From NCBI RefSeq assembly GCF_039536205.1, contig NZ_BAAAYL010000001.1:1302001-1366000 (forward strand): 64,000 bases of DNA. The letters are read 5' to 3'. A program made the translations under genes and the position numbers. Below are positions 1-64,000 of the stretch, in pieces (position 1 is the stretch's first letter; each line of letters begins with the position of its first letter). The notes beneath the pieces were generated by a model. The model worked only from the letters and a program-made list of their open reading frames with translations. It was not told the DNA's origin and made no database searches. The stretch comes from Streptomyces sannanensis (lineage in GTDB: Bacteria > Actinomycetota > Actinomycetes > Streptomycetales > Streptomycetaceae).

Positions 1-302
1 TTGACCGCGAGCTCGGCCAGGATCTTGCGGTCCACCTCGACGTTGGCGGCCTTCAGACCCTGGATGAAGCGGTTGTAGGTGATGCCGTTGGCGCGGGCAG
101 CGGCGTTGATGCGCTGGATCCACAGCTGACGGAAGTCGCCCTTGCGCTTCTTGCGGTCGTTGTAGTTGTAGACCAGGGAGTGGGTGACCTGCTCCTTGGC
201 CTTGCGGTACAGGCGCGAACGCTGACCGCGGTAACCGCTGGCCTGCTCGAGGATCGCCCGGCGCTTCTTGTGGGCGTTGACTGCCCGCTTGACGCGTGCC
301 AC
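1..302 (-). CDS. rplT: 50S ribosomal protein L20 (bL20), 3' end cut by the window edge
   Basis: Large-subunit ribosomal protein needed early in 50S assembly; in many bacteria it also represses its own operon by binding the infC leader. The frame opens at a GTG (300-302) preceded by GGAG and reads [15 protein letters not shown], the typical highly basic L20 N-terminus that contacts 23S rRNA. About 100 codons are visible; L20 of related actinobacteria is near 127 residues, so roughly the last 25 lie outside the window. It is the last visible gene of the infC-rpmI-rplT operon, about 100 nt downstream of rpmI. Identification is secure; only the C-terminus cannot be seen. Confidence 0.97.
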
Positions 303-404
303 TTGTTAACTCCTTGTAGCGGGGCCGTGGTTCAACTCACACGGCCCGAGAACGAATGGGTCCCGGTCTCGACGTTCCGCCCCCGTCACGGGGGCGGAGG
401 AACG

Positions 405-599
405 TCACTTGCCGAGAAGCTTCTTGATCTTCGCGGCGTCGCCCGGGGCCATCTCGGCGTTGCCGGTGAGGCGACGCGTCAGCTTGGACGACTTGTGCTC
501 GAGCAGGTGGCGCTTGCCGGCGCGCTCGCGGAGCACCTTGCCGGAGCCGGTGATCTTGAAGCGCTTGCTGGCACCGCTGTGCGACTTGTTCTTCGGCAT
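405..599 (-). CDS. rpmI: 50S ribosomal protein L35 (bL35)
   Basis: A 64-residue, strongly basic ribosomal protein of the large subunit. The start [20 protein letters not shown] and the [16 protein letters not shown] segment are the standard L35 signature, and the length matches the family. It lies about 100 nt downstream of infC and about 100 nt upstream of rplT, the conserved gene order. Spacing and shared direction suggest one transcript from the promoter upstream of infC. No anomaly. Confidence 0.97.
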
Positions 600-700
600 A
601 GCGCCGTTCTCTCCTCGTCAGTGGCGCTCCCGCCCGGTCCGGAGACCGGCACACGGGAGCGTCATATCAATCGGTTGTTGTCCTGGACTGACGCCCGGAC

Positions 701-1321
701 TCAGGCCTCGGCGGGCTCGTCGGTGGACTGCTCCGCCGGAGCGGACTGACCCTGGCGCTCCGCCTTGCGGGCGGCCTGCGCCTCACGGGCCTCGGCCATC
801 GCCTCGGTCTTCTTCTTGTGCGGACCGAGGACCATGATCATGTTGCGGCCGTCCTGCTTCGGGTTCGACTCGACGAAACCGAGCTCCTGGACGTCCTCCG
901 CCAGACGCTGCAGCAGTCGGTAGCCGAGTTCCGGCCGGGACTGCTCGCGACCACGGAACATGATCGTGATCTTGACCTTGTCGCCCTGCTTGAGGAACCG
1001 GACGACATGACCCTTCTTGGTGTCGTAGTCGTGCGGGTCGATCTTCGGCCGGAGCTTCATCTCCTTGATGACCGTGTGCGCCTGGTTCTTGCGCGCCTCA
1101 CGGGCCTTCATGGCCGACTCGTACTTGAACTTCCCGTAGTCCATGAGCTTGCACACGGGCGGACGGGCGTTCGCCGCGACCTCGACCAGGTCCAGGTCGT
1201 ACTCCTGCGCAAGCTCCAGTGCCTTGGCAAGCGGCACAATGCCCACCTGCTCGCCACTGGGACCGACAAGTCGCACCTCGGGAACGCGAATCCGGTCGTT
1301 GATGCGGGGCTCGGCGCTGAT
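701..1321 (-). CDS. infC: translation initiation factor IF-3, probable ATC start
   Basis: IF-3 binds the 30S subunit, prevents premature 50S joining and checks start-codon fidelity. The N-domain (from [20 protein letters not shown]), the linker ([10 protein letters not shown]) and the C-domain ([18 protein letters not shown] region) are all present, followed by a Glu/Ala-rich tail. I place the start at the ATC at 1319-1321: it sits 4 nt after AGGAGG, and translation from it begins exactly at the conserved ISAEP/MISTE-like N-terminus. Upstream in-frame GTG codons (up to 1366) lack such a ribosome site. Rare start codons (AUU in E. coli) are a known device by which IF-3 represses itself, so the ATC is biologically plausible; experimental proof is lacking here. 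The result is 206 residues. Confidence 0.95.
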
Positions 1322-1366
1322 GGATCCTCCTCGGTAGCACCACGCGACGGCCTGGCGGGCGGTCAC

Positions 1367-1723
1367 GCAACGTCTGTTTCAACAGACCAACCGCGCCGGT
1401 GCATGAAAAATGCCCCGGACGGACACAGGCGGAGCTCCATGAATACCGGAACACCGCCGCGTAGGCCGCGGGGCGCACATCGGACGGCTCCATCGCCCGT
1501 ACGGAACGATGGGGACCGTCTGACCGGTGACCCGCCGCCCTTGAGGGCGGCCAGGTGGGAGATCGGAGCCTCCACTTGTGGGCCGGACACATTCGCGTCC
1601 AGCCGGTCGTCACACAAGGTTAGCAGCTCCGGCCAGGACCGGCGAATCCTCCGCCGGAAGCGGCGGGCCGGAGCGCCACGGATGCGGACCGAGCACCGCG
1701 TGGCACCGCCTATCGTGTGAGGC
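1367..1723 (-). promoter_or_regulatory. infC operon promoter and structured leader
   Basis: No gene is seen in this 357-nt gap. Read on the minus strand it carries a possible promoter, TTCGCC-18-TAACCT (the -10 at 1617-1622), giving a leader of roughly 290 nt. Four inverted repeats lie within it: CCATCG/CGATGG near 1494-1516, GCCGCCCT/AGGGCGGC at 1534-1551 with a 2-nt loop, GCAT/ATGC at 1401-1413, and GTCTGTT/AACAGAC at 1372-1387 with a 2-nt loop. Long leaders bound by L20 control infC operons in several phyla; whether this one is an L20 or attenuation leader is inference. The first ~30 nt next to 1723 also serve the divergent DUF1844 gene. Confidence 0.5.
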
Positions 1724-2086
1724 ATGACAGACCCCACCCCCGCCGCCGCGACCCCCGACTTCGACACCATGACCCAGGAGATCGCGGAGGTCCCTGCGGT
1801 CGCCGTGATCGTCGAGGCCGCGGTGACCCTCATGAGCGCCGCAGCCGTGAAGCTGGGCCTCAGCGAGGACGGCGACCAGTACAAGGACCTCGACGAGGCC
1901 CGCAAGCTGATCCACTCCCTGGCCGGCCTGCTCGACGCGAGCACGACCGAGGTCAGCTCCTTCCACGCCGCGCCGCTGCGCGACGGACTGAAGTCGCTCC
2001 AGCTGGCCTTCCGCGAGGCCTCGCTGGTTCCGGACGAGCCGGGCCAGGGCCCCGGCGAGAAGTACACGGGGCCGGTCTTCGGCTGA
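1724..2086 (+). CDS. DUF1844 domain protein
   Basis: A 120-residue protein of unknown function. The body from residue 13 (FDTMTQEIAEVPAVAVIVEA) through DLDEARKLIHSLAGLLDA is the DUF1844 signature, predicted all-helical; the last 20 residues are polar and Pro/Gly-rich. The gene is divergent from infC, an arrangement I know to be conserved in streptomycetes, which hints at a link to translation or growth but proves nothing. The ATG at 1724 is the obvious start. It ends 15 nt before the convergent SseB gene. Confidence 0.85.
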   Translation: MTDPTPAAATPDFDTMTQEIAEVPAVAVIVEAAVTLMSAAAVKLGLSEDGDQYKDLDEARKLIHSLAGLLDASTTEVSSFHAAPLRDGLKSLQLAFREASLVPDEPGQGPGEKYTGPVFG

Positions 2087-2101
2087 TCTTCCTATTCGAC
2101 G

Positions 2102-2836
2102 CTACTCACGTACGAACAGGGGCTCGCCCGGAGGCGTGACCTCGGCCGGCAGCAGTGCCAGGTCCAGGCCGCGCACCAGGCGGGCCCTCAGCGTTTCGTC
2201 GGCCGCCAGCGCCTCGGCGACCCTCCGTGCAGCCTCGGCCGGCGCCGCGTCCGGGGCCAGCACCAGCGCCAGGGTGCCGTCCATGCCCTTACGCGGGCCG
2301 AGGTGGGCCCGGAGCACCGCGGTCTCGGCGGCCACCGCGGCCCGTACCGCCTCGATGACGGCCGGGTCGGCGAGTGGGTCCGTGGTGGTGCGTCCCTCGG
2401 CGAGGGCCAGCAGCGCGGCGCCCTTCAGCTCGTACGGCACCGGGCCCGCCATGTCGAGGACGACCGTGTCGGCCTTCTCGTGCGCGGCGGCCTGGAGCGC
2501 CTGGTGCAGCGGTACGGCGACGGGCCGCGCCCCCGGGTCCCAGAGGGCGAGCGAGGCGATGGAGGTGAAGGCGGGCAGCGCCTTGCGGTCGCCCGCGTTG
2601 AGGGTGGGCACGGCCATGTCGCTGGTCTTCTCGCGGCGCAGGCCGTTCTCGTCCAGCTCGACCTCGCCGAGCACGGCGACGACCGGGACGAGAAGGCGGG
2701 CGCCCTTGAGCGCCGCGAGCACCTGTGGTTCCGCCTCCCTGTCCGCCGCCCAGGCGGACAGGGCCGCTGCCAGCCGAGGGTCGGCGGAGCCGTCGTCGTC
2801 GGAGTAACCGGGGTCCGGGATGTTCTTGAGCGCCAC
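2102..2836 (-). CDS. SseB family protein
   Basis: A 244-residue protein with the SseB N-terminal domain pattern: LAAALSAWAADREAEPQVLAAL, then LLVPVVAVLGEVELDENGLRREK, TSDMAVPTL, and the FTSIASLALWDPGARPVAV segment (residues ~70-130). A second half resembles the SseB C-terminal domain. The name comes from E. coli SseB (serine-sensitivity enhancer); the molecular role of the actinobacterial members is unknown. I chose the GTG at 2836 (VALKNIPDPGYSDDDGS) because family members begin with this peptide and the open frame farther upstream is of low quality. It is a single-gene unit. Confidence 0.85.
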   Translation of the reverse strand: MALKNIPDPGYSDDDGSADPRLAAALSAWAADREAEPQVLAALKGARLLVPVVAVLGEVELDENGLRREKTSDMAVPTLNAGDRKALPAFTSIASLALWDPGARPVAVPLHQALQAAAHEKADTVVLDMAGPVPYELKGAALLALAEGRTTTDPLADPAVIEAVRAAVAAETAVLRAHLGPRKGMDGTLALVLAPDAAPAEAARRVAEALAADETLRARLVRGLDLALLPAEVTPPGEPLFVRE

Positions 2837-3062
2837 GCGTGGCAGCGTAGCCGCTTGGTCGGTGCCGCCCTGGACCCGGGGCACGACTGCCCGGCCGACC
2901 CGGCGGGGCGTGGACACATGCACCCCCACCCCGCTCCTTCCCGGCGGCGTCGATGAGCGGTTTCGCCGCGTGGGACACAACACCGGCCCACTGCGCGGTG
3001 GGAGGCAGCATCCTGCCCGGCCGCCGCCGAAGAACCGGGGCCCCCGTTCGGGAAAGCCGTCC

Positions 3063-4220
3063 TCAGACGCCGGACGGGCCCGCGCCGCGGCGCAGCAGGG
3101 CCGCCGCGGCGAGCAGGGCCGCCCCTGTGGCCGCCGCGAGCCGGACCGGCCAGTCGGGGCCGCCGCCGGCATCGCGCGGCTCGTCCGGGCCGCGGCCGAA
3201 GTACTGCTTGTCGTAGCCTGCACGGGCCGCCGCGGTGGGGCGTGCCTTCGCCGCCGAGCGGATCGCGGCCGCCGGATCGACCATGCCGTGGCCGCGCGCG
3301 TCGTCGCGGCCGCCCTTCGGGTTGTCGCGGGCCGTGTCCGCGAGCAGTTGCTTGATCTGGGCCGGGGTCAGTCCGGGGTGCGCGGAGCGTACGAGCGCGA
3401 CGGCGCCCGAGACGAAGGCCGAGGCCGCGCTGGTGCCCCAGCCCTCGTAATACTTCCTGTCCGGGGCGGCGATCACGACGTCGACGCCGGGTGCGCTGAC
3501 CGTGGCGTACCAGCGACGGGTGGAGAAGGAGGCGTGCGTGCCGTACCGGTCGACGGCGGTGACGGCGATCACGCCCGGGTAGGCCGCCGGGTACGAGATG
3601 TGGTCGCCCTTCTCGCCGCCGTTGCCGGCGGACGCGACGACGACGGCGCCTTTGGAGAGGGCGTACTGGACGGCGGCGTCCTCGCTCTTCTCCGGATGGG
3701 CGGACTCACTGTCGTCGCCGAGCGAGAGATTGATGACATCGGCCCCGTGATCGACCGCCCATCGGATGCCCTCGGCGAGCGCGCTGCCGCGCGTCTGGCG
3801 GGCCCGCTTGCGGGCCGGGTCGCTGCCCTCGAGGATCACCCTGACCGGGAGTATCTTCGCCTTCGGCGCGACGCCGAGTACGCCGTCGCCGCGGCCGGGC
3901 CCGTGCCCGTGGCCGGCGATGATCCCGGCCATCGCTGTGCCGTGCCCGGCCCAGGCGCGGTCGCCGGGGCCGGCGCCGAAGCCGATGAGGTCCTTACCGG
4001 GCAGGACCTGGCCCGCGAGATCGGGGTGGGTGGCGTCGACACCGGTGTCGAGGACGGCGACGGTGATGCCCTCGCCCTGGGTGGTGCGCCAGGCCTGCTC
4101 GGTGTGCATGGCCGCCAGTTCCCACTGCCGGGCGCGTATCTCGTCCGCGTGGACGGGAGCGGCGGGCAGCAGCGCGATGACGGTGCCCGCTGCCAGGGCT
4201 GCGACGGCGCGGCGGGTCAT
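3063..4220 (-). CDS. mycosin-type subtilisin-like serine protease
   Basis: Secreted, membrane-anchored S8 protease of the MycP class (385 residues). An N-terminal signal sequence (residues 1-25, ending VHADE) is followed by the catalytic domain. The triad is visible as Asp58 (VLDTG), His93 (GHGTAMAG) and Ser264 (GTSAASA), with Asn200 of the oxyanion hole in SAGNGG. A C-terminal helix (PVRLAAATGAALLAAAALL) precedes a basic tail and would anchor it on the outer face. Mycosins normally support type VII (ESX) secretion, but no ESX component is encoded in this window. It overlaps the upstream gene by 4 nt (ATGA), so the two are almost surely co-translated. Confidence 0.9.
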   Translation of the reverse strand: MTRRAVAALAAGTVIALLPAAPVHADEIRARQWELAAMHTEQAWRTTQGEGITVAVLDTGVDATHPDLAGQVLPGKDLIGFGAGPGDRAWAGHGTAMAGIIAGHGHGPGRGDGVLGVAPKAKILPVRVILEGSDPARKRARQTRGSALAEGIRWAVDHGADVINLSLGDDSESAHPEKSEDAAVQYALSKGAVVVASAGNGGEKGDHISYPAAYPGVIAVTAVDRYGTHASFSTRRWYATVSAPGVDVVIAAPDRKYYEGWGTSAASAFVSGAVALVRSAHPGLTPAQIKQLLADTARDNPKGGRDDARGHGMVDPAAAIRSAAKARPTAAARAGYDKQYFGRGPDEPRDAGGGPDWPVRLAAATGAALLAAAALLRRGAGPSGV

Positions 4221-5239
4221 CCGGGCTTCTCCGTGACGGTGGTGACGGTCTTGCGCAGCGCCCGTTCGACGCGGTCCGCGATGCCCTTCGCCTCATGGCC
4301 CAGGCCCGCCTGAGCGACGGCCGTCGTCGCCCCTTCGGCCATGGCCTTGTCGACGGGCTGCGGGTCACGGACGGTACGGCCGTCCGCGAAACCGGAGACG
4401 GCGTAGACGACAACGGGCACATCGGTGAGCACGCGTACGGTCCAGCTCGCACGCTGATGGGGGCCGAAGCCGGCGGCAGCGGTGCCCTCGACCGGGTAGG
4501 TGCGGGGCAGCAGATCGGTGCGTTCCGCCAGCCGCTCCGCCGTGAACCTGGTGCGCAGGGCCTTCATCGCCGCGGTGTCGGCCTCGGTGAAGACCATGCC
4601 GACCGTGGTGACGCTGCTGCCGGTGGCGTCGGCGTAGGTGGCGCGCACCAGGCGCCGGCAGCCGACGGGTGCGAGGGCGGTGTCCAGGAGGGGGTCGAGA
4701 GCGTCGGAGCAGCCGCTGTCGGGCGCGACGGCGACCCGGGTCCAGTTCCGGTCGGCGCCGCCGGGGCCGGCGTCGGTGCCGTGGAGGGTGCGGGGGAAGA
4801 GGGTGTCGACAGGAGTGCTGTGCCACAGGGAACGCGCCTCGTCGTAGGACCGCTCGGCGGCGGTCCGCTCGTCGGTGTCCCGGGTGAGCCAGCTCCCGGC
4901 GGCCGCGCCGCCGATCAGCCCGGTGCCGAGTACGGCACACACGGCAGCGGCCACGGTCCTGCCCGGCCGGCGGCCCGCCACGGGCCGCAGCCGTACGGTC
5001 GTCTCGGCGGGTGCCTCGGGCGGCACGGGGTGCGCGGGGTGCGCGGGCGGTCCGGCCGGGCGGGGTGTCCCGGCGGGAGCCGGGACGGATATGAGACGCA
5101 GCCGGGTGGTGGTCTCGGCGCTGTACGCGGGCCGTTCCGTACCGGCAGGGCGTCCGGGGGTGTCGCCGTCGGCGTCGGGCGGTGCCGAGGGGGCGGCCGG
5201 CGAAGGAGAGTCGGCGGGGGAGGGCGCGTCAGTGGTCAT
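4217..5239 (-). CDS. single-pass membrane protein paired with the mycosin
   Basis: 340 residues with no recognised enzymatic domain. Residues 1-90 are Pro/Ala-rich and probably cytoplasmic, with two TTxRLR motifs (ETTTRLRLI, ETTVRLRPV) that resemble phosphothreonine/FHA-target-type sequences. A single membrane helix follows (TVAAAVCAVLGTGLIGGAAAG, ~95-116). The outer part (~120-340) has a Cys pair (GCSDAL, GCRRLV) and a fold I cannot name. The end overlaps the mycosin start by 4 nt, so the two are coupled; it may present or regulate the protease, which is inference. The ATG at 5239 follows GGGGGAGCGC. Confidence 0.75.
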   Translation of the reverse strand: MTTDAPSPADSPSPAAPSAPPDADGDTPGRPAGTERPAYSAETTTRLRLISVPAPAGTPRPAGPPAHPAHPVPPEAPAETTVRLRPVAGRRPGRTVAAAVCAVLGTGLIGGAAAGSWLTRDTDERTAAERSYDEARSLWHSTPVDTLFPRTLHGTDAGPGGADRNWTRVAVAPDSGCSDALDPLLDTALAPVGCRRLVRATYADATGSSVTTVGMVFTEADTAAMKALRTRFTAERLAERTDLLPRTYPVEGTAAAGFGPHQRASWTVRVLTDVPVVVYAVSGFADGRTVRDPQPVDKAMAEGATTAVAQAGLGHEAKGIADRVERALRKTVTTVTEKPG

Positions 5240-5381
5240 GCGCTCCCCCGGGTGTCGTCGTGCGGTGTGGGCGTCACTCTACGGGCCGGCGTGGAGCCGC
5301 GGGGCGTCGGTCCCGGGGGCCGCGGCATCTGCCCCGAACATCCCTCTACCCATGAGTAGGAACGTCTGACAGGCTGCGGTC

Positions 5382-6584
5382 ATGAGTGCCCGTGCTGCCG
5401 ACCGCGCCCGGTACGACCGGGCGACCGCGCGCCTCGACGCGCCACTCGCCGTCGTCGACCTCGAGGCCTTCGACGCCAACGCGGCGGATCTCGTACGGCG
5501 CGCCGCGGGCAAGCCGGTCCGGGTGGCGAGCAAGTCGGTGCGCTGCCGGGCGCTGCTGGAACGGGTGCTGGCGCGAAACGGGTTCGCCGGGATCATGTCG
5601 TTCACGCTGGCCGAGTCGCTCTGGCTGGCGCGGGCGGGCTTCGGTGATGTGCTGCTGGCGTATCCGTCGGCGGACCGGGCGGCGTTCGCGGAGCTGGCCG
5701 GGGATGCCAAGCTCGCGGGCGCGGTGACGGTGACGGTCGACGATCCGGCGCAGTTGGAGCTGATCGACGGCGCGCGTGACGGGGGCCGCGAGGAGATCCG
5801 GGTGTGTCTGGAGCTGGACACGTCCTTGCGGCTGCTGGGCGGACGGGTCCGGGTGGGGGCACGGCGGTCGCCGCTGCACTCCGCCGCCGAGGTGACCGAC
5901 GTCGCCCGGACCGTCGTCCGCAGGCCGGGCTTCCGGCTGGTGGGGCTGATGGCGTACGAGGCCCATGTGGCCGGGGTCGGGGACGCGGTACCGGGGCGTC
6001 CGGTGCGTTCGCGGGCGGTCCGGCTGATGCAGGCGGCCGCGCGCCGCGAGCTGGTGGTACGGCGCGCCGAGGTGGTGCGGGCGGTACGGGCGGTGGCGCC
6101 GGACCTGGAATTCGTGAACGGCGGCGGCACCGGCAGCGTCCAGCACACGGCCGCCGAGGACGTGGTGACCGAGATCGCGGCCGGATCCGGGCTGTTCGTA
6201 CCGCGGCTGTTCGACAACTACACGTCGTTCACGGGTCGTCCGGCGGCGCTCTTCGCGCTGCCCGTGGTGCGCAGGCCGGGTGTCGGCGTGGTGACGGTGC
6301 TCGGCGGCGGATACCCGGCCTCCGGGGTGGCGGGTGCGGACCGGCTGCCGGTGCCGTATCTGCCGGAGGGGCTGCGTTACGACCCGCAGGAGGGGCCGGG
6401 CGAGGTGCAGACGCCGCTGCTGGGATCCCCGGCGGACGATCTGCTGATCGGCGACAAGGTGTGGTTCCGGCATGCAAAGGCCGGGGAGCTGTGCGAGCGG
6501 TTCACGGAGCTGCATCTGATCGAGGGCGACCGGGTGACGGCGACTGCGCCGACGTACCGGGGCGAGGGCCGGACGTTCCTCTGA
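5382..6584 (+). CDS. PLP-dependent amino acid deaminase/aldolase (alanine racemase-like fold)
   Basis: 400 residues with the N-terminal fold-III PLP barrel: the Schiff-base lysine is Lys51 in RVASKSVRC, and LDTSLRLLGGRVRVGARRSPL plus FVNGGGTGSV fit the cofactor-phosphate-binding loops. The C-terminal half matches the D-threonine aldolase/D-serine dehydratase-like domain (LLIGDKVWFRHAKAGELCERF, with potential metal ligands His and Cys). The family removes or cleaves D-amino acids; the exact substrate cannot be read from sequence. ATG at 5382; monocistronic, with the convergent GNAT gene ending 10 nt away. The internal codons show no anomaly. Confidence 0.8.
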   Translation: MSARAADRARYDRATARLDAPLAVVDLEAFDANAADLVRRAAGKPVRVASKSVRCRALLERVLARNGFAGIMSFTLAESLWLARAGFGDVLLAYPSADRAAFAELAGDAKLAGAVTVTVDDPAQLELIDGARDGGREEIRVCLELDTSLRLLGGRVRVGARRSPLHSAAEVTDVARTVVRRPGFRLVGLMAYEAHVAGVGDAVPGRPVRSRAVRLMQAAARRELVVRRAEVVRAVRAVAPDLEFVNGGGTGSVQHTAAEDVVTEIAAGSGLFVPRLFDNYTSFTGRPAALFALPVVRRPGVGVVTVLGGGYPASGVAGADRLPVPYLPEGLRYDPQEGPGEVQTPLLGSPADDLLIGDKVWFRHAKAGELCERFTELHLIEGDRVTATAPTYRGEGRTFL

Positions 6585-6594
6585 GGAGGCTGCC

Positions 6595-7158
6595 TCAGAC
6601 TTCCCGCAGCTCCCACTCGGCGCGGGTCAGGGCATACTCGACTTCGCCGTGCTCGGATCCTTCGATCGCGTCCGGCCAGTCGCCGAAGTAGCTACGGACG
6701 AAGGTGAGGCCCGACTTCTCCATCACCCGGCGCGAACGGGTGTTCACGGCCATCGTGTTCGCGGTCACCCGCCGCACCCCGAGGTCGCTGAAGCCCTTGC
6801 GGATCAGCGCGCGCGATCCTTCGGTCGCGTAGCCGCCGCCCCATGCGGCCCTGCGCAGCCGGTAACCGAGTTCGACCTCGTCGGCACTGTGGTCCTCCAG
6901 CGGGCGGAATTCGAACCAGCCGAGGAAACTCCGCGTGGCCTTGTCCTCCGCCGCCCAGAAGCCGCAGATGCCGAGGCACGGGTAGTGGTGGAGAAGCCGT
7001 GGCAGATGCCGGTCCCGGACCGTCTCACGGGGCGTCGGCCGGCCTCCGTTGATGAACCGCATGACATCGGGGTCACTGTCAAGGTCGACCAGATGGTCCA
7101 CGTCGGCCTCGGTGAACCGGCGCAGGACCAGCCGGTCGGTCTCCAAGAACACAGTCAT
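6595..7158 (-). CDS. GNAT acetyltransferase (RimJ/RimL-like)
   Basis: 187 residues beginning ETDRLVLRRFTEADVDHL, the classical entry of the RimJ/RimL branch that acetylates ribosomal-protein or small-molecule amines using acetyl-CoA. Motif A is GYRLRRAAWGGGYATEGSRAL, containing the acetyl-CoA pyrophosphate-binding turn, followed by RRVTANTMAVNTRSRRVMEKSG (motif B region). Substrate unknown. The gene is convergent with the PLP enzyme and lies downstream of the VapC gene, separated from it by a gene remnant. Confidence 0.85.
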   Translation of the reverse strand: MTVFLETDRLVLRRFTEADVDHLVDLDSDPDVMRFINGGRPTPRETVRDRHLPRLLHHYPCLGICGFWAAEDKATRSFLGWFEFRPLEDHSADEVELGYRLRRAAWGGGYATEGSRALIRKGFSDLGVRRVTANTMAVNTRSRRVMEKSGLTFVRSYFGDWPDAIEGSEHGEVEYALTRAEWELREV

Positions 7159-7204
7159 GGCGCGATCTTCACGCTCAGCCGCGCCGAGTGCGAGCGAATT
7201 CCGC

Positions 7205-7432
7205 TCAGCTCGGTCCGATGCTGCTGCCGACGCCGCCGCTCGTGCTGTTGCCGATCAGGCGGATGCCCCGGGTGATCCGGTCCCTGCCGGCCAGAGGCGG
7301 GCCGTCCGGGCCCGAGTCGAAGGCGAACCTGACGATGATCACCGCCTCGGAGCCGACGCTAGACGGGAAGACGAGCGACTGGACATAGCCGCCGGGCCCG
7401 GCGGGCGGCGGCGGAGGCCCCAGGACTGGTGA
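7205..7432 (-). pseudogene. C-terminal gene remnant downstream of the toxin gene
   Basis: Read on the minus strand directly after the vapC-like stop, this interval keeps an open frame of about 75 codons with Streptomyces-like codon use and ends at TGA 7205-7207. The peptide contains PPPPPAGPGGYVQSLVF and FAFDSGPDGPPLAGRDRI. It lacks a credible start and ribosome site and has no family I can name. The best reading is the 3' end of an older gene whose 5' part was replaced when the toxin-antitoxin module arrived. A short gene starting at an internal GTG cannot be excluded. Confidence 0.4.
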
Positions 7433-7849
7433 TCAGGCGACCGGGTTCCGTACGTCCTGCTGGTCTACATCTTTGAGGACGCGGGCGACCGTGGCGAAGT
7501 CGTTGTCCCGATGCAGGATGGTCAAGCCATGGTGTACGGCTGTAGCGCACAACAAGAGGTCAATGCCCCCTGCCGCACGGTGCTGGCCTTTCTGGGTCAG
7601 TTTGTACTGAGCGGCGTCCACCCACCGCCATGCGCCTTTCGGTACGTTCACGGTGCCGAACATGTCGGTCAGGTCTTGATCCATCTCGTTGCGGTCGTCC
7701 GGACCGACGGCGCCGAAAAGGATCTCTGTCCGGGTGGCCTCGCATATGCCGATGGCGCCCGTTTCGATCTCCGCGTCCCAGCGTCTCTGAGCTGCGGGAT
7801 CGGTGCCAAGGTGGACGTATGCGCTCGTGTCGATGAGGTAGGTGATCAC
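7433..7849 (-). CDS. PIN-domain toxin, VapC type
   Basis: 138-residue PIN-domain ribonuclease, the toxin of a type II VapBC pair. The acidic metal-binding residues are Asp7 (LIDTSAYV), Glu42 (ATRTEILFG), Asp97 (GGIDLLLCATAV) and Asp115/Asp117 (HRDNDFATVA), as in active VapC proteins, which cleave tRNA or rRNA when free of antitoxin. Its ATG overlaps the antitoxin stop by 4 nt, so translation is coupled. The complex normally binds the operator upstream of vapB, and a strong candidate operator is present. The RNA target cannot be predicted. Confidence 0.92.
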   Translation of the reverse strand: MITYLIDTSAYVHLGTDPAAQRRWDAEIETGAIGICEATRTEILFGAVGPDDRNEMDQDLTDMFGTVNVPKGAWRWVDAAQYKLTQKGQHRAAGGIDLLLCATAVHHGLTILHRDNDFATVARVLKDVDQQDVRNPVA

Positions 7850-8082
7850 TCGGCGGCCTCGCCGTGCTGAGCGGCCTTACGGGCTTCCCAGAGCCGGCGT
7901 GTGGACTCCAGTTCGCCCCGCGCGCCACGCTCCGCGAGACGCTGGAAGGCGGCCCGGCGGCGGTGACGCCTTATGACCTCTTCGAGTGCCGTATTGATCG
8001 TGTCCTTTTTCGTGGTGGTGCCGAGCAGCCGTGCGGCCTCGGCGAGCACCTCGTCGTCCAAGTCCACGTTCGTGACGCCCAT
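7846..8082 (-). CDS. VapB-type antitoxin
   Basis: 78 residues. The N-terminal part (MGVTNVDLDDEVLAEAARLLGTTTKKDTINTALEEV without break in the gene) is a ribbon-helix-helix domain of the VapB/VbhA type; the polar, charged C-terminus (from about residue 45) would wrap around and inhibit the PIN toxin. The first strand sequence (TNVDLD) and TKKDT turn are typical. It is the first gene of the pair, with a promoter and nested palindromes 20-80 nt upstream, consistent with auto-repression by the VapBC complex. Confidence 0.9.
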   Translation of the reverse strand: MGVTNVDLDDEVLAEAARLLGTTTKKDTINTALEEVIRRHRRRAAFQRLAERGARGELESTRRLWEARKAAQHGEAAE

Positions 8083-8103
8083 GATCGACCCTCACTGTGT
8101 GCC

Positions 8104-8161
8104 ATGTGGGAAGACTTCCCACTACTCCCACATTATCGGGTCTGGCCTTCTTCCGGTTCAA
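8104..8161 (-). promoter_or_regulatory. vapBC promoter with nested operator palindromes
   Basis: On the minus strand a -35-like TTGAAC (8156-8161) and a -10-like GATAAT (8132-8137) are separated by 18 nt. Next to and overlapping the -10 lie two inverted repeats: GTGGGAAG/CTTCCCAC with a 1-nt centre (8106-8122) and ATGTGGGA/TCCCACAT (8104-8111 with 8126-8133). They end 22 nt before the antitoxin start. The arrangement is what an auto-repressing VapB/VapBC complex would use; binding itself is inferred. Confidence 0.75.
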
Positions 8162-8192
8162 GCCCCCGCCGGCTCCGGATCACCCAAGGGAC

Positions 8193-8212
8193 GGGGCGAG
8201 GAACCCCGCCCC
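8193..8212 (-). terminator. hairpin after the SDR gene
   Basis: GGGGCG (8193-8198) pairs with CGCCCC (8207-8212) around an 8-nt loop, just downstream of the SDR stop at 8226. There is no U-tract, which is common for streptomycete terminators. It would separate the glnA4 operon from the vapBC promoter region. Confidence 0.4.
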
Positions 8213-8225
8213 CGGGCGGCGTGGC

Positions 8226-9011
8226 CTACAGCGGGGTGACGTACGCCCCGGAGATACCTCCGTCGACCAGAAAGTCCGTCGCGTTGACAAACGAGGAGTC
8301 GTCGCTCGCCAGGAACGCCACCGCCGCAGCGATCTCCTCGGCCTCGGCGAAGCGGCCGGCCGGGATGTGCACCAGGCGGCGCGCGGCGCGCTCGGGATCC
8401 TTGGCGAACAGCTCCTGCAGCAGAGGTGTGTTGACCGGCCCCGGGCACAGTGCGTTGACACGGATGCCCTCGCGGGCGAACTGCACGCCCAGCTCACGGG
8501 ACATGGCGAGGACGCCGCCCTTGGACGCGGTGTACGAAATCTGCGACGTCGCCGCACCCATGATGGCCACGAAGGACGCGGTGTTGATGATGGATCCCTT
8601 GCCCTGGCGCTGCATATAGGGGATGGCGGCCTTGCAGCACAGGTACACGGACGTGAGGTTGACCTCCTGGACCCGCCTCCAGGCCTCCAGGCCGGTCGTG
8701 AGGATGGAGTCGTCGTCCGGTGGGGAGATACCGGCGTTGTTGAAGGCGATGTCGACACTGCCGTACGTGTCGTACGCGGTCTGGAAGAGCTCCTCGACCT
8801 GCTCGGCGTCGGTGACGTCGACCTTGACGAAGGTGCCGCCGACCTCCTCGGCAACGGCCTTGCCGGCCTTCTCGTCGATGTCGCCGCAGACGACGTTCGC
8901 GCCCTCGGAGGCGAGGCGGCGGGCGGTGGCGAGGCCGATGCCGCTGCCGGCGCCGGTAATGACGGCGGTGCGGCCGACCAGGCGGCGGCAGATGTTCGCT
9001 TCGGTGGTCAT
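8226..9011 (-). CDS. short-chain dehydrogenase/reductase (3-oxoacyl-ACP reductase-like)
   Basis: 261-residue classical SDR. The NAD(P)-binding motif is TGAGSGIG (residues ~19-26), NNAG follows at ~91, and the catalytic Ser, Tyr and Lys are in the NTASF and YTASKGG segments (YxxxK). The Asp in CGDID after beta-2 favours NAD(H). The C-terminal SDR end VNATDFLVDGGISGAY is intact. It is the third gene of the glnA4-ALDH-SDR operon, 6 nt from the ALDH stop, so it probably oxidises or reduces an intermediate of amine/ethanolamine degradation; the substrate is unknown. Homologues are often annotated fabG by default, which the context does not support. Confidence 0.85.
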   Translation of the reverse strand: MTTEANICRRLVGRTAVITGAGSGIGLATARRLASEGANVVCGDIDEKAGKAVAEEVGGTFVKVDVTDAEQVEELFQTAYDTYGSVDIAFNNAGISPPDDDSILTTGLEAWRRVQEVNLTSVYLCCKAAIPYMQRQGKGSIINTASFVAIMGAATSQISYTASKGGVLAMSRELGVQFAREGIRVNALCPGPVNTPLLQELFAKDPERAARRLVHIPAGRFAEAEEIAAAVAFLASDDSSFVNATDFLVDGGISGAYVTPL

Positions 9012-9017
9012 GGGTGC

Positions 9018-10400
9018 TCAGGCCTCCGTGCTGATGAAGACGTTCTTGGTCTCGGTGAAAGCGGTGAGGGCGTCGGGACCGAGTTCGCGGCCGAGTCCGG
9101 ACTGCTTGTAGCCGCCGAAGGGGGTCCAGTGGCGGACGCTGGAGTGGGAGTTGACGGAGAGGTTGCCGGCGGCGACCCCGCGCGAGACGCGGACGGCGCG
9201 GCCGACGTCACGGGTCCAGATGGAGCCGGACAGGCCGTACTCGGTGGCGTTGGCGAGACGTACGGCGTCGGCCTCGTCCTCGAAGGGCAGGACGACGGCG
9301 ACGGGGCCGAAGACCTCCTCGACGGCGACGGGCGCGTCCGGGGAGACGCCGGTGACCAGGGTCGGCGGGAACCAGAAGCCGGGGCCTTCGGGTGCCTTGC
9401 CGCGGATGACGGTGAGGTCGTCGGTGACGTACGAACGTACGCGTTCCAGCTGGGCCCTGGAGATCAGCGGGCCCATCCGGGTCTTCTCGTCCGCCGGGTC
9501 CCCGACGACGACGGACTCGATCGCGGGGACCAGCAACTCCAGGAAGCGGTCGTACATCGTGCGCTGGACCAGGATCCGGGTGCGGGCGCAGCAGTCCTGG
9601 CCGGAGTTGTCGAGGAACGACATGGGCGCGGCGGCCGCGGCGGCCTCGATGTCGGCGTCGGCGAAGACGATGTTGGGGCTCTTGCCGCCGAGTTCGAGGG
9701 TGAGCCGCTTCACGCGGTCGGCGCACTTGGCCATGATCTGCTTGCCCACCCCGGTGGAGCCGGTGAACACGATCTTGGCGACGCCGGGGTGCTCGACCAG
9801 GGCGTTGCCCGCGATATCGCCCGCGCCGGGCAGCACCTGGAAGAGGTGCTCGGGCAGCCCGGCCTCCAGGGCGAGTTCGGCGATCCGGAGGGCGGTGAGC
9901 GGGGTCGTCTCGGCGGGCTTGAGGATGACGGCGTTGCCGGCGGCGAGCGCCGGGGCGGTGCCCCAGGCGGCGATCGGCATGGGGAAGTTCCAGGGCGCGA
10001 TGACGCCGACGACGCCGAGCGGTTCGAGGAAGGTGACGTCCAGACCGCCGGGGACCGGGATCTGCCGGCCGCTGAGCCGCTCCACTCCCCCGGCTGCGAA
10101 GTCCAGGAGATCGCGGACGTTGCCGGCCTCCCATCGGGCGTTGCCGATGACATGGCCCGCCTCGCGGACCTCCAGCCGGGCGAGTTCCTCGATGTGCTCG
10201 TCCACGACGGCGGCAAAGCGCCGCAAGCCACGGGCGCGGTCGCCAGGCGCGAGGCCGGCCCATGCCGCCTGCGCCTTCGTGGCCCGTACGACGGCGGCGT
10301 CGACGTCCTCGACGGTGGCTCCGGGGACGGTCGCGATGACCTCCTCGGTGGCCGGGTCGATTACCTGAAGCTCGTACGAGTGCGACAAGGAAGGCCTCAC
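9018..10400 (-). CDS. aldehyde dehydrogenase of the gamma-glutamyl-amine pathway
   Basis: 460-residue NAD(P)-dependent ALDH. It shows the substrate/cofactor stretch VIAPWNFPMPIAAW, the FTGSTGVGKQI motif, the general base Glu in LELGGKSPN, and the nucleophile Cys in GQDCCARTR. In the PuuC/GabD-like context it would oxidise the aldehyde formed from a gamma-glutamylated amine. The start is the GTG at 10398-10400, which overlaps the glnA4 stop (GTGA), so the two are translationally coupled. A longer frame upstream is just the shadow of glnA4. Substrate assignment is by neighbourhood. Confidence 0.88.
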   Translation of the reverse strand: MRPSLSHSYELQVIDPATEEVIATVPGATVEDVDAAVVRATKAQAAWAGLAPGDRARGLRRFAAVVDEHIEELARLEVREAGHVIGNARWEAGNVRDLLDFAAGGVERLSGRQIPVPGGLDVTFLEPLGVVGVIAPWNFPMPIAAWGTAPALAAGNAVILKPAETTPLTALRIAELALEAGLPEHLFQVLPGAGDIAGNALVEHPGVAKIVFTGSTGVGKQIMAKCADRVKRLTLELGGKSPNIVFADADIEAAAAAAPMSFLDNSGQDCCARTRILVQRTMYDRFLELLVPAIESVVVGDPADEKTRMGPLISRAQLERVRSYVTDDLTVIRGKAPEGPGFWFPPTLVTGVSPDAPVAVEEVFGPVAVVLPFEDEADAVRLANATEYGLSGSIWTRDVGRAVRVSRGVAAGNLSVNSHSSVRHWTPFGGYKQSGLGRELGPDALTAFTETKNVFISTEA

Positions 10401-11761
10401 ATGCGTTCGAAGGAGCGGAAGCGCTCCCAGTCGGTGACCGCGGCGTCGAAGGCGTCCAGCTCGACGCGCGCCATGTTGCTGTAGTGCTCGACGACGTCGT
10501 TGCCGAAGGCGGCCTTGGCGATGGGGCTGTTGGCCCACAGCTCGGCGGCCTCGCGGAGGTTGGTGGGGACGTGCTCGAAGTCGGCGGTGTAGGCGTTGCC
10601 GGGGCAGGGCTCGGGGAGTTCGAGCTCGTTCTCGATGCCGTACAGGCCTGCGGCGACCATGCCGGCGACGGCGAGGTACGGATTGACGTCCCCGCCGGGG
10701 AGGCGGTTCTCGAAGCGCATCGAGCGGCCGTGGCCGACGACGCGCAGGGCGCAGGTGCGGTTGTCGAAACCCCAGGCGACCGCGGTGGGGGCGAAGGTGC
10801 CGGGCTGGAAGCGCTTGTACGAGTTGATGTTCGGCGCGTGGAGCAGGGAGAAGTCGCGCAGTGCGGCGAGCTGTCCGGCCAGGAAGTGACACATGACCGG
10901 GGACATCCCGCCCGGCCCGTCGCCGGGCATGACATTGGTGCCGTCGGCGTCCTGGAGCGACAGATGGATGTGGCAGGAGTTGCCCTCGCGCTCGTTGAAC
11001 TTGGCCATGAAGGTCAGCGCCATGCCCTCCTGGGCGGCGATCTCCTTGGCGCCGGTCTTGTAGACGGCGTGCTGGTCGCAGGTGACCAGGGCCTCGTCGT
11101 AGCGGAAGGCGATCTCGTGCTGCCCGAGGTTGCACTCGCCCTTGGCGGATTCGACGGTCAGGCCCGCGCCGGCCATGTCGTTGCGGATGCGGCGCAGCAG
11201 CGGCTCGATGCGGCCGGTGCCCAGCACCGAGTAGTCGATGTTGTACTGGTTGGCCGGGGTGAGATCGCGGTAGGCGCGGTTCCAGGCCTGCTCGTACGTG
11301 TCCCTGAAGACGATGAACTCCAGCTCGGTGCCCACCTGGGCGGTCCAGCCCCGCTCGGCGAGCCGGTCGAGCTGCCGGCGCAGGATCCGGCGGGGCGCGG
11401 CGGCGACAGGTGAGCCGTCGTTCCATGCGAGGTCGGCGATGAGCAGGGCGGTTCCCTCGTTCCAGGGGACGCGCCGCAGCGTGCCGATGTCGGGGTGCAT
11501 GGCGAAGTCGCCGTAGCCGCGCTCCCAGGACGACATCGCGTATCCGTCGACGGTGTTCAGGTCGACATCGACGGCGAGCAGGTAGTTGCAGCCCTCGGTG
11601 CCGTGCTCGAGCACCTCGTCGAGAAAGAAGGATGCGGCGAACCGCTTGCCCTGAAGTCTCCCTTGCATATCGGGGAACGTCAGGACGACAGTGTCGATCT
11701 CACCGCTTCGGACGAGAGCACGCAGCTCCTCGACTCCGAGCGGGGCTGTGCGGTCTGCCAC
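10397..11761 (-). CDS. glnA4: GlnA4-type gamma-glutamylethanolamide/polyamine synthetase
   Basis: 454-residue glutamine synthetase homologue of the type that joins glutamate to amines using ATP rather than making glutamine. Visible motifs: MQGRLQGKRF near the N-terminus, the catalytic-domain start GTELEFIVF (metal ligand Glu), KGECNLGQHEI (metal ligands), the His loop FMAKFNEREGNSCHIHLSL, and the ATP-site Arg cluster in NRLPGGDVNPYL. The typical GSI adenylylation loop is not obvious. In S. coelicolor the gene in this position (SCO1613, from memory) makes gamma-glutamylethanolamide. GTG start at 11761 behind AAGGAGG. First gene of an operon with the ALDH and SDR; divergent from a FadR-type regulator and sharing its control region. 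Confidence 0.88.
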   Translation of the reverse strand: MADRTAPLGVEELRALVRSGEIDTVVLTFPDMQGRLQGKRFAASFFLDEVLEHGTEGCNYLLAVDVDLNTVDGYAMSSWERGYGDFAMHPDIGTLRRVPWNEGTALLIADLAWNDGSPVAAAPRRILRRQLDRLAERGWTAQVGTELEFIVFRDTYEQAWNRAYRDLTPANQYNIDYSVLGTGRIEPLLRRIRNDMAGAGLTVESAKGECNLGQHEIAFRYDEALVTCDQHAVYKTGAKEIAAQEGMALTFMAKFNEREGNSCHIHLSLQDADGTNVMPGDGPGGMSPVMCHFLAGQLAALRDFSLLHAPNINSYKRFQPGTFAPTAVAWGFDNRTCALRVVGHGRSMRFENRLPGGDVNPYLAVAGMVAAGLYGIENELELPEPCPGNAYTADFEHVPTNLREAAELWANSPIAKAAFGNDVVEHYSNMARVELDAFDAAVTDWERFRSFERM

Positions 11762-11790
11762 GGGAGGGCCTCCTTCGGTCAGCCGAGGGC

Positions 11791-11817
11791 CATAAGGTAT
11801 TGGGCAGAACCATTGAT
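11791..11817. promoter_or_regulatory. operator-like motif between glnA4 and its regulator
   Basis: The divergent 75-nt gap holds GCCATAAGGTAT followed 9 nt later by CCATTG. Almost the same arrangement, GCCATAAAGGTAT then CCATTG, recurs at 12625-12653 in front of the gamma-glutamyl hydrolase. Two independent promoters of one pathway sharing an element strongly suggests a binding site for the FadR-type regulator encoded between them. The identity of the protein that binds is inferred. Confidence 0.6.
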
Positions 11818-11836
11818 TGGGAAGGGGAACCGCGGT

Positions 11837-12583
11837 ATGGACGGGGCGGATTCCGGCGCCCTGCCGGACGACCGGCTGACCCCGGTGCTGCGGCCCGTGA
11901 GGGCGGGCAACGGCTTCGAGGAGGCACTGGAGCAGATCCTGCAGGTGGTACGACTCGGCCTGGTACCCGCCGGGGAACGGCTCCCGGCCGAACGCGAGCT
12001 GGCCGAGCGGCTCGGGATCAGCAGGGTCACGCTGCGCGAGGTGCTCAAGGTCCTCCAGGACCAGGGGCTGGTCGAGAGCAGGCGCGGCCGGTACGGCGGA
12101 ACGTTCGTGCTGCCGCGTCCCGAATCACCGGCCGACCGGGCCGAGGAGGAGCTGCGTCGGCGCGTGGCCGGCGTGGACGTGGAGGATGCCCTGCGCTTCC
12201 GCGAGGTCCTGGAAGTCGGCGCGGCCGGTCTCTGCGCGCAGCACGGGCTCACCGACGAGCAGGCCGACCGACTGCGGGCCGCGCTCACCGCGACGCGCGA
12301 CGCACCGCTCACCGACTACCGGCGCCTCGACACACTGCTGCACCTGACGATCGCCGAACTGTCCGGCTCGGCCACGCTCACCGCGCAGTACGCGGCCGTG
12401 CGCGCGACCGTGAACGACCTTCTGGACTGCATCCCGTTGCTCGTACGCAATCTCGAGCACTCCCAGCGCCAGCACGCCGCCCTGGTCGAGGCGGTGCTCG
12501 ACGGCGACGCCGACGCCGCGCGGGACATCATGCGCGAGCACTGCGCCTGCACTGCGGCGCTGCTCAGGGGCTTCCTGACGTGA
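11837..12583 (+). CDS. FadR-family (GntR superfamily) transcriptional regulator
   Basis: 248 residues. A winged-helix domain (residues ~20-85) contains the GntR pattern VPAGERLPAERELAERLGIS and SRVTLREVLKVLQDQGLVES, followed by the RGRYGGTFV wing. The rest is an all-helical FCD ligand domain (FREVLEVGAAGLCAQHG, then H-rich QHAALVEAVLDGD and MREH) that commonly binds a metal and an organic acid. By position it corresponds to the regulator of the ethanolamine/polyamine genes in S. coelicolor (EpuRII, from memory). The ATG at 11837 follows AAGGGGA. A shared motif in two nearby promoters is the likely target. Confidence 0.85.
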   Translation: MDGADSGALPDDRLTPVLRPVRAGNGFEEALEQILQVVRLGLVPAGERLPAERELAERLGISRVTLREVLKVLQDQGLVESRRGRYGGTFVLPRPESPADRAEEELRRRVAGVDVEDALRFREVLEVGAAGLCAQHGLTDEQADRLRAALTATRDAPLTDYRRLDTLLHLTIAELSGSATLTAQYAAVRATVNDLLDCIPLLVRNLEHSQRQHAALVEAVLDGDADAARDIMREHCACTAALLRGFLT

Positions 12584-12624
12584 CTGCCCGGACTATGCGA
12601 GGTTCTTGATTTCCCGGCCTCGGC

Positions 12625-12653
12625 GCCATAAAGGTATGACACCGGGCCATTGG
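12625..12653. promoter_or_regulatory. second copy of the operator-like motif
   Basis: GCCATAAAGGTAT, 10 nt, then CCATTGG, about 27 nt upstream of the hydrolase GTG start. It matches the element at 11791-11817 with one extra A and a spacer longer by one base. Its place close to the ribosome site fits a repressor acting at the promoter of the hydrolase gene. Confidence 0.55.
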
Positions 12654-12679
12654 GCCTCCTCCGCTGCGAGGGAGTACCC

Positions 12680-13429
12680 GTGCACCAGCCGCTCATCGGC
12701 GTCAGTACCTATCTGGAGGCGTCCGCGAAGTGGGGCGTGTGGGACCTGCCCGCCGCCCTGCTCCCCGCCGTCTATCCCCGGCTCGTCCAGGCCGCAGGCG
12801 GCCTCGCGGCGATGCTCCCGCCCGACGACCCGGCCCACGCCGCGTCCGTGGTGGCCCGGCTCGACGGCCTGGTCATCGCGGGCGGCCCCGATGTCGACCC
12901 CTCCCGCTACGGCACCGAACGCGACCCGCGCACCGGCCCGCCGGCCCACGAGCGGGACGCCTGGGAACTCGCCCTCATCGAGGCGGCCCTGGCCTCCGGC
13001 ACCCCGCTGCTCGGCATCTGCCGGGGGATGCAGCTGCTCAACGTCGCCCGCGGCGGCACGCTCGTCCAGCACATGGACGGGCACACGGCGGGGGTGGGCG
13101 TGATGGGGCTCCACCCCGTGACGCCGGTACCGGGAACGCTGTACGCGTCCGTGGTGCCGGAGGAGTCGTCCGTACCGACGTACCACCACCAGGCCGTGGA
13201 CCGCCTCGGCGACGGGCTCGTCGCATCGGCCCACGCGTCGGACGACGGCACGGTCGAGGCCGTCGAACTCCCGGGCGAGGAGTGGGTGCTGGGCGTCCAG
13301 TGGCACCCGGAGATGGGCGAGGACACCCGCGTCATGGCAGCGCTGGCGCGAGCCGCGCTTGGCTGTGTCCCTTTTCAGGGATGTCGTTTCGAGGTGAGTT
13401 CGGGAGTCACTCGCGGAGCTTTTTCATGA
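12680..13429 (+). CDS. gamma-glutamyl-amine hydrolase (class I glutamine amidotransferase, PuuD-like)
   Basis: 249 residues. The catalytic Cys is in LLGICRGMQLLNV and the His-Glu pair in GVQWHPEM, the Peptidase C26/PuuD pattern. It would free the gamma-glutamyl group after the amine has been oxidised, completing the pathway begun by GlnA4. I chose the GTG at 12680 (VHQPLIGVSTY) because it follows GAGGGAG and starts at the usual family N-terminus. The last ~20 residues, after ALARAALG, do not look like the family end and include VPFQGCRFEV; this coincides with the start of an accessory segment, so the native C-terminus may have been replaced. The catalytic core is complete. Confidence 0.85.
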   Translation: MHQPLIGVSTYLEASAKWGVWDLPAALLPAVYPRLVQAAGGLAAMLPPDDPAHAASVVARLDGLVIAGGPDVDPSRYGTERDPRTGPPAHERDAWELALIEAALASGTPLLGICRGMQLLNVARGGTLVQHMDGHTAGVGVMGLHPVTPVPGTLYASVVPEESSVPTYHHQAVDRLGDGLVASAHASDDGTVEAVELPGEEWVLGVQWHPEMGEDTRVMAALARAALGCVPFQGCRFEVSSGVTRGAFS

Positions 13430-13450
13430 TCAATATCGATATGAATTGAT
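13429..13450. promoter_or_regulatory. AT-rich palindrome
   Basis: ATCAAT and ATTGAT flank a 10-bp self-complementary core ATATCGATAT (13433-13442). Such AT-rich DNA stands out here and sits just past the hydrolase stop and about 140 nt before the kinase-like gene. It could be an operator for that gene; the cognate regulator is unknown. Confidence 0.35.
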
Positions 13451-13587
13451 GTCACTGGGTCGCTGCGGCCGCCGTCAGGGCCCCAGGAGCGGATCATCGC
13501 CCTCGACGTGAGAGTGTGGCGGCAGCTCCTGCCCGGGTGTTCGTTGAAGTGGTTGCACGAGAGGCGGGTGCCCGGCTGGAGGCATAG

Positions 13588-14742
13588 GTGAAGAGCCCTG
13601 ACATGTCCCGCGGTGCTCGTCTGGCCGCCCACGGTGCCGTTTCCACATCGCTGGCGCTATGCAGTGATCGCAGACTGCACGAGCTCGTGGACGCCGCCAC
13701 ACCGATCGGTTCCGGCATCGGCGGGAAGTCAGTACTGCTGGAGGTCGACGGAACCCCGGTCTTCGTCAAGCAGGTACGCCTGACCGATCTGGAGCGACGG
13801 CCGGAGAACGTTCACTCCACGGCGAATTTGTTCCGGCTGCCGGTCTTCTGCCAGTACGGTATCGGCAGTATCGGCGGCCCGGGGTTCGGAGCCTGGCGGG
13901 AGCTGGCCGCGCACACCATGACGACGAACTGGGTGATCGCGGGAGACTACGAGGGTTTCCCCCTGATGTACCACTGGCGGGTGCTACCAGACCCTGGTCA
14001 GCCACTTCCGGAGGAACTGACCGATGTGGAACGAGCTGTCGCCTACTGGGGAGGCGGATCGCAGGTACGCCGCCGGATCGAGGCTCTCCAGCAGTCCACG
14101 GCAAGCCTCATGCTGTTCCTGGAGTACATCCCGCAGAACCTGCACGACTGGTTGGGCGTCCAGATCGGGGCCGGTGACGAGGTGGCCGAGCGGGCCTGCG
14201 CCATGGTGGACAACGAGCTGAAAGCCGGCATCTCGTTCATGAACGACCGCGGGCTGCTGCACTTCGACGCCCACTTCGAAAACATCCTGACCGACGGCCG
14301 GCGGCTCTTCTTCGCCGACTACGGCCTCGCGATCTCCTCCCGCTTCGAACTCACACAGGACGAGGCCGACTTCTTCGACCAGCACCGCACCTACGACCGG
14401 TGCTACGCCGTCACGCATCTGGTGAACTGGCTGGCCGTCGCTCTGTACGGGCACGAACCGGAAGAACGCAAGACGTTTGTGCGCACCTGCGCCCAGGGGG
14501 TGGCCCCGGGGAAAATTCCAGCGGCGGTCGCGGCAATCCTTGTCCGTTACGCGCCGGTCGCCGCAGTGATGGGGGACTTCTATCGCCAATTCCAGCAGGA
14601 GAGCCGGGCGACCACCTACCCGCTGGAGGCGATCCGCCGGATCGGACAGCAGGACAGCCCGCCTGATGCGGCGACGGGGTCATCGGGAAGAAAGCCGCGC
14701 GAATCGTGCACAGACTCGCGTCTCACTCGGACGTGCGAGTGA
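13588..14742 (+). CDS. atypical protein-kinase-like phosphotransferase
   Basis: 384 residues with a degenerate kinase fold: GIGGKSVLLEVDGTPVFVKQV supplies a glycine-containing turn and the ATP-binding Lys, the catalytic loop reads LLHFDAHFENIL (HFD in place of HRD, with the metal-binding Asn), and FADYGLA replaces DFG. Between them is LEYIPQNLHDWLG, the hinge region. The substrate, protein or small molecule, cannot be told; aminoglycoside-phosphotransferase-like and Ser/Thr-kinase-like readings are both possible. GTG start at 13588 with GGAGG 5 nt before. It is the first gene of the accessory segment and stands alone on the plus strand. The Ser/Arg-rich tail after ~355 looks disordered. Confidence 0.65.
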   Translation: MKSPDMSRGARLAAHGAVSTSLALCSDRRLHELVDAATPIGSGIGGKSVLLEVDGTPVFVKQVRLTDLERRPENVHSTANLFRLPVFCQYGIGSIGGPGFGAWRELAAHTMTTNWVIAGDYEGFPLMYHWRVLPDPGQPLPEELTDVERAVAYWGGGSQVRRRIEALQQSTASLMLFLEYIPQNLHDWLGVQIGAGDEVAERACAMVDNELKAGISFMNDRGLLHFDAHFENILTDGRRLFFADYGLAISSRFELTQDEADFFDQHRTYDRCYAVTHLVNWLAVALYGHEPEERKTFVRTCAQGVAPGKIPAAVAAILVRYAPVAAVMGDFYRQFQQESRATTYPLEAIRRIGQQDSPPDAATGSSGRKPRESCTDSRLTRTCE

Positions 14743-14918
14743 GGAAGTTGGAGGTGGTGAGTGGCCATCGACAGGTGACGCGAGCGTGTACTCCGGCCCG
14801 GGCCGCCCAGCCCAGCGGTGGCGGGTGAACGGCTCCTCCGGATCCGGGCCGCGACGGACGGCGGCATGACCAGCGGTTCATGCAGGACGCTGTCCGGCAC
14901 CGCTGGGTTTTGGGCTCG

Positions 14919-15431
14919 CTACCAGGGCGTACTGCCGTCGTGCAGGTAGACGGGGCGCCCGTCGTCAAGGGCGCGTACTGCGGCGTCGAGCCGGGCCCTC
15001 ATCCGCTCCCGCAGCCTTTCCCGGGCCTTGTCCACGGAGACAAACGCTGCTTCGGACAACTCCTCGTCATGGGGGCGCAACTCCGCGGCTTGGTCCTCGT
15101 CAAGGGTTCCGGCGTCGAAAATGAAAGCCAGTTGGTCATCCCACGGGCCGTGGGGTGGCACCCAGTCGACGACGAGGATCCCGCGCAAGGCGATCTCCAG
15201 GCCCAGCTCCTCGCGCAGCTCCCGCACCACCGTCTTCTCAGGCGGCTCATTGGCTTCTGCCATGCCGCCGGGCAGGTCCCATCCGGGCTTGTAGGTAGGG
15301 TTCACCAGCAGCACGCGGCCGACCGGATCACGCAACAACACATCCGCCGCGACGCGTTTACGGGCCTGGGTGGCGTTGCCTTCGGCAAGGTACGCGTTCC
15401 AAGCCGCCGGGTCGGCTGGTGTGGGCCTCAT
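14919..15431 (-). CDS. NUDIX hydrolase
   Basis: 170 residues with an intact Nudix box: GGMAEANEPPEKTVVREL followed by REELGL (GX5EX7REUXEEXGU), so pyrophosphohydrolase activity on a nucleoside diphosphate derivative is expected. WDLPGG precedes it and the preceding strand is RVLLVNPTYKPG. Start at 15431 overlaps the stop of the XRE gene by 4 nt (ATGA), so it is the downstream, coupled partner of that regulator. Substrate unknown; housecleaning (oxidised or damaged nucleotides) and signalling roles are equally open. Confidence 0.88.
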   Translation of the reverse strand: MRPTPADPAAWNAYLAEGNATQARKRVAADVLLRDPVGRVLLVNPTYKPGWDLPGGMAEANEPPEKTVVRELREELGLEIALRGILVVDWVPPHGPWDDQLAFIFDAGTLDEDQAAELRPHDEELSEAAFVSVDKARERLRERMRARLDAAVRALDDGRPVYLHDGSTPW

Positions 15432-16684
15432 GTAGGGGTGCCTCCCCTGGGGGTGATGATGTCGGCCAGCAGCAGCATTCTGGCGCGTCGCTGGTCCTCG
15501 AAGCGCCCCAGATAATCGCGAACCGGACCATACTCCTTGTGGGGCTCCAGAAGATGACGGAGGTCGTCCAGCTGGTGGACGACACGGACCGAGCCCAGAG
15601 TTGGGCTGGTGGTGAGCAATTCATGGCCGACGCTCACTGCGGAGTCGAGGTCCCCCCGCCTCACGTGGATGCCGACCAGGGTGATCCGGCTCAGTGCGAG
15701 AGACCGAGTCCGTCCTGCCTCCCGCAGGGCCACCGACTGCTCGGCCTGGATCAGTGCCTCGTCGTACCGATCGAGGTCGCGAAGGATCAGCGCGGACTCG
15801 CTCGCCAGAGCGGCGGCATCGAAAGGGCTCAGCCACGGGTGCTCCACGCCCGCCGATGCCTCAAGGTCGTGTCGGGCCTCCCCAAGAGCGCGGAGTGCAG
15901 GCGCCTGCTGCGCAACTGCCGCCAGGGCGCGGGCCTGCCTGGTGTGAAGCAGAGCGCTGAGCACGGGGATGCGCGGTCCTTGGCGCGCGAACTCGAGGCC
16001 TGCCTGTGCCCACTGTGCGGCGCCCGCCGCGTCACCGGTCTGGAGGGCGAGGTGGCTGCTGCTCGCGGCGACGTGCGCGGCCAGCGGCCAATCTCCTGGG
16101 GTGCGAGCAAGGGGTAGAGCACGGGCGAAGTGCCGGGCAGCGAGTTCGTCCTGGCCTGAGTCGTGCGCCATCCATCCGGCCATCTCCGTCAAGGCCGCAG
16201 CGGCCGCGAACACCTGCGGACCGCTGACGGTGTCGACAAGTCGAGGCGCCACACGGTCCACGAGATGCCTCACGACTGCCCCGTAAAGACGTCCACCACC
16301 CGTCTGGCGATCCGCGTTACGGAAGGCGCCCATGGCTGCCAGCTCGTCTCCATCCGGCGGCAGTTGCATCGCCTGGCGCCCTTCGGCGGCGGGAGGTTCC
16401 CAGGGCCGCCGGGCCAGGCCGAGCAGATGACCGGGGATATGAAAGCCATCCGCGATCTGCTCGAACAGGGCCAGCTTTTCCACTCGGCTCTTGCCGTTCA
16501 TGTAGTCGTACAGGCGGCCCTGGGTAATGTCCACGGCGGCAGCAATCCTGCGTGTGCTGACACCTCGTCCGTTGAGCAACCGGAACACGGACCCCATGTC
16601 CCGCTCGGCACACGCGGTGAGCAGCCGGTCGTCCCCGAGCAGTCCGGCAATGACATCGCGCGGATCCGGTGGCTGACGGCTCAT
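15428..16684 (-). CDS. XRE-type regulator with a helical-repeat (TPR-like) domain
   Basis: 418 residues. An N-terminal helix-turn-helix (about residues 28-75: RDMGSVFRLLNGRGVSTRRI, then VDITQGRLYDYMNGKSRVEK) is followed by a proline/alanine linker and ten or so helix pairs resembling tetratricopeptide repeats (AHVAASSSHLALQTGDAAGA, SLALSRITLVGIHVRRGDLD). This architecture is very common in Streptomyces signal-responsive regulators that sense peptides or partners through the repeats. The ATG at 16684 follows GGGAG; upstream in-frame codons are less likely. It is co-translated with the NUDIX gene and divergent from the HATPase gene. Confidence 0.85.
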   Translation of the reverse strand: MSRQPPDPRDVIAGLLGDDRLLTACAERDMGSVFRLLNGRGVSTRRIAAAVDITQGRLYDYMNGKSRVEKLALFEQIADGFHIPGHLLGLARRPWEPPAAEGRQAMQLPPDGDELAAMGAFRNADRQTGGGRLYGAVVRHLVDRVAPRLVDTVSGPQVFAAAAALTEMAGWMAHDSGQDELAARHFARALPLARTPGDWPLAAHVAASSSHLALQTGDAAGAAQWAQAGLEFARQGPRIPVLSALLHTRQARALAAVAQQAPALRALGEARHDLEASAGVEHPWLSPFDAAALASESALILRDLDRYDEALIQAEQSVALREAGRTRSLALSRITLVGIHVRRGDLDSAVSVGHELLTTSPTLGSVRVVHQLDDLRHLLEPHKEYGPVRDYLGRFEDQRRARMLLLADIITPRGGTPT

Positions 16685-16907
16685 CGACGGCTCCCGGTGG
16701 TCGTGGTCTCCGATGCTACGGCCGCATCGGATGCCTGACTCCATCTTGGGGTCACCCCTTGGAGTCCTCTCGCTACTGCTCGATGTCATTGACTGGCGTC
16801 AGCCGCTCACGCGGGCGGCGTCTTCTCCGAACACAGCGGCGTAAAGCTCACCCGTCGTGGCTACGCCCGCTGCTCCCCACCCACCAAAGCCCCAGGTGAC
16901 CGCGACC

Positions 16908-17318
16908 ATGACCACAACTCCCGCCGCCACCGGCATCCCCGCTTACACCGAGTCCCTGCCTTGCAAGACCGCCAGCGCCAGACCCGCCCGACTGCTCGTA
17001 AGCACTGCTCTGCACGTCTGGGACCTCGGCGCCTTGGTCGAGGATGCGGAGTTGGTCGTGACGGAGCTCGTCGCCAACTCCGCCAGGCACAGCAAATGCC
17101 GCCTCCTGCGTGTGACGATCAGCCGCCTGTCCGGGGACCGTGTGCGAGTGGCCGTCATCGACCGGTCGAACGCCCTTCCCCAACCCAGAGCAGCCGGTGA
17201 AACCGACGAGGGCGGCCGCGGTCTGGTCGTCGTCGAGGCACTGTCCGATCGGTGGGGGACCGATATGTTGCGCTGGGGTAAGCGGGTCTGGGCGGAGTTG
17301 GCATCGCCGGACCGGTGA
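16908..17318 (+). CDS. RsbW-like HATPase (anti-sigma factor-type ATP-binding protein)
   Basis: About 136 residues of the HATPase_c_2 type. The N-box is AELVVTELVANSARHS, the G1-like box VAVIDRS, and the G2 box GGRGLVVVEALSDRWG, ending with the usual KRVWAEL. Streptomyces encode dozens of such small kinases; they bind sigma or anti-anti-sigma factors and may phosphorylate them. The ATG at 16908 (MTTTPAATGIPAYTE) fits family N-termini; an upstream in-frame GTG at 16857 would add 17 residues, and neither has a clear ribosome site. Divergent from the XRE/NUDIX pair, a frequent neighbourhood. Confidence 0.82.
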   Translation: MTTTPAATGIPAYTESLPCKTASARPARLLVSTALHVWDLGALVEDAELVVTELVANSARHSKCRLLRVTISRLSGDRVRVAVIDRSNALPQPRAAGETDEGGRGLVVVEALSDRWGTDMLRWGKRVWAELASPDR

Positions 17319-17868
17319 ATCTCACGCCCCGCCGATAGGCCAGGGTGCCCGGCAGCAGCCCCAGCCCGGTCGTGGTTGCCCACTCCGCATTGTCAGTGGT
17401 CGCGAGTGCCTTCCCTCGTACGACGGCGACAAGCCCCTCTCGGGAGTGGCGTCACGCGATCACGAAGGAGGCGCGCGAACTGGCTGCCAAAAACCCTGAA
17501 CGGGGCGGGCTGGCCGGCGGAAAGGCTGTCCCATCGGCCGTGGTAGGGGAGGCGGACCGTGCCGCCTGCGCCCTGGTAGCCCTTGTCCGCCCAGCAGGTG
17601 ATGCCGGCCTCAGCGAGAGCGTCGACGATGCCGTGCCAGAACGCGCATCCTGTGCCCAACTCCCCTGAGTCCGTGGTCCGCATCGCATGTTGCTCGCTCC
17701 GCGATGCGGCTAGGCTGCCGATCATGTACATCTCCGGGCCCCACTGACAGATCACTTCCCCGTTCCCCCGCCATGTCCTTGTGACAGGTGACGTGGGGCG
17801 GCGCGCCGATCTGTCATGTCCGTGCGTGCCCCGGCAGGGCCGCGGGCACGTCTGTCCCGGAGATCCCC
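17319..17868. other. spacer carrying an IS fragment
   Basis: No complete gene is seen in this 550-nt stretch between the HATPase and the MFS gene. It holds the IS5-family remnant listed separately (17510-17653). The remaining sequence lacks convincing open frames with ribosome sites. It is the right-hand border of the accessory segment that starts near 13370. Confidence 0.6.
17510..17653 (-). pseudogene. IS5-family transposase remnant
   Basis: On the minus strand the peptide HGIVDALAEAGITCWADKGY followed by QGAGGTVRLPYHGRW and LSAGQ matches the region around the second catalytic Asp (ADKGYQGA) of IS5-group DDE transposases common in Streptomyces. The frame then diverges: the expected AVNRxHAKIR and catalytic Glu part is missing, as are the N-terminal two thirds and any terminal inverted repeats. 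It is a dead fragment that marks past insertion activity. Confidence 0.75.
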
Positions 17869-19056
17869 ATGTCACGCCCCGACACGGGCAGTGCGTCCTA
17901 TCGTGCTGTCCTCGCAGTTCCTCATGCCCGCGGCCTGTTCGCCGCCGCGATGATCGCGCGGCTGTGTTACGGCCTGCTCGGCCTTCCGTTGCTGCTCGCC
18001 CTGCGCGACGGCACCGGCTCCTTCGCCGTCGCGGGTACGGCGACCGGCCTGTTCGGGCTGGTCAGCGCCCTGCTCGGACCCGCCAGGGCCCGGCTGGTCC
18101 AGCGCCGCCACTCCGCGCTCATGCTGCTGGCCGTCTGCTATGCGCTGTGCCTGTCCGCGCTGGCCGTCGCGTGCGCCGTCGGCGTACCGAGCCCGCTCGC
18201 CATCGGTCTTGCCGCACTGACCGGTCTGTTCCCGCCTCCGGTCGGGCCGTTGATGCGCACCCTGTGGGGCAAACTGGTCCCGGGCGAGGCGCAGCGGCAG
18301 TGCGCGCTGAGTCTGGATACGGCGGCGGAGTCCACTGTCTTCGCTGTCGGTCCCGTTCTCGGCGGGTTCCTGGTCGCCGTGTTCTCCGCTCCGGCGGTAC
18401 TGGCCGGGTGTGCCGCACTGGTGCTGACAGGCTTCGGCCTGTTGGCGACGGCGCTGCGTCGTACTCCTGTGAGCGTGCACTCCGCATCGCCCGCCGCCAC
18501 CGGTGGCGGCGGTCCTCTGCGCACGGCGGGCTTTCCGCCGTTGCTGCTGCTCGCGTGGGGGGTCGCGACCGCGCTGTCCGCGGCGGAGGTCGGGGTCGTC
18601 GCCGCATGGGGGACGATGACGGCCGGCGTGCTGACGGCACTGTTCGCGGTCGGTGGTGTCCTCGGCGGCCTGGTGTACGGCCGGGGCCAATGGCGCGGTG
18701 CGCTCGTCCGCCGACCGCTCGTACTGGCCGCGTGCTCGGCCGCCTGCTATGCGGTCCCCGCGCTGGTGTACGTCCCGCCGGCCGCGGGGGCGGCCCTGCT
18801 GCTTGCCGGTGCATGCACCGACATCCTCTTGATCACGGCGTACCAGCTGGTCGATGTCCTCGTTCCCGAGGACTCGCGCACCGAGGCCGGTGCCTGGCTC
18901 AACACCGCCTACAACCTGGGCTGGGCCATGGGGGCCGGTGCCGGGGGCGCCCTGGTCGACCGGTCCGGTCCTCCGGCGTCGTTCGCAGCCACCGCCGGGA
19001 TGGTCGCGCTGTGTGCCCTGGTCTGCGCCCTGCATGCACGACGGCGGCGGGCCTGA
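17869..19056 (+). CDS. MFS transporter
   Basis: 395-residue integral membrane protein with about twelve hydrophobic helices, arranged 6+6 around a loop at ~205-230 (SVHSASPAATGGGG). The N-terminal half has the MFS-like GLFGLVSALLGPARARLVQRR between TM2 and TM3. It would be a proton-driven exporter; the substrate is unknown. The ATG at 17869 follows GGAG; more upstream codons are poorly supported. Its TGA (19054-19056) abuts the convergent LysR stop with no gap. No linked regulator. Confidence 0.85.
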   Translation: MSRPDTGSASYRAVLAVPHARGLFAAAMIARLCYGLLGLPLLLALRDGTGSFAVAGTATGLFGLVSALLGPARARLVQRRHSALMLLAVCYALCLSALAVACAVGVPSPLAIGLAALTGLFPPPVGPLMRTLWGKLVPGEAQRQCALSLDTAAESTVFAVGPVLGGFLVAVFSAPAVLAGCAALVLTGFGLLATALRRTPVSVHSASPAATGGGGPLRTAGFPPLLLLAWGVATALSAAEVGVVAAWGTMTAGVLTALFAVGGVLGGLVYGRGQWRGALVRRPLVLAACSAACYAVPALVYVPPAAGAALLLAGACTDILLITAYQLVDVLVPEDSRTEAGAWLNTAYNLGWAMGAGAGGALVDRSGPPASFAATAGMVALCALVCALHARRRRA

Positions 19057-19986
19057 TCACCGGGTTGCGCGGCGGGTCAGCGACAGCAGGTCCCTCGCCG
19101 GGCCCGTGGGGCGGCGGGACGGAAGCCAGATCGCTCGCAGGTCGCGGCGGAGGCGGACGTCCTCGACCGGGATCCCGACCAGACGGCGGGACGACAGTTC
19201 CTCGCCGACCGCGAGTTCGCTCAGGACGCACGGGCCGGCGCCGCTGATGGCCGCCGCTTTGACCGCGGTCGTGGAGGCGAGTTCCAGCAGCGGGTCGGCG
19301 AGGCCGCCGTACGAGGCGAGTGCGGCGTCGAGGACCTGGCGGGTGCCGGAGCCTCGTTCGCGGAGGATCAGCGGGGTGGTGGCGAGTTCTGCGGCGCGCA
19401 GGGGCGCACGGCGCCGGGTCCAGGGGTGGGTGGGGGCGGCGACCACGACGAGGCTGTCATGGCCGATGACGGCGCCGGTCAGGCCGTCGGGGATGGAGAG
19501 GCCCTCCACGAAGCCGAGGTCGGCCTCGTCGGCGAGGAGGCGTTCCGCGACGGCGGCGGAGTTGCCGGCGAGGAGGGACACGGCCGTGCCGGGGCGCTGG
19601 CCGTGGAGTGCTATCAGCCAGCCCGGGAGCAGATACTCGGCGATGGTCATGCTGGCGGCCACCCGGAGCCGCGAGTCGCGCTGTCCGCGCAGGGCCTGTG
19701 TGCCCGCGTGGAAGGCCTCGGCGGCCTCGACGACGCGGCGGGCCCAGTCGGTGACGAGGGCACCTTCGTCGGTGAGCCGCGATCCGCGCGGGGAGCGGTC
19801 GACGAGGGAGAGGCCGAGCATCCGCTCCATGGAGCGGATGCGGCTGCTCGCGGCCGGCTGGGTGATGCCGAGTTCGCGCGCCGCGCGGCCCAGGCTGCCG
19901 TGGCGGGCCACGGCGAGCAGGAGTTCCAGCGCGCCGAGGTCCGGTACGCGGTGGGTGAGCGAGGCCCTCTCGCCGTCATTGGTCAT
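19057..19986 (-). CDS. LysR family transcriptional regulator
   Basis: 309 residues. N-terminal winged HTH (ALELLLAVARHGSLGRAARE, LGITQPAASSRIRSMERMLG) and a C-terminal two-lobed effector domain from about residue 90 (RLRVAASMTIAEYLLPGWL). It is divergent from the TDT transporter gene 70 nt away, so it most likely controls that exporter/importer and itself. The start ATG (19984-19986) lies inside a perfect inverted repeat, with no Shine-Dalgarno sequence in front, suggesting a leaderless, autoregulated gene. Effector unknown, probably the transported anion. Confidence 0.88.
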   Translation of the reverse strand: MTNDGERASLTHRVPDLGALELLLAVARHGSLGRAARELGITQPAASSRIRSMERMLGLSLVDRSPRGSRLTDEGALVTDWARRVVEAAEAFHAGTQALRGQRDSRLRVAASMTIAEYLLPGWLIALHGQRPGTAVSLLAGNSAAVAERLLADEADLGFVEGLSIPDGLTGAVIGHDSLVVVAAPTHPWTRRRAPLRAAELATTPLILRERGSGTRQVLDAALASYGGLADPLLELASTTAVKAAAISGAGPCVLSELAVGEELSSRRLVGIPVEDVRLRRDLRAIWLPSRRPTGPARDLLSLTRRATR

Positions 19987-20022
19987 AAAGCCAGTTTATG
20001 ACCTCATAGGGACAACGTCCCT
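19983..20022. promoter_or_regulatory. LysR/TDT divergent control region
   Basis: Two perfect inverted repeats sit in the 70-nt gap: TCATAAA/TTTATGA with a 5-nt centre (19983-20001), which has the T-N11-A form of LysR sites and covers the LysR start codon, and AGGGAC/GTCCCT with a 3-nt centre (20008-20022). Together they look like recognition and activation half-sites. Confidence 0.6.
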
Positions 20023-20056
20023 GGTGGGAGGCGCGGTAAGGCGGGAAGGTGCTTTC

Positions 20057-21181
20057 ATGGTCACCCTCACGGAGTCTCGCTCCCCTTCGTATGCCCCTTC
20101 GGATGTCCCTCGCCGGCAGGCCGTGCGGTACTTCGGCCCGAACTGGTACGCCACCGTCATGGGCACGGCGATCGTGGCGACCGCGGGTACGGCTCTCGGT
20201 GTGCCGGGCGTGCAGGCAGTGTGGGTGCTCTCCGTGCTGCTGCTGGCCGTGGTGGCGACCGCCCGCGCGGGCCACTGGCTGCACCACCGGGACCAGGCCC
20301 GGGCTCATCTGCTCGACCCGGCCGTCGCCCCGTTCTACGGGTGCCTGGCGATGGCCCTCCTCGCGGTCGGGGCGGCGACGCTCACGGCGGGCAGGGAGGT
20401 GATCGGCGAGAGCGCGGCGGTGGCTGTGGACGCGGTGCTGTTCACGGTGGGGACGCTGGTCGGGCTGGCCGTTGCCGTCGGGATCCCGTATCTGATGGTC
20501 GTACGGCATCAGGTGGAGCCCGGCAGCGCCTCGCCCGTGTGGCTGCTGGCGGTGGTGCCGCCGATGGTGTCCGCCGCGACCGGGCCGCTGCTCGTGCCGC
20601 ATCTGCCGGCCGGACAGATGCGGGAGACGCTGGTGCTGAGCTGCTACGGGATGTTCGGGGTCAGCCTGCTGGCCACTATGGTTATTCTGCCGTTGGTCTT
20701 CGCACGGCTGGTTCACTACGGCCCGCTGCCACTCGCGATGACGCCCACGCTCTTTCTCGTTCTCGGGCCGCTGGGGCAGTCGGTCACGGCGGTGAGCCAG
20801 CTGGCGGATGTCGCGCCCGAAGGGCCGTACACCGCGTTCGCCCTGGTCTACGGACTGCCCGTGATGGGGTTCGCGCTGTTCTGGCTGGTGCTCGCCGGCG
20901 CCATGGTGGTGCGGGCCCATCGCCGCGGGATGCCGTTCGCGATGACGTGGTGGGGGTTCACCTTCCCCGTCGGCACGTGCGTGACGGGGGCGGCCGGGCT
21001 GGGGCGGCACACCGGGCTGGTGGCCTTCGAATGGCTGGCGGATGCGCTGTTCGTACTGCTGGTGGCCGCCTGGGCGGTGGCCGGGGTGCGTACGCTGCGC
21101 GGACTGCTCAGCGGTGTGCTGCTCGCAGCGCCGCAGCCAGCGCCGCAGGCGCCTCGGCCAGCGACGGCCCGTACCAGGTGA
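20057..21181 (+). CDS. TDT-family (tellurite-resistance/dicarboxylate) transporter
   Basis: 374 residues with about ten transmembrane helices. YFGPNWYATVMGTAIVATA is the typical first helix of the TehA/Mae1/SLAC1-type fold, and later helices contain FTFPVGTCVTGAAGLG. Family members export or import anions, C4-dicarboxylates or sulfite, or confer tellurite tolerance; the substrate here is unknown. The ATG at 20057 is divergent from a LysR gene, the probable regulator. The last 74 nt overlap the 3' end of the convergent cobalamin-binding-like gene. Confidence 0.85.
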   Translation: MVTLTESRSPSYAPSDVPRRQAVRYFGPNWYATVMGTAIVATAGTALGVPGVQAVWVLSVLLLAVVATARAGHWLHHRDQARAHLLDPAVAPFYGCLAMALLAVGAATLTAGREVIGESAAVAVDAVLFTVGTLVGLAVAVGIPYLMVVRHQVEPGSASPVWLLAVVPPMVSAATGPLLVPHLPAGQMRETLVLSCYGMFGVSLLATMVILPLVFARLVHYGPLPLAMTPTLFLVLGPLGQSVTAVSQLADVAPEGPYTAFALVYGLPVMGFALFWLVLAGAMVVRAHRRGMPFAMTWWGFTFPVGTCVTGAAGLGRHTGLVAFEWLADALFVLLVAAWAVAGVRTLRGLLSGVLLAAPQPAPQAPRPATARTR

Positions 21182-21821
21182 GATGACGTCCGCTGACGAG
21201 CGCGGCGGGCATCCCCGGGAACGCCTCGGGCCCGTCGTCCGCGGTGAAGGCGTACGGCTCGTCGGGGAGCACGACCAGGTCCGCCCCGGAAGCGTTCAGC
21301 TCGTCGATCGGGATACGGGGGTAACGGTCGGCGTGCGCGTCGTAGAGATTGCGCACGCCCAGCCTGGCCAGCAGGTCACCGGCGAAGGTGTCGCGGCCGA
21401 GGACCATCCAGGGACGCCGCCAGATCGGCACCACGGCGCTCAGCCACTCGTACGGGACCACGGCGTCCCAGGCCGCCTCCGCCTCGTCGAGCCAGCGGGG
21501 GCGTGACACCCCGCACGCCTCGAGGGTCCGTTCCAGTTCCTGGAAGGCCTGCGGCAGGGTGCGCACCTCGGTGAGCAGCACCTCCAGTCCGGCGGCGCGC
21601 AGCGCGGCCAGGTCGGGCTCGCGGTTCTCCTCCTCATTGGCGACGACGAGGTCGGGGCGGAGCCGGCCGATCTTCTCGACGTCCGGGTTCTTGGTGCCTC
21701 TGATCCGTACGACGTCGAGGCCCCCCGGGTGGCTGCACCAGTCGGTGGCGCCGACCAGCAGACCCGGGGCACTGACGGCGATCGCCTCGGTGAGGGAGGG
21801 GACGAGCGAGACGACACGCAT
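21108..21821 (-). CDS. helical-backbone metal receptor / cobalamin-binding-like protein without signal peptide
   Basis: 237 residues of the BtuF/TroA-like fold: MRVVSLVPSLTEAIA at the N-terminus, then VGATDWCSHP, GTKNPDVEKIGRLRPDLVVAN (lobe 1), a long helix in the middle, and lobe 2 with WMVLGRDTFAGDLLARLG and DLVVLPDEPYAF. In contrast to transport binding proteins there is no signal sequence or lipobox, so it is probably cytoplasmic; its ligand (corrinoid, heme or a metal chelate) is unknown. The ATG overlaps the stop of the XRE-cupin gene by 1 nt (TGATG), so the pair is coupled. Confidence 0.8.
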   Translation of the reverse strand: MRVVSLVPSLTEAIAVSAPGLLVGATDWCSHPGGLDVVRIRGTKNPDVEKIGRLRPDLVVANEEENREPDLAALRAAGLEVLLTEVRTLPQAFQELERTLEACGVSRPRWLDEAEAAWDAVVPYEWLSAVVPIWRRPWMVLGRDTFAGDLLARLGVRNLYDAHADRYPRIPIDELNASGADLVVLPDEPYAFTADDGPEAFPGMPAALVSGRHLTWYGPSLAEAPAALAAALRAAHR

Positions 21822-22393
21822 CAGGACTCCGTGACTTCGACGTGGTCGGCGACGGCGACGACGAGGATGCGAGTGCCGGGCTCGGTGGCGCGCCAGCGGT
21901 GCCTTACTCCGCCGGACAGATACAGGGTGTCGCCGCGTTCCAGCCGGTACGCCCGGCCTTCGGCCTCCACCTCGGCGGTGCCGTCGGCGATGTACATCAG
22001 CTCGTCGTTGCGGTGCCGGTATTCGCGGCCCGCGTCGTGCTCGCCGGTGAATTCCAGGGCGTGCAGCTGGTGGTGGCCGTGCACGACGGGGCGCACCCGG
22101 GTGTCCGCGACGAGACCGGAATCGTCACCGGCCCGTACGACGTCGACGGTACGGGCCGCGTCGGCCGCCGCGAGCAGCTGCACCGCCGTGGTCTCCAGTG
22201 CGTCCGCGACCCGCTCGAGCGAGCGCATGCTGGGGCGGGCCCGCTCGTTCTCGATCTGGCTGAGGAACGGCACGGAGAGGCCACTGCGCGCGGCGACAGC
22301 TGCGAGTGTCAGGTCCAGGGCCCTGCGCCTTCTGCGGACAGCCGCGCCCACCCGAAGCGTGTCCTTCGAGTCCTTGTCGTCCATATCGCCCAT
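21821..22393 (-). CDS. XRE-cupin transcriptional regulator
   Basis: About 190 residues: HTH (VGAAVRRRRRALDLTLAAVA, RSGLSVPFLSQIENERARPS) plus a C-terminal cupin (HRNDELMYIADGTAEVEAEG, RGDTLYLSGGVRHRWRA). This family senses small ligands through the cupin barrel and often controls amino-acid, polyamine or metabolite genes. I prefer the ATG at 22393 (MGDMDDKD) because GGGAG lies 8 nt before; an ATG at 22417 would add 8 residues. It is the first gene of a unit with the metal-receptor-like gene. Confidence 0.8.
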   Translation of the reverse strand: MGDMDDKDSKDTLRVGAAVRRRRRALDLTLAAVAARSGLSVPFLSQIENERARPSMRSLERVADALETTAVQLLAAADAARTVDVVRAGDDSGLVADTRVRPVVHGHHQLHALEFTGEHDAGREYRHRNDELMYIADGTAEVEAEGRAYRLERGDTLYLSGGVRHRWRATEPGTRILVVAVADHVEVTES

Positions 22394-22504
22394 CACTCCC
22401 GCTCCCTCCCTCTGCATGCACCTTACGCAGCTTCGGCGAGCGGTTTCGCACGTATGTCACATGCGCTTCACATAAGCACTCCGGATTCGATTCCGCCTGT
22501 CGCC

Positions 22505-22521
22505 GTCGAACAAAGTTCGAC
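22505..22521. repeat. GTCGAAC inverted repeat
   Basis: GTCGAAC, 3-nt AAA centre, GTTCGAC, about 110 nt upstream of the XRE-cupin start and next to the terminator of the betaine-type transporter. It is a possible operator. The spacing is one base short of a LexA box. Confidence 0.35.
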
Positions 22522-22525
22522 AGAG

Positions 22526-22559
22526 CGTCGCCCCGCCGGTTCGTGCCGGCGGGGCGACG
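22526..22559. terminator. strong hairpin after the betaine-type transporter
   Basis: A perfect 14-bp stem (left arm 22526-22539, right arm 22546-22559) with a TTCGTG loop lies 18 nt downstream of the permease/binding-protein stop at 22577. The stem CGTCGCCCCGCCGG is very GC-rich; there is no U-run. It most likely ends transcription of the transporter operon. Confidence 0.75.
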
Positions 22560-22576
22560 GGGGTGTCACTGCGGGG

Positions 22577-24379
22577 TCAGCCGGTCGGGGTCAGCTTCTC
22601 GGCGAGACCCGGGTTCTCCTTGAGCCAGGCGCGGACCGCCTCCTGCTCCTTGCCCTTGCCGGTCTGCTGGATCTTCGCCTCGAGGCCGGTGAGCTGCTGC
22701 TCGCTCAGCTTGAAGGACTTGAGCCACTTCGCGACCTCGGGGTTGTCCTCGGCGAAGCCCTTGCGAGTCAGGGTGTGCACGCCGTCTCCCTTGCCCCAGG
22801 TGCCCTTCGGGTCCTTGAGCTTCTTCAGGTCGTAGTCGCTGTACGCCCAGTGCGGCGACCAGAGCGTGACGACGATCGGCTCCTTCTTGGCGTACGCGCG
22901 CTTCAGCTCGGCCAGCATGCCGGGCGTGGAGCCGTCGACGACCTGGTACTCCTTGTCGAGGCCGTACGCGGGCAGGACCTTGTCCTTGAGCAGCCCCATC
23001 ATGCCCGCACTGGGCTCGATGCCGATGATCCGCCCCTTGAACTGGTCCGACTTGCCCTTGAGGTCGTCGAGGGAGTCGATTCCCTTCATGTACGAGGGGA
23101 CGGCCAGCTCCAGCGAGGTGGGCCCGTACCAGGCGCCCATGTCCTCGAGCTCGTTCCGGTACTTCGCCCAGTAGTTGGCATGGGTGACCGGCAGCCAGGC
23201 GTCGGTCTGGAAGTCGATCTGTCCGCCGGCCATGCCGGTGTACAGCGCCCCGGCCTCGTACTGCTTGGCGTCGACCTCGTAGCCGTGTTCTTCCAGCAGT
23301 TCCTTCCACAGGAAGGTGGAGGCGACACCCTCGTCCCAGGGGATGTAGCCCAGGGAGATCTTCTTGCCGTTGCCGGTGCCGGTCCCGGCCACCGCGGTCC
23401 CGGAGGTGGTCCCGCCGAACATGCCCATGCCGCCGGCGATCAGCGACAGGACGACGATGCCGGCGACCGCGAAGGCGGGGCGGGGACGGTGGTTCCGGAT
23501 GCGGAGGCGGCCGCCGGCCGCGGCCCTGGCCTTGGCGAGGGCCCGGCGGCCCAGCGGGGAGACCTGGCGGCCGAGGGCACCGGTCATCCGGTCCAGGTAC
23601 ATGGCCAGGATGACGATGGAGACGCCCGCCTCGAAGCCGAGGCCGATGTCGACGTTGCCGATGGCGCGGTAGACCGCGCCGCCCAGACCGCCGCCGCCGA
23701 CCATGCCGGCGATGACGACCATCGACAGGCCCAGCATGATGACCTGGTTGATGCCCGCCATGAGGGTGGGCAGGGCGAGCGGGAGCTGCACCCGCAGCAG
23801 GGTGTCGCGGGGCGTGGTGCCGAATGCCTCGGCGGCCTCGACGAGTTCGCCGTCGACCTGGCGGATGCCGAGCTCGGTCATCCGTACGCCCGGAGCCAGC
23901 GCGAAGACGATGGTGGCGATGATGCCGGGGACGACACCGACGCCGAAGAAGATGATGCCGGGGATCAGATAGACCATCGCCGGCATGGTCTGCATGAAGT
24001 CCAGCACGGGACGGACGACCGCGCTGACCGTCTTGGACCGCGACGACCAGATGCCGAGCGGCACGGCCAGCGCCAGGGTGACCACGGTCGCGACGAGCAC
24101 CAGCGACAGGGTGCCCATGGCCTCGTCCCACAGCTCGACCGAGTCGACGAGCGCGAATCCGGCGAAGGCGAGGACGCCGGCGAGCAGGCCCCGCAGCCAC
24201 CATGCGGCGACGGCGAGGATGCCCGCGAGGAGCAGCGGCGCGGGGGCGGAGAGCACCGCGTCGACCGCGTCGTACATGCCGGTGACAAGGGCGCTGATCG
24301 CGTCGAACAGCCAGGAGAGGTGGCTCTGGAGGAAGCCGACTGCGCTGTCGACCCAGTCGCCGAGCGGGATCCTAGGCAT
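22577..24379 (-). CDS. glycine betaine/choline-type ABC permease fused to its substrate-binding domain
   Basis: 600 residues. The first ~285 form an OpuAB/ProW-type permease with about seven membrane helices; the ATPase-coupling stretch is ELVEAAEAFGTTPRDTLLRV. After a basic cytosolic stretch and one more helix (AFAVAGIVVLSLIAGGMGMF, ~320) comes an external OpuAC domain from about residue 345 (ISLGYIPWDEGVAST) to the end, with Trp-containing segments (TDAWLPVTHANYW, VVTLWSPHWAYSDYD) that fit the Trp box for quaternary amines. Binding protein and permease in one chain is the OpuABC-like layout. Overlaps the ATPase gene by 8 nt. Function: probable osmoprotectant or choline uptake. Confidence 0.9.
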   Translation of the reverse strand: MPRIPLGDWVDSAVGFLQSHLSWLFDAISALVTGMYDAVDAVLSAPAPLLLAGILAVAAWWLRGLLAGVLAFAGFALVDSVELWDEAMGTLSLVLVATVVTLALAVPLGIWSSRSKTVSAVVRPVLDFMQTMPAMVYLIPGIIFFGVGVVPGIIATIVFALAPGVRMTELGIRQVDGELVEAAEAFGTTPRDTLLRVQLPLALPTLMAGINQVIMLGLSMVVIAGMVGGGGLGGAVYRAIGNVDIGLGFEAGVSIVILAMYLDRMTGALGRQVSPLGRRALAKARAAAGGRLRIRNHRPRPAFAVAGIVVLSLIAGGMGMFGGTTSGTAVAGTGTGNGKKISLGYIPWDEGVASTFLWKELLEEHGYEVDAKQYEAGALYTGMAGGQIDFQTDAWLPVTHANYWAKYRNELEDMGAWYGPTSLELAVPSYMKGIDSLDDLKGKSDQFKGRIIGIEPSAGMMGLLKDKVLPAYGLDKEYQVVDGSTPGMLAELKRAYAKKEPIVVTLWSPHWAYSDYDLKKLKDPKGTWGKGDGVHTLTRKGFAEDNPEVAKWLKSFKLSEQQLTGLEAKIQQTGKGKEQEAVRAWLKENPGLAEKLTPTG

Positions 24380-25445
24380 GCGCGGTCACCTCCTCGTGGC
24401 CGGCACATGCCACGGGCGGACGCGTCTCGTCGCCGAGGAGTCCGATGATGCTGGACTGCTCGACGACACCGACCAGCTCCCCGGTCTCGTCCTTCACGGC
24501 GACGGGGTGCGGCACCCGTGCGCTGACGCCGCACAGGTCGGCGACCGCCGTCTCGGTGGTGACCGACTCGCAGGTGCAGACGTCGGCGTCGTGGCCGGTC
24601 TCCGGCTCGCTCATCACCGCGGCGGCGGTCAGCACCCTGGACCGGTCCACGTCCTGGATGAAGGAAGCGACGTAGTCGTTGGCGGGAGCGGTGAGGATGT
24701 CCTCGGCCGTGCCGAGCTGGACGATCCGCCCGTCGCGCATCACGGCGACCCGGTCGCCGAGGCGCATGGCCTCGTTCAGGTCGTGGGTGATGAAGACGAT
24801 GGTCTTCTTCAGGGTCTTCTGCAGCTCCAGCAGCTGGTCCTGCATATCGCGGCGGATCAGCGGGTCGAGCGCGCTGAACGACTCGTCCATGAGCAGCAGA
24901 TCGGCGTCGGTGGCGAGTGCGCGGGCCAGGCCGACCCGCTGCTGCATTCCGCCGGACAGCTCGTCCGGCCAGGAGTCCTCCCAGCCTTCGAGGCCGACAA
25001 GAGCCAGCGCCTCGGCGGCGCGCCGCTCGCGTTCGGCACGGTCGACGCCCTGGACCTCGAGGCCGTAACCGGCGTTGTCGAGGACGCTGCGATGCGGGAA
25101 GAGCGCGAAGTGCTGGAAGACCATGCTGATCCGGGTGGAGCGCACGGTGCGCAGCTCGCGCGCGCTCAGCGCGGTCAGATCCCGGCCGTCGAAGAGCACC
25201 CGGCCCGCGGTGGGCTCGAGCAGGCCGTTCAGCATGCGCAGCAGGGTGGACTTCCCGGATCCGGAAAGGCCCATGACGACGAAGATCTGGCCCGGCTCGA
25301 CGGTGAACGAGGCATCGATCACCGCCGCGGTGGTTCCGTCGGCGCGCAGCTCGTCACGGTCGGCGCCGCCTTCGAGCCTGCGTACCGCGTCTTGCGGTCG
25401 TCTGCCGAACACCTTGTACACATGGTCGGCCTGCAGCCTGGACAC
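24372..25445 (-). CDS. glycine betaine/proline-type ABC transporter ATP-binding protein with CBS region
   Basis: 357 residues. Walker A GLSGSGKST (59-67), Q-loop MVFQHFALFPH, signature LSGGMQQRVGLARALA, Walker B LLLMDESFSALDPL and switch FITHDLNEAMRL are intact. After ~260 there is a CBS-type region (AVADLCGVSARVPHPVAV, GELVGVVEQSSIIGLL), which in OpuA/ProV proteins responds to ionic strength or c-di-AMP. Start GTG at 25445 behind GAGG; the ATG overlapping it is out of frame. First gene of a two-gene operon with the fused permease. Confidence 0.92.
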   Translation of the reverse strand: MSRLQADHVYKVFGRRPQDAVRRLEGGADRDELRADGTTAAVIDASFTVEPGQIFVVMGLSGSGKSTLLRMLNGLLEPTAGRVLFDGRDLTALSARELRTVRSTRISMVFQHFALFPHRSVLDNAGYGLEVQGVDRAERERRAAEALALVGLEGWEDSWPDELSGGMQQRVGLARALATDADLLLMDESFSALDPLIRRDMQDQLLELQKTLKKTIVFITHDLNEAMRLGDRVAVMRDGRIVQLGTAEDILTAPANDYVASFIQDVDRSRVLTAAAVMSEPETGHDADVCTCESVTTETAVADLCGVSARVPHPVAVKDETGELVGVVEQSSIIGLLGDETRPPVACAGHEEVTAHA

Positions 25446-25721
25446 ATAAACCTCACGGGTCGTACCGAGAACGGCCCGTTCCCCCCGCCGGCGGGCCGTG
25501 GAGCGAGGCGGAATCGGTCCGCCGACCCGGTTTACCCAGCAATTGTTGAATGCCCGAACGGGTTCGCTCCGGACGCGCGCCTGCCCCGGACGGTTCCCGG
25601 CCAAACGCAAGAGTGATCCAGGTCACGGACGACGGGAGAGCCTGTGGGCGTGAGAGACGCGACGCGACGGCCACGCCGACGTCCCAGGCCGTGATGCTCG
25701 AAAGTCAGGAATGATGGGGCC

Positions 25722-26648
25722 ATGGCCGCCCCTCGAAAACTGCTCCTGCTCGACACCGCCTCCCTCTATTTCCGCGCCTACTTCGGCGTACCCGACTCCG
25801 TCCGGGCCCCCGACGGCACGCCCGTCAACGCGGTGCGCGGGCTGCTCGACTTCATCGCGCGTCTCGTCCAGGACCACCGCCCGGACGACCTGGTCGCCTG
25901 CATGGACGCCGACTGGAGGCCTCACTGGCGGGTCGAGCTGATCCCTTCGTACAAGGCACACCGGGTGGCCGAGGAGACGGAGACCGGGCCGGACGTGGAG
26001 GAGGTACCGGACACGCTCAGCCCCCAGGTTCCGGTGATCGAGGCGGTGCTGGACGCGCTCGGCATCGCGCGGGTCGGTGTGGCGGGGTACGAAGCGGACG
26101 ATGTGATCGGCACCCTGGCCGGGCGCGCCACGGGTCCGGTGGACATCGTCACCGGCGACCGGGACCTGTACCAGCTGGTCGACGACGCCTGCGGGGTGCG
26201 GGTGCTGTATCCGCTGAAGGGCGTCGGCACCCTCCAGATCACCGACGATGCCTGGCTGCGCGAGAAGTACGGAGTGGACGGCTCCGGGTACGCCGATCTG
26301 GCGCTGCTGCGCGGCGACCCGAGCGACGGACTGCCCGGGGTGCCGGGCATCGGGGAGAAGACCGCGGCCAAGCTGCTCGACGCGTACGGCGATCTGGCCG
26401 GGATCATGGCGGCCGCCGACGATCCAGCGTCCAGGCTGACTCCCACCCAGCGCAAGCGGCTGGACGAGGCACGCGACTATGTGGCGGTCGCGCCGAAGGT
26501 GGTCCGGGTCGCCTCGGACGTACCGCTGCCGGAGTTCGATCCGGCGCTCCCGGGCGCGCCCCGCGATCCGGAGGCGCTCGACGCGCTCGCCACGCGCTGG
26601 GGACTGGGCGGTGCACTGTCCCGTCTGCTCTCCACTCTCCAGGCGTAG
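25722..26648 (+). CDS. 5'-3' exonuclease (FEN family)
   Basis: 308-residue structure-specific 5' nuclease without a polymerase domain. Metal-binding acidic residues are visible in LLLLDTASLYFRAYFG, VACMDADW, GYEADDVIGTLA and IVTGDRDLYQLV; the helix-hairpin-helix DNA-binding part is DGLPGVPGIGEKTAAKLLDA. Streptomycetes carry such stand-alone FENs alongside polA; they remove 5' flaps in repair or lagging-strand processing. The ATG at 25722 is unambiguous. It lies 51 nt upstream of the iron-regulated SIP gene but has no evident functional link. Confidence 0.93.
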   Translation: MAAPRKLLLLDTASLYFRAYFGVPDSVRAPDGTPVNAVRGLLDFIARLVQDHRPDDLVACMDADWRPHWRVELIPSYKAHRVAEETETGPDVEEVPDTLSPQVPVIEAVLDALGIARVGVAGYEADDVIGTLAGRATGPVDIVTGDRDLYQLVDDACGVRVLYPLKGVGTLQITDDAWLREKYGVDGSGYADLALLRGDPSDGLPGVPGIGEKTAAKLLDAYGDLAGIMAAADDPASRLTPTQRKRLDEARDYVAVAPKVVRVASDVPLPEFDPALPGAPRDPEALDALATRWGLGGALSRLLSTLQA

Positions 26649-26653
26649 GGTGC

Positions 26654-26671
26654 TAACTTAGGCAAACCTAA
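26654..26671. promoter_or_regulatory. iron box (IdeR/DmdR type)
   Basis: TAACTTAGGCAAACCTAA agrees with the actinobacterial iron-box consensus TTAGGTTAGGCTAACCTAA at 15 of the 18 aligned positions, with the dyad CTTAGG/CCTAAG well preserved. It lies 28 nt upstream of the GTG of the siderophore-interacting protein and just after the FEN stop. Iron-bound DmdR1/IdeR would repress the SIP gene from here. Confidence 0.85.
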
Positions 26672-26698
26672 GCACCCAGTGATTCCGGGGAGAGAGTC

Positions 26699-27550
26699 GT
26701 GGCAGAAGCACCCGCCCGCAAGGCACCGCAGGCCCATGAGGCACGCGTGGTGCGCACCGAGCGGCTCACCCCGCACATGATCCGTCTCGTGCTGGGCGGC
26801 GAGGGCCTCGCCGCCTTCGAGTCCGGATCGCACACGGACCGCTACATCAAGCTGCTCTTCGCTCCGGAGGGCGTGAGCTACCCCGAGCCGTTCGACATCG
26901 GGCACATCCGCGCGGAGTTCCCGCGTGACCAGTGGCCGAGCCAGCGTACGTACACGGTGCGCGCCTGGGACGCCGGCCGGCGCGAGCTGACCGTCGACTT
27001 CGTCGTCCACGGCGACGAGGGAATCGCCGGGCCCTGGGCCGCCCGGGTCCAGCCCGGTGAGACGGTGCGCTTCACGGGCCCCGGCGGCGGCTACGCCCCG
27101 GACGCCGGCGCCGACTGGCATCTACTCGCCGGCGACGAGAGCGCGCTGCCCGCGATCGCGGCGGCCCTGGAGCAGATGCCGACGGAAGCCGATGTGCGCG
27201 CCCTCGTCGAGGTGGCGGGGCCGGAGGAGGAGCAGAAGATCGCCACGCCGGACGGCGTGACGGTGATCTGGCTGCACCGCGGCACCCGCCCGACGGGCGA
27301 GGCCCTCGTCGCCGCGGTGCGCGACCTCGACTTCCCCGCAGGCGATGTGCACGCCTTCGTCCACGGCGAGGCGGGCACGGTCAAGGAGCTGCGCCGCCAT
27401 CTCCGTATGGACCGTGGTGTCCCGCGCGAGCGCCTGTCGATCTCCGGCTACTGGCGCCTGGGGCAGACCGACGAGGGCTGGCGGGCGATCAAGCGCGAGT
27501 GGAACGCCCAGGTGGAGCACGAGCAGGAGCCCGTCGCGCCGGTTGCCTGA
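26699..27550 (+). CDS. siderophore-interacting protein (FAD-dependent ferric-siderophore reductase)
   Basis: 283 residues of the SIP/ViuB family. The FAD-binding domain contains RTYTVRAWD (the RxYT/S flavin motif), followed by ELTVDFVVHGDEGIAGPWA; the NAD(P)H-binding domain contains DWHLLAGDESALPAIAAALEQM and the C-terminal aromatic/basic segment SISGYWRLG. It reduces ferric siderophores in the cytoplasm to release iron. GTG start at 26699 after GGGGAGAGAG. Iron-box regulation is directly visible. No siderophore transport or synthesis gene is next to it. Confidence 0.92.
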   Translation: MAEAPARKAPQAHEARVVRTERLTPHMIRLVLGGEGLAAFESGSHTDRYIKLLFAPEGVSYPEPFDIGHIRAEFPRDQWPSQRTYTVRAWDAGRRELTVDFVVHGDEGIAGPWAARVQPGETVRFTGPGGGYAPDAGADWHLLAGDESALPAIAAALEQMPTEADVRALVEVAGPEEEQKIATPDGVTVIWLHRGTRPTGEALVAAVRDLDFPAGDVHAFVHGEAGTVKELRRHLRMDRGVPRERLSISGYWRLGQTDEGWRAIKREWNAQVEHEQEPVAPVA

Positions 27551-27614
27551 CCCGCCCTGCGGGGGGCGCCGCCCCAGGTCCGCTGGACCGGGGCCCGCAG
27601 GACGTTCCGCGCGC

Positions 27615-27645
27615 CCAGGGGCGCAGCCCCCGGGCGCGCCCCTGG
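27615..27645. terminator. bidirectional hairpin between SIP and MerR genes
   Basis: CCAGGGGCGC (27615-27624) pairs perfectly with GCGCCCCTGG (27636-27645) around an 11-nt loop, in the short gap between two convergent genes. It can end transcripts from both sides. Confidence 0.6.
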
Positions 27646-27646
27646 A

Positions 27647-28279
27647 TCAGGCCGGGGGAAAGCGGCGGACCGACGCGTCCACATGGGCGAGCCTGCGCAT
27701 CGCGGCAAGGACCGCATCGCCCAGGACCGTGCCGATGACCACGCTCTCCACCAAGTCCTCGACGGCGACCCGGCGGCCGACATAGTCGAGGTCCGCACGG
27801 GCTATACCCTCCACCGCGTCCGCGTAGTCGTCGAGCACCTCGGCGAACAAGGATCCGTGGCCGACGCGCGCCAGGGCGGTCACCGCGCCGACGAGTGACT
27901 CCACGGCCGGGTGGGACCGGTCCACACACCAGCCGCGCCTCGCGAGAAACGCCTCCACCTCGCCGCGCGCGGCCTCCTTCTCCCCCTCCCCGTCATCACC
28001 GCGCTCCACGGCGATCCGGGTCGAAGCCGTGCCCAGGACCCTGTGCACGGGGCGCGCCGGATCGTCCACCGCCGCGAGCACCTCCGCCACCGCGGCCACC
28101 GACAGACCTCCGACGTCGATCAGTGCGCGGATCAGCCGCAGCCGGCGCTCGTGGAGTTCGCTATAGCTCGCCTGGTTCGGGCTGGTCAACTGCCCTGCCT
28201 GAAGCAGCCCTTCACGGACGTAGTACTTGATCGTCGGTACCGAGACCCCGGTTCTCCGGCTCAACTCACCTATGCGCAT
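27647..28279 (-). CDS. MerR family regulator
   Basis: 210 residues: the N-terminal winged HTH MRIGELSRRTGVSVPTIKYY and REGLL motif, then RRLRLIRALIDVGGLSVAAV, and a C-terminal helical effector domain of about 130 residues without a Cys metal motif, so a small-molecule ligand is more likely than a metal. It is divergent from a polytopic membrane protein and the gap contains several overlapping palindromes; control of that gene plus itself is the obvious reading. The ATG at 28279 follows GAGGGAG. Confidence 0.85.
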   Translation of the reverse strand: MRIGELSRRTGVSVPTIKYYVREGLLQAGQLTSPNQASYSELHERRLRLIRALIDVGGLSVAAVAEVLAAVDDPARPVHRVLGTASTRIAVERGDDGEGEKEAARGEVEAFLARRGWCVDRSHPAVESLVGAVTALARVGHGSLFAEVLDDYADAVEGIARADLDYVGRRVAVEDLVESVVIGTVLGDAVLAAMRRLAHVDASVRRFPPA

Positions 28280-28323
28280 GGCACATTCTCCCTCCCGTAC
28301 TTGCCAACTCCTCAGCCGGTCAT

Positions 28324-28363
28324 GGATAGTGACATTATCCGATAGCGAATAGTGCCACTATCC
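28324..28363. promoter_or_regulatory. MerR-type divergent promoter/operator
   Basis: GGATAGTG (28324-28331) and CACTATCC (28356-28363) form a 40-bp inverted repeat. Inside it lie ATAGTG-C-CACTAT (28349-28361) and GGATA/TATCC (28324-28340). This dense symmetry midway between the MerR and membrane-protein starts fits binding of a MerR dimer across overlapping divergent promoters. Confidence 0.6.
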
Positions 28364-28388
28364 ATCTCCCCCGTACGGAGGTCCTGTC

Positions 28389-29420
28389 ATGCGTTTACGC
28401 CCGAATCCCGCCTGGCATCGCCCACTTGTCGCGTTCTCCGCAGCCATGACTGTCATGGCGGCCGTATCCGCCGTGGGCCTGATCGTCGACGAGCGGATGC
28501 TGGCCGGCTCACCGATCTGGTTCAAGCCGTTCAAGTTCTCGGTCTCGTTCGTCGCGTACGGACTGTCGCTTGCCTGGATGCAGTCGCTGCTCACCCGGGG
28601 CCGCCGGACGGCCTGGTGGGCCGGAACGGTCGTCCTCGTGGCGAGTCTGGTCGAGATGGCGATCATCGTGGGTCAGGTGATCCGCGGAAAGCGCAGCCAT
28701 TTCAATGTCGAAACGCCCTTCGACCAGACGCTGTTCAGCATCATGGGCGGAACGGTCGTCGTTCTCTGGCTCAGCACCCTGGTCATCGCCCTGCTGACGT
28801 TCCGTGACCGGCTCCCGGACCGAGCCACCGCGTGGGCCGTCCGGTTCGGCTCGGTCATCGCACTCGCCGGCGCGGCCATCGGTTTTCTGATGACGAGGCC
28901 CACGCAGGAGCAGCTGGAGGCGGACCGTACCGGGGTGGCGAAGGTCGTCGGCGCGCACAGCGTCGGCGTGCCGGACGGCGGCCCGTCGATGCCGCTCACC
29001 GGCTGGTCGACCACCGGCGGCGATCTACGCATCCCGCACTTCGTGGGCATGCACGCCCTCCAGGTGCTCCCCCTGCTCCTGCTGGCCTTGATCGCGCTGG
29101 CTCCGCGCTTTCCGCGACTGCGTGACGATCACGCACGGCTGCGATTGGTGCTGGTCGCCTCGGGGGCGTACGCCGCCGTGTTCGGCCTCGTCACCTGGCA
29201 GGCGCTGCGCGGCCAGGGGCTCATCCACCCGGACGGGCCGACGCTCGGCGCCGGCGCACTGATTGTCATCGGCACCGCGGTCGCCGCGGGTCTCGCTCTG
29301 CGCACCTCCCCCGCCCCCGTTTCCGCCGACGCTGCTCTTCCTTGTGCTGCGCCAATTCCTCGCACGCCCGGCTCCGAATGCTCTGCACACAGGGCCCACT
29401 CCCTGAAGGAGACCGCGTGA
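28389..29420 (+). CDS. polytopic membrane protein of unknown function
   Basis: 343 residues with about eight hydrophobic helices (SAAMTVMAAVSAVGLIVDER, AWWAGTVVLVASLVEMAIIV, TVVVLWLSTLVIALLTF, LLLLALIALA and others). A polar loop at ~175-205 contains HSVGVPDGGPSMPLTGWSTT, perhaps a site facing outward, and HFVGMHALQ begins the next helix. I do not recognise a domain. ATG at 28389 with CGGAGG 6 nt before. Almost certainly the target of the divergent MerR. The Cys-containing C-terminus runs close to a decayed sigma-factor gene whose GTG overlaps its stop. Confidence 0.75.
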   Translation: MRLRPNPAWHRPLVAFSAAMTVMAAVSAVGLIVDERMLAGSPIWFKPFKFSVSFVAYGLSLAWMQSLLTRGRRTAWWAGTVVLVASLVEMAIIVGQVIRGKRSHFNVETPFDQTLFSIMGGTVVVLWLSTLVIALLTFRDRLPDRATAWAVRFGSVIALAGAAIGFLMTRPTQEQLEADRTGVAKVVGAHSVGVPDGGPSMPLTGWSTTGGDLRIPHFVGMHALQVLPLLLLALIALAPRFPRLRDDHARLRLVLVASGAYAAVFGLVTWQALRGQGLIHPDGPTLGAGALIVIGTAVAAGLALRTSPAPVSADAALPCAAPIPRTPGSECSAHRAHSLKETA

Positions 29421-29730
29421 ACGAAGCCGCCCGCCGGAGCGGCGCTCCCCCGCCGGGCCCCGGCCCGAGGAACTCCTCGGCCGCGTGCCCCTCGGCAATC
29501 AGGAGGCCTTCGCCCCGCCGTACAACCTGCTCGCGGGACCGGTGCCGGGGCTGGTACGGATTGTGCTGCGCGACCCCGCCAGTCCGAGGAGGTCGCCCAG
29601 GCGGTGCTGACCGAGGTCTGGCGCACCGCCGCCCGCTTCGATCTGTCCCGGGGCAGCGCGATGACCCGGGTACTGACGCCGGCTCACCGGCGTGCGGTGG
29701 ACCGGGTACGGTCCGCGCAGGCGTCCGCGC
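29417..29730 (+). pseudogene. decayed SigK-like ECF sigma factor
   Basis: Three short frames read in order as one SigK-type sigma factor: NEAARRSGAPPPGPGP, EELLGRVPLGNQEAFAPPYN with GLVRIVLRDPA, and EVAQAVLTEVWRTAARFDLS followed by HRRAVDRVRSAQASA. Two frameshifts (near 29460 and near 29580, the second explained by a lost C in GCCCAGTCC) separate them, and the region 4 DNA-binding half is missing. Region 2 is recognisable, so the original function is clear; the present sequence cannot make a sigma factor. The GTG at 29417 overlaps the preceding gene's stop. Confidence 0.75.
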
Positions 29731-29986
29731 GAAGGTGCCCCTCTCCCACGGGCCGCTGTTCGAGCCCGGAGCCAGGACGTCGTTCTCCCACACCAATGAC
29801 GTCCTTACCGCGCTGATCCTGAAGAAGGCCGGCGCACCGGGAACGGAGCGCGAGCAAGTACGGCGGCGCCTGCGCGCCGCGGCGCTGAGCGCCCATGTCG
29901 CGACGGCGGAGGAACCGGAGCGCTACCGGCAGGTGCTGGAGTCCTTCCTCGGCCGATGGAAGCCCTCCTGTGAGACCTCGGCCCCG
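29731..29986 (+). pseudogene. unidentified gene fragment
   Basis: Directly after the sigma-factor remnant a third frame carries a protein-like segment: VPLSHGPLFEPGARTSFSHT, then LTALILKKAGAPGTEREQVR and AEEPERYRQVLESFLGRW. It is not SigK region 4 and I do not recognise it. There is no start codon with a ribosome site, and the frame runs on antisense into the TetR gene, so it looks like the 3' end of a second broken gene joined here by recombination. Confidence 0.35.
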
Positions 29987-30697
29987 TCAGCGGGCGAAGG
30001 AGTCCAGGACGCGGCCCAGCGCACGGTCGAAGAACGCGTCCAGGTCGATCGGGCCGGCGTCCTCCGCGAAGGAGGCGGCCATGCGCGGGTACTTGCCGGT
30101 GGCGATCTCCCGGGACAGATAGCCGATGCGTGCCGCTTGCTCCTGCTGCTCCGACCAGGGCAGGGAGCGGCTGCGCTCCGCCGTGGCCAGTTCGTTGGCG
30201 ACGTATGTCGTCACCATGCCGTTGACCATCGCGACCAGTTCCATCTTCGTGCCGTACGTCGCGTCGAGGCCGTCGAGGCAGGCCAGGCAGTGCTCCAGGT
30301 AGCGCAGGGCGTTGGGGCTGAAGCCGTAGACCGGTGACATGAGCCTCGGCAGCCAGGGGTGGCGGTGCATCAGGGCGCGGGTCTGGTGGGTGAGGGCCAT
30401 CAGGTCGGCGCGCCAGTCGCCCGAGGGTTCGGCGGTCAGGTCGTACTCGGCGCTGACCACGTCGACCATCAGCTCGTACAGGTCCTCCTTGCGCGGGACG
30501 TAGTTGTAGAGCGACATGGTGCCGCAGCCCAGTTCCGCGGCGACGTGCCGCATGGACACCGCGTCGATGCCGCGCTCGTCCGCGATGCGGACCGCCGCGG
30601 CCGCGATGTCGGCGCGGGTGTACGCGGGCCGGGGGCCGCGGCCGGTGCGCTCGGGGCGCGCCCAGATCACTTCGGGTTCAGCAGGTCGCCCCGCCAT
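29987..30697 (-). CDS. TetR/AcrR family repressor of the adjacent ABC exporter
   Basis: 236 residues. The HTH is in YTRADIAAAAVRIADERGID followed by AVSMRHVAAELGCGTMSLYN; the rest is a TetR_C ligand domain with NALRYLEHCLACLDGLDA and MVTTYVANELA. It is divergent from a drug-type ABC exporter, and two nearly identical 17-bp palindromes lie in the control region, so it most likely represses the exporter until an inducer binds. The divergent gap is only 63 nt. ATG start at 30697. Confidence 0.9.
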   Translation of the reverse strand: MAGRPAEPEVIWARPERTGRGPRPAYTRADIAAAAVRIADERGIDAVSMRHVAAELGCGTMSLYNYVPRKEDLYELMVDVVSAEYDLTAEPSGDWRADLMALTHQTRALMHRHPWLPRLMSPVYGFSPNALRYLEHCLACLDGLDATYGTKMELVAMVNGMVTTYVANELATAERSRSLPWSEQQEQAARIGYLSREIATGKYPRMAASFAEDAGPIDLDAFFDRALGRVLDSFAR

Positions 30698-30724
30698 CGA
30701 TCATCACCTCACCCACCATCGTAG

Positions 30725-30785
30725 TTACGTACACCGTACGTAGTGCGCTAGGCTGCACATATGACTTCTACGTACGCTGTACTTA
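30725..30785. promoter_or_regulatory. twin TetR operators and exporter promoter
   Basis: TACGTACACCGTACGTA (30726-30742) and TACGTACGCTGTACTTA (30769-30785) share 13 of 17 bases; their centres are 43 bp apart, about four helical turns. The first overlaps a -35-like TTACGT (30725-30730), and 18 nt on is a -10-like TAGGCT (30749-30754). The ATG at 30761 is about where transcription should start, and there is no ribosome site, so the mRNA is probably leaderless. The second operator covers codons 3-9. Confidence 0.75.
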
Positions 30786-31726
30786 GTGAGGGGCTGGAGA
30801 AGCGCTTCGGCGAAGTCCACGCCCTGCGCGGCCTCGATCTCGCGGTCGCCGAGGGCACGGTCTGCGGGGTGCTCGGCCCCAACGGCGCGGGCAAGACCAC
30901 CGCCGTGCGGGTACTGACCACCCTCACCACGCCCGACGCGGGCACCGCCCGGGTCGCGGGGCACGATGTGCTGCGCGACCCGAATGCGGTCCGGGCTGCC
31001 ATCGGGGCCACCGGGCAGCACGCCTCGGTCGACGGCGACCTCAGCGGGCGCGAGAACCTGCGGCTGTTCGCGAAGCTGCTCCGCCTCAGGGGCGCCGCCG
31101 GCCGGGTACGGGCCGACGAACTACTGGACCGCTTCGAGCTCACAGAGGCAGCGGACCGCCCCGCCAGGACCTACTCGGGCGGTATGCGGCGGCGCCTGGA
31201 CCTCGCCGCCGGCCTGCTGATCAGGCCCCGGGTGCTGTTCCTCGACGAGCCGACGACGGGGCTCGACCCGCAGAGCCGCAACCGGATCTGGGCCGCCGTA
31301 CGCGAACTGGCCGCCGAGGGCACCACCGTGCTGCTCACCACCCAGTACCTGGAGGAGGCCGACCAGCTCGCCGACGACATCGTGCTGATCGACCACGGCC
31401 GGGCCGCCCATCGCGGCACTCCGGCCGAACTCAAGGCGACCGTCGGCTCGTTCGCGGAAGTGGTGGTCGCCGACGAGTCGGCGCTGCACGCTGCCGCAGC
31501 CGTGCTCGACCGGCTCACCGGAGCCGAACCGGTGCTCGACCGGGAACGCCGTACGGCGGGCGCGTCCGCCGTAGACCCGGCACTCACCCTCCCCCGGCTC
31601 GTCCGCGAGCTGGATGCCGCGGGCGTGCCGCTGGTCGACGCGAGCCTGCGTCCGCCGACCCTCGACGAAGTCTTCCTCCGCCTGACCGACCGCGATCCGG
31701 ACGACCGCAGGGAGCTTGCCGCATGA
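30761..31726 (+). CDS. DrrA-type ABC exporter ATP-binding protein
   Basis: 321 residues. Walker A GPNGAGKTT, Q-loop ATGQHASVDGDLSGRENL, signature YSGGMRRRLDLAAGL, Walker B VLFLDEPTTGLDPQ and switch LTTQYLEEADQLAD are intact, followed by the DrrA-type C-terminal domain (ALTLPRLVRELDAAGVPLVD, PPTLDEVFLRLTD) that assists assembly with the permease. Energises export of drugs or lipids. It overlaps the permease gene by 4 nt. TetR control is visible in the promoter. Confidence 0.93.
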   Translation: MTSTYAVLSEGLEKRFGEVHALRGLDLAVAEGTVCGVLGPNGAGKTTAVRVLTTLTTPDAGTARVAGHDVLRDPNAVRAAIGATGQHASVDGDLSGRENLRLFAKLLRLRGAAGRVRADELLDRFELTEAADRPARTYSGGMRRRLDLAAGLLIRPRVLFLDEPTTGLDPQSRNRIWAAVRELAAEGTTVLLTTQYLEEADQLADDIVLIDHGRAAHRGTPAELKATVGSFAEVVVADESALHAAAAVLDRLTGAEPVLDRERRTAGASAVDPALTLPRLVRELDAAGVPLVDASLRPPTLDEVFLRLTDRDPDDRRELAA

Positions 31727-32511
31727 GCACCATGAGCACTCTGATGTACGACGGCACGGCGATGCTCGGCCGCCACCTCCAGCGCATCAGGCGGGCCCCC
31801 GGCCTGCTGGTCCTCACCCAGACCATGCCGATCACGATGCTGCTCTTCTTCGGCTATGTCTTCGGCAGCGCACTCGCCATGCCGGGCGAGGAGTACCGCG
31901 CCTATCTGGTGCCCGGACTGCTGGTGGCGACCGCCGCCAACGGCCTCATGACCGGGATGTTCCAGGCCGCCCAGGACTCGCACCGCGGGGTGATGGACCG
32001 GTTCCGGACGATGCCGGTGAGCCGTGCGGCAGTGCCGCTCGGCCAGTCGGCCGCCGATCTGCTCACCACGGCCGCCGGGATGGTGCCGCTGATACTGGTG
32101 GGGCTGGCGGTGGGCTGGCGGATCGAGGGAGGCGTGCTCGACGCGCTCGGCGGCTTCGGACTGCTGCTGCTCTTCCGCTTCGCGACCACCTGGATCGGCA
32201 TCCTCCTCGGGCTGGCCTCACAGAGCGAGGAGGCGGCCGGTCAGCTGGGCAGCGCGACATTCATCCTGCCGCTGATGTCCAACGCCTACATCCCGACCGA
32301 CAACCTGCCCGGCTGGCTGCGCACGGTCGCCGAGTGGAACCCGATCAGCGCGGTGACCACGGCCGTCCGCGAGCTGTTCGGCAATGCCACGCCCCCCGCG
32401 GACGCCGCCTGGCCGGTGGCCCACCCGGTCGCCGGATCGCTGGGCTGGTGCCTGCTGCTCCTCGTGCTCTTCGTACCGGCGGCCGTCAGGAAGTACGCCC
32501 GGCCCCACTGA
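31723..32511 (+). CDS. DrrB-type ABC exporter permease
   Basis: 262 residues, ABC2-type membrane subunit with six hydrophobic helices (ITMLLFFGYVFGSAL, YLVPGLLVATAANGLMTGMF, LTTAAGMVPLILVGLAVGW, and so on). The ABC2 signature region FRTMPVSRAAVPLGQSAADL and the PLMSNAYIPTDNLPGWLRTV loop match DrrB relatives. Forms a heteromeric exporter with the ATPase encoded just upstream; the exported compound is unknown. Start ATG at 31723 overlaps the previous stop (ATGA). Confidence 0.92.
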   Translation: MSTMSTLMYDGTAMLGRHLQRIRRAPGLLVLTQTMPITMLLFFGYVFGSALAMPGEEYRAYLVPGLLVATAANGLMTGMFQAAQDSHRGVMDRFRTMPVSRAAVPLGQSAADLLTTAAGMVPLILVGLAVGWRIEGGVLDALGGFGLLLLFRFATTWIGILLGLASQSEEAAGQLGSATFILPLMSNAYIPTDNLPGWLRTVAEWNPISAVTTAVRELFGNATPPADAAWPVAHPVAGSLGWCLLLLVLFVPAAVRKYARPH

Positions 32512-32515
32512 TCCC

Positions 32516-32962
32516 GTGCAGAACGACCGGGAATGGCGGCGCCTTGCCGAGCGGGTGCTGGGGCGGCCGGAACTCGCCGACGACCCCGTCTTCGCCACCA
32601 ATCAGGCCCGTACGGCCCACCATGGGAAGACGGACGCGGTGGTGGCGGAGACGCTGGTCGCGCTGGGTACGGACGAGGCTGTGGCCCGTCTCGAGGAGGC
32701 CGGCAGCGCCTGTGCCCGGCTCAACACCGTCGCGGACGTGGCCGCGCACCCTCAACTCGAAGCGCGCGACAAATGGCGAGAAATCGATTCACCGGCCGGG
32801 CCGCTGCGGGCACTGCTGCCGCCGATCACTCTGCCGGGTGGAGCACCGTTGCGCATGGGCGGGGTTCCCGCGCTCGGTGAGCACACCGACGCACTACTGC
32901 TGGACCTGGGGATGACGGCCGAGCGGATAGCAGCACTGCGCCGGGACGGAGTGATCGGCTGA
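32516..32962 (+). pseudogene. C-terminal fragment of a CaiB/BaiF CoA-transferase
   Basis: 148 codons from a GTG at 32516: EWRRLAERVLGRPELADDP, HHGKTDAVVAETLVALGTDE, GSACARLNTVADVAAHPQL and LPGGAPLRMGGVPALGEHTD are the last third of a class III CoA-transferase (usually about 380-400 residues). The N-terminal part with the catalytic Asp is absent, so the product cannot catalyse CoA transfer. It begins 4 nt after the exporter permease, hinting at a deletion that fused the remnant to this operon. Whether it is still translated is unknown. Confidence 0.8.
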
Positions 32963-32972
32963 GCGTCCTGGT

Positions 32973-33236
32973 TCAGCCGCGGCTGCCGAACAGCGAGCGG
33001 CGCAGCCGTCGCAGAGGAGCGAAGAGCGAGACCCGGGCACCCCTGCCCGTACGTGCGTGGGACACGTCCCGCGCGGTGAGCTCGCGCATCAGCAGGGTCG
33101 CCTCCGCCGTCTCGCGCACCGGGACGGCAGGGCCCGCCAGCACCGCGAGATGACGGTCGAGGCGCCTGCTGGCCGCAGTGCTCCCACAAGTAATGGCAGG
33201 CACACGCGGCCTGCTGCGCATTGCTATCTGTTCCAT
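32973..33236 (-). CDS. small conserved hypothetical protein, basic
   Basis: 87 residues beginning MEQIAMRSRPRVPAITCGST, then RRLDRHLAVLAGPAVPVRET and a basic C-terminus (APLRRLRRSLFGSRG). I believe similar small proteins occur across Streptomyces but know no function. The ATG at 33236 is preferred because GGGGAG lies 5 nt before; a GTG/ATG upstream would add 4 residues. It has a single Cys, no signal peptide and no membrane helix. It ends 10 nt from the CoA-transferase fragment. Confidence 0.6.
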   Translation of the reverse strand: MEQIAMRSRPRVPAITCGSTAASRRLDRHLAVLAGPAVPVRETAEATLLMRELTARDVSHARTGRGARVSLFAPLRRLRRSLFGSRG

Positions 33237-33326
33237 GTCACTCCCCACCCGTACGAGACCCGGCCCGGGCAGGGTAACCCTATCGCCCCGCCATCACACT
33301 CGTGTATCCCGTGATGGGATTCACCG

Positions 33327-33340
33327 CAACCATATGGTTG
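33327..33340. promoter_or_regulatory. perfect 14-bp palindrome
   Basis: CAACCATATGGTTG is fully self-complementary and AT-richer than its surroundings. It is about 90 nt upstream of the small basic protein (minus) and about 150 nt upstream of the kinase unit (plus), so it could be an operator for either. No regulator is obvious. Confidence 0.4.
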
Positions 33341-33489
33341 TTGACGATTACTCTCCGAATCCATCTGATTCCAGGGCGAGTTGGACAGTCCTCGGTGCGG
33401 CGACAGGCGGCGTTCGCCCCGAGGTGCGGATTGGTGTTCAAGGGGGCGGCAACGGCTCCGAGTTGAGCTAACTTGGAGAGGTTTCGTCC

Positions 33490-33528
33490 GTGATGCCGCT
33501 CTGCTGCGGATGGGGGGCTCGCCTGTGA
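33490..33528 (+). CDS. micro-ORF (leader peptide) overlapping the kinase start
   Basis: A GTG (33490) 8 nt after GGAGAGG, followed by ATG, opens a 12-codon frame reading VMPLCCGWGARL and ending in TGA (33526-33528). The TGA overlaps the GTG (33525-33527) at which I start the kinase. The best ribosome site of this region therefore belongs to the micro-ORF and the kinase would be translated by coupling. If instead the kinase starts at the in-frame ATG 33510 this reading weakens. Peptide function, if any, is unknown. Confidence 0.4.
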   Translation: MMPLCCGWGARL

Positions 33529-35213
33529 GCGAAGTGCCGGGGAACGGAAGGGTGGTGGCGGGCCGGTACCGCCTTCTGGACCCACTGGGCGAGGGCGGCA
33601 TGGGGGTCGTATGGCGCGCCCGTGACGAGGTGCTGGGCCGCGAGGTCGCCGTCAAGGAGGTCCGGGCGCCCGCATACCTCGACACGGCGGACGTACACCG
33701 GCTGTACACCCGGCTGGAACGCGAGGCCTGGGCCGCGGCCCGGGTCTCGCACCGCAATGTGGTGACGGTCCACGACGTGGCGAGCGAGGACGGCCGGCCC
33801 TGGATCGTGATGGAGCTCGTACGGGGGCTCACCCTCTCCGACGTACTGGACGCCGACGGCCCGATGCCGCCGCAGCGCGCCGCGCGCATCGGGGCGGAGG
33901 TCCTGGCGGCTCTGCGGGCCGCACACGGGGCGGGCGTCCTGCACCGCGACGTGAAGCCGGGCAATGTACTGATCGCCAATGACGGACGGGTGGTGCTCAC
34001 CGACTTCGGCATCGCGATGATCGAGGGCACCGCCACCCTCACCATGACCGGCGAGGTGGTGGGCTCACCCGAATTCCTCGCGCCGGAGCGGGCGTTGGGA
34101 CGGACGCCGGGTCCCGCTTCGGACCTGTGGTCACTGGGTGTGCTGCTGTACGCCGCGGTCGAGGGCAACTCGCCGTTCCGCCAGAACACTCCGCTCAATA
34201 CGCTCCGCGCGGTCGTCGACGAGGAACTGCCACCGCCCCGACGGGCCGGGCCGCTCGCCCGGGTCATCGAGGGCCTGCTGCGCAAGGATCCCGACGAACG
34301 GCTGTCCGGTGCCGAGGCGGAGGCGATGCTACGGGTGGTGGCGGCGGGCGGCACCCCGCGTACGCCCACGACGGTGGTGCCGTCCTCCCCCGGTCCGTAC
34401 ACCTCCTCCGATCCGTACACGCCGACCGTCGCGGCCACACCCACGGGGGCACCGACGCCGCAGCCCGTACCGGACCACGGCGTTCGGCCGGAGCCGGACC
34501 GGCCCCGCGGGGCGGGTGTGGTGCTGGCGGCCGGGGTGGCGATCCTGCTGCTGGCCGTCGGCGGGCTGACCTGGGCGCTGGTCAACCGGGAGGACCCAGG
34601 CGGCGGTGACACGAGCAGCGGAGGCGTCAGCACGGGCGGTACATACGGCGGGAGCGGCGGGTCCGGCAGCAGCGGAGGAACCACCGGGGGCACCGACGGC
34701 GGTACGGCCACGGGCGGGGGCACCACTGCGGCCAGTACACCCGCCACCGGCGGCAGCAGCACCAGCGGCAAGGGACACACCACCACCCCGCCGCCCGCGC
34801 CGCAGACCGTCAAGGTCGCCCTACGGGCCGTCCGGGGAAGTTACGAGGGCCCGTGCCCGGCCCAGGAAGGCGAGGCCCCGGCGTTCGAGGCGGACATCAC
34901 GGTCGGCCGCGCACCCACGGAGGTCGACTACCGCTGGGTGGCGACGAGCGGCCACGGCGGCACGGAGTGGAAGACGCTGAGCTTCCCGGCGGGCGGGCCG
35001 AAGACGCGGCAGGTGAATCACACGGTGGCGGAGTACCGGCTCGCCGAGCCCCTCCACGACGAGCTCCGCATCGAGGTCCGGCGGCCGCTCGAGGCCACGT
35101 CCGACGTGGTGACGTACTCGGTGACCTGCCGGGAGGAGACCCCGACGGACGGGCCCTCCACCCCTGTCACGGCGACGGCGGATCAGGCCGCGTTGGTGAG
35201 GACGGGCAGGTAG
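33525..35213 (+). CDS. transmembrane PknB-type Ser/Thr protein kinase
   Basis: 562 residues from GTG 33525. The Hanks kinase domain shows LGEGGMGVVW (22-30), Lys44 (VAVKEV), catalytic Asp142 (LHRDVKPGN) and DFG Asp160. A Pro/Thr-rich juxtamembrane stretch leads to one membrane helix (GVVLAAGVAILLLAVGGLTW, ~330-352), a Gly/Ser/Thr linker (~360-425) and an external beta-rich domain (VKVALRAVRGSYEGPCPAQE, ending near TYSVTCREE) with a likely Cys-Cys bridge. There are no PASTA repeats, so the ligand differs from peptidoglycan-sensing PknB. Its 3' end overlaps the convergent lipase gene by 31 nt, an order I recall from the S. coelicolor SCO1724-1725 pair. Confidence 0.88.
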   Translation: MSEVPGNGRVVAGRYRLLDPLGEGGMGVVWRARDEVLGREVAVKEVRAPAYLDTADVHRLYTRLEREAWAAARVSHRNVVTVHDVASEDGRPWIVMELVRGLTLSDVLDADGPMPPQRAARIGAEVLAALRAAHGAGVLHRDVKPGNVLIANDGRVVLTDFGIAMIEGTATLTMTGEVVGSPEFLAPERALGRTPGPASDLWSLGVLLYAAVEGNSPFRQNTPLNTLRAVVDEELPPPRRAGPLARVIEGLLRKDPDERLSGAEAEAMLRVVAAGGTPRTPTTVVPSSPGPYTSSDPYTPTVAATPTGAPTPQPVPDHGVRPEPDRPRGAGVVLAAGVAILLLAVGGLTWALVNREDPGGGDTSSGGVSTGGTYGGSGGSGSSGGTTGGTDGGTATGGGTTAASTPATGGSSTSGKGHTTTPPPAPQTVKVALRAVRGSYEGPCPAQEGEAPAFEADITVGRAPTEVDYRWVATSGHGGTEWKTLSFPAGGPKTRQVNHTVAEYRLAEPLHDELRIEVRRPLEATSDVVTYSVTCREETPTDGPSTPVTATADQAALVRTGR

Positions 35214-35992
35214 CCGCCGGACTGGCCCGCGGCGGTGGGGTGGTAGGAATCGCTCATGTTGAGCAGGTTCACGCTGTGCAGCCAGGAGTCACCCGAGCAG
35301 ATCTCGTGGTTGGTGAAGGTCGTGGTGACATCCCCGTAGGTGAAGCCATGGTCGGCGGCGCGCTTGGCGGTAACGGAGTTCAGACGGTTGGCTGTGCTGT
35401 TGAGCGCGCTGCGCTCGGTCTCCGACAGTCCGGCGATGCAGGTGCCGTTGAGCTTGTAGAGCCGGGGGTAGCCCAGGACGACGACACGCGCTGCCGGGGC
35501 CTTGGCCCGGACCGCGTTGTAGACCCGGTCGAGGTTGCCGGGCAGGGTGCTGTCGATATAGGCGTTGGCCTGGGCGACGCGCTGCAGGCAGGTGGCCTCG
35601 GAGTTGAGGACACAGGTGGTCATGACGTCGGCGAAGCTGGCGTCGTTGCCGCCGACAGTGAGGCTGACGAGGTCGGTCGAGGAGTTCAGCGGGCCCAGCT
35701 GATTGGCGATCACATCGCCCGTACGGGCGCCGGAACAGGCGGTGAAGGCAAAGCTCGCGGGTGCGTTGGCATTCTTCCAAAGAACGGCATAGGCACGGGT
35801 GCTGCGCTTGCAGGAGCCGCTCGCGCTGTCGTAACTGCCGGCTCCCACGCCGGAGCTGTACGAGTCGCCGATGGCCACATAGTCGACCGCCGCGGCCTGC
35901 TGGGCCGCGGCGGCCGCACCCGCCCCGGTCACTGCGAGTGTGGCGGAGAGCAGTAACGCGGACGCGTATGCCGTGATGCGGGCCAGTCTCAT
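35183..35992 (-). CDS. secreted SGNH/GDSL lipase
   Basis: 269 residues with a signal peptide (ITAYASALLLSATLAVTGAG, cleavage likely after an AxA near 30). Catalytic Ser44 is in AIGDSYSSGVG, block III Asn in VGGNDASF, and the Asp248-His251 pair in MSDSYHPTA. Six Cys suggest three disulfides, as in the S. rimosus and S. coelicolor extracellular GDSL lipases, which hydrolyse medium and long acyl esters. Strong start at ATG 35992 behind GGGGAGG. Monocistronic. Confidence 0.92.
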   Translation of the reverse strand: MRLARITAYASALLLSATLAVTGAGAAAAAQQAAAVDYVAIGDSYSSGVGAGSYDSASGSCKRSTRAYAVLWKNANAPASFAFTACSGARTGDVIANQLGPLNSSTDLVSLTVGGNDASFADVMTTCVLNSEATCLQRVAQANAYIDSTLPGNLDRVYNAVRAKAPAARVVVLGYPRLYKLNGTCIAGLSETERSALNSTANRLNSVTAKRAADHGFTYGDVTTTFTNHEICSGDSWLHSVNLLNMSDSYHPTAAGQSGGYLPVLTNAA

Positions 35993-36290
35993 GGAACCTC
36001 CCCTGTGCGGAATCTCTGTCTACTGGGTGGTAGCAGCTGTCGCACCAGTGGTACCAGGTGTCACACAGCAAGCGGAAGTGCTCATGCCAAAAACATTCGG
36101 CGTAGAAAAATTCACGGACCTGACGTTTCACAACCGCTGCGCTTACGGAAAATGACACACCGTCACCGAACGCGTGAGGCGTATGACACCTCCGGGAACG
36201 TTCGCACACCCCTCTGCGTCCTTGACGCGGCTCCCTCACCTGCGCGACATTGAAGCCCGGCATCCGGCGCTTCGGGGGGCAAAGTCGCCA
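35993..36290. other. intergenic region between the lipase and the exopolysaccharide-like cluster
   Basis: About 300 nt without a convincing gene. It must hold the lipase promoter (minus strand) and that of the small membrane protein (plus strand). AT-richer stretches occur at 36085-36112 and 36130-36160. I see no strong palindrome. Confidence 0.5.
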
Positions 36291-36713
36291 ATGCAGACCT
36301 TCAGTGACAGTGCGACAGCAGGCAGCGGGCAGTCGGCTTCCGACCAGGGCGGTGATACCGTGCCGGCTCTCGCGGGCGCGGCGGTCTCCGTGTCGGCGGT
36401 GGGCGCGGTGCTGGCGCTCACCGATCTGGCCTCTCCGCTGCGCGCACCTTTCGTTCTCTTCTTCCTTCTTGCCGCTCCGGCCTCGGCGCTGGCCTTCGGC
36501 TTACGGGGCCTGGAACCGCTGGGGCGGCTCGTGGCGTCGTTGGCAGGGGCAGTCGCGATCGATCTGCTGATCGCGCAGGCGATGCTGGCCATGCACATAT
36601 GGTCGGTCCGGGGTGGGATCGCGGCGGTTGCCGGGACAAGCGCCCTCCTCTTCCTCCTGCTGGCACTGGTACGGCTCCGAGAGGGCCGTACGGCGAGAAG
36701 GCAGAGGTCCTGA
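36291..36713 (+). CDS. small membrane protein, four helices
   Basis: 140 residues: a polar N-terminus (SDSATAGSGQSASDQGG) and about four hydrophobic helices (VPALAGAAVSVSAVGAVLAL, APFVLFFLLAAPASALAF, LVASLAGAVAIDLLIAQAML, GIAAVAGTSALLFLLLALV), then a basic tail RLREGRTARRQRS. No known domain. ATG at 36291; the GGGGGG 11 nt before is a weak ribosome site. The following GNAT gene starts 1 nt after its stop, so it is probably the first gene of the polysaccharide-type operon or a membrane accessory of it. Confidence 0.65.
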   Translation: MQTFSDSATAGSGQSASDQGGDTVPALAGAAVSVSAVGAVLALTDLASPLRAPFVLFFLLAAPASALAFGLRGLEPLGRLVASLAGAVAIDLLIAQAMLAMHIWSVRGGIAAVAGTSALLFLLLALVRLREGRTARRQRS

Positions 36714-36714
36714 C

Positions 36715-37809
36715 GTGGACATCACCGTGCACAGGCCGGGTGAACTGACCGCAGCCGACAGGGCGTCCTGGACCGTCATGCAGTCCAAGGCCCATCTGCA
36801 CGGTTCACCCGAACTGGCAAACCCCTTCCTGTCGGCGGAGTTCGCCCTCGCGGTCGGCCGCTGCCGACGCGGAGTGCGGATAGCCGTCGCACGGGAGGAC
36901 GGCGAGCCCGCTGCGTTCTTCCCGTACCAGAGATCGGCCGCCGGCGTCGGCCGGGCCGTCGGACTCGGGGTCTCCGACTGCCAGGGCCTCGTGCACAGGC
37001 CCGGGTTCAGCTGGGACGCGCGCGAGCTGTTGCGGGCCTGCGGGCTCGCGGTGTGGGAGTTCGACCATCTGGCGCAGGGACAGCAGCCGTTCGAGGCCGA
37101 CGCCACCGGGTCGTACCCCTCACCCGTGATGGACATCGACCAGGGTTACGACGCCTACCTCGCGCATCTGCGCGCGCAGTCACCCAAGTTCACCCGGACG
37201 ACCCTGGCCAAGGAGCGCAAGCTCGGCAGGGACATCGGCGAGGTGCGCTATGTGCACGACGAGCGCGACCCGCAGGTGCTGCGCACCCTCATGCGGTGGA
37301 AGTCCGCCCAGTACCGCAGAACCGGCCGCAGCGACCGGTTCGCCCACCCGTGGATCGCCCGGCTCGCCGAGCAGCTGTTCCACACCGGTTCCGATTCCTT
37401 CGGCGGGCTTCTCTCGGTCCTCTACGCCGGCGGCCGGCCGGTCGCCGCCCATTTCGGACTGCGCTCCGAACGGATCATCAGCTGCTGGTTCCCGGCCTAT
37501 GATCCGGAGTTCTCGAAATATTCGCCCGGCCTGATCCTTCATCTGCGGATGGCCGAGGCGGCCGCCGCCGACGGAATCGCCTATCTCGACCTCGGCCGCG
37601 GCCAGAAGGAATACAAGGACTCCCTCAAGACGCGTGAACTCATGGTCTTCGAGGGCTGGGTGACACGCCGTCATCCAGTGGCCCTGGGACACCGGGCACA
37701 TCGTGTGCCGGTACGGGCCCTGCGCAATACCGTCCTCTCCCGGCCCGAGTTGTTCGAGCCGGCCGACCGACTCCTCAAACGGATGGGAAGAATCCGAATA
37801 CGCGCGTGA
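36715..37809 (+). CDS. FemAB/BcsL-type GNAT acetyltransferase (exopolysaccharide modification)
   Basis: 364 residues of the Acetyltransf_6 (CelD/BcsL) class. Typical features are EFALAVGRCRRGVRIAVARE early on, the FDHLAQGQQPF and SPKFTRTTLAKERKLGRDIG segments, SVLYAGGRPVAAHFGLRSER, and the terminal YLDLGRGQKEYKDSLKTRE, which is diagnostic of the FemAB-like acetyltransferases in cellulose/EPS clusters. It would acetylate or transfer an acyl/aminoacyl group to sugar intermediates in the cytoplasm. GTG at 36715 with AGAGG 6 nt before. Neighbours are glycosyltransferases and a deacetylase. Confidence 0.85.
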   Translation: MDITVHRPGELTAADRASWTVMQSKAHLHGSPELANPFLSAEFALAVGRCRRGVRIAVAREDGEPAAFFPYQRSAAGVGRAVGLGVSDCQGLVHRPGFSWDARELLRACGLAVWEFDHLAQGQQPFEADATGSYPSPVMDIDQGYDAYLAHLRAQSPKFTRTTLAKERKLGRDIGEVRYVHDERDPQVLRTLMRWKSAQYRRTGRSDRFAHPWIARLAEQLFHTGSDSFGGLLSVLYAGGRPVAAHFGLRSERIISCWFPAYDPEFSKYSPGLILHLRMAEAAAADGIAYLDLGRGQKEYKDSLKTRELMVFEGWVTRRHPVALGHRAHRVPVRALRNTVLSRPELFEPADRLLKRMGRIRIRA

Positions 37810-38168
37810 CAAGCGTGAAGAGCAGGGGTCAAAAACATAAAAAAGTGAGACCACGTTCCAGGTCTTGCCATAGGGTCCCAATCATCAATACCGTCGTACA
37901 TCCACCCGCATCGGTCCATCATGCAAGCGGCTCAAGGGGAGGGCTCTAGCGTCGCGATGGCTGCCGGAGCGGGGCGCGGTAGGGGGGTGCCGTGCTCGGC
38001 CTGCACGTGGGCCGAGTCGTGTTCCGCGCGGCAAGCAAAGCCAGCTCACCCGACCAGCACGGTGGTCGATACCTGCATGACCGGGGTGAGAACCCCCCTT
38101 TCGAACCGGACACTCATCCGGACTGCCCGGGGGCGGGCGGTCCACCGGACGAGAGGGACGTCAGACTC
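37810..38168. other. spacer and promoter region before the glycosyltransferases
   Basis: A 359-nt gap with no convincing gene. An A-rich patch (37832-37850) just after the GNAT stop stands out. A TTGCCA at 37865-37870 followed 17 nt on by ATACCG could be a promoter for the four-gene glycosyltransferase operon that starts at 38169. No operator-like palindrome is evident. Confidence 0.45.
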
Positions 38169-38990
38169 ATGAGTTCTTTCCTGCGCCCGGCGGTTTCGGA
38201 CATCGGCCGAATACCGAGCCAGTACCGGCCGGTCTCCTCGCATCTCGCCATCGCACCGCAGGTGAGCGTCGTGATACCCGCCATGAACGAGGCGGAGAAT
38301 CTTCCGTACGTCTTCAAGACGCTCCCCGACTGGATCCACGAAGTGGTCCTGGTCGACGGGAATTCCACCGACGACACCGTCGAGGTCGCGCGTGAACTGT
38401 GGCCCGACGTCAAGGTCGTCAAGCAGCAGGGCAAGGGCAAGGGCGACGCGCTGATCAGCGGATTCGCCGCCTGCACCGGCGAAATCATCGTGATGGTCGA
38501 CGCCGACGGCTCGGCCGACGGCGAGGAGATCGTCAGCTATGTGTCCGCACTCGTCTCGGGCGCGGACTTCGCCAAGGGATCCCGCTTCGCCAACGGCGGC
38601 GGCACGGACGACATGACCCCGATCCGCAAGCTCGGCAACCGGGTGCTGTGCGCCGTGGTCAACGCCAAGTTCGGCGCCCGCTACACCGACCTGTGCTACG
38701 GCTACAACGCCTTCTGGCGGCACTGCCTCGACGAGATCACCCTCGACTGCACCGGCTTCGAGGTCGAGACCCTGATGAACATCCGGGTCGTCAAGGCCGG
38801 GCTGAAGGTCCAGGAGATCCCCAGCCATGAGTACGTCCGGATCCACGGCGTCAGCAACCTCAGCGCCGTGCGGGACGGGCTGCGGGTGCTGAAGGTGATC
38901 CTCAAGGAGAGGGGCGTCCGCCGCACCGGGCGGCGCACCCCGCACCGGGTCCTGGGCGGCCTCAACGCCAAGCGGGGAGAGGTGTCTTGA
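38169..38990 (+). CDS. family 2 glycosyltransferase (DPM1/undecaprenyl-sugar type)
   Basis: 273 residues with a GT-A fold: VSVVIPAMNEAENLPYV (nucleotide-sugar binding), VVLVDGNSTDDTVEVA, the GKGKGDAL loop, and the DxD-like VMVDADGSADGEE. It lacks membrane helices, so it acts at the inner face of the membrane, probably moving a sugar from an NDP donor to a polyprenyl phosphate. ATG at 38169; a GAGAGG is 12 nt before. Followed by an overlapping second GT2. Donor sugar unknown. Confidence 0.88.
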   Translation: MSSFLRPAVSDIGRIPSQYRPVSSHLAIAPQVSVVIPAMNEAENLPYVFKTLPDWIHEVVLVDGNSTDDTVEVARELWPDVKVVKQQGKGKGDALISGFAACTGEIIVMVDADGSADGEEIVSYVSALVSGADFAKGSRFANGGGTDDMTPIRKLGNRVLCAVVNAKFGARYTDLCYGYNAFWRHCLDEITLDCTGFEVETLMNIRVVKAGLKVQEIPSHEYVRIHGVSNLSAVRDGLRVLKVILKERGVRRTGRRTPHRVLGGLNAKRGEVS

Positions 38991-39982
38991 CGCCTCGTGA
39001 CATCTCCGTGGTGATCTGCGTGTACACCGAGGACCGCTGGGAGGACATCCTCGCGGCGGTCTCCTCGGTGCGGCAGCAGTCCCTGCCCGCCCTCGAGACG
39101 CTGCTGATCGTGGACCACAACCCGGCACTGCTCGAACGGCTCGGCAAGGAGTTCCGGGAGACCGGGGAGGTGCGGGTGCTCGCCAACGCGGGCCCCCGCG
39201 GCCTCTCGGCCGGCCGCAACACCGGGATCGCCGCCGCCCGCGGCGAGATCGTGGCGTTCCTCGACGACGACGCCGTGGCCGAGCGCGACTGGCTGCGCCA
39301 CTTCGACGGGGGCTACGACGACCCGCGGGTGATGGCCGTCGGCGGACGCACCATGCCGGCCTGGGCCTCGGGCCGCCGGCCGGTGTGGTTCCCCGAGGAG
39401 TTCGACTGGGTCGTCGGCTGTACGTACAAGGGGCTGCCGCCCGGCCGAGTACGAGTGCGCAATGTGCTCGGCGGGAACGCCTCGTTCCGCAAGTCGGTCT
39501 TCGAAGCCGCCGGCGGCTTCGCGACGGGCATCGGCCGGGACGGCGACAAGCGCCCCCTGGGCTGCGAGGAGACCGAACTGTGCATCCGGCTCAGCGCGGC
39601 GCTCCCGCAGGCCGTGCTGCTGATCGACGACCGTGCGGTGATCCACCACCGGGTCCCGGCCGCGCGCGAGCGCTTCGGCTATTTCCGCACCCGGGCCTAC
39701 GCCGAGGGGCTGTCGAAGGCCCTCGTGGCTCGAAGTGTGGGCGCGGGCAGGGGACTCGAGTCCGAGCGCCGCTACACCACCCGCGTCCTGCCGGCCGGGG
39801 TGGCCCGCGGCCTGCGCGACGCCCTGCTCGGCCGCCCCGGCGGAGCGGGCCGGGCGGGGGCCATTGTGGCCGGGGTTGCGGCAGCGGCGGGAGGGTATGT
39901 CCTCGGAAGTGTCCGCTCCCGCGGAGGCGGAACGTTTCAGGTACCACGCATTGATCCCGTACCGGGGGGTGAGGGTCAGTGA
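38987..39982 (+). CDS. family 2 glycosyltransferase, second of the cluster
   Basis: 331 residues starting at TTG 38987 (overlapping the preceding stop as TTGA, behind GGGGAGAGG). Motifs: DISVVICVYTEDRWEDILAA, ETLLIVDHNP, the GPRGLSAGRNTGIAAARGEI loop, the DxD motif FLDDDAVAERDW and a C-terminal catalytic region GCEETELCIRLS (ED motif). A possible C-terminal membrane helix is AGAIVAGVAAAAGGYVLGSV (~295-315). It probably extends the lipid-linked saccharide started by the upstream enzyme. Confidence 0.87.
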   Translation: MTPRDISVVICVYTEDRWEDILAAVSSVRQQSLPALETLLIVDHNPALLERLGKEFRETGEVRVLANAGPRGLSAGRNTGIAAARGEIVAFLDDDAVAERDWLRHFDGGYDDPRVMAVGGRTMPAWASGRRPVWFPEEFDWVVGCTYKGLPPGRVRVRNVLGGNASFRKSVFEAAGGFATGIGRDGDKRPLGCEETELCIRLSAALPQAVLLIDDRAVIHHRVPAARERFGYFRTRAYAEGLSKALVARSVGAGRGLESERRYTTRVLPAGVARGLRDALLGRPGGAGRAGAIVAGVAAAAGGYVLGSVRSRGGGTFQVPRIDPVPGGEGQ

Positions 39983-40776
39983 ACGAAGCCGTACCGATTC
40001 TGATGTACCACGCCGTGGGGCACCGTCCCGCCGAGGCGGCGTACGGGCTCTCCGTCTCCCCCGAGGCCTTCGCCGAGCAGATGGAGCTTCTCTCGGAGCA
40101 TGGCTTCACACCACTGACGACGGCGGAGCTCGCCGGCACCTGGCGGAGATCGGGCCCGCTCCCGGCACGCCCGGTGCTGATCACCTTCGACGACGGGTAC
40201 GAAGGCGTGCACCGCCACGCCCTGCCCGCGCTCGTCAAGCACGGCTTCCCGTCGACCCTCTTCGTCTCCACCGGCTGGCTGCGCGGCCCGTACGACGAAG
40301 GGGGCGCCCTGGACACCATGCTCGACTGGGGCCAGGTGCGTGAACTCGTCGGCGCGGGCACCGAGATCGGCGGCCACAGCCACAGCCATCCGCAGCTGGA
40401 CCAGCTCGACGACGAACGGCTGTGGTACGAGACGGTGCGCTGCCGGGAGATCCTCACCGAGGAGCTCGGCGAGCGGCCCGTCTCGTTCGCCTATCCCTAC
40501 GGCTACTCCGACCGACGGGTGCGCCAGGCCGTGCGGAGGGCCGGCTATGCGCAGTCCCTCGCCGTGGGAAACGCACTCGCCGAGCGCCGCCAGGGACCCT
40601 ACGCCCTGCGGCGGGTGACCGTGCGGCGGAGCACCGGTATCGAGGAGTTCGAGCGACTGGTCGAAGGCCGGTCGATCGCCCGTAACTTCGCCAGGGACCG
40701 TGTCCTCACCCAGGGATACGCCCTCGTCCGCAGAACCCGACAGGCGCGCCGGAAGGTAAGCAGAATCCGTGTCTGA
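39979..40776 (+). CDS. polysaccharide deacetylase (NodB homology, CE4)
   Basis: 265 residues. NodB motif 1 is PVLITFDDGYEG (catalytic base Asp and metal Asp), motif 2 GAGTEIGGHSHSHPQL (metal His pair), motif 3 RCREILTEELGERPVSFAYP and YGYSDRRVRQAV. It has no signal peptide, so either it acts inside on lipid-linked N-acetylated sugar or is exported by another route. GTG start at 39979 overlaps the previous stop (GTGA). Deacetylation of an N-acetylhexosamine in the cluster product is the probable role. Confidence 0.88.
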   Translation: MNEAVPILMYHAVGHRPAEAAYGLSVSPEAFAEQMELLSEHGFTPLTTAELAGTWRRSGPLPARPVLITFDDGYEGVHRHALPALVKHGFPSTLFVSTGWLRGPYDEGGALDTMLDWGQVRELVGAGTEIGGHSHSHPQLDQLDDERLWYETVRCREILTEELGERPVSFAYPYGYSDRRVRQAVRRAGYAQSLAVGNALAERRQGPYALRRVTVRRSTGIEEFERLVEGRSIARNFARDRVLTQGYALVRRTRQARRKVSRIRV

Positions 40777-43700
40777 CACGACCACCGCCCAGGCCGACAA
40801 CCCGACGACTCAGACACAGTCGTCGGGCAGGCGACTTCGTCTGCCGGGAAGGGGCGGTGGGAGTCCGCTCTTCCGCAATGCCTACGCCCTGATGGTCAAC
40901 ACCGGGATCAGCGCGCTGCTCGGCCTGGGCTTCTGGCTGGCCGCCGCCCGCTACTACTCCGAGGACGCGGTCGGTCAGGGCTCCGCCGCGATCGCGGCGA
41001 TGAAGTTCCTCGCCGGGATCACCGCGGTGACCCTGACCGGTGCGCTGGCCCGGTTCATCCCGGTGGCCGGCAACACCACCGGCAAGCTGGTGTTCCGTAC
41101 CTACGCGGGCAGTTCGCTGATCGTCGGTCTCGCAGCGGTCGTCTTCCTGCTGACCCTGGACTTCTGGGGTCCCTCGTACCGCTTCCTGCACGGGCCGCTG
41201 AACGGACTCGGCTTCATCGCGGCAGTGATCGCCTGGTCGCTGCTCACCCTCCAGGACGGCGTACTGACCGGACTGCGCAGCGCTTTCTGGGTGCCCGTCG
41301 GCAACACCGTCTTCTCCGCGGTGAAGCTGGCGCTCCTGGTGGCGATCGCCGTCTCGGTGCCCACCGCCGGTGTCTTCGTCTCGTGGGTCGCCGCGATCGC
41401 GGTGTCCGTGGTGCCGCTGGGTTGGCTGGTCTTCCGCCGGCTGGTGCCGCGGCACGTCGAGCTGACCGCGAAGACCGCGAACCCGCCCTCCTACCGGGAG
41501 CTGGGGCGTTTCCTGGCCGGTGACTACACCGGGTCGCTGTTCGCGCTTGCCGTCGTCTACCTGGTGCCGGTGATCGTGGCCTCGCAGGTCAGCTCGGCCG
41601 ACAACGCGTACTTCTACATCACCGCGACCATCGGCGGCACAGTCGAGCTCCTGGCGATCAACATGGGCGCCTCCCTGACCGTGGAGGGCGCGCACGACCC
41701 GGCGCAGCTGGGACGCAACACCCGTGCCGCGCTGCTGCGCATGACCAAGATCGTCCTGCCCATCTGTCTCGTCCTCTTCGTCCTGGCCCCGCACATCCTC
41801 CGGGTGTTCGGCGAGGGATACGCCCAGGGCGCGACCCCGCTGTTGCGCTGGCTGGTCGTCGGCGCTGCGCTGCGGGTCGTCATCGAGCTCTACTTCGCGG
41901 TGCTGCGCGCCCAGAGCCGGACCGCCGGACTCGCCTATTTGCAGGGCGCGTTGTGTGTACTGGTGCTCGGCTCGACACTGGCGCTGCTGCCTCAGATGGG
42001 GCTCACGGGTGTGGGACTCGCGGAGGTGGCCAGCCTCTCCGTGATCGCCGCCGTCGCCGCGTACAAGCTGTACGGGGTGCTCAAGGCCGCCCCCGCGGCA
42101 GGGCCCGCGGAGACGGCCGCGGACGCGGCCTCGTCCGACGGGGACCTCGCGGACCTGGGCGTGGAGCAGGACGAGCCCGGTGAGACGGAACTCCCGGACG
42201 GGGACGACGCCGCGCCGGAGCCGACCGGCCCCCGCTGGGCGCTGCGCGCCGCGCTCGACCCCGACGTCACACCACCGATCGGCGTGCGGGTGGACTTCGA
42301 CCACCCGGAACGCCGTCCGGACCTGCGTCCGGGACCGGACACCCCGGCACCGGGCACACCGGCGCTCACCGACCCGGCCACCCCGGCCGTGCCCGTCGCG
42401 GAGCCGCCGGCCGGCACCACCGCACGCCGCGGACTCCGGACAGCCGGGCCCGAGCTGGGCATCGGCCTTCTGCTCGCATCCGCGCTGGCCCTGTACTGGT
42501 GGCCGATACGCGGCTTCGGCGAGGCCGAGCTGGACCGTATGGGCGGGCTCGGGCTGATCTCCGTACTGCCGGCCGCGACGCTGCTCGGCGCCGCACTGCT
42601 GATCCTCTCCTTCGCGTCACTGCTGTGGCTGAACCGGCCGCGTACGGTCCTGCTGACGGTGGTGCTGCTGGCCACGGTCGTGTCCCTGCACGGACTGCCT
42701 GCCGTACTGGAGGCCGAGCCCCGGTTCGCCACCGCCTGGCAGCACCTCGGCTTCATGGACTACATCGACCGGTCCGGCACCGCGGTGCCGGACCTGGACG
42801 CACGCTGGAGCTGGCCCGGATTCTTCGCGCTCGCCACGTTCGTCGCGAAGGCGTGCGGCGTCTCGGACATGACCGAGGTGATCCGCTGGTGGCCGATGAC
42901 CATCCAGCTGCTCTACCTCCCCCCGCTGTTCCTGCTGACGCGTGCGCTGCGGGCGAGCTGGCGGGCGAAGTGGACCGGCGCCTGGATCTTCGTACTGAGC
43001 GGCTGGGTGGGCCAGGACTACTTCTCGCCGCAGGGCTTCACCTACCTGCTCTATCTGGCCTTCGTGGCGGTCCTGCTGGTGTGGTTCCGCGAACCCCGGA
43101 TGCTGTGGGCGAGGCGCCGCCCCGGCGAGGCAGAGGTGCGTCCGGCGCGACGCCTCGAGAAGGCGGTGCTGCTGCTGGTCCTCGTGGCGCTGTTCGCCGG
43201 TACGGTGCCGGCGCACCAGCTGACGCCGTTCGTGATGCTGGGCGTCCTGACGGCACTGGTGCTGCTCGGCCGCTCGGAACTGCGCGGGCTGCCACTGCTG
43301 TTCGGCGTGCTGGTCGTGGTCTGGGTGGGCTTCTTCGCCGAGCCGTACTGGTCGGGTCACTTCGACGAACTGTTCGGCGGAGTCGGCGGGGTCGGCGGCA
43401 ATGTGACCTCGTCCGTGTCGGGACGCATCGAAGGCGGCAACTCCACGCACAAGCTGGTGCTGTACTCGCGGGTGGCGATGGCCGGCTCGGTGATGGCGCT
43501 GGCCTGCTACGGCTGGTGGCGGCGGCGCGAGAACGGATACGCCGAGCGCGCGCTGCTGGTACTGGCCTTCGTGCCGTTCCTGGGCTTCGGCATGCAGTCG
43601 TACGGCGGCGAGATGGCCCTGCGCGTCTTCATGTTCGCGCTGCCGGGCGCCGCGCTGCTCTGCGCGCTCGCCCTCTTCCCGCGCACCGGCGTCACCGCGG

Positions 43701-44449
43701 CGGAGCGGGACAAGGACCGGGTCAGCCTCGCGCCGCTGGCCGCTCTGATGGCCGGGCTGGTGCTGCTCGGCGGCTTCCTGGTGGCCCGCTGGGGCAATGA
43801 GCCGTTCGAGCGGATCAGGCCGGGCGAGGTCGCCGCGATGGAGTACGTCTACGCGCACGACGAGCCGACGGTCCGGCTGCTGTGGATGAGCAACGACACC
43901 GTCGACAACGTCACCCCCGCCATGCCCTGGGGCGCCCGGGACATGGAGAAGGTCAGCTACGTACCGACGCTCGCCCCGAGGGACCCGGTGCTGGTCGCCA
44001 GTCTGGTCAAGGCACTGAAGGACGCCGGCCCGCACTCGTACCTCATGGTCAACCGCAGCCAGTCGGTCTATCTCCAGCTCGACGCGGGCTACTCGGCCGC
44101 CTGGGAGAAGCGCCTGGTACACAATCTCGACGCCCGGCCGGAGCTGAAGAAGGTCCTGTCCAACACGGATGTCTCGATGTACGCGCTGAAGATCCAGCCG
44201 GACGGCACGGTGGCCGAGCCCAAGCCCGGCCCGGCCGGGCCGAGGATCACCTGGACACCCTGGTCGGTGGTGGGCGCGCTGGCCGCGCTGGCACTGATCG
44301 TGCTGCTGACGGCACGCGAGATCGTGCGCGTCGCCGTCCGGCCGGGAGTCAAGCGGCTGCGCCGGCTGCAGTCCACGTTCTGGTTCGCACTACCGCTGCT
44401 GGCGCTGCTGCTGGCGTCACTGGTCCAACGGTTCATGACGCTCTCTTGA
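40769..44449 (+). CDS. 1226-residue flippase-glycosyltransferase fusion membrane protein
   Basis: One uninterrupted frame from GTG 40769 (8-nt overlap with the deacetylase gene). Residues ~35-437 form a polysaccharide-type flippase (Wzx/MurJ-like fold, about 12-14 helices: NAYALMVNTGISALLGLGFW, then LVFRTYAGSSLIVGLAAVVF). Residues ~437-560 are an acidic/proline-rich cytosolic linker. Residues ~560-1226 form a second polytopic region, with MDYIDRSGTAVPDLDARWSW after the early helices, and a soluble outer segment LRLLWMSNDTVDNVTPAM, resembling a GT-C glycosyltransferase or O-antigen-polymerase-like enzyme. Ends TGA 44449. It would translocate the lipid-linked repeat and attach or extend it outside. 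Function inferred from cluster content. Confidence 0.75.
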   Translation: MSDTTTAQADNPTTQTQSSGRRLRLPGRGGGSPLFRNAYALMVNTGISALLGLGFWLAAARYYSEDAVGQGSAAIAAMKFLAGITAVTLTGALARFIPVAGNTTGKLVFRTYAGSSLIVGLAAVVFLLTLDFWGPSYRFLHGPLNGLGFIAAVIAWSLLTLQDGVLTGLRSAFWVPVGNTVFSAVKLALLVAIAVSVPTAGVFVSWVAAIAVSVVPLGWLVFRRLVPRHVELTAKTANPPSYRELGRFLAGDYTGSLFALAVVYLVPVIVASQVSSADNAYFYITATIGGTVELLAINMGASLTVEGAHDPAQLGRNTRAALLRMTKIVLPICLVLFVLAPHILRVFGEGYAQGATPLLRWLVVGAALRVVIELYFAVLRAQSRTAGLAYLQGALCVLVLGSTLALLPQMGLTGVGLAEVASLSVIAAVAAYKLYGVLKAAPAAGPAETAADAASSDGDLADLGVEQDEPGETELPDGDDAAPEPTGPRWALRAALDPDVTPPIGVRVDFDHPERRPDLRPGPDTPAPGTPALTDPATPAVPVAEPPAGTTARRGLRTAGPELGIGLLLASALALYWWPIRGFGEAELDRMGGLGLISVLPAATLLGAALLILSFASLLWLNRPRTVLLTVVLLATVVSLHGLPAVLEAEPRFATAWQHLGFMDYIDRSGTAVPDLDARWSWPGFFALATFVAKACGVSDMTEVIRWWPMTIQLLYLPPLFLLTRALRASWRAKWTGAWIFVLSGWVGQDYFSPQGFTYLLYLAFVAVLLVWFREPRMLWARRRPGEAEVRPARRLEKAVLLLVLVALFAGTVPAHQLTPFVMLGVLTALVLLGRSELRGLPLLFGVLVVVWVGFFAEPYWSGHFDELFGGVGGVGGNVTSSVSGRIEGGNSTHKLVLYSRVAMAGSVMALACYGWWRRRENGYAERALLVLAFVPFLGFGMQSYGGEMALRVFMFALPGAALLCALALFPRTGVTAAERDKDRVSLAPLAALMAGLVLLGGFLVARWGNEPFERIRPGEVAAMEYVYAHDEPTVRLLWMSNDTVDNVTPAMPWGARDMEKVSYVPTLAPRDPVLVASLVKALKDAGPHSYLMVNRSQSVYLQLDAGYSAAWEKRLVHNLDARPELKKVLSNTDVSMYALKIQPDGTVAEPKPGPAGPRITWTPWSVVGALAALALIVLLTAREIVRVAVRPGVKRLRRLQSTFWFALPLLALLLASLVQRFMTLS

Positions 44450-44640
44450 GCGCTCGGCTCGCCTCCGGGGCGCTCAAGGCCCTGTCGACGGTCGGCAGTG
44501 CTCGGTTTGCTCACGCGGCTGCAGCCGCATATCGACTGCAGCCCTCGCAAACCTGCGCGCGGTCTCCCTTCCGACAGGGCCGCGCCCCTTCGACTCGCTC
44601 GCGACGGCCCTGAAGGGGGATGCCCAGGGCCCGCGGTGGC
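44450..44640. repeat. structured intergenic repeat, copy A (between convergent genes)
   Basis: Between the convergent fusion gene and glycosidase. Nested inverted repeats: TTGAGCG/CGCTCAA (44446-44477), GGCCCTGTC/GACAGGGCC (44479-44581), GGTTTGC/GCAAACC (44504-44553) and the palindrome GCGGCTGCAGCCGC (44515-44528). The complement of 44521-44539 is GCAGTCGATATGCGGCTGC, found identically at 61375-61393, where the following bases also match. It is a dispersed, hairpin-forming repeat and probably a bidirectional terminator. Confidence 0.65.
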
Positions 44641-46059
44641 TCAGCGCTCGAGCCACCGCACGCCATACGCCGGCATGTCGAAGGTCTTCCCGTCGACCCG
44701 CGCCTGGATGGCCCTGTTCAGTGTGTTGACCACCAGGACCGCCTTGTCGTCCGCCAGCACCCGGACGTTCGGTACGTCGTCCTGGGCGATGTCCACCGTC
44801 TCGTAACGCGTCCCCGGCGGGAACTCCTTGCCGAAACGCTTCACCAGGTCCAGCATCGGCAGTCCGCTCCCGCCGTCACCGAGCTGCGTGGCCCGCCACA
44901 GACAGCCGGCGCAGGCGGCACCCTTCTTCTGCGGGTTCCAGTAGAAGCCGCTGCTCGCCCCGCCACGCACCATCGCCATCATCCCGGTGGCCTGGACGGC
45001 GACACGTTGCGCCTCGCTCCAGCCTTCCCGGTCGTCGTCATCGTCGCCCGGCTCGACGTAGTACTCCGCCCACCAGAGCGGCAGCCCGCCGGACTGCTGC
45101 TTCACCCACTGGCTCACCGCCGTCAGCTTCTCCGTCGCCCGGAACGGGTCCGGCAGCAGCTCGTCGTCACGGGTGTAGCTGGAGCCGTCGACGACCACGA
45201 AGTCCGCGCCCGCCTTGTTCCTGTTCCAGTAGCCGAAGGCGTCGAGGACCCGCTGGTCGATGCTGCCCCACGGCCCCTTGAGCGCCGACGCGTACGTCGT
45301 GTCGCGCGGTTCGTAGCTGTCCATGACCAGATACGGGCCGCCGACCAGATTCTCCTTGTTCACCTTCTTGAGCGCCGCGTACACCAGGTTGTAGAGCCGG
45401 GTGTAGCCCTCGTAGTCCCACCGTTTCCTGGAGTCGTCGAAGAAACCCTTGAACTCGTTCCAGACGATGAAGTGGCGGACATCCGGATAGCGTTTGGCGA
45501 CCGTTGCCGCCAGTTCGGCGAAGTCCTCGTAGTGGGCCGGGCTGGGCGCCGTCTCCAGCGCCCGCTGGCTCCAGTCCGTGTTCTTCGCGCCCGCCTTGCC
45601 GCCCTTCATCCAGTCCGGCGCGCAGCACAGGGTGATCACCGGTGTGCCACCGGTGCTGCGGATGAAGTCGATACGGCGGTCCAGCGCCTCGAACTGATAA
45701 CGGCCGGGCGAGGGCTCGGGATTGTCCGCGCCCCACCCCATGAGGTGCTGGTTCTGCGGCAGCGGCTGCGCGGACAGCAGCCGCTCCGCCTGCCGGATCG
45801 ACCCCGGCTTCCCCTCGTCGGCGCTGTACTGCGTATGCGTGAAGCCCCACCCCACGTCCGGCTTCGGCCGGGCAGGCGGCGTCGCGGGCGTACCGTGCAC
45901 CCTGTCGCCGTCGGCCGAGGTCCCCGGGTCGGCGCCCTCGCCGTTGCCGGGCTGGATGCTGCACATGGTCAGGAGAAGTGCGAGTGCGACTGCGCCCGTG
46001 CCGAGCAGAGCGGTGAGCCGCCACCGCCGTGCCCCCGTGTTCCACCCATGACGTCCCAT
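44641..46059 (-). CDS. secreted clan GH-A glycoside hydrolase (GH39-like)
   Basis: 472 residues. After MGRHGWNTGARRWRLTALLG there is a hydrophobic signal/anchor (~16-35), and the mature part begins in a Gly/Asp linker. Catalytic features: FIVWNEFKGFF supplies the acid/base Glu of the NE motif, LWWAEYYVE the nucleophile Glu, with QFEALDRRIDFIRSTGG earlier. This is the beta/alpha barrel of GH39/GH5-like beta-xylosidases and EPS-degrading enzymes. Located convergently at the end of the polysaccharide-type cluster, it could trim or release the polymer made there. The ATG at 46059 is preferred although no strong ribosome site is present. Confidence 0.78.
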   Translation of the reverse strand: MGRHGWNTGARRWRLTALLGTGAVALALLLTMCSIQPGNGEGADPGTSADGDRVHGTPATPPARPKPDVGWGFTHTQYSADEGKPGSIRQAERLLSAQPLPQNQHLMGWGADNPEPSPGRYQFEALDRRIDFIRSTGGTPVITLCCAPDWMKGGKAGAKNTDWSQRALETAPSPAHYEDFAELAATVAKRYPDVRHFIVWNEFKGFFDDSRKRWDYEGYTRLYNLVYAALKKVNKENLVGGPYLVMDSYEPRDTTYASALKGPWGSIDQRVLDAFGYWNRNKAGADFVVVDGSSYTRDDELLPDPFRATEKLTAVSQWVKQQSGGLPLWWAEYYVEPGDDDDDREGWSEAQRVAVQATGMMAMVRGGASSGFYWNPQKKGAACAGCLWRATQLGDGGSGLPMLDLVKRFGKEFPPGTRYETVDIAQDDVPNVRVLADDKAVLVVNTLNRAIQARVDGKTFDMPAYGVRWLER

Positions 46060-46164
46060 CAAGACCAATGGTATCGGCGGCGGTTGGCATTCCGGCAGGT
46101 TTCCGCAGGTTCCGCCCGAACGGGACCGGCAAACCGGATGCGCGGCCGGTCCCTGTGCCGGATC

Positions 46165-47268
46165 ATGGACGCCATGTCCGCCAACCCAGAGGCCACGCTG
46201 CCGATCCGGCTGAACGTGGACGACAGCGATTCCCCCTCCGACGTCGTCGACGTGCTGTTCCTCGGCCGCTTCGCGTCCGGCGAGCAGCCCTTCTCCCACA
46301 GCTCCTCCATCGACCGCGTCAAGTCCGGCGCCACCCTGCTGCCGCCGTCCGCGACCGTGCTGCGCACCGCCCGCGACGACGACCGCAGCGCGACGCTCGC
46401 CGAGGGCGACGGCTGGACCCTGCTCATCTCCCGCTGGAACCGCAGCGCCGACGTGACGGTGACGGCGGTCAGTGAAGAACTGGCCGCGAAGGTACTGCGG
46501 CAGGCGACGGACGGCGCCGAGGACGAACCGGAACCGGTGCCCGAGAACGTCACCATGGGCTTCTGGTACGTCTCGCCGCGACGCGGCCCGCATCGCACCA
46601 CCCGCCAGATCGCCGCCGGCACCTGGGAGGAGGTCCGGCCCAACTACACCGCGCCGGTCGCCGACGCCATGGACCGGCTGATGAAGGTCACCCCCGAGGA
46701 CATCGCCGGCCGGCTGCTGCTGCTCCACGGACCGCCCGGCACCGGCAAGACCTCGGCACTGCGCACCCTGGCCCGCTCCTGGCGGGACTGGTGCCAGGTG
46801 GACTGCGTCCTGGACCCGGAGCGGCTCTTCAACGACGTCGGCTATCTGATGGACATCGCCATCGGCGAGGACGAGGGCACCTCGAAGGGCCGCTGGCGGC
46901 TCCTGCTCCTCGAGGACTGCGACGAGCTGATCCGCGGAGAGGCCAAGCACACCGCGGGGCAGGCCCTGTCCCGGCTGCTGAACCTGACCGACGGACTGCT
47001 CGGCCAGGGCCGCAACGTCCTGGTCGGCGTGACGACGAACGAGGATCTGGAGCGCCTCCACCCCGCGGTCGTCCGCCCCGGCCGCTGCCTGGCCCGTATC
47101 GAGGTCGGCCCGCTGACCCGCGAGGAGTCGGTGTCCTGGCTCGGCAGCGAGGAGGGGGTCGGCCGCGACGGCGCCACGCTGGCAGAGCTCTTCGCCCTGC
47201 GCCGCGGCACCGGCCCGGCCGCGATCCCGGCCCGGGACAGGGGTCCGGACGCGGGGCTGTACCTCTGA
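46165..47268 (+). CDS. AAA ATPase, DUF5925-type
   Basis: 367 residues. N-terminal domain of unknown fold (~15-165) with DVLFLGRFASGEQPFSHSSS and the ATWEEVRPNY segment. The AAA core has Walker A GPPGTGKT (189-196), Walker B LLLLEDCDEL (246-255), a sensor-1-like VLVGVTTNEDLERLHP and a sensor/Arg region HPAVVRPGRCLARIEV. This is the DUF5925 AAA family of actinobacteria, whose function is unknown; such proteins may remodel or sense protein complexes. ATG at 46165; a second in-frame ATG at 46174 is equally possible. Divergent from the glycosidase by 105 nt. Confidence 0.8.
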   Translation: MDAMSANPEATLPIRLNVDDSDSPSDVVDVLFLGRFASGEQPFSHSSSIDRVKSGATLLPPSATVLRTARDDDRSATLAEGDGWTLLISRWNRSADVTVTAVSEELAAKVLRQATDGAEDEPEPVPENVTMGFWYVSPRRGPHRTTRQIAAGTWEEVRPNYTAPVADAMDRLMKVTPEDIAGRLLLLHGPPGTGKTSALRTLARSWRDWCQVDCVLDPERLFNDVGYLMDIAIGEDEGTSKGRWRLLLLEDCDELIRGEAKHTAGQALSRLLNLTDGLLGQGRNVLVGVTTNEDLERLHPAVVRPGRCLARIEVGPLTREESVSWLGSEEGVGRDGATLAELFALRRGTGPAAIPARDRGPDAGLYL

Positions 47269-47289
47269 CCGGGGGCACCCCGGCCCGGG

Positions 47290-47664
47290 TCAGCCCTCGT
47301 ACGCCGCGCGCAGGGCGTCCTCGACCACGGCCAGCGCATCCGCGCGGTCCAGTCCGAGCCGCCTGACGCGTTCCGCGAAGGCCTGCGCCGCGGCCGCGGC
47401 CTCGCGGCTCGCGGCGTCACCGGCCGCGGCGACGAACGTACCGTGGCGGCCGCGGGTCTCGATCACACCGTCCGCCTCCAGCGTGCGGTACGCCTTGGCA
47501 ACGGTGTTCGCGGCGAGGCCGAGCTCCTCGGCGAGGCCGCGTACGGTGGGGAGCTTGTAGCCCACCGGCAGCGCGCCGGAGCGCGCCTGCTCGGCGATCT
47601 GGGTGCGCAGTTGCTCATACGGGGCAATGGCGGCGGCCGGGTCCACGGCGATCTTCAGGGTCAC
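47290..47664 (-). CDS. GntR/YtrA-type regulator
   Basis: 124 residues with the winged HTH SGALPVGYKLPTVRGLAEEL, then LGLAANTVAKAYRTLEADGV and IETRGRHGTFV. The short C-terminal helical stretch classifies it as YtrA subfamily, which generally regulates ABC transporters or nearby genes; none is adjacent. GTG start at 47664. It is divergent from the double-GNAT gene 71 nt away and convergent with the AAA gene. Confidence 0.85.
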   Translation of the reverse strand: MTLKIAVDPAAAIAPYEQLRTQIAEQARSGALPVGYKLPTVRGLAEELGLAANTVAKAYRTLEADGVIETRGRHGTFVAAAGDAASREAAAAAQAFAERVRRLGLDRADALAVVEDALRAAYEG

Positions 47665-47734
47665 GGCCCGATTGTCCCGCACCCCCGGAAAATGAGAGGC
47701 ACCACACCAGCCGTCCCACGTAACGTGCCGTTCC

Positions 47735-48655
47735 ATGACACCGATCGTCCGCGACTTCCGCCCCGACGACGCCGAGGCGGTGGCGGCGGTCCGCCGCGCA
47801 GCGCTTCCGTTCATGGTGACCACCCCCGAGGGCATCGCCTTCGAAGTGGATCAGGCAAGCCCCGCCGCCCGCTACCGGCTGCTCGTCGCCGAGGAGGACG
47901 GTGAGGTGACCGGCACGGCCCGGGTGGGCCTCGCCCATCAGAGCCCCACCCCCGGCCAGGCCTTCGTGAACGCCTATGTGCACCCCGGCCACCGGGGCCG
48001 CGGCGCGGGCTCCCTCATCGTGACCACCGCCGAGGCGTACCTCGCGGGCGAGGGCGCCGCCCAGGTCTACTCCTGGGTCCTGGACGAGCCGCACTTCCGA
48101 ACCTTCGCCGAACGCCGCGGCTACCGGCCCAGCCGCCCCGCCCACTTCCTCCGCCTGGACCTGTCGAACGGCGAGCTGCCGCCGCTCGAGGAGCCGCCCG
48201 CCGGGTACGAGCTTCGCGCCGCCGCCGACTTCGCCGACGATCCGCGGCCCCTCTTCGAAGCCGAAGCCGAATGCACGGCGGACGAACCGAGCGACATCGC
48301 CGCGGAACTGGACGACTACGAGGACTGGCTGGCCGACACCTGGAGCCATCCGGACCTGGACCGCGACCTCACCATGGTCGCCGTCGCCGACGGCAAGGTC
48401 GTGGCCTTCAGCGCCGCCCGCACCGACGGGCACACCCGCTACGCCTCCGGCATGACCGGCACCCTGCGCACCCACCGCGGCCGGGGGCTGGCCAGGCTGG
48501 TCAAGAACCACTCCCTGCACCGCGCCCGCGCGGCCGGCTGCACCGAAGCGTTCACCGGCAACGACGCGGACAACGGCCCCATGCTGGCCGTCAACAAATG
48601 GTTCGGTTACGACATCTGTGCCACGGAGGTACGTCATGTCCGCGAACTCGGTTGA
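47735..48655 (+). CDS. tandem-domain GNAT acetyltransferase (mycothiol synthase-like fold)
   Basis: 306 residues with two GNAT domains: N-domain motif A at VNAYVHPGHRGRGAGSLIVT and C-domain motif A at GMTGTLRTHRGRGLARLVKN with the closing CTEAFTGNDADNGPMLAVN. The layout (two GNAT halves) matches mycothiol synthase relatives, but this is not MshD itself by sequence, so the acceptor is unknown. ATG at 47735. The last 20 nt overlap the DUF402 gene, with which it is co-transcribed. Confidence 0.85.
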   Translation: MTPIVRDFRPDDAEAVAAVRRAALPFMVTTPEGIAFEVDQASPAARYRLLVAEEDGEVTGTARVGLAHQSPTPGQAFVNAYVHPGHRGRGAGSLIVTTAEAYLAGEGAAQVYSWVLDEPHFRTFAERRGYRPSRPAHFLRLDLSNGELPPLEEPPAGYELRAAADFADDPRPLFEAEAECTADEPSDIAAELDDYEDWLADTWSHPDLDRDLTMVAVADGKVVAFSAARTDGHTRYASGMTGTLRTHRGRGLARLVKNHSLHRARAAGCTEAFTGNDADNGPMLAVNKWFGYDICATEVRHVRELG

Positions 48656-49118
48656 TGTGGTCCTCGTCAAGGCGGGGCGAACGAAGCTCCGTTACCCGGC
48701 GGAAGTGATCCGGGACGACGGCACACGCATGACGGTCCGCGCGCCCTGGGCGGCCGTAGGGGCACGGGACTTCGGCTTCGTGCGCTTCGAACCGGGCGAT
48801 GTCTTCACCGAGCACTACTGGCGCGACCGCTGGTACGCGGTCAAGGAGGTCCGCAGCGGGAACGGCGCTCTCAAGGGCTGGTACTGCGACATAGCCCGCC
48901 CCGCCGTGGCCACGGCGGGCGAGCTGGTGTGCGAGGACCTCGACCTCGACCTCTGGCTGTCCGCCGACGGGGCCACGGTGCTGCGCCTGGACGAGGACGA
49001 GTTCGCGGAGAGCGGCCTCGCGGACCGCGACCCGGAGGCGGCAGAGAACGCCCGCCGCGCCCTCGACGAACTCGAACTCCTGGCCCGCGACGGCGGCTTC
49101 AGCGCATTGCTCGGCTAG
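48636..49118 (+). CDS. DUF402 protein
   Basis: 160 residues of the DUF402 / FomD-like fold: KLRYPAEVIRDDG, VFTEHYWRDRWYAVKEVRSG and LKGWYCDIARPAVATAGELV, which includes the conserved WYCDI(A)xP segment. Family members hydrolyse nucleoside-linked or cytidylyl substrates (FomD) or have unknown phosphatase roles; no more can be said here. ATG at 48636 inside the end of the GNAT gene, with GGAGG (48624-48628) as ribosome site. Confidence 0.83.
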   Translation: MSANSVDVVLVKAGRTKLRYPAEVIRDDGTRMTVRAPWAAVGARDFGFVRFEPGDVFTEHYWRDRWYAVKEVRSGNGALKGWYCDIARPAVATAGELVCEDLDLDLWLSADGATVLRLDEDEFAESGLADRDPEAAENARRALDELELLARDGGFSALLG

Positions 49119-49237
49119 GAGCGCCCTGAAGATCTTGGAATCGCGCCCGGCTTGCACCGGTTCATGACGATTGACATTTACCGGCAATCCGGGGCGAGTC
49201 AGGCGGCCGGAGCAAGATCTTCATCGGTCTTCCAGGT

Positions 49238-49297
49238 CCTGTCCGGTCGATCGGCCACACCGAGGTGTCGCGAGCCCGGCATGATCGGCCGGACAGG
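49238..49297. terminator. long bidirectional hairpin
   Basis: CCTGTCCGGTCGATC (49238-49252) pairs with GATCGGCCGGACAGG (49283-49297) at 14 of 15 positions; inside is ACACC-GA-GGTGT. It sits just past the methyltransferase-NUDIX stop (49300) and between convergent genes, the usual place for a two-way terminator. Confidence 0.65.
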
Positions 49298-49299
49298 GC

Positions 49300-50406
49300 C
49301 TAACGCCCGGCAGGCCTGCCCGTCGTCGCGGCAAGCACGACGGCGCGGCTCTCGCCCTCCGGGTCATACGCGATCGGGTCGTCGTCCTCATGCCAGTGGA
49401 CGACGAACCGCTCCCCCGCCCGGTAGGCGTCAAGACCGGCACGGCAGTAGGCGACCATGTCGTCGGGAAGGGCGTCCAGCGGGAACCAGCCCAGCTCCGA
49501 GCACTTGTCGGGTTCACGGTTGTACGGCTCGCCGCCCGCACCGTACTCCGCCTCGAAGAACCAGCCCATCCTGGGCTGTGCGCCCGGGCCGCGGTGCTGC
49601 ATGACCAGCGCGACCCGCAGGTCCTCCGGCGCGAGTTCGACGCCGGTCTCCTCACGCGCCTCGCGGATCACGGCCTGGAGCACGTTCTCGCCGTCCTCGG
49701 CATGCCCCGATGGGGAGTTCAGGAGCCCGTCTGCGTAACCGGTGTTGGCGCGCCGGGCCAGCAGCACCTCGCCGCCCCTGCGGATGATGAGGTGCACATC
49801 GACCACCTCGGTATGCCGACGGGGCGGGCCCACGTGCGCCACCAGCGCGTAACGCTCATCGGTGACCTCCCGGCCCCACAGAGACGCGTCCGCCGAGAGA
49901 CGCTCATGGTGCACCGCGTCCGCGACGGACTCGAGGGCCGCCCTCAGCCGGGCAGCCGGTATACCCGCCTCGCCCCAGACCCCCTCGATCAGCACAAGCC
50001 GCCCGCCGGGCCGCAACAGCGTCCACCAGTGGCGCAGCGCCGCCTCTGGGTCGGGCAGCGCCCACACCACGTGCCTGACCAGGACCACGTCGAACCGCCG
50101 TTCCCCGACCGGCGGCAGGGCCGCGTCCCCGACGAGCACCTCGGCGCCGGAACCGGCGAGCTTCATCCGCGCCCGTTCCGCCATGCGCGCCGACCGGTCG
50201 ACGGCCGTCACCCGGTGCCCCTGCTCCACGGCGAGCAGCGCCAGGCTGCCCGTGCCGCACCCGAGGTCGAGCACCTCGGACGGCGTGTCCGGCAGCCATT
50301 CCTCGATCCTGCCCGCCCAGGCCTCCCGCACGACGGGGTCGAGCAGCCCGTGATCGGGCTCCTCGTCGAAAGTATCGGCGGCCGCGTCCCAGTAATCGGT
50401 CGTCAT
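49300..50406 (-). CDS. SAM-dependent methyltransferase fused to a NUDIX hydrolase
   Basis: 368 residues. The N-terminal ~215 residues form a class I methyltransferase: motif I VLDLGCGTGSLALLAV, acidic VTAVDRSARMAE, LPPVGERRFDVVLVRHVVWA and LRPGGRLVLIEGVW. The C-terminal part begins near HTEVVDVHLIIRRGGEVLLA and contains a complete Nudix box in GHAEDGENVLQAVIREAREE. The domains follow without interruption, so this is a genuine bifunctional fusion rather than a sequencing artefact. Substrates are unknown; coupling methylation with pyrophosphate hydrolysis suggests one nucleotide-linked metabolite. Start ATG at 50406. Confidence 0.87.
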   Translation of the reverse strand: MTTDYWDAAADTFDEEPDHGLLDPVVREAWAGRIEEWLPDTPSEVLDLGCGTGSLALLAVEQGHRVTAVDRSARMAERARMKLAGSGAEVLVGDAALPPVGERRFDVVLVRHVVWALPDPEAALRHWWTLLRPGGRLVLIEGVWGEAGIPAARLRAALESVADAVHHERLSADASLWGREVTDERYALVAHVGPPRRHTEVVDVHLIIRRGGEVLLARRANTGYADGLLNSPSGHAEDGENVLQAVIREAREETGVELAPEDLRVALVMQHRGPGAQPRMGWFFEAEYGAGGEPYNREPDKCSELGWFPLDALPDDMVAYCRAGLDAYRAGERFVVHWHEDDDPIAYDPEGESRAVVLAATTGRPAGR

Positions 50407-50613
50407 GCACCGATCGTCGCAGCCACCACTGACATTGACAGTGGTAGGCAGGTTCCGGTGGTCGTGACTCGACCACTGACTGGCGCCCTGCTGGGCTGTC
50501 CTGGCGTTGTTCTGTCCGGCCGCCACCGGGACCTGTTCTCGTTGCTCCGGCCGGGCGGAACATGAACGGACCTCTCCCCCACCGGTCCTGGAACCGACCA
50601 GGACTCGGCCGGA

Positions 50614-50927
50614 ATGGTCCGCATTACTTGGCTTGCCTCTCTTTCAGCGGCTCGGGCCGCGGCCCTCCCGAGCACGTTCGCCGACGATCCGGCGCCGCTC
50701 ATCGGCCCGGACGGCCGGGTGTACGTGTTCGTCCGAGGCGCCGACAACGCGCTATGGTACACGGTGCAGAACACTGTCGGCGACTGAAGTCCTTCGGCGA
50801 CTTCGCCTCGCTGGGCGGCGGCATGGCCTCCGGACCGAGCCCGGTCCTCAACCGCGAGGGACGGATCGAGGTCTTCGCCCGGGGTACCGACAACGCGGTC
50901 CATGTCATGTACCAGAACTACGCATGA
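50614..50927 (+). pseudogene. lectin-like (DUF346/PLL beta-propeller) gene with a frameshift
   Basis: Two adjacent frames form a repeat protein: PAPLIGPDGRVYVFVRGADN and ALWYTVQN in one, FASLGGGMASGPSPVLNREG and RIEVFARGTDNAVHVMYQNY in the next. Each is one DUF346/PLL-type blade ending FARGTDNA. The break is at 50785, where TGG has lost a G to become TGA; restoring it joins ...NTVGDW with KSFGD... in frame. Only two blades remain of the usual five to seven, so it is truncated too. Its 3' end overlaps the convergent GNAT gene. Confidence 0.7.
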
Positions 50928-51369
50928 CCAGCCGCTTGCGGTAGTGGATGCGATCGTACGGGCCGTCGACGCGTCGCTCGACAGCCTCGTATCCGTACCG
51001 CGGGTAGATCTTCCGGTTCTCCCACATCATCGCGTTCGTGTAGAGCCGCACCTCCGGCAGACCCAGCTCCAGCGCGTACGCGTCGACGAAGGCCAGCAGT
51101 CCGCGGCCCAGACCCGTGCCCTGCGCGTCGGGGTGCACGGCGATGGACTCCAGGAAGAGGTGGTCGCTCTCCGGGATCATGACCAGAACGCCCTGGACGG
51201 GCTCACCGGAGACGAACACCCGCCCCGCGGACACATCCGCCGAGTGATCCGCCTCCATCGGGGCCGGCATGACGCCGATCCGTTCGATGTAGTGGTGGTA
51301 GGCCGCGTCGGTCACGGCCTTCACCGCGGGCACATCGGTGGGGACTGCGGGGCGGACGTCGTCGGTCAT
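50905..51369 (-). CDS. GNAT acetyltransferase
   Basis: 154 residues: IERIGVMPAPMEADHSADVS, then the acetyl-CoA-binding segment LFLESIAVHPDAQGTGLGRG and LPEVRLYTNAMMWENRKIYP, YGYEAVERR. The QGTGLG pyrophosphate loop is intact. Substrate unknown. The ATG at 51369 is the first plausible start, with no strong ribosome site before it, so a leaderless or alternative start is possible. Ends by overlapping the lectin pseudogene. Confidence 0.82.
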   Translation of the reverse strand: MTDDVRPAVPTDVPAVKAVTDAAYHHYIERIGVMPAPMEADHSADVSAGRVFVSGEPVQGVLVMIPESDHLFLESIAVHPDAQGTGLGRGLLAFVDAYALELGLPEVRLYTNAMMWENRKIYPRYGYEAVERRVDGPYDRIHYRKRLVMRSSGT

Positions 51370-51828
51370 GCCGACACGGTACGACGGCGCGTGATCGGCT
51401 TCTTCACTCGGGGCCAGGCCAGCAGCGCCACGATCACGGCGTAAACCGGCGGTCGGCGCGTACGCGGTCGGGGGAGCGACTGGAGGCCCTTCGGCCAGGA
51501 CGAGATCTGCTGGGGGCTCGCCTGCGGCATCGGTCCTGACGGCCACTGGCACGGCTGGTTCGCCATCCGCGTGCACGCCAACGCTCTACGACAGCCAGGG
51601 CTGCATCCCGACCAGCCCACTGCCAAGGTCACCGGCCCTTCCCCGCCGGGGTGGTGGCATGCCGCCGCAGAACGCAACGCTCACCAGTGCTCTGACCACA
51701 TAGGTTCGCCGGGTCGGCGGTCGCTTCGTTCAGCGTGAGAGCGAGCCGAGCCGTTCCTTTCTGCGTGGCGGTGTCGCCCTGAGGAAAAGGGATTGCCTCG
51801 GGGAGAGAACTTTCGTTGGCTGGGCGGC
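51370..51828. other. gene-poor stretch with an unrecognised protein-like segment
   Basis: 459 nt between two GNAT genes. On the plus strand a frame at about 51478-51600 reads DEICWGLACGIGPDGHWHGW then FAIRVHANAL, which looks like real protein but has no family I can name, no start, and no ribosome site. No IS ends or strong palindromes were noticed. Probably the residue of a lost gene. Confidence 0.35.
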
Positions 51829-52368
51829 ATGACTGAACTGCACAGCGATCGCCTCGCCCTCCGTCGATGGCGTGACTCCGACCTTGATCCATGGGCGGTG
51901 ATGAACGCCGATCCCGAGGTTCGGGAGCACTTGGGCGACCTGCTTACCCGTGAACAGAGCGATGCATCTGTGGCGCGGTTCCAGGCCGAGTTCGACCGGC
52001 GAAGCTACGGGTGGTGGGCGGTTGAGGTGCAGGCCACGGGCGAGTTCATAGGCTTCGCGGGCTTGGACCAAGTGGACGACGGCATGCCGTTCACTGGAGT
52101 GGAGATCGGCTGGAGGCTCGCCCGGTCAGCCTGGGGTCAGGGCTACGCTACCGAGGCCGCCCTGACAGTCCTGGCCTTCGGCTTCGACACTCTTGAGCTT
52201 CCCGAGATCCTCGCTGTGACCACGGCTACCAACCTCCGTTCACAGGCGGTGATGCGCCGGATCGGCATGACCCGGGACCCGGCCGACGACTTCGACGACC
52301 TCACCGCGCCCGAAGGACCACTGCGTCCGAACGTGCTTTACCGAATCGCTCGTAGCGCGATGATCTGA
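51829..52368 (+). CDS. GNAT acetyltransferase (RimJ/RimL-like)
   Basis: 179 residues: HSDRLALRRWRDSDLDPWAV at the N-terminus, then GFAGLDQVDDGMPFTGVEIG, the acetyl-CoA motif A in WRLARSAWGQGYATEAALTV and the LAVTTATNLRSQAVMRRIG motif B. A protein- or antibiotic-directed N-acetyltransferase; exact target unknown. The ATG at 51829 is the usual family start; GGGAGAG lies about 23 nt upstream, too far to be a ribosome site. Base composition is slightly lower in GC than its neighbours, in line with recent acquisition. Confidence 0.82.
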   Translation: MTELHSDRLALRRWRDSDLDPWAVMNADPEVREHLGDLLTREQSDASVARFQAEFDRRSYGWWAVEVQATGEFIGFAGLDQVDDGMPFTGVEIGWRLARSAWGQGYATEAALTVLAFGFDTLELPEILAVTTATNLRSQAVMRRIGMTRDPADDFDDLTAPEGPLRPNVLYRIARSAMI

Positions 52369-52761
52369 CGTTCTCGGCTGGGTCGAGTGATCAGGCTGCG
52401 GTGGCGAGGGGGCGTCCGCCCCAGCGGATGCCCTTCTCGCTGCGGATGTGGGCACGTTCGCGGCGTTGGGCGGCCAGCACGTCGGGGTGGCGGGCGTCGG
52501 TGTTGCGCCAGCGCAGGTAATGGTGCAGCTCGATTCTCGCGGAGGAGGGACGGCAGTCAAGGGTGAAGCGAAGCGAAATCGCCGCAAACGACGCAACCGA
52601 AGGGGGCGCCCTCTACTGACGGCCCGGACCCGCCGCACTCACGCCAGGGCGGCCCCCACGCCCATCACACGGGCCCGGCCCACCACACCCACGCCCCCAG
52701 CACCGAACCGAGATTCACTTCACGATGCTCGCGCCAGCCCGTGTTGCTACCGTCCCCGCAC
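52369..52761. other. spacer holding an IS630-type fragment
   Basis: 393 nt between the GNAT and cupin genes. The first part encodes, on the minus strand, the transposase C-terminus listed at 52391-52536. The rest (52537-52761) has no convincing gene; it must contain the cupin promoter, for which I see no clear consensus. Confidence 0.5.
52391..52536 (-). pseudogene. IS630-family transposase C-terminal remnant
   Basis: The minus strand reads IELHHYLRWRNTDARHPDVL then AAQRRERAHIRSEKGIRWGG and RPLATAA before TGA at 52391-52393. This is the typical end of IS630-type transposases abundant in Streptomyces. The catalytic domain and IS ends are missing upstream, so nothing mobile remains. Confidence 0.65.
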
Positions 52762-53214
52762 ATGGAAGACACGGCAGACACCGCAGACACGACAGTGATG
52801 GCCGACAAGCAGGACAGCGTGTACGTCGGCACCGCCGGCCATGACGCGGCGTTGGATCGAGGCTGGCTGCTCGGGCACTTCAAGGACGTCTCCGACCCCC
52901 GGCACAGCGACGCCGTTGAGATCAAATGGGGCGTGCACCCACGGGGTGACGAGCGGGTGGAGTGGGTGACCGGTGAGGAACGCACCGCGCTGCTGGTCCT
53001 CATCAGCGGCCGCTTCCGCGTGGAGCTGCCCGGACGGAGTGTTCTGTTGTCCCGACAGGGTGACTACGTGGTCTGGGGGCGTGGCGTCGACCATTCCTGG
53101 TTCGCGGAGGAGGAGTCCGTCGTACTGACCGTCCGCTGGCCTTCCGTGCCGGGATACGCGTCCGCGCCCTTCGGGGAGAAGGGCGCGGACGCCGCTGGGC
53201 TACTCCAGGGCTGA
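52762..53214 (+). CDS. small cupin-type protein
   Basis: 150 residues. After a 12-residue repetitive start (MEDTADTADTTVMADKQDS region) comes a beta-barrel part: GWLLGHFKDVSDPRHSDAVE, VLISGRFRVELPG, RQGDYVVWGRGVDHSWFAEE and VLTVRWPS. The pattern (ligand-binding G-x-F-V/D-Y-V-x-W-x-x-x-x-H-x-W) fits a cupin that may bind a metal or small ligand. Function unknown. ATG at 52762; an alternative ATG at 52798 begins MADKQDSVYVG. The 3' end overlaps the convergent lipase by 15 nt. Confidence 0.7.
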   Translation: MEDTADTADTTVMADKQDSVYVGTAGHDAALDRGWLLGHFKDVSDPRHSDAVEIKWGVHPRGDERVEWVTGEERTALLVLISGRFRVELPGRSVLLSRQGDYVVWGRGVDHSWFAEEESVVLTVRWPSVPGYASAPFGEKGADAAGLLQG

Positions 53215-54081
53215 CAGGCAGTCCGTCGGCGTGGCATGCGCCGGGTCGAGGGCGTTCGCCACCTCGTGGTACGCGATCCGGTCGAGGAGCCCGATCGCCA
53301 CATGACCGGAGAGGTCGACCGGGCACAGGTCCTGGAGCAGTACGTTCCGTACGCCCGACCCGTCCAGGAACTGGGAGCGGTACGGGGTGACCACCTCGTC
53401 GTACCTGGTGGCGATGACGGTGTACTTCACCCCCGGCACGGTGTCGCCGCCCTGGTTGAGCTTGGTGAGGAAGGGCGAGCCGACGACCTGGTCGGTGAGG
53501 GCCGGGGTGTGTTCGTCGAGCAGGTCCTCGGCGCCCGGGAAGTACGGCAGCAGCGCCGTCATGCCGAGCAGGGTGGTGCCGTGGTTGCTGGGGGCGAGGC
53601 CGACCAGTGCGTTGACCTTGGCGGCTCCGCCCAGGAACCTGAGGTAGTAGCGGGGCATCATGCCGCCCTGGGAGTGGCCGACGAGGTCGGCCTTGCCGGC
53701 GCCGGTCGCGGCGAGGACCTTGTCGACGAAGGCGGCGAGCTGCTCCGCCGACTTGTCGATGGGGCCGAGGCCGTGGAAGAGGGCGACGCCCGGCAGTTGT
53801 CCGTAGTCCAGCGAGAAGACGCAGTAGCCGCGCTTCACCAGGTAGGGGGCGAGGGCGAGCCAGTTGTCCACCGAGTTGCCGAGGGTGCCGTGGACCAGGA
53901 CGACGGGGCGGGGGTGGGCGGCGGAGGGTTTGCAGGAGTAGTCGTTCCAGCCGCTCGACACCGTGCCGCTCGACACGGCAGTGACGGTGGCGGCGCTCGC
54001 GGCAGCCGGAGTGGCGGTGACCGCGCAGGCGGCGACAAGGGCCGCGACCAGGGGGCTGATCAGGCGTTTCCAGGGCAGCAC
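53200..54081 (-). CDS. secreted lipase/esterase (LipA-type alpha/beta hydrolase)
   Basis: 293 residues from GTG 54081 (VLPWKRLISPLVAALVAACA), which follows GGAGTT; this N-terminus is a signal peptide ending at ATPAAASA. The mature enzyme begins SSGWNDYSCKPSAAHPRPVV; the oxyanion segment is VLVHGTLGNSVDNW, the nucleophile Ser is in LVGHSQGGMMPRYY, the acid Asp probably in TRYDEVVTPYRSQF and the His in DLSGHVAIG. Two Cys pairs support secretion. Matches triacylglycerol lipases and feruloyl/PET-type esterases of Streptomyces; substrate undetermined. Confidence 0.88.
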   Translation of the reverse strand: MLPWKRLISPLVAALVAACAVTATPAAASAATVTAVSSGTVSSGWNDYSCKPSAAHPRPVVLVHGTLGNSVDNWLALAPYLVKRGYCVFSLDYGQLPGVALFHGLGPIDKSAEQLAAFVDKVLAATGAGKADLVGHSQGGMMPRYYLRFLGGAAKVNALVGLAPSNHGTTLLGMTALLPYFPGAEDLLDEHTPALTDQVVGSPFLTKLNQGGDTVPGVKYTVIATRYDEVVTPYRSQFLDGSGVRNVLLQDLCPVDLSGHVAIGLLDRIAYHEVANALDPAHATPTDCLSALE

Positions 54082-54153
54082 TGGGTGAACTCCTTGCGGC
54101 TCGTGGAAGTTGCGAATGACCGTGCGCCCTGCGATCCGGACCACAAGAATGCT

Positions 54154-54178
54154 GCGCTCTCGAGAGTGTCGAGAGCGC
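54154..54178. repeat. perfect 10-bp inverted repeat
   Basis: GCGCTCTCGA, 5-nt GAGTG, TCGAGAGCGC. It lies 87 nt after the polymerase stop and about 75 nt before the lipase start (both minus strand), so it may end the dnaE2 transcript or be an operator of the lipase gene. Confidence 0.5.
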
Positions 54179-54264
54179 CGAGAGGGTTGCGCACACCCGG
54201 GTGTCGCGTTCACGCCAAATTACCGACTGGTAGAGAGTCTGTGAAGTTACGCGCCGGCAAAGAA

Positions 54265-55224
54265 TTACGCGGCGAGCGTGCCCGGCTTCACCGCCCCGGG
54301 GCCGAACTTCGCCCGGGCCCGGTCCGCGACCGCCTCGATGGTGCGCGCCCGTTCGTCCGCCTCGTCGAACGTCAACTGGTGGGCAGCCCGTTCGGCCGGG
54401 ATCAGATCCTCGGCACGCAGCGCGAGAGCCCGCACCCTGGCCCGCTGGAGGCCGAGCGACTCATGGATCCGGTACGCGGCTTCGATGAGGGCCGCCGAGT
54501 GGGCGGTCGGCTCGCGCAGGGTACGGGTCCGGGTGGTCGTGGTGCGGTCCGCGTACCGCACGGTCAGGGTCAGCGAGCGGCACACCTGGTCCTCGCCGCG
54601 CAGCCTGACGCCGAGTTCCTCGGCGAGCGAGAGCAGTGCCCGGCGCTGCCGGTCCCGGTCCAGTTCGTCGCGGTCGAAGCGCCGTTCCGCGGCGAGTGAA
54701 CGGGAGACGGCGTCCGGCGTGACCGGCGTGCGGTCGATTCCCTGAGCCCGCTCGTGCAGTTCACGCCCGGCACGTGCGCCGAGGATGCGCTGCAAAGCAG
54801 CAAGCGGAGCGGCGGCGGCCTTGCCGATGGTGTCGAGTCCGTACGAACACAGGGTGCGGGCCGTCGAGGGGCCGACCCCGTCCAGAGCGATGACCGGCCG
54901 GCCGGCCAGGAACTCCGCCGCGTCCCCCACGACCAGGGTCGTGCCGGGAGCGGCCGCCCGAGCGGCCATCCTCGCCAGCATCGGGTTGGCCGCCACGCCG
55001 ATCGAGCAGCCGATGCCGAAGTGTGCGAGTGCGCGCACCCGCAGCACGGAGCCGAGTCCCGCCGCGTCGAGGCCGAAGTACCGTACGGCGCCGCGCACAT
55101 CGACGAGCAGGGCGTCGGGCGGCAGGGCCTGGACGACGGGGCTGATGTTCTCGGCCAGCGCGACGAGTTCGGGCAGGGCCGCCTCGTGCGTCTCGCCGAG
55201 CTGGAAGCGCAGACAGAGGATCAT
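54265..55224 (-). CDS. Y-family DNA polymerase-like protein lacking catalytic acids (ImuB-like)
   Basis: 319 residues of the UmuC/DinB fold: ENISPVVQALPPDALLVDVR, GCSIGVAANPMLARMAARAA, VIALDGVGPSTARTLCSYGL (helix-hairpin-helix), RERAQGIDRTPV-type thumb and a little-finger domain to the end (DQVCRSLTLTVRYADRTTTT). The N-terminal D-x-D and the SxDE motif of active Y-family enzymes are not present, so it is expected to be inactive and to serve as a scaffold, like mycobacterial ImuB. At 319 residues it is short for ImuB. The start overlaps the DnaE2 stop (ATGA). No ImuA is adjacent. Confidence 0.82.
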   Translation of the reverse strand: MILCLRFQLGETHEAALPELVALAENISPVVQALPPDALLVDVRGAVRYFGLDAAGLGSVLRVRALAHFGIGCSIGVAANPMLARMAARAAAPGTTLVVGDAAEFLAGRPVIALDGVGPSTARTLCSYGLDTIGKAAAAPLAALQRILGARAGRELHERAQGIDRTPVTPDAVSRSLAAERRFDRDELDRDRQRRALLSLAEELGVRLRGEDQVCRSLTLTVRYADRTTTTRTRTLREPTAHSAALIEAAYRIHESLGLQRARVRALALRAEDLIPAERAAHQLTFDEADERARTIEAVADRARAKFGPGAVKPGTLAA

Positions 55225-58200
55225 CCCGCGCTCCCCGGACTCGAGTGCCACAGCTTACGGCCGGTCGCCTGACCCTCACCTTGGGGCCGGAGATCCGCCC
55301 AGGGGTGCATCTCGTAGCCGGTGGGCAGGGTGATGCGCCGGCCGTCGCCGGATTCGGCACCGAGACCAGCACCGGCACCGGCGGTCGGCGTCTCCGCCAG
55401 CCGGGCCGCGACCGCGTCGAGACCGCCCCGGCGCCGTACCTCCAGCAGCTCCGCCAGGTTCCACGCCGCCGAGCCCACCACACTGAGGCTGCGCGGCCCG
55501 CGGCGCTGTACCACGCCCCGCACCAGCAGCAGCCAGGAGTGGAAGACGGTCGCGGCACACGCCGCATGACTGTCCTCGAAGAAGGCGAGATCGACCAGGC
55601 CCGTGCCGTCGTCGAGGGTGGTGAAGACGACCCGGCGGCCGGAGCGGATCGGCGGGGTCTGGGTGGCCGCCTTGGCGCCCGCGACAAGGACGGTCTGTCC
55701 GTGTTCGGCAGACCGCAGCCGCCGGGCGGAGGTGACTCCCAGCTCCTTCAGGAAGGTGTAGTGGTCTTCCATCAGGTGATGCGAGGCGTCCATGCCGAGG
55801 ACGCCGAGTTCGGCGCTGAGGCGTTCCGCGTCGTTGAGGTCGGGCAGGCCGATACGTTCGGTCTTCTCGCCTCCTTCGAGCGGGAGCTGGCCGCCGTGTG
55901 CACCGGATGCCCGTTGTCCGCGGTGGAGTTCGGAGAGGTGCAGGAGCAGATCGCGGCGGTTCGCGCCGAAGGCGTCCAGGGCGCCGACCCGTGCGAGCCG
56001 TTCGGCGACCGGCATGCTGGGGCGGGCCCGCTGCCAGAAGTCCAGCAGTGAGGTGTAGGGCTGCCCGGCCTCGATCCGGGCGGACTCGGCCTCGCTGATG
56101 CCGTGGACGTCGGCGAGTGCGAGCCGCACGCCCCATTCGCCGCCTTTCTTCATATTCACACTCTTTTCGCCAGACACCAGTTCGATTCGATAGGCGACCG
56201 AGGACCGGTTCACATCCAGCGGCAGCACCGGCACCCCGCGCCGCCGCGCGTCCGCCAGCAGCAGCCGCTTCGGGTACATGCCCGGGTCGTGCGTGAGCAG
56301 CCCAGCGTAGAAAGCAGCGGGGTGATGCGCCTTCAGCCAGGCCGACTGATAGGTCGGTACGGCGAAGGCGACGGCGTGTGCCTTGCAGAATCCGTACGAA
56401 CCGAAGGCCTCGACGATCTCCCAGGTACGGGCGACGGCCTCGGCCGGATAGCCGCGCAGCGCCGCCTGCTCGGCGAACCAGGTCTTGATCTGCTCCTGCG
56501 ACTCGGGGTCGGAGAGTCCGCGCCGCACCCGGTCGGCCTCGTCGCGCCCGCAGCCGGTCATGATGTTCACGATCTCGATGATCTGCTCGTGGAAGACCAC
56601 CACCCCATAGGTCTCGCGCAGCGGCTCCGCCAGATCGGGGTGCGGGAAGCGCACCGGCGCCCGCCCGTGCCGGGCCTCGATGAACGGCCGCACCATGTCC
56701 GCGGCGACCGGTCCCGGCCGGAAGAGCGAGATGTCGACGACCAGATCGTGGAAGTCCGCGGGCTGCAGCCGGCCGACCAGATCGCGCTGGCCCGGCGACT
56801 CGATCTGGAAGCAGCCGAGCGTCTCCGCGGAACGGATGAGCCGGTATGTCGCCGGGTCGCCCGGCGGCACCTGCGCCGGGTCGTCCAGATCCAGCCGCCG
56901 ACCGGTCGCCCGCCGGATCTCGGCCGCCGCATGCGCCATGGCGGACTGCATCCGCACGCCCAGCACGTCGAGTTTGAGCAGCCCGAGGTCCTCCACGTCG
57001 TCCTTGTCGAACTGCGACATGGGAAAGCCCTCGCCTGCGGTCGGCACCACGGGGGTACGGGTGAGCAGCGAGGAGTCCGAGAGCAGCACCCCGCACGGGT
57101 GCATGGCGACCCCGCGCGGCAACGCGTCCAGGGCTTCGACGAGCTCCCACATCCTGCCGTACCGTGCGCCGTCCACCCCGCGCAGCTCGGGCAGCTCGGC
57201 CAGCGCCGCGCGGGCGTCGCGGGCCCGGATGTGCGGGAAGGCCTTGGCCAGCCGGTCGGTCTCGGCCGGGTCCATGGAGAGGGCGGCGCCCACGTCCCGG
57301 ATCGCATGGCGCACCCGGTAGGTCTCCGGCATGGACACGGTCGCGACGCGCTCGGCGCCGAAGCGGCCGATGATCGCGCGGTAGACCTCCAGCCGGCGGG
57401 CGGACTCGACGTCGATGTCGATGTCGGGCAGCACGGGCCGCCGTTTGGACAGGAAACGTTCCATGAGCAGGTGCTGCTCGACGGGGTCGGCGTGCGCGAT
57501 GCCGAGCAGATGGTTGACCAGGGAGCCGGCGCCGGAGCCGCGCGCGGCAACCCGGATGCCCATCTTCCGTACGTCGTCGACGACCTGTGCCACGGTGAGG
57601 AAGTACGACGCGAAGCCGTGATGGGCGATGATGTCCAGCTCGTGGTGCATTCGCTCCCAGTACTCCCGCGCCCGCGGAATGCGGTCGTAGCCGCGCAGCA
57701 CCATGCCCGCGGCGGCCCGGGAGGCCAGCACCCGCTGTGCGGTGCGCCGGTCCGCGCCGACCAGGTGTGCCTCGGGGAAGTGGACGGATCCGATCCCGAG
57801 GTCGTCCCCGGGGTCGACCAGGCAGGCGGCGGCCGTCTCCGCGGTGTCGGTCAGCAGCCGGTGCGCGGCGTCGCGTCGCCATCCGGCGGCCTCGGCGATG
57901 CGCTCGGCAGTACGGGACATCTCGTCGGCGCTCTTGAGCCAGCGCTCACCGCTGTCGAAGGGCTCACTCACCGGGATCAGGCGCCGCGCCGCGTCCAGGA
58001 CATCGGCGACCGGGCCCTGGCCGGGGTCGGCGTAGCGGACGGCATTGGTCAGTACGGCCTGTACGCCCTGGTCGGCGGCGAAGCCGACGGTACGGGCGGC
58101 CAGCCGCAGCGAGCCCGGCCCGGTGCCGGTACGGCCGTGGTGGACGGCCTCCAGACGCAGTGCGTCGCCGTATACGTCCCGCCAGGGCGCGAGCAGCTTC

Positions 58201-58688
58201 GCGGCCCGGTCGGGGCGGCCCGCGGCGAGTGCCGCACCCACGTCGGAGGCCGGGCCGAGCAGCACGACGATCCCTTCGGCGGGCAGGTCGGCCGGGGCGA
58301 GCAGGGGCGTGCCCCCGGCCGTGTGGGCGGCGCTGACCAGGCGGCACAGCTCGGCCCAGCCGGCCGCGCCGTCCCGGGCGAGGAAGGTGACACGAGGTGC
58401 CGATTCATCGACAAATGCACCGCCACGCACGGGGGTGCGCCGGAATCCTGTACGACCGGGCTCCGCCGCCTCTTCCCGTACCGCGAGCTCGGCCCCGAAC
58501 AGCGGCCGCACCCCCGCCTTGGCACACGCCTTGGCGAAGCGGACCGCACCCGCGAGGGTGTCCCGGTCGGTGAGGGCGAGGGCGTCCATGCCGCGTTCGG
58601 CGGCACGCTCGGCCAGCCGTTCCGGGTGCGAGGCGCCGTAGCGCAGGGAGAAGCCCGAAGCGGTGTGCAGATGCGTGAAACCGGGCAC
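55221..58688 (-). CDS. dnaE2: error-prone DNA polymerase DnaE2
   Basis: 1155 residues of the C-family DNA polymerase III alpha class, damage-tolerant branch. N-terminal PHP domain (FTHLHTASGFSLRYGASHPE), palm with the catalytic triplet LPDIDIDVESARR, QFDKDDVEDLGLLKLDVLGV, fingers with FVLYGFCKAHAVAFAV-type motif and C-terminal OB domain. It lacks the DnaE1 beta-binding C-terminus length. It is predicted to copy past lesions. I start at GTG 58688: AGGAGG lies 5 nt before it, whereas a GTG at 58694 overlaps that ribosome site. A LexA box is upstream, and the Y-family gene follows with a 4-nt overlap. Confidence 0.92.
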   Translation of the reverse strand: MPGFTHLHTASGFSLRYGASHPERLAERAAERGMDALALTDRDTLAGAVRFAKACAKAGVRPLFGAELAVREEAAEPGRTGFRRTPVRGGAFVDESAPRVTFLARDGAAGWAELCRLVSAAHTAGGTPLLAPADLPAEGIVVLLGPASDVGAALAAGRPDRAAKLLAPWRDVYGDALRLEAVHHGRTGTGPGSLRLAARTVGFAADQGVQAVLTNAVRYADPGQGPVADVLDAARRLIPVSEPFDSGERWLKSADEMSRTAERIAEAAGWRRDAAHRLLTDTAETAAACLVDPGDDLGIGSVHFPEAHLVGADRRTAQRVLASRAAAGMVLRGYDRIPRAREYWERMHHELDIIAHHGFASYFLTVAQVVDDVRKMGIRVAARGSGAGSLVNHLLGIAHADPVEQHLLMERFLSKRRPVLPDIDIDVESARRLEVYRAIIGRFGAERVATVSMPETYRVRHAIRDVGAALSMDPAETDRLAKAFPHIRARDARAALAELPELRGVDGARYGRMWELVEALDALPRGVAMHPCGVLLSDSSLLTRTPVVPTAGEGFPMSQFDKDDVEDLGLLKLDVLGVRMQSAMAHAAAEIRRATGRRLDLDDPAQVPPGDPATYRLIRSAETLGCFQIESPGQRDLVGRLQPADFHDLVVDISLFRPGPVAADMVRPFIEARHGRAPVRFPHPDLAEPLRETYGVVVFHEQIIEIVNIMTGCGRDEADRVRRGLSDPESQEQIKTWFAEQAALRGYPAEAVARTWEIVEAFGSYGFCKAHAVAFAVPTYQSAWLKAHHPAAFYAGLLTHDPGMYPKRLLLADARRRGVPVLPLDVNRSSVAYRIELVSGEKSVNMKKGGEWGVRLALADVHGISEAESARIEAGQPYTSLLDFWQRARPSMPVAERLARVGALDAFGANRRDLLLHLSELHRGQRASGAHGGQLPLEGGEKTERIGLPDLNDAERLSAELGVLGMDASHHLMEDHYTFLKELGVTSARRLRSAEHGQTVLVAGAKAATQTPPIRSGRRVVFTTLDDGTGLVDLAFFEDSHAACAATVFHSWLLLVRGVVQRRGPRSLSVVGSAAWNLAELLEVRRRGGLDAVAARLAETPTAGAGAGLGAESGDGRRITLPTGYEMHPWADLRPQGEGQATGRKLWHSSPGSAG

Positions 58689-58761
58689 CCGCACCTCCTG
58701 TCAGTCCGTTCTCATCCTGTCGGTTCCGTTCTCACCTCCCCCGTCTCCACCATAGACCAGT

Positions 58762-58777
58762 TCGAACATTAGTACGA
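58762..58777. promoter_or_regulatory. LexA (SOS) box of dnaE2
   Basis: TCGAACATTAGTACGA differs from the actinobacterial SOS consensus TCGAAC-N4-GTTCGA at one base. It lies 74 nt upstream of the dnaE2 start. LexA would bind here and release the operon after DNA damage, as reported for mycobacterial dnaE2. A neighbouring direct repeat GTACGAC (58772-58778 and 58785-58791) extends the site. Confidence 0.85.
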
Positions 58778-58822
58778 CACAAACGTACGACGCATGGGTG
58801 CCGCCCGTTCGGCTTGGGCCGG

Positions 58823-59080
58823 TCAGGCTCTGTGCACCACCTCTCCCCCGACCGCCACGAGCTCGGCGACCGTGCCAGGGATGTCCTCCGGAGCGCAGCG
58901 CAGGATGTCCCGGGACAGCGCGACGAAGTCCGCGGCCTTGCCGACGGTCAGCGAGCCCCGTTCGTGCTCCAGGAAGTCGGCGTGGGCGGAGCCCATGTGC
59001 AGCCGTGGACCGCCGTCTCCACATCGACGGTCCCGCCCAGGAGTTGGACCGGGGCCGGCAGCAGGCCCCGGGGACGCCGG
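58823..59080 (-). pseudogene. amidohydrolase (YtcJ-type) C-terminal remnant
   Basis: On the minus strand DVETAV, then MGSAHADFLEHERGSLTVGK and ADFVALSRDILRCAPEDIPG with VAELVAVGGEVVHRA, ending TGA 58823-58825. This is the end of an amidohydrolase-3/YtcJ-type enzyme. The frame shifts by two bases after DVETAV, and the N-terminal four fifths with the metal ligands is missing. It follows the slipin stop directly, indicating a deletion junction near 59083. Confidence 0.7.
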
Positions 59081-59083
59081 GCA

Positions 59084-60244
59084 CTAGTCCTTCAGCACCG
59101 GCGGGTCGTCGGAGGGCGGGTCCGGCAGGGACACCACCTCGGGCACCACGGGCATCTCGGGAAGCGGGGGCGTCTCGGGCACAGCGGCCGTCTCGGGCAC
59201 AGCGGCCACCTCGGGCACAGCGGCCACCTCGGGCACAGCGGATGCCTCGGGCACAGCGGCCACCCCGGGCACAGCAGCTACCTCGGGCACAGCGGCCACC
59301 TCGGGCACAGCGGCCACCTCGGGCACAGCGGATGCCTCGGGCACAGCGGCCACCCCGGGCACAGCAGCTACCTCGGGCACAGCAGCTACCTCGGGCACAG
59401 CGGATGTCTCGGGCACAGCGGCCACCTCGGGCGCCGACTCCACAGCGGCCTTCTCCGCGCGGCCGTCCGGTACCGCACCCTCGGGCTGCTGCCCGCGCTC
59501 GAGGAAGCGCAGCAGCTCCACCGGAATGGGCAGCACCAGGGTGGAGTTCTTCTCCGCAGCCACCGCCATCACCGTCTGCAGCAGCCGCAGTTGGAGCGCC
59601 GAGGGCGTGTCCGCCATCTGGCGCGCCGCCAGCGCCAGCTTCTTCGACGCCTGGAACTCCGCGTCCGCGTTGATGAGGCGCGCCCGCCGCTCCCGGTCGG
59701 CCTCGGCCTGCCGGGCCATGGACCGCTTCATCGTCTCGGGCAGCGACACGTCCTTGATCTCCACGCGGTCGACGCTCACTCCCCACCCGAGAGCCGGGCT
59801 GTCGATCATCAGCTCCAGGCCCTGGTTGAGCTTCTCCCGGTTGGACAGCAGATCGTCCAGCTCGCTCTTGCCGATGATCGAGCGCAGTGACGTCTGGGCC
59901 ATCTGGGAGACGGCGAACCGGTAGTCCTCGACCTTGACGACCGCCTCGGCCGCGTCCACCACCTTGAAGTACACGACGGCGTCCACCCGGACCGTGACGT
60001 TGTCCCGGGTGATGCCCTCCTGGGCCGGCACGGGCATCGTCACGATCTGCATATTGACCTTGCGCAGACGGTCAACGATGGGAACGATCATGGTGAATCC
60101 CGGCGCGCGCACCTGGTCCCTGAGCCTGCCGAGGCGGAAGACGACCCCCCGCTCGTACTGCTTGACCACACGGGCCGCCGCCAGCAGGTAGACGGCACCG
60201 GCGGCTCCGGCCGCCACACCCGCTGCCACCAGTTCCTCGATCAT
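59084..60244 (-). CDS. slipin-type SPFH/band 7 protein with hexapeptide-repeat tail
   Basis: 386 residues. A short N-terminal membrane helix (AAGVAAGAAGAVYLLAAARV) leads into the SPFH domain (VKQYERGVVFRLGRLRDQVR, VTMPVPAQEGITRDNVTVRV, SLRSIIGKSELDDLLSNREK), then a coiled coil (SMARQAEADRERRARLINAD). The order and motifs are those of slipins, bacterial relatives of stomatin that organise membrane microdomains. The tail (~271-358) consists of about 15 repeats of VPEVAA and variants (VPGVAA, VPEASA), ending PPSDDPPVLKD. ATG at 60244; the repeat is unusual for this family. Confidence 0.88.
   Translation of the reverse strand: MIEELVAAGVAAGAAGAVYLLAAARVVKQYERGVVFRLGRLRDQVRAPGFTMIVPIVDRLRKVNMQIVTMPVPAQEGITRDNVTVRVDAVVYFKVVDAAEAVVKVEDYRFAVSQMAQTSLRSIIGKSELDDLLSNREKLNQGLELMIDSPALGWGVSVDRVEIKDVSLPETMKRSMARQAEADRERRARLINADAEFQASKKLALAARQMADTPSALQLRLLQTVMAVAAEKNSTLVLPIPVELLRFLERGQQPEGAVPDGRAEKAAVESAPEVAAVPETSAVPEVAAVPEVAAVPGVAAVPEASAVPEVAAVPEVAAVPEVAAVPGVAAVPEASAVPEVAAVPEVAAVPETAAVPETPPLPEMPVVPEVVSLPDPPSDDPPVLKD
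59171..59430. repeat. 18-bp coding tandem repeats, with a 90-bp higher-order unit
   Basis: In the slipin gene a unit reading CTCGGGCACAGCGGCCAC on the plus strand is repeated about 14 times, encoding AVPEVA-type hexapeptides. The order VPEVAA, VPEVAA, VPGVAA, VPEASA, VPEVAA occurs twice in succession, a 90-bp higher-order repeat, so array growth by unequal exchange is recent. Long-read confirmation of the copy number is advisable because such arrays collapse in assembly. Confidence 0.85.
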
Positions 60245-60360
60245 CACGGCCCCCTGGGGTCCGAAGCCGAAGCGTACTTCGACGGTAACTCCGCCTTCCC
60301 CCCAAGGGGAGCCCTGGTCACACTCGTGGGTAGGAGACGTCGAGCGCGAAGGAGGACGGG

Positions 60361-61245
60361 GTGCGCGGTCAGGTGCGCGCCGCTGACGGGCGGCATCTGG
60401 TGGTGGAACGGATCGGCGACCCACGAGGGAGGCCCGTTTTCCTGCTGCACGGTACGCCAGGCAGCCGGCTCGGCCCGGCCCCGCGTGGCATGGTGCTCTA
60501 TCAGCGCAGCACCCAGCTGATCTGTTTCGACCGCCCCGGTTACGGCAGCTCCGATCGGCTGCCGGGCCGCAGCGTCGCGGATGTGGCCGAGGACGTACGG
60601 GCCATCGCCGACGAGCTCGGTCTCGAGCGGTTCGCCGTGGTGGGCCGCTCGGGCGGCGCCCCGCACGCACTGGCGTGCGCGGCGCTGCTGCCCGAGCGGG
60701 TGACCCGTACTGCCGCGCTGGTGGGCCTTGCGCCCCGGGACGCCGTCGGGCTCGACTGGTTCGCCGGTATGACCGACTCGAACGTCACGGAGTACACCAC
60801 GGCGGCCGCCGATCCGGCCGAGCTGGCGGCCCGGCTGATCCCGCGCTCGGCGGCGATCCGCCAGAATCCCGTGCGGCTCCTCGACGAGCTGCGCCGGGAG
60901 CTGACCCAGTCCGACCGGATGGTCGTCGCGGACGCCGGAGTACGCTCCATGCTGCTGCGCAACTACCGTGAGGCACTGCGCACTTCGGCGTGGGGATGGA
61001 TCGACGACGCGCTGGCGTTCTGCAGCCCCTGGGGCTTCGACCCGGCGGACATCCCCGGGCCGGTGCTGCTCTGGCACGGCGAGAAGGACGTGTTCTCGCC
61101 GGTCGGGCACTCCCGCTGGCTGGCGCAGCGCATCCCGGGCGCGACGGCCGTACTGGAACCGGCCGCCGCGCACTTCGACGCGCTGCACGCGCTCCCCCGG
61201 GTCCTCACCTGGCTGCTGGAGGAGCAGGCTGCCCCTGGTGAGTGA
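60361..61245 (+). CDS. alpha/beta hydrolase
   Basis: 294 residues with oxyanion motif FLLHGTPGSR, nucleophile Ser in VVGRSGGAPHALA (the usual G-x-S-x-G), probable acid Asp in LLWHGEKDVFSPVG, and His near AAAHFDALH at the end. Cytoplasmic, no signal peptide. The GTG at 60361 follows GGAGG by 5 nt. Substrate unknown (ester, epoxide or haloalkane possible). Stands alone; convergent with the FxsT-like gene. Confidence 0.88.
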   Translation: MRGQVRAADGRHLVVERIGDPRGRPVFLLHGTPGSRLGPAPRGMVLYQRSTQLICFDRPGYGSSDRLPGRSVADVAEDVRAIADELGLERFAVVGRSGGAPHALACAALLPERVTRTAALVGLAPRDAVGLDWFAGMTDSNVTEYTTAAADPAELAARLIPRSAAIRQNPVRLLDELRRELTQSDRMVVADAGVRSMLLRNYREALRTSAWGWIDDALAFCSPWGFDPADIPGPVLLWHGEKDVFSPVGHSRWLAQRIPGATAVLEPAAAHFDALHALPRVLTWLLEEQAAPGE

Positions 61246-61479
61246 GCCGAAGAGGCGCGCCGCCACGCGCCGGAGGCGCATATCGACGCTGTGACAGGGA
61301 GTGGGGGCACCCCGGGGGCACCCCTGGGAGTAGCTGGGGGAGGTAGCCGGGGGAGCGCGGAGGTCCCGAGGGCGGCAGTCGATATGCGGCTGCCGCCGCG
61401 TGAGGAACCGTCGACAGGGGCTGGAGCGTCCCGTGGGGGTCCCCCCGGACGAAGTCCGGGGGGAGAACCGAGCCACAAT
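61246..61479. repeat. structured intergenic repeat, copy B (between convergent genes)
   Basis: Contains GCAGTCGATATGCGGCTGC (61375-61393), identical to the complement of 44521-44539, and about 38 further bases that match copy A apart from a 14-base gap (to 61432). A partial inverted copy lies at 61276-61286: CGCATATCGAC pairs with GTCGATATGCG (61378-61388). A strong hairpin CCCCCCGGAC/GTCCGGGGGG (61441-61463, GAA loop) follows. Probably a two-way terminator. Confidence 0.65.
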
Positions 61480-64000
61480 TCACACAGCCAGCGGCTCCAG
61501 ATCGCGGTGCACCCTCCGCTCGTCCCTGGCGATCCGGGTGAAGGCGTGGTCGTCGCCGAGCAGCCGGGACAGCTCGTCGACGACCTCCGTCCGCAGGTGC
61601 TGGGCCTCGTCCTTGCGGCCCAGTGCCGCAAGGGTGACCGACATGTTGGACGCGCAGGCGAGGGTCTCCGGATGGTGTGCCCCGAGGACCTCGCGGAGTT
61701 TGGCCACCGCGGCCCGCTCGATCTCCAGTGCACGGTCCAGGTCGCCCAGGTCGGCCTTGACGTTGGCGAGGTTGACAGTGCAGAAGAGGGCGTGCGGGTG
61801 GGAGTCGCCCAGGATCTCCCGCATGACCCGGGCCACCCCCTCGAGGGTCGTCTCCGCCGCTTCCAGCGATCCGCTGCCCCACTGGTAGACACCCAGGTTG
61901 CTGCGGGCGGCGAGGGTGTAGGGGTGCCGCTCCCCCGGCACCTTCATGTACTGGTCGACGACCTCCTGCGCGGCCTCCCTGGCGCCCGGCGCGTCGCCGG
62001 CCGCGAACAGGTCGGCGGCCATGTTGAGATCGCACGCGAGTGTGTCGGGGTTGGCCGAGGTGTACTTGGCGCGATAGCGGTTGCGGGTGGCCAGGGTGAG
62101 CCGCTTGGCGTCCTCCAGGTTGCCCGCCCTGCGCAGGGACACGGCGAGGCTCTTGGCCGCGGCGAGCGTGCCGGGGAAAGACCGGCCGAGCTGCTCCTTG
62201 TAGATGTCGTACGTACGGCTGAGCAGCGTCACGGAGTCCTCGTAGCGCCCGACCTCCCGCAGGTCACGGGCGAGGCTCTGGGCGGAGGAGAGCGTGTACG
62301 GATGCTCGGGTCCGAGCACCTCGGTGCGCCGGTCGTAGACGTCCTGGTCGATCTCGCGGGCCCGGGCGTACTGCCCGACCATGCGCAGGTTGAGGGCCAG
62401 GTTGTTGGCGGCGGCGAGGGTGCGCGGGTGGGACTCGTCGAAGATCTGCCGGAATCCTTCATGGGCCTCCGTGGCCAGTTCCATCGCCCTGCTGTACCGG
62501 CCGAGCGCGCCGAGGTCCATGGCGAGGGCGCTGGTGGTCATGTACGTGTGCGGGTGCGAGGCCCCGAGCACCGCCCGCTGGCGTTCCAGAGTCTCCTCGT
62601 CCAGCTCTCTGGCCTCCACGTAACGGCCGCGCGAGCGCAGGATGTTGGAGAGATGGAACCGTAGGTAGAGGAACTGCAGGTCGTCCTCGCCCAGCTGCTC
62701 CCGCCACACGTCGTACAGCTCGTTGCCGAGGGTGAAGGCCGCGTTGAAGTCACCGCGCTTCCACAGATAGCGCACCCTGTCGATCATCAGCCGACGGGTT
62801 TCCGGCTCGGAGCAGAGCCTGGCCTCGGAGGAGTTGAGATGCGGCCAGATGGTGGCGAACCGCGGCCAGGTCTCGGGGTTGTCTATCGGCTCGTCGGCGT
62901 CGGGCCTGGCGCCTGCGAGGATCCGGTGGACGGCGTGCCTGGCGTCCTTCTGCTCCTGCTCGGTCAGCTGCGCCCGGATGACCGCCTGGACCAGCCGGTG
63001 CACCTGGATGCTGTTGCCGACCTGGTCGACCTTGGCCAGGGCGAACCGGCCGATCTCCCGGATGACCCGGCCCAGCACCAGCTTCTCCTGGAGCGTGGCG
63101 TCGTAGGGCTTGAGCGCGTCGATCATCTCCTTGCTGTAGAGGAGATTGGCGGAGATCGGCTCGGGTGCGAAGAAGGCGCAGAGCTGCAGCAGCCGCACGG
63201 CGGCGGGCGAGCGCTGCTTGAGCCGTTCGATGGAGACGTTCCAGGTCGCGGCGACGGGTTCCGGGTAGCCGGCGGGCTGGTTGAGCGAGAGCACGCCGGT
63301 CGCCTGCCGGCTCAGCTGTTCCAGGTACGCCGTCACGGGTGTGGCGGTCTCCGCGATCCAGGCCGCGGCCTGTTCCACGGCGAGCGGCAGGTCACCGACG
63401 GCGGTGGCCACCTGGTCGGCGTCCTCCTTGGTGAGTCCGGCGGCGCGCCGCTGGAGGTGCTCGATGGACTCCTCGCGCAGGAAGACGTCGACGGGCAGGG
63501 CGTCGCCGAACTGCGACCAGGTCTGGTTCCTGGAGGTGACCAGGATGTGCCCGCCGGAACCGCCCTGCGGGAAGAACCTCTTCAGCTGTTCGGGGTCGTC
63601 GGCGTTGTCGAAGACCAGCAGCCAGCGGCTGGTCGGTACGCCGCGCCGCAGCATGTCAATGGCTTCCTGCGAGGCGGCGGCCATGTCCTCGCCGCCCTGC
63701 GCGCCGAGACGTGCGGCAAGTTCGGCGAGGCCGGCCACCACGTCGTCGGTCTGCTCGGAGGAGATCCACCACACCAGGTCGTAGTCGGCCATGAAGCGGT
63801 GCACGTACTCCAGCGCCACCTGGGTCTTGCCGACGCCGCCGAGTCCGTACAGGGTCTGCGGCTGCGGCAGGACGACCGCCATGCCGCCGCCGAGCTGGTC
63901 ACGCATCCGCTCCAGCACCACGGAGCGCCCGGTGAAGCCGGGGTTGCGGGGCGGCGCGTTCCAGATCCTCGGTACGGTCCCGGGGAAGCGCGGCCCCGGT
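61480..64000 (-). CDS. fxsT: FxSxx-COOH system NB-ARC/TPR protein (FxsT-like), 5' end outside window
   Basis: The visible ~840 residues begin before a conserved PRNPGFTGRSVVLERMRDQL, then NB-ARC NTPase motifs: P-loop GLGGVGKTQVALEYV, WLLVFDNADDP (Walker B) and GLTKEDADQVATAVGDLPLA. From about 430 residues before the end come ten or so TPRs (AANNLALNLRMVGQYARARE, SSAQSLARDLREVGRYEDSV, etc.). This is the FxsT component that goes with FxsA-type precursor peptides, the FxsB radical SAM enzyme and FxsC in actinobacteria. The frame is still open at 64000, so the N-terminus lies to the right. No other Fxs gene is visible. Confidence 0.85.
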   Translation of the reverse strand, partial: PGPRFPGTVPRIWNAPPRNPGFTGRSVVLERMRDQLGGGMAVVLPQPQTLYGLGGVGKTQVALEYVHRFMADYDLVWWISSEQTDDVVAGLAELAARLGAQGGEDMAAASQEAIDMLRRGVPTSRWLLVFDNADDPEQLKRFFPQGGSGGHILVTSRNQTWSQFGDALPVDVFLREESIEHLQRRAAGLTKEDADQVATAVGDLPLAVEQAAAWIAETATPVTAYLEQLSRQATGVLSLNQPAGYPEPVAATWNVSIERLKQRSPAAVRLLQLCAFFAPEPISANLLYSKEMIDALKPYDATLQEKLVLGRVIREIGRFALAKVDQVGNSIQVHRLVQAVIRAQLTEQEQKDARHAVHRILAGARPDADEPIDNPETWPRFATIWPHLNSSEARLCSEPETRRLMIDRVRYLWKRGDFNAAFTLGNELYDVWREQLGEDDLQFLYLRFHLSNILRSRGRYVEARELDEETLERQRAVLGASHPHTYMTTSALAMDLGALGRYSRAMELATEAHEGFRQIFDESHPRTLAAANNLALNLRMVGQYARAREIDQDVYDRRTEVLGPEHPYTLSSAQSLARDLREVGRYEDSVTLLSRTYDIYKEQLGRSFPGTLAAAKSLAVSLRRAGNLEDAKRLTLATRNRYRAKYTSANPDTLACDLNMAADLFAAGDAPGAREAAQEVVDQYMKVPGERHPYTLAARSNLGVYQWGSGSLEAAETTLEGVARVMREILGDSHPHALFCTVNLANVKADLGDLDRALEIERAAVAKLREVLGAHHPETLACASNMSVTLAALGRKDEAQHLRTEVVDELSRLLGDDHAFTRIARDERRVHRDLEPLAV

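Follow-up and report, generated by a model that had tools for sequence, protein, structure and literature searches.

The locus lies in a window of 64,000 nucleotides (the whole stretch of DNA analysed) from a Streptomyces sannanensis genome of 7.8 Mb. Its genes and domains are as follows:

36291..36713, plus strand: small membrane protein of 140 aa, assigned to no family (0 Pfam matches)
36715..37809, plus strand: GNAT/BioF2-like acyltransferase (PF13480, 6.3e-45)
38169..38990, plus strand: GT2a, a polyprenyl-phosphate sugar synthase-like GT2 of AglJ/DPMS/ArnC type (NCBIfam AglJ, PDB DPMS)
38987..39982, plus strand: GT2b, an AglG-like GT2 (best NCBIfam match AglG)
39979..40776, plus strand: CE4 polysaccharide deacetylase, PgaB/IcaB-like (PF01522, 2.2e-28)
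40769..44449, plus strand: flippase/GT-C fusion of 1226 aa in one open frame
40871..42079, plus strand: flippase (MOP) domain of the fusion, about residues 35-437 (AF2 model and Foldseek)
42080..42448, plus strand: linker of the fusion, residues 438-560, variable apart from two conserved motifs (alignment of 81 proteins)
42449..44446, plus strand: GT-C glycosyltransferase domain of the fusion with a globular subdomain, residues 561-1226 (fold matches)
44641..46059, minus strand: GH39/PslG-like glycosidase (PF01229, 25.9 bits), convergent on the operon

GT2a, GT2b, the deacetylase gene and the fusion gene overlap successively by 4, 4 and 8 bp, and the GC3 of the fusion reading frame is 0.91. 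The GNAT gene starts with GTG at 36715, and GT2a probably starts with ATG at 38169 rather than at the longest-ORF start at 37992. Because it converges on the plus-strand operon, the glycosidase gene is not an operon member. A scan of the locus for sigma-70 promoter sites returned none. The genes are present where the first-pass annotation had placed them and its domain guesses were correct, whereas the strand relation of the glycosidase and two start codons had to be revised.

That annotation had described one protein that seems to unite translocation with outer-face glycosylation. A flippase half and a GT-C half do share a single chain; the two functions are predictions. Our homologue search scored 8000 candidates and gave 1594 homologues, with lengths of 1213-1392 aa among the 120 matches listed, which include P0045 of S. 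avermitilis. A scan of named genomes gave 262 relatives, the best 80 of which were fetched; these were all from Streptomyces and form a selected set, chosen because they resemble the full-length query most. Each of these 80 loci had a single open frame (1227-1621 aa) and both halves were matched in all 80, so we rejected an assembly or frame artefact as the source of the fusion.

The prevalence of the fusion was surveyed in 150 Streptomyces genomes, in each of which at most eight candidates were scored. The C-terminal half was matched in 76 genomes and found no match in 74. Counted by eye from the table, 51 of the 76 held a close, nearly full-length match (at least 65% identity), and in 48 of these the surrounding frame was 1186 aa long or longer, as judged by frame length only. 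Two of the three close matches outside such frames start near a contig end; the third is that in G500. In G505, G524, G478 and G456 the match was in pieces or in shortened frames, and in the remaining 21 genomes the sole match was to a second type that is more distant (30-37% identity). A strict either/or of fused and second type within the genus does not hold: G452, G454 and G522 carry both, and in G524 and G456 a shortened close-type copy accompanies the second type.

The AF2 model of the flippase half (pLDDT 70.8) gave WzxE as its best Foldseek match (9g9n, E 5.4e-7, TM 0.60), followed by MurJ, which assigns a MOP fold to the N-terminal half, at middling model confidence. With E values up to 1 allowed, five of nine aligned members matched PF01943 (best 2.4e-6), and one matched MurJ (3.3e-4); the N-terminal half of the window's own protein matched neither of these flippase families in Pfam. 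In the alignment of 81 proteins, the 123-residue linker has a mean top-residue conservation of 0.45 for residues 438-487. The motif DGDLADLG at 457-464 is conserved at 0.91 or above in 7 of its 8 positions, and in a stretch at about 490-526 (W-A...LD.D.T..G...DFDH.ERRPD.RPGP.TP) 22 of 37 positions reach at least 0.85. From the topology, the linker is predicted to be cytosolic, and its conserved motifs may be docking sites for the GT2 enzymes.

The first-pass annotation had also expected a glycosyltransferase or polymerase fold in the C-terminal half, and structure search found a glycosyltransferase fold there. By fold this half belongs to GT-C, with STT3, AglB and PglB as the closest folds; it also matches the fold of ArnT, and WaaL-type folds were absent from the fold matches listed. 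The C-terminal half of the window's protein matched no Pfam or NCBIfam model, and the GT-C profile, searched against the sequences in the PDB, gave one weak, irrelevant match. Membership in DUF2079 and in the O-antigen ligase/Wzy_C family was considered and dropped: each was matched by one of 16 rows (at 0.00081 and 0.0035, respectively), and neither by the window's row. Conserved residues of the GT-C half include E948, H816 and R952. Acidic candidates in the outer loops, chosen by alignment only, are E948 (invariant in 45/45 rows), D677 (34/45) and D750 (34/45), and EL1 has no conserved DxD. WWDYG, a sequence motif of oligosaccharyltransferases (STT3/AglB/PglB), is absent from P0001, and the STT3 family PF02516 found no match anywhere in the host genome.

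GT2a scored 144.6-144.9 bits against the AglJ equivalog TIGR04182 (cut-off 325) and GT2b 224.8 bits against the AglG equivalog NF041394 (cut-off 440). These are the top matches of the host genome to the two models (next best, 74.0 and 53.3 bits), and they adjoin each other. Both models also found matches in all 14 control genomes, above the cut-off in two (AglJ) and one (AglG), so that a match below the cut-off is common among GT2s. Given this and their scores, we do not file GT2a and GT2b as AglJ and AglG and treat the resemblance as a lead. In the PDB, GT2a is closest to dolichol-phosphate mannose synthase (DPMS, 5mlz, 3.5e-20) and then to ArnC, a likeness that is the sole sign pointing to a polyprenyl-monophosphate carrier. 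Among the scanned products, no PHPT (PF02397) was matched in or next to the cluster, nor was a Wzz-like gene recognised in it. PHPT genes do occur elsewhere in the host genome, one of them, at 3.02 Mb, adjoining a MurJ-like gene.

The gene cluster is conserved as a unit. Among the 70 fetched Streptomyces loci with long upstream sequence, GT2a, GT2b and the deacetylase were each present in 70, a homologue of the small membrane protein in 67 and the GNAT in 62; the glycosidase was found in all 69 loci with long downstream sequence. The order membrane protein, GNAT, GT2a, GT2b, deacetylase, flippase and GT-C, followed by the glycosidase on the opposite strand, held in 62 of the 80 loci (best 80 of 262). 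Nine further loci were without a GNAT match only, and the other nine were without other pieces, several of them at a contig end. This matches the gene content of the first-pass annotation (a GNAT, two GT2s, a deacetylase and a glycosidase). Its cytosolic-looking deacetylase also bears out by eye: the CE4 sequence begins directly at the catalytic domain, with no obvious signal peptide. The glycosidase N-terminus, also judged by eye, has a hydrophobic signal or anchor; its score against GH39 lies just under the cut-off of 26, and its match to PslG is weak (0.011). We use the label EPS because of the CE4 deacetylase and the GH39/PslG-like hydrolase.

Beyond Streptomyces, we surveyed 394 genomes of the class, limiting the scoring to the top three or four candidates in each and fetching 40 regions; the C-terminal half was matched in 73 genomes and the N-terminal half in 98. 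In a sample of the phylum with few candidates scored in each genome, the C-half profile was matched in 12 of 296 genomes, five of them outside the class. One family, f17, is represented by nine loci (L124-L132) and is probably that of Nonomuraea, Sphaerisporangium and Thermomonospora, since the named GT-C relatives at 40-44% identity include these genera. In eight of the nine loci, flippase and GT-C are neighbouring same-strand genes; going by their predicted starts, the two overlap by 4 bp in L124, L125 and L129. GT2a (46-70%) was found in all nine, and GT2b (55-58%), the deacetylase (48-53%) and the GNAT in each but L128, where none of the three was matched within its 18 kb. The small membrane protein lies upstream of the GNAT in L124-L127, L129 and L132 as well. 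Thus, where the two halves are separate proteins, they keep a shared context.

The flanking genes help to delimit the unit. Genes for a kinase, GDSL hydrolase, GntR, GNAT2, DUF402 and methyltransferase are syntenic in Streptomyces and found no match at 1e-10 in L124-L132 (one 34% kinase match occurred in L154), so we take the cluster plus the glycosidase as the functional unit. That the convergent glycosidase is an unrelated neighbour is unlikely, as it is present in eight of the nine loci that lack the other flanks; in the ninth, L126, the contig ends soon after the GT-C gene.

The domain pair sought across actinobacteria recurs as a fusion outside Streptomyces in L128 (f17, frame of 1269 aa), in L144 (family f9, 1418 aa) and in L142 (f13, 1312 aa), where flippase, GT2b and GT-C form a single chain. 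L153 and L154 (f17) carry GT2-GT-C fusions. Two other candidates, P0144 and P0190, turned out to be GT-C proteins with long disordered tails. On an unrooted tree of 52 C-terminal halves built by a quick method (six fragments of 58 omitted), the flippase fusion requires four changes; these need not equal four gains, and the number of separate fusions is uncertain given the long branches of L142 and L144. The firmest separate fusion is L128, which groups with six split relatives (SH-aLRT 99).

A further arrangement was seen in the second Streptomyces type (L133 and L135-L137; L134 by eye) and in L153 and L154. Here, the last part of the flippase chain is a degenerate remnant of the first half of the GT-C domain; it mostly lacks the H659-to-WPGFF loop and has no GQDYFSPQ motif, and the same locus encodes an intact GT-C separately. 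We read the degenerate piece as what may be left of a fused enzyme that decayed to a docking piece.

Domain folds, gene linkage and recurrence of the fusion are computed results; the chemistry, direction of flux, choice between polymerase and transferase, and product proposed below are inferences. On balance, we favour a pathway to a surface glycan that couples membrane flipping covalently to outer-face glycosyl transfer. GT2a would load a first sugar onto polyprenyl phosphate and GT2b would extend it, likely by a further sugar. In the cytosol, the CE4 enzyme, perhaps together with the GNAT, would edit the sugar on its lipid before the N-terminal MOP domain flips it. The attached GT-C domain would then consume it at the outer face, most likely polymerising it or otherwise building a polysaccharide, and the exported GH39-like enzyme would trim or release the product. 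By analogy with known pathways, assembly on polyprenyl monophosphate, editing by CE4, flipping by the N-terminal half and use by the C-terminal half would be the most economical reading. A more specific form is a tentative suggestion: a bacterial polysaccharide pathway that, like the archaeal Agl systems, uses polyprenyl monophosphate as its carrier, with flippase and GT-C polymerase in one polypeptide (in one lineage the GT2 too) and no release between synthesis, flipping and polymerisation, the relic half-GT-Cs being docking parts where the enzyme became separate.

A Wzx/Wzy-type pathway on undecaprenyl pyrophosphate, in which a PHPT encoded elsewhere starts the repeat unit and GT2a only makes a lipid-phosphate donor for side-branching by the GT-C half, seems rather unlikely to us. 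The substrate of WzxE, the lipid III flippase that best matches the flippase half, is a pyrophosphate lipid, and a PHPT gene does sit beside a MurJ-like gene. However, that gene is 1.7 Mb distant and has this flippase-like gene of its own, the scanned products of the cluster and its neighbours include no PHPT, and the genome's GT2s nearest AglJ and AglG adjoin each other. We rate lower still an oligosaccharyltransferase-like role, in which the GT-C half would transfer a lipid-linked glycan to secreted proteins as haloarchaeal AglB does. Its closest folds and the resemblance of the upstream enzymes to AglJ and AglG speak for this role, but the STT3 family, WWDYG and a conserved EL1 DxD are missing, and the accompanying GH39/PslG-like hydrolase and CE4 deacetylase fit a polysaccharide better. 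We favour polysaccharide over protein because the GH39-like enzyme travels along and STT3 signatures are missing.

The fusion might also be a mere convenience of co-expression, with halves that act independently and could be split without effect, as the separate yet neighbouring genes in eight of the nine loci L124-L132 would allow. This, too, appears doubtful, since the fusion recurs in other lineages, also with a GT2, the linker has conserved motifs, and some Streptomyces flippases retain a truncated GT-C piece despite an intact GT-C nearby, which suggests a docking role.

In the Arn modification of lipid A (ArnC, ArnD, ArnEF, ArnT), a CE4 enzyme processes the sugar while it is attached to its lipid monophosphate; flipping and transfer by a GT-C enzyme follow. 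The proposed pathway shares the GT2 on polyprenyl phosphate, the CE4 on a lipid carrier, the flippase and the outer GT-C, with GT2a resembling ArnC and the C-terminal half the ArnT fold; it differs in flippase type, in its second GT2 and in the fusion of flippase to GT-C. MatAB and CslA/GlxA make Streptomyces surface glycans, but they are synthase-type systems, not flippase-based.

In Haloferax, AglJ and AglG add sugars sequentially to dolichol phosphate, followed by a flippase step and then AglB outside (PMC3871713). The likeness to Agl would thus comprise a lipid monophosphate extended by two GT2s in sequence, a putative flippase (there AglR/Agl15) and an outer GT-C. In contrast, the Agl components are separate genes and AglB has the STT3 sequence signature that the Streptomyces fusion lacks; the Streptomyces cluster is bacterial, its GT2s fall below the family cut-offs, and it adds a CE4, a GNAT and a glycosidase. 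AepG of Haloarcula hispanica, a DolP-glucuronic acid synthase clustered with AglJ, AglG and AglB homologues, serves exopolysaccharide and not S-layer glycans (PMC9943897), and so offers a parallel in which the DolP-sugar synthase of such a cluster serves exopolysaccharide.

Going by described gene content, the nearest studied logic is the imp cluster of Actinoplanes, which is reported to make a polysaccharide of repeating units (PMC12691653, PMC13390465); the authors of PMC12691653 place this product in the matrix of the sporangium. As described there, the cluster combines a Wzx-like ImpC, an Alg6/Alg8-like (GT-C-like) ImpE and an adjacent glycoside hydrolase gene, gimB, but its glycosyltransferases are three GT4s and one GT2, and its flippase is encoded apart from the GT-C-like protein. 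Passages of a study of S. coelicolor transporters, which includes a 429-aa MOP protein and an auxiliary protein that has a glycosyltransferase and a deacetylase as neighbours, contributed nothing decisive (PMC3924187), nor did passages of a work on N-glycosylation origins (PMC4973528). In line with the first-pass annotation, which knew of no such system, our searches of the open-access PMC library listed no description of a flippase/GT-C fusion.

Flipping and polymer building on the outer face are normally the tasks of separate proteins, and ideas on how the two cooperate come largely from such pairs. With a fusion that occurs naturally, relatives in which it is split, one triple fusion and the half-GT-C relics, direct coupling becomes testable by splitting and mutating a single gene, in a genus that is tractable and mostly harmless. 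Our results also suggest a likely activity for a GT-C family that is without a Pfam or NCBIfam match in the window's protein, and point to a Streptomyces surface glycan not matched to any described one. Many of the listed Streptomyces records name members of this family 'lipopolysaccharide biosynthesis protein' or 'hypothetical protein'.

At six relative loci, of the second Streptomyces type (L133, L135-L137) or family f17 (L153, L154), the C-terminal end of the flippase ORF is formed by the first half of a GT-C domain, in degenerate form. These pieces mostly lack the outer loop EL1, the GQDYFSPQ motif is absent from them, and an intact GT-C is encoded by a separate gene nearby at each locus.

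Flippase ORFs with a degenerate GT-C first half:
L133 7604-10111
L135 6949-9864
L136 10003-12102
L137 6539-10054
L153 11285-13513
L154 3919-6066

Fusions that include a GT2 were also found, and those of L153 and L154 lie in the same cluster type.

L142 (family f13) 7010-10978, minus strand: triple fusion of flippase, AglG-like GT2 and GT-C, single open frame, 1312 aa
L153 3145-6639, minus strand: GT2-GT-C fusion
L154 8347-12351: GT2-GT-C fusion

The linker of the window's fusion protein, P0001, is probably cytosolic and is variable apart from two conserved short motifs.

Window 42137-42160: motif 1, residues 457-464
Window 42236-42346: motif 2, residues 490-526

In four Streptomyces genomes (G505, G524, G478, G456), C-half copies of the close type occur in pieces or shortened frames, which suggests gene loss or sequencing errors.

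The stand-alone GT-C relatives P0144 and P0190 carry acidic, disordered-looking N-terminal tails of ~500 residues, with repeated units resembling DDDEDGTAVIS.HDIKAAIEAADRAK in P0144.

Within the window's own genome (G000), a MurJ-like gene adjoining a PHPT sugar transferase (G000:C1:3019536-3022998) is a separate glycan locus. Equal-scoring GT2 matches occupy mirror-image positions on the 7409353-base contig (G000:C1:492935-493279, plus strand, versus 6916074-6916418, minus strand), and a second such pair lies at 490632 and 6918434. This arrangement would fit terminal inverted repeats of ~0.5 Mb on the linear chromosome.
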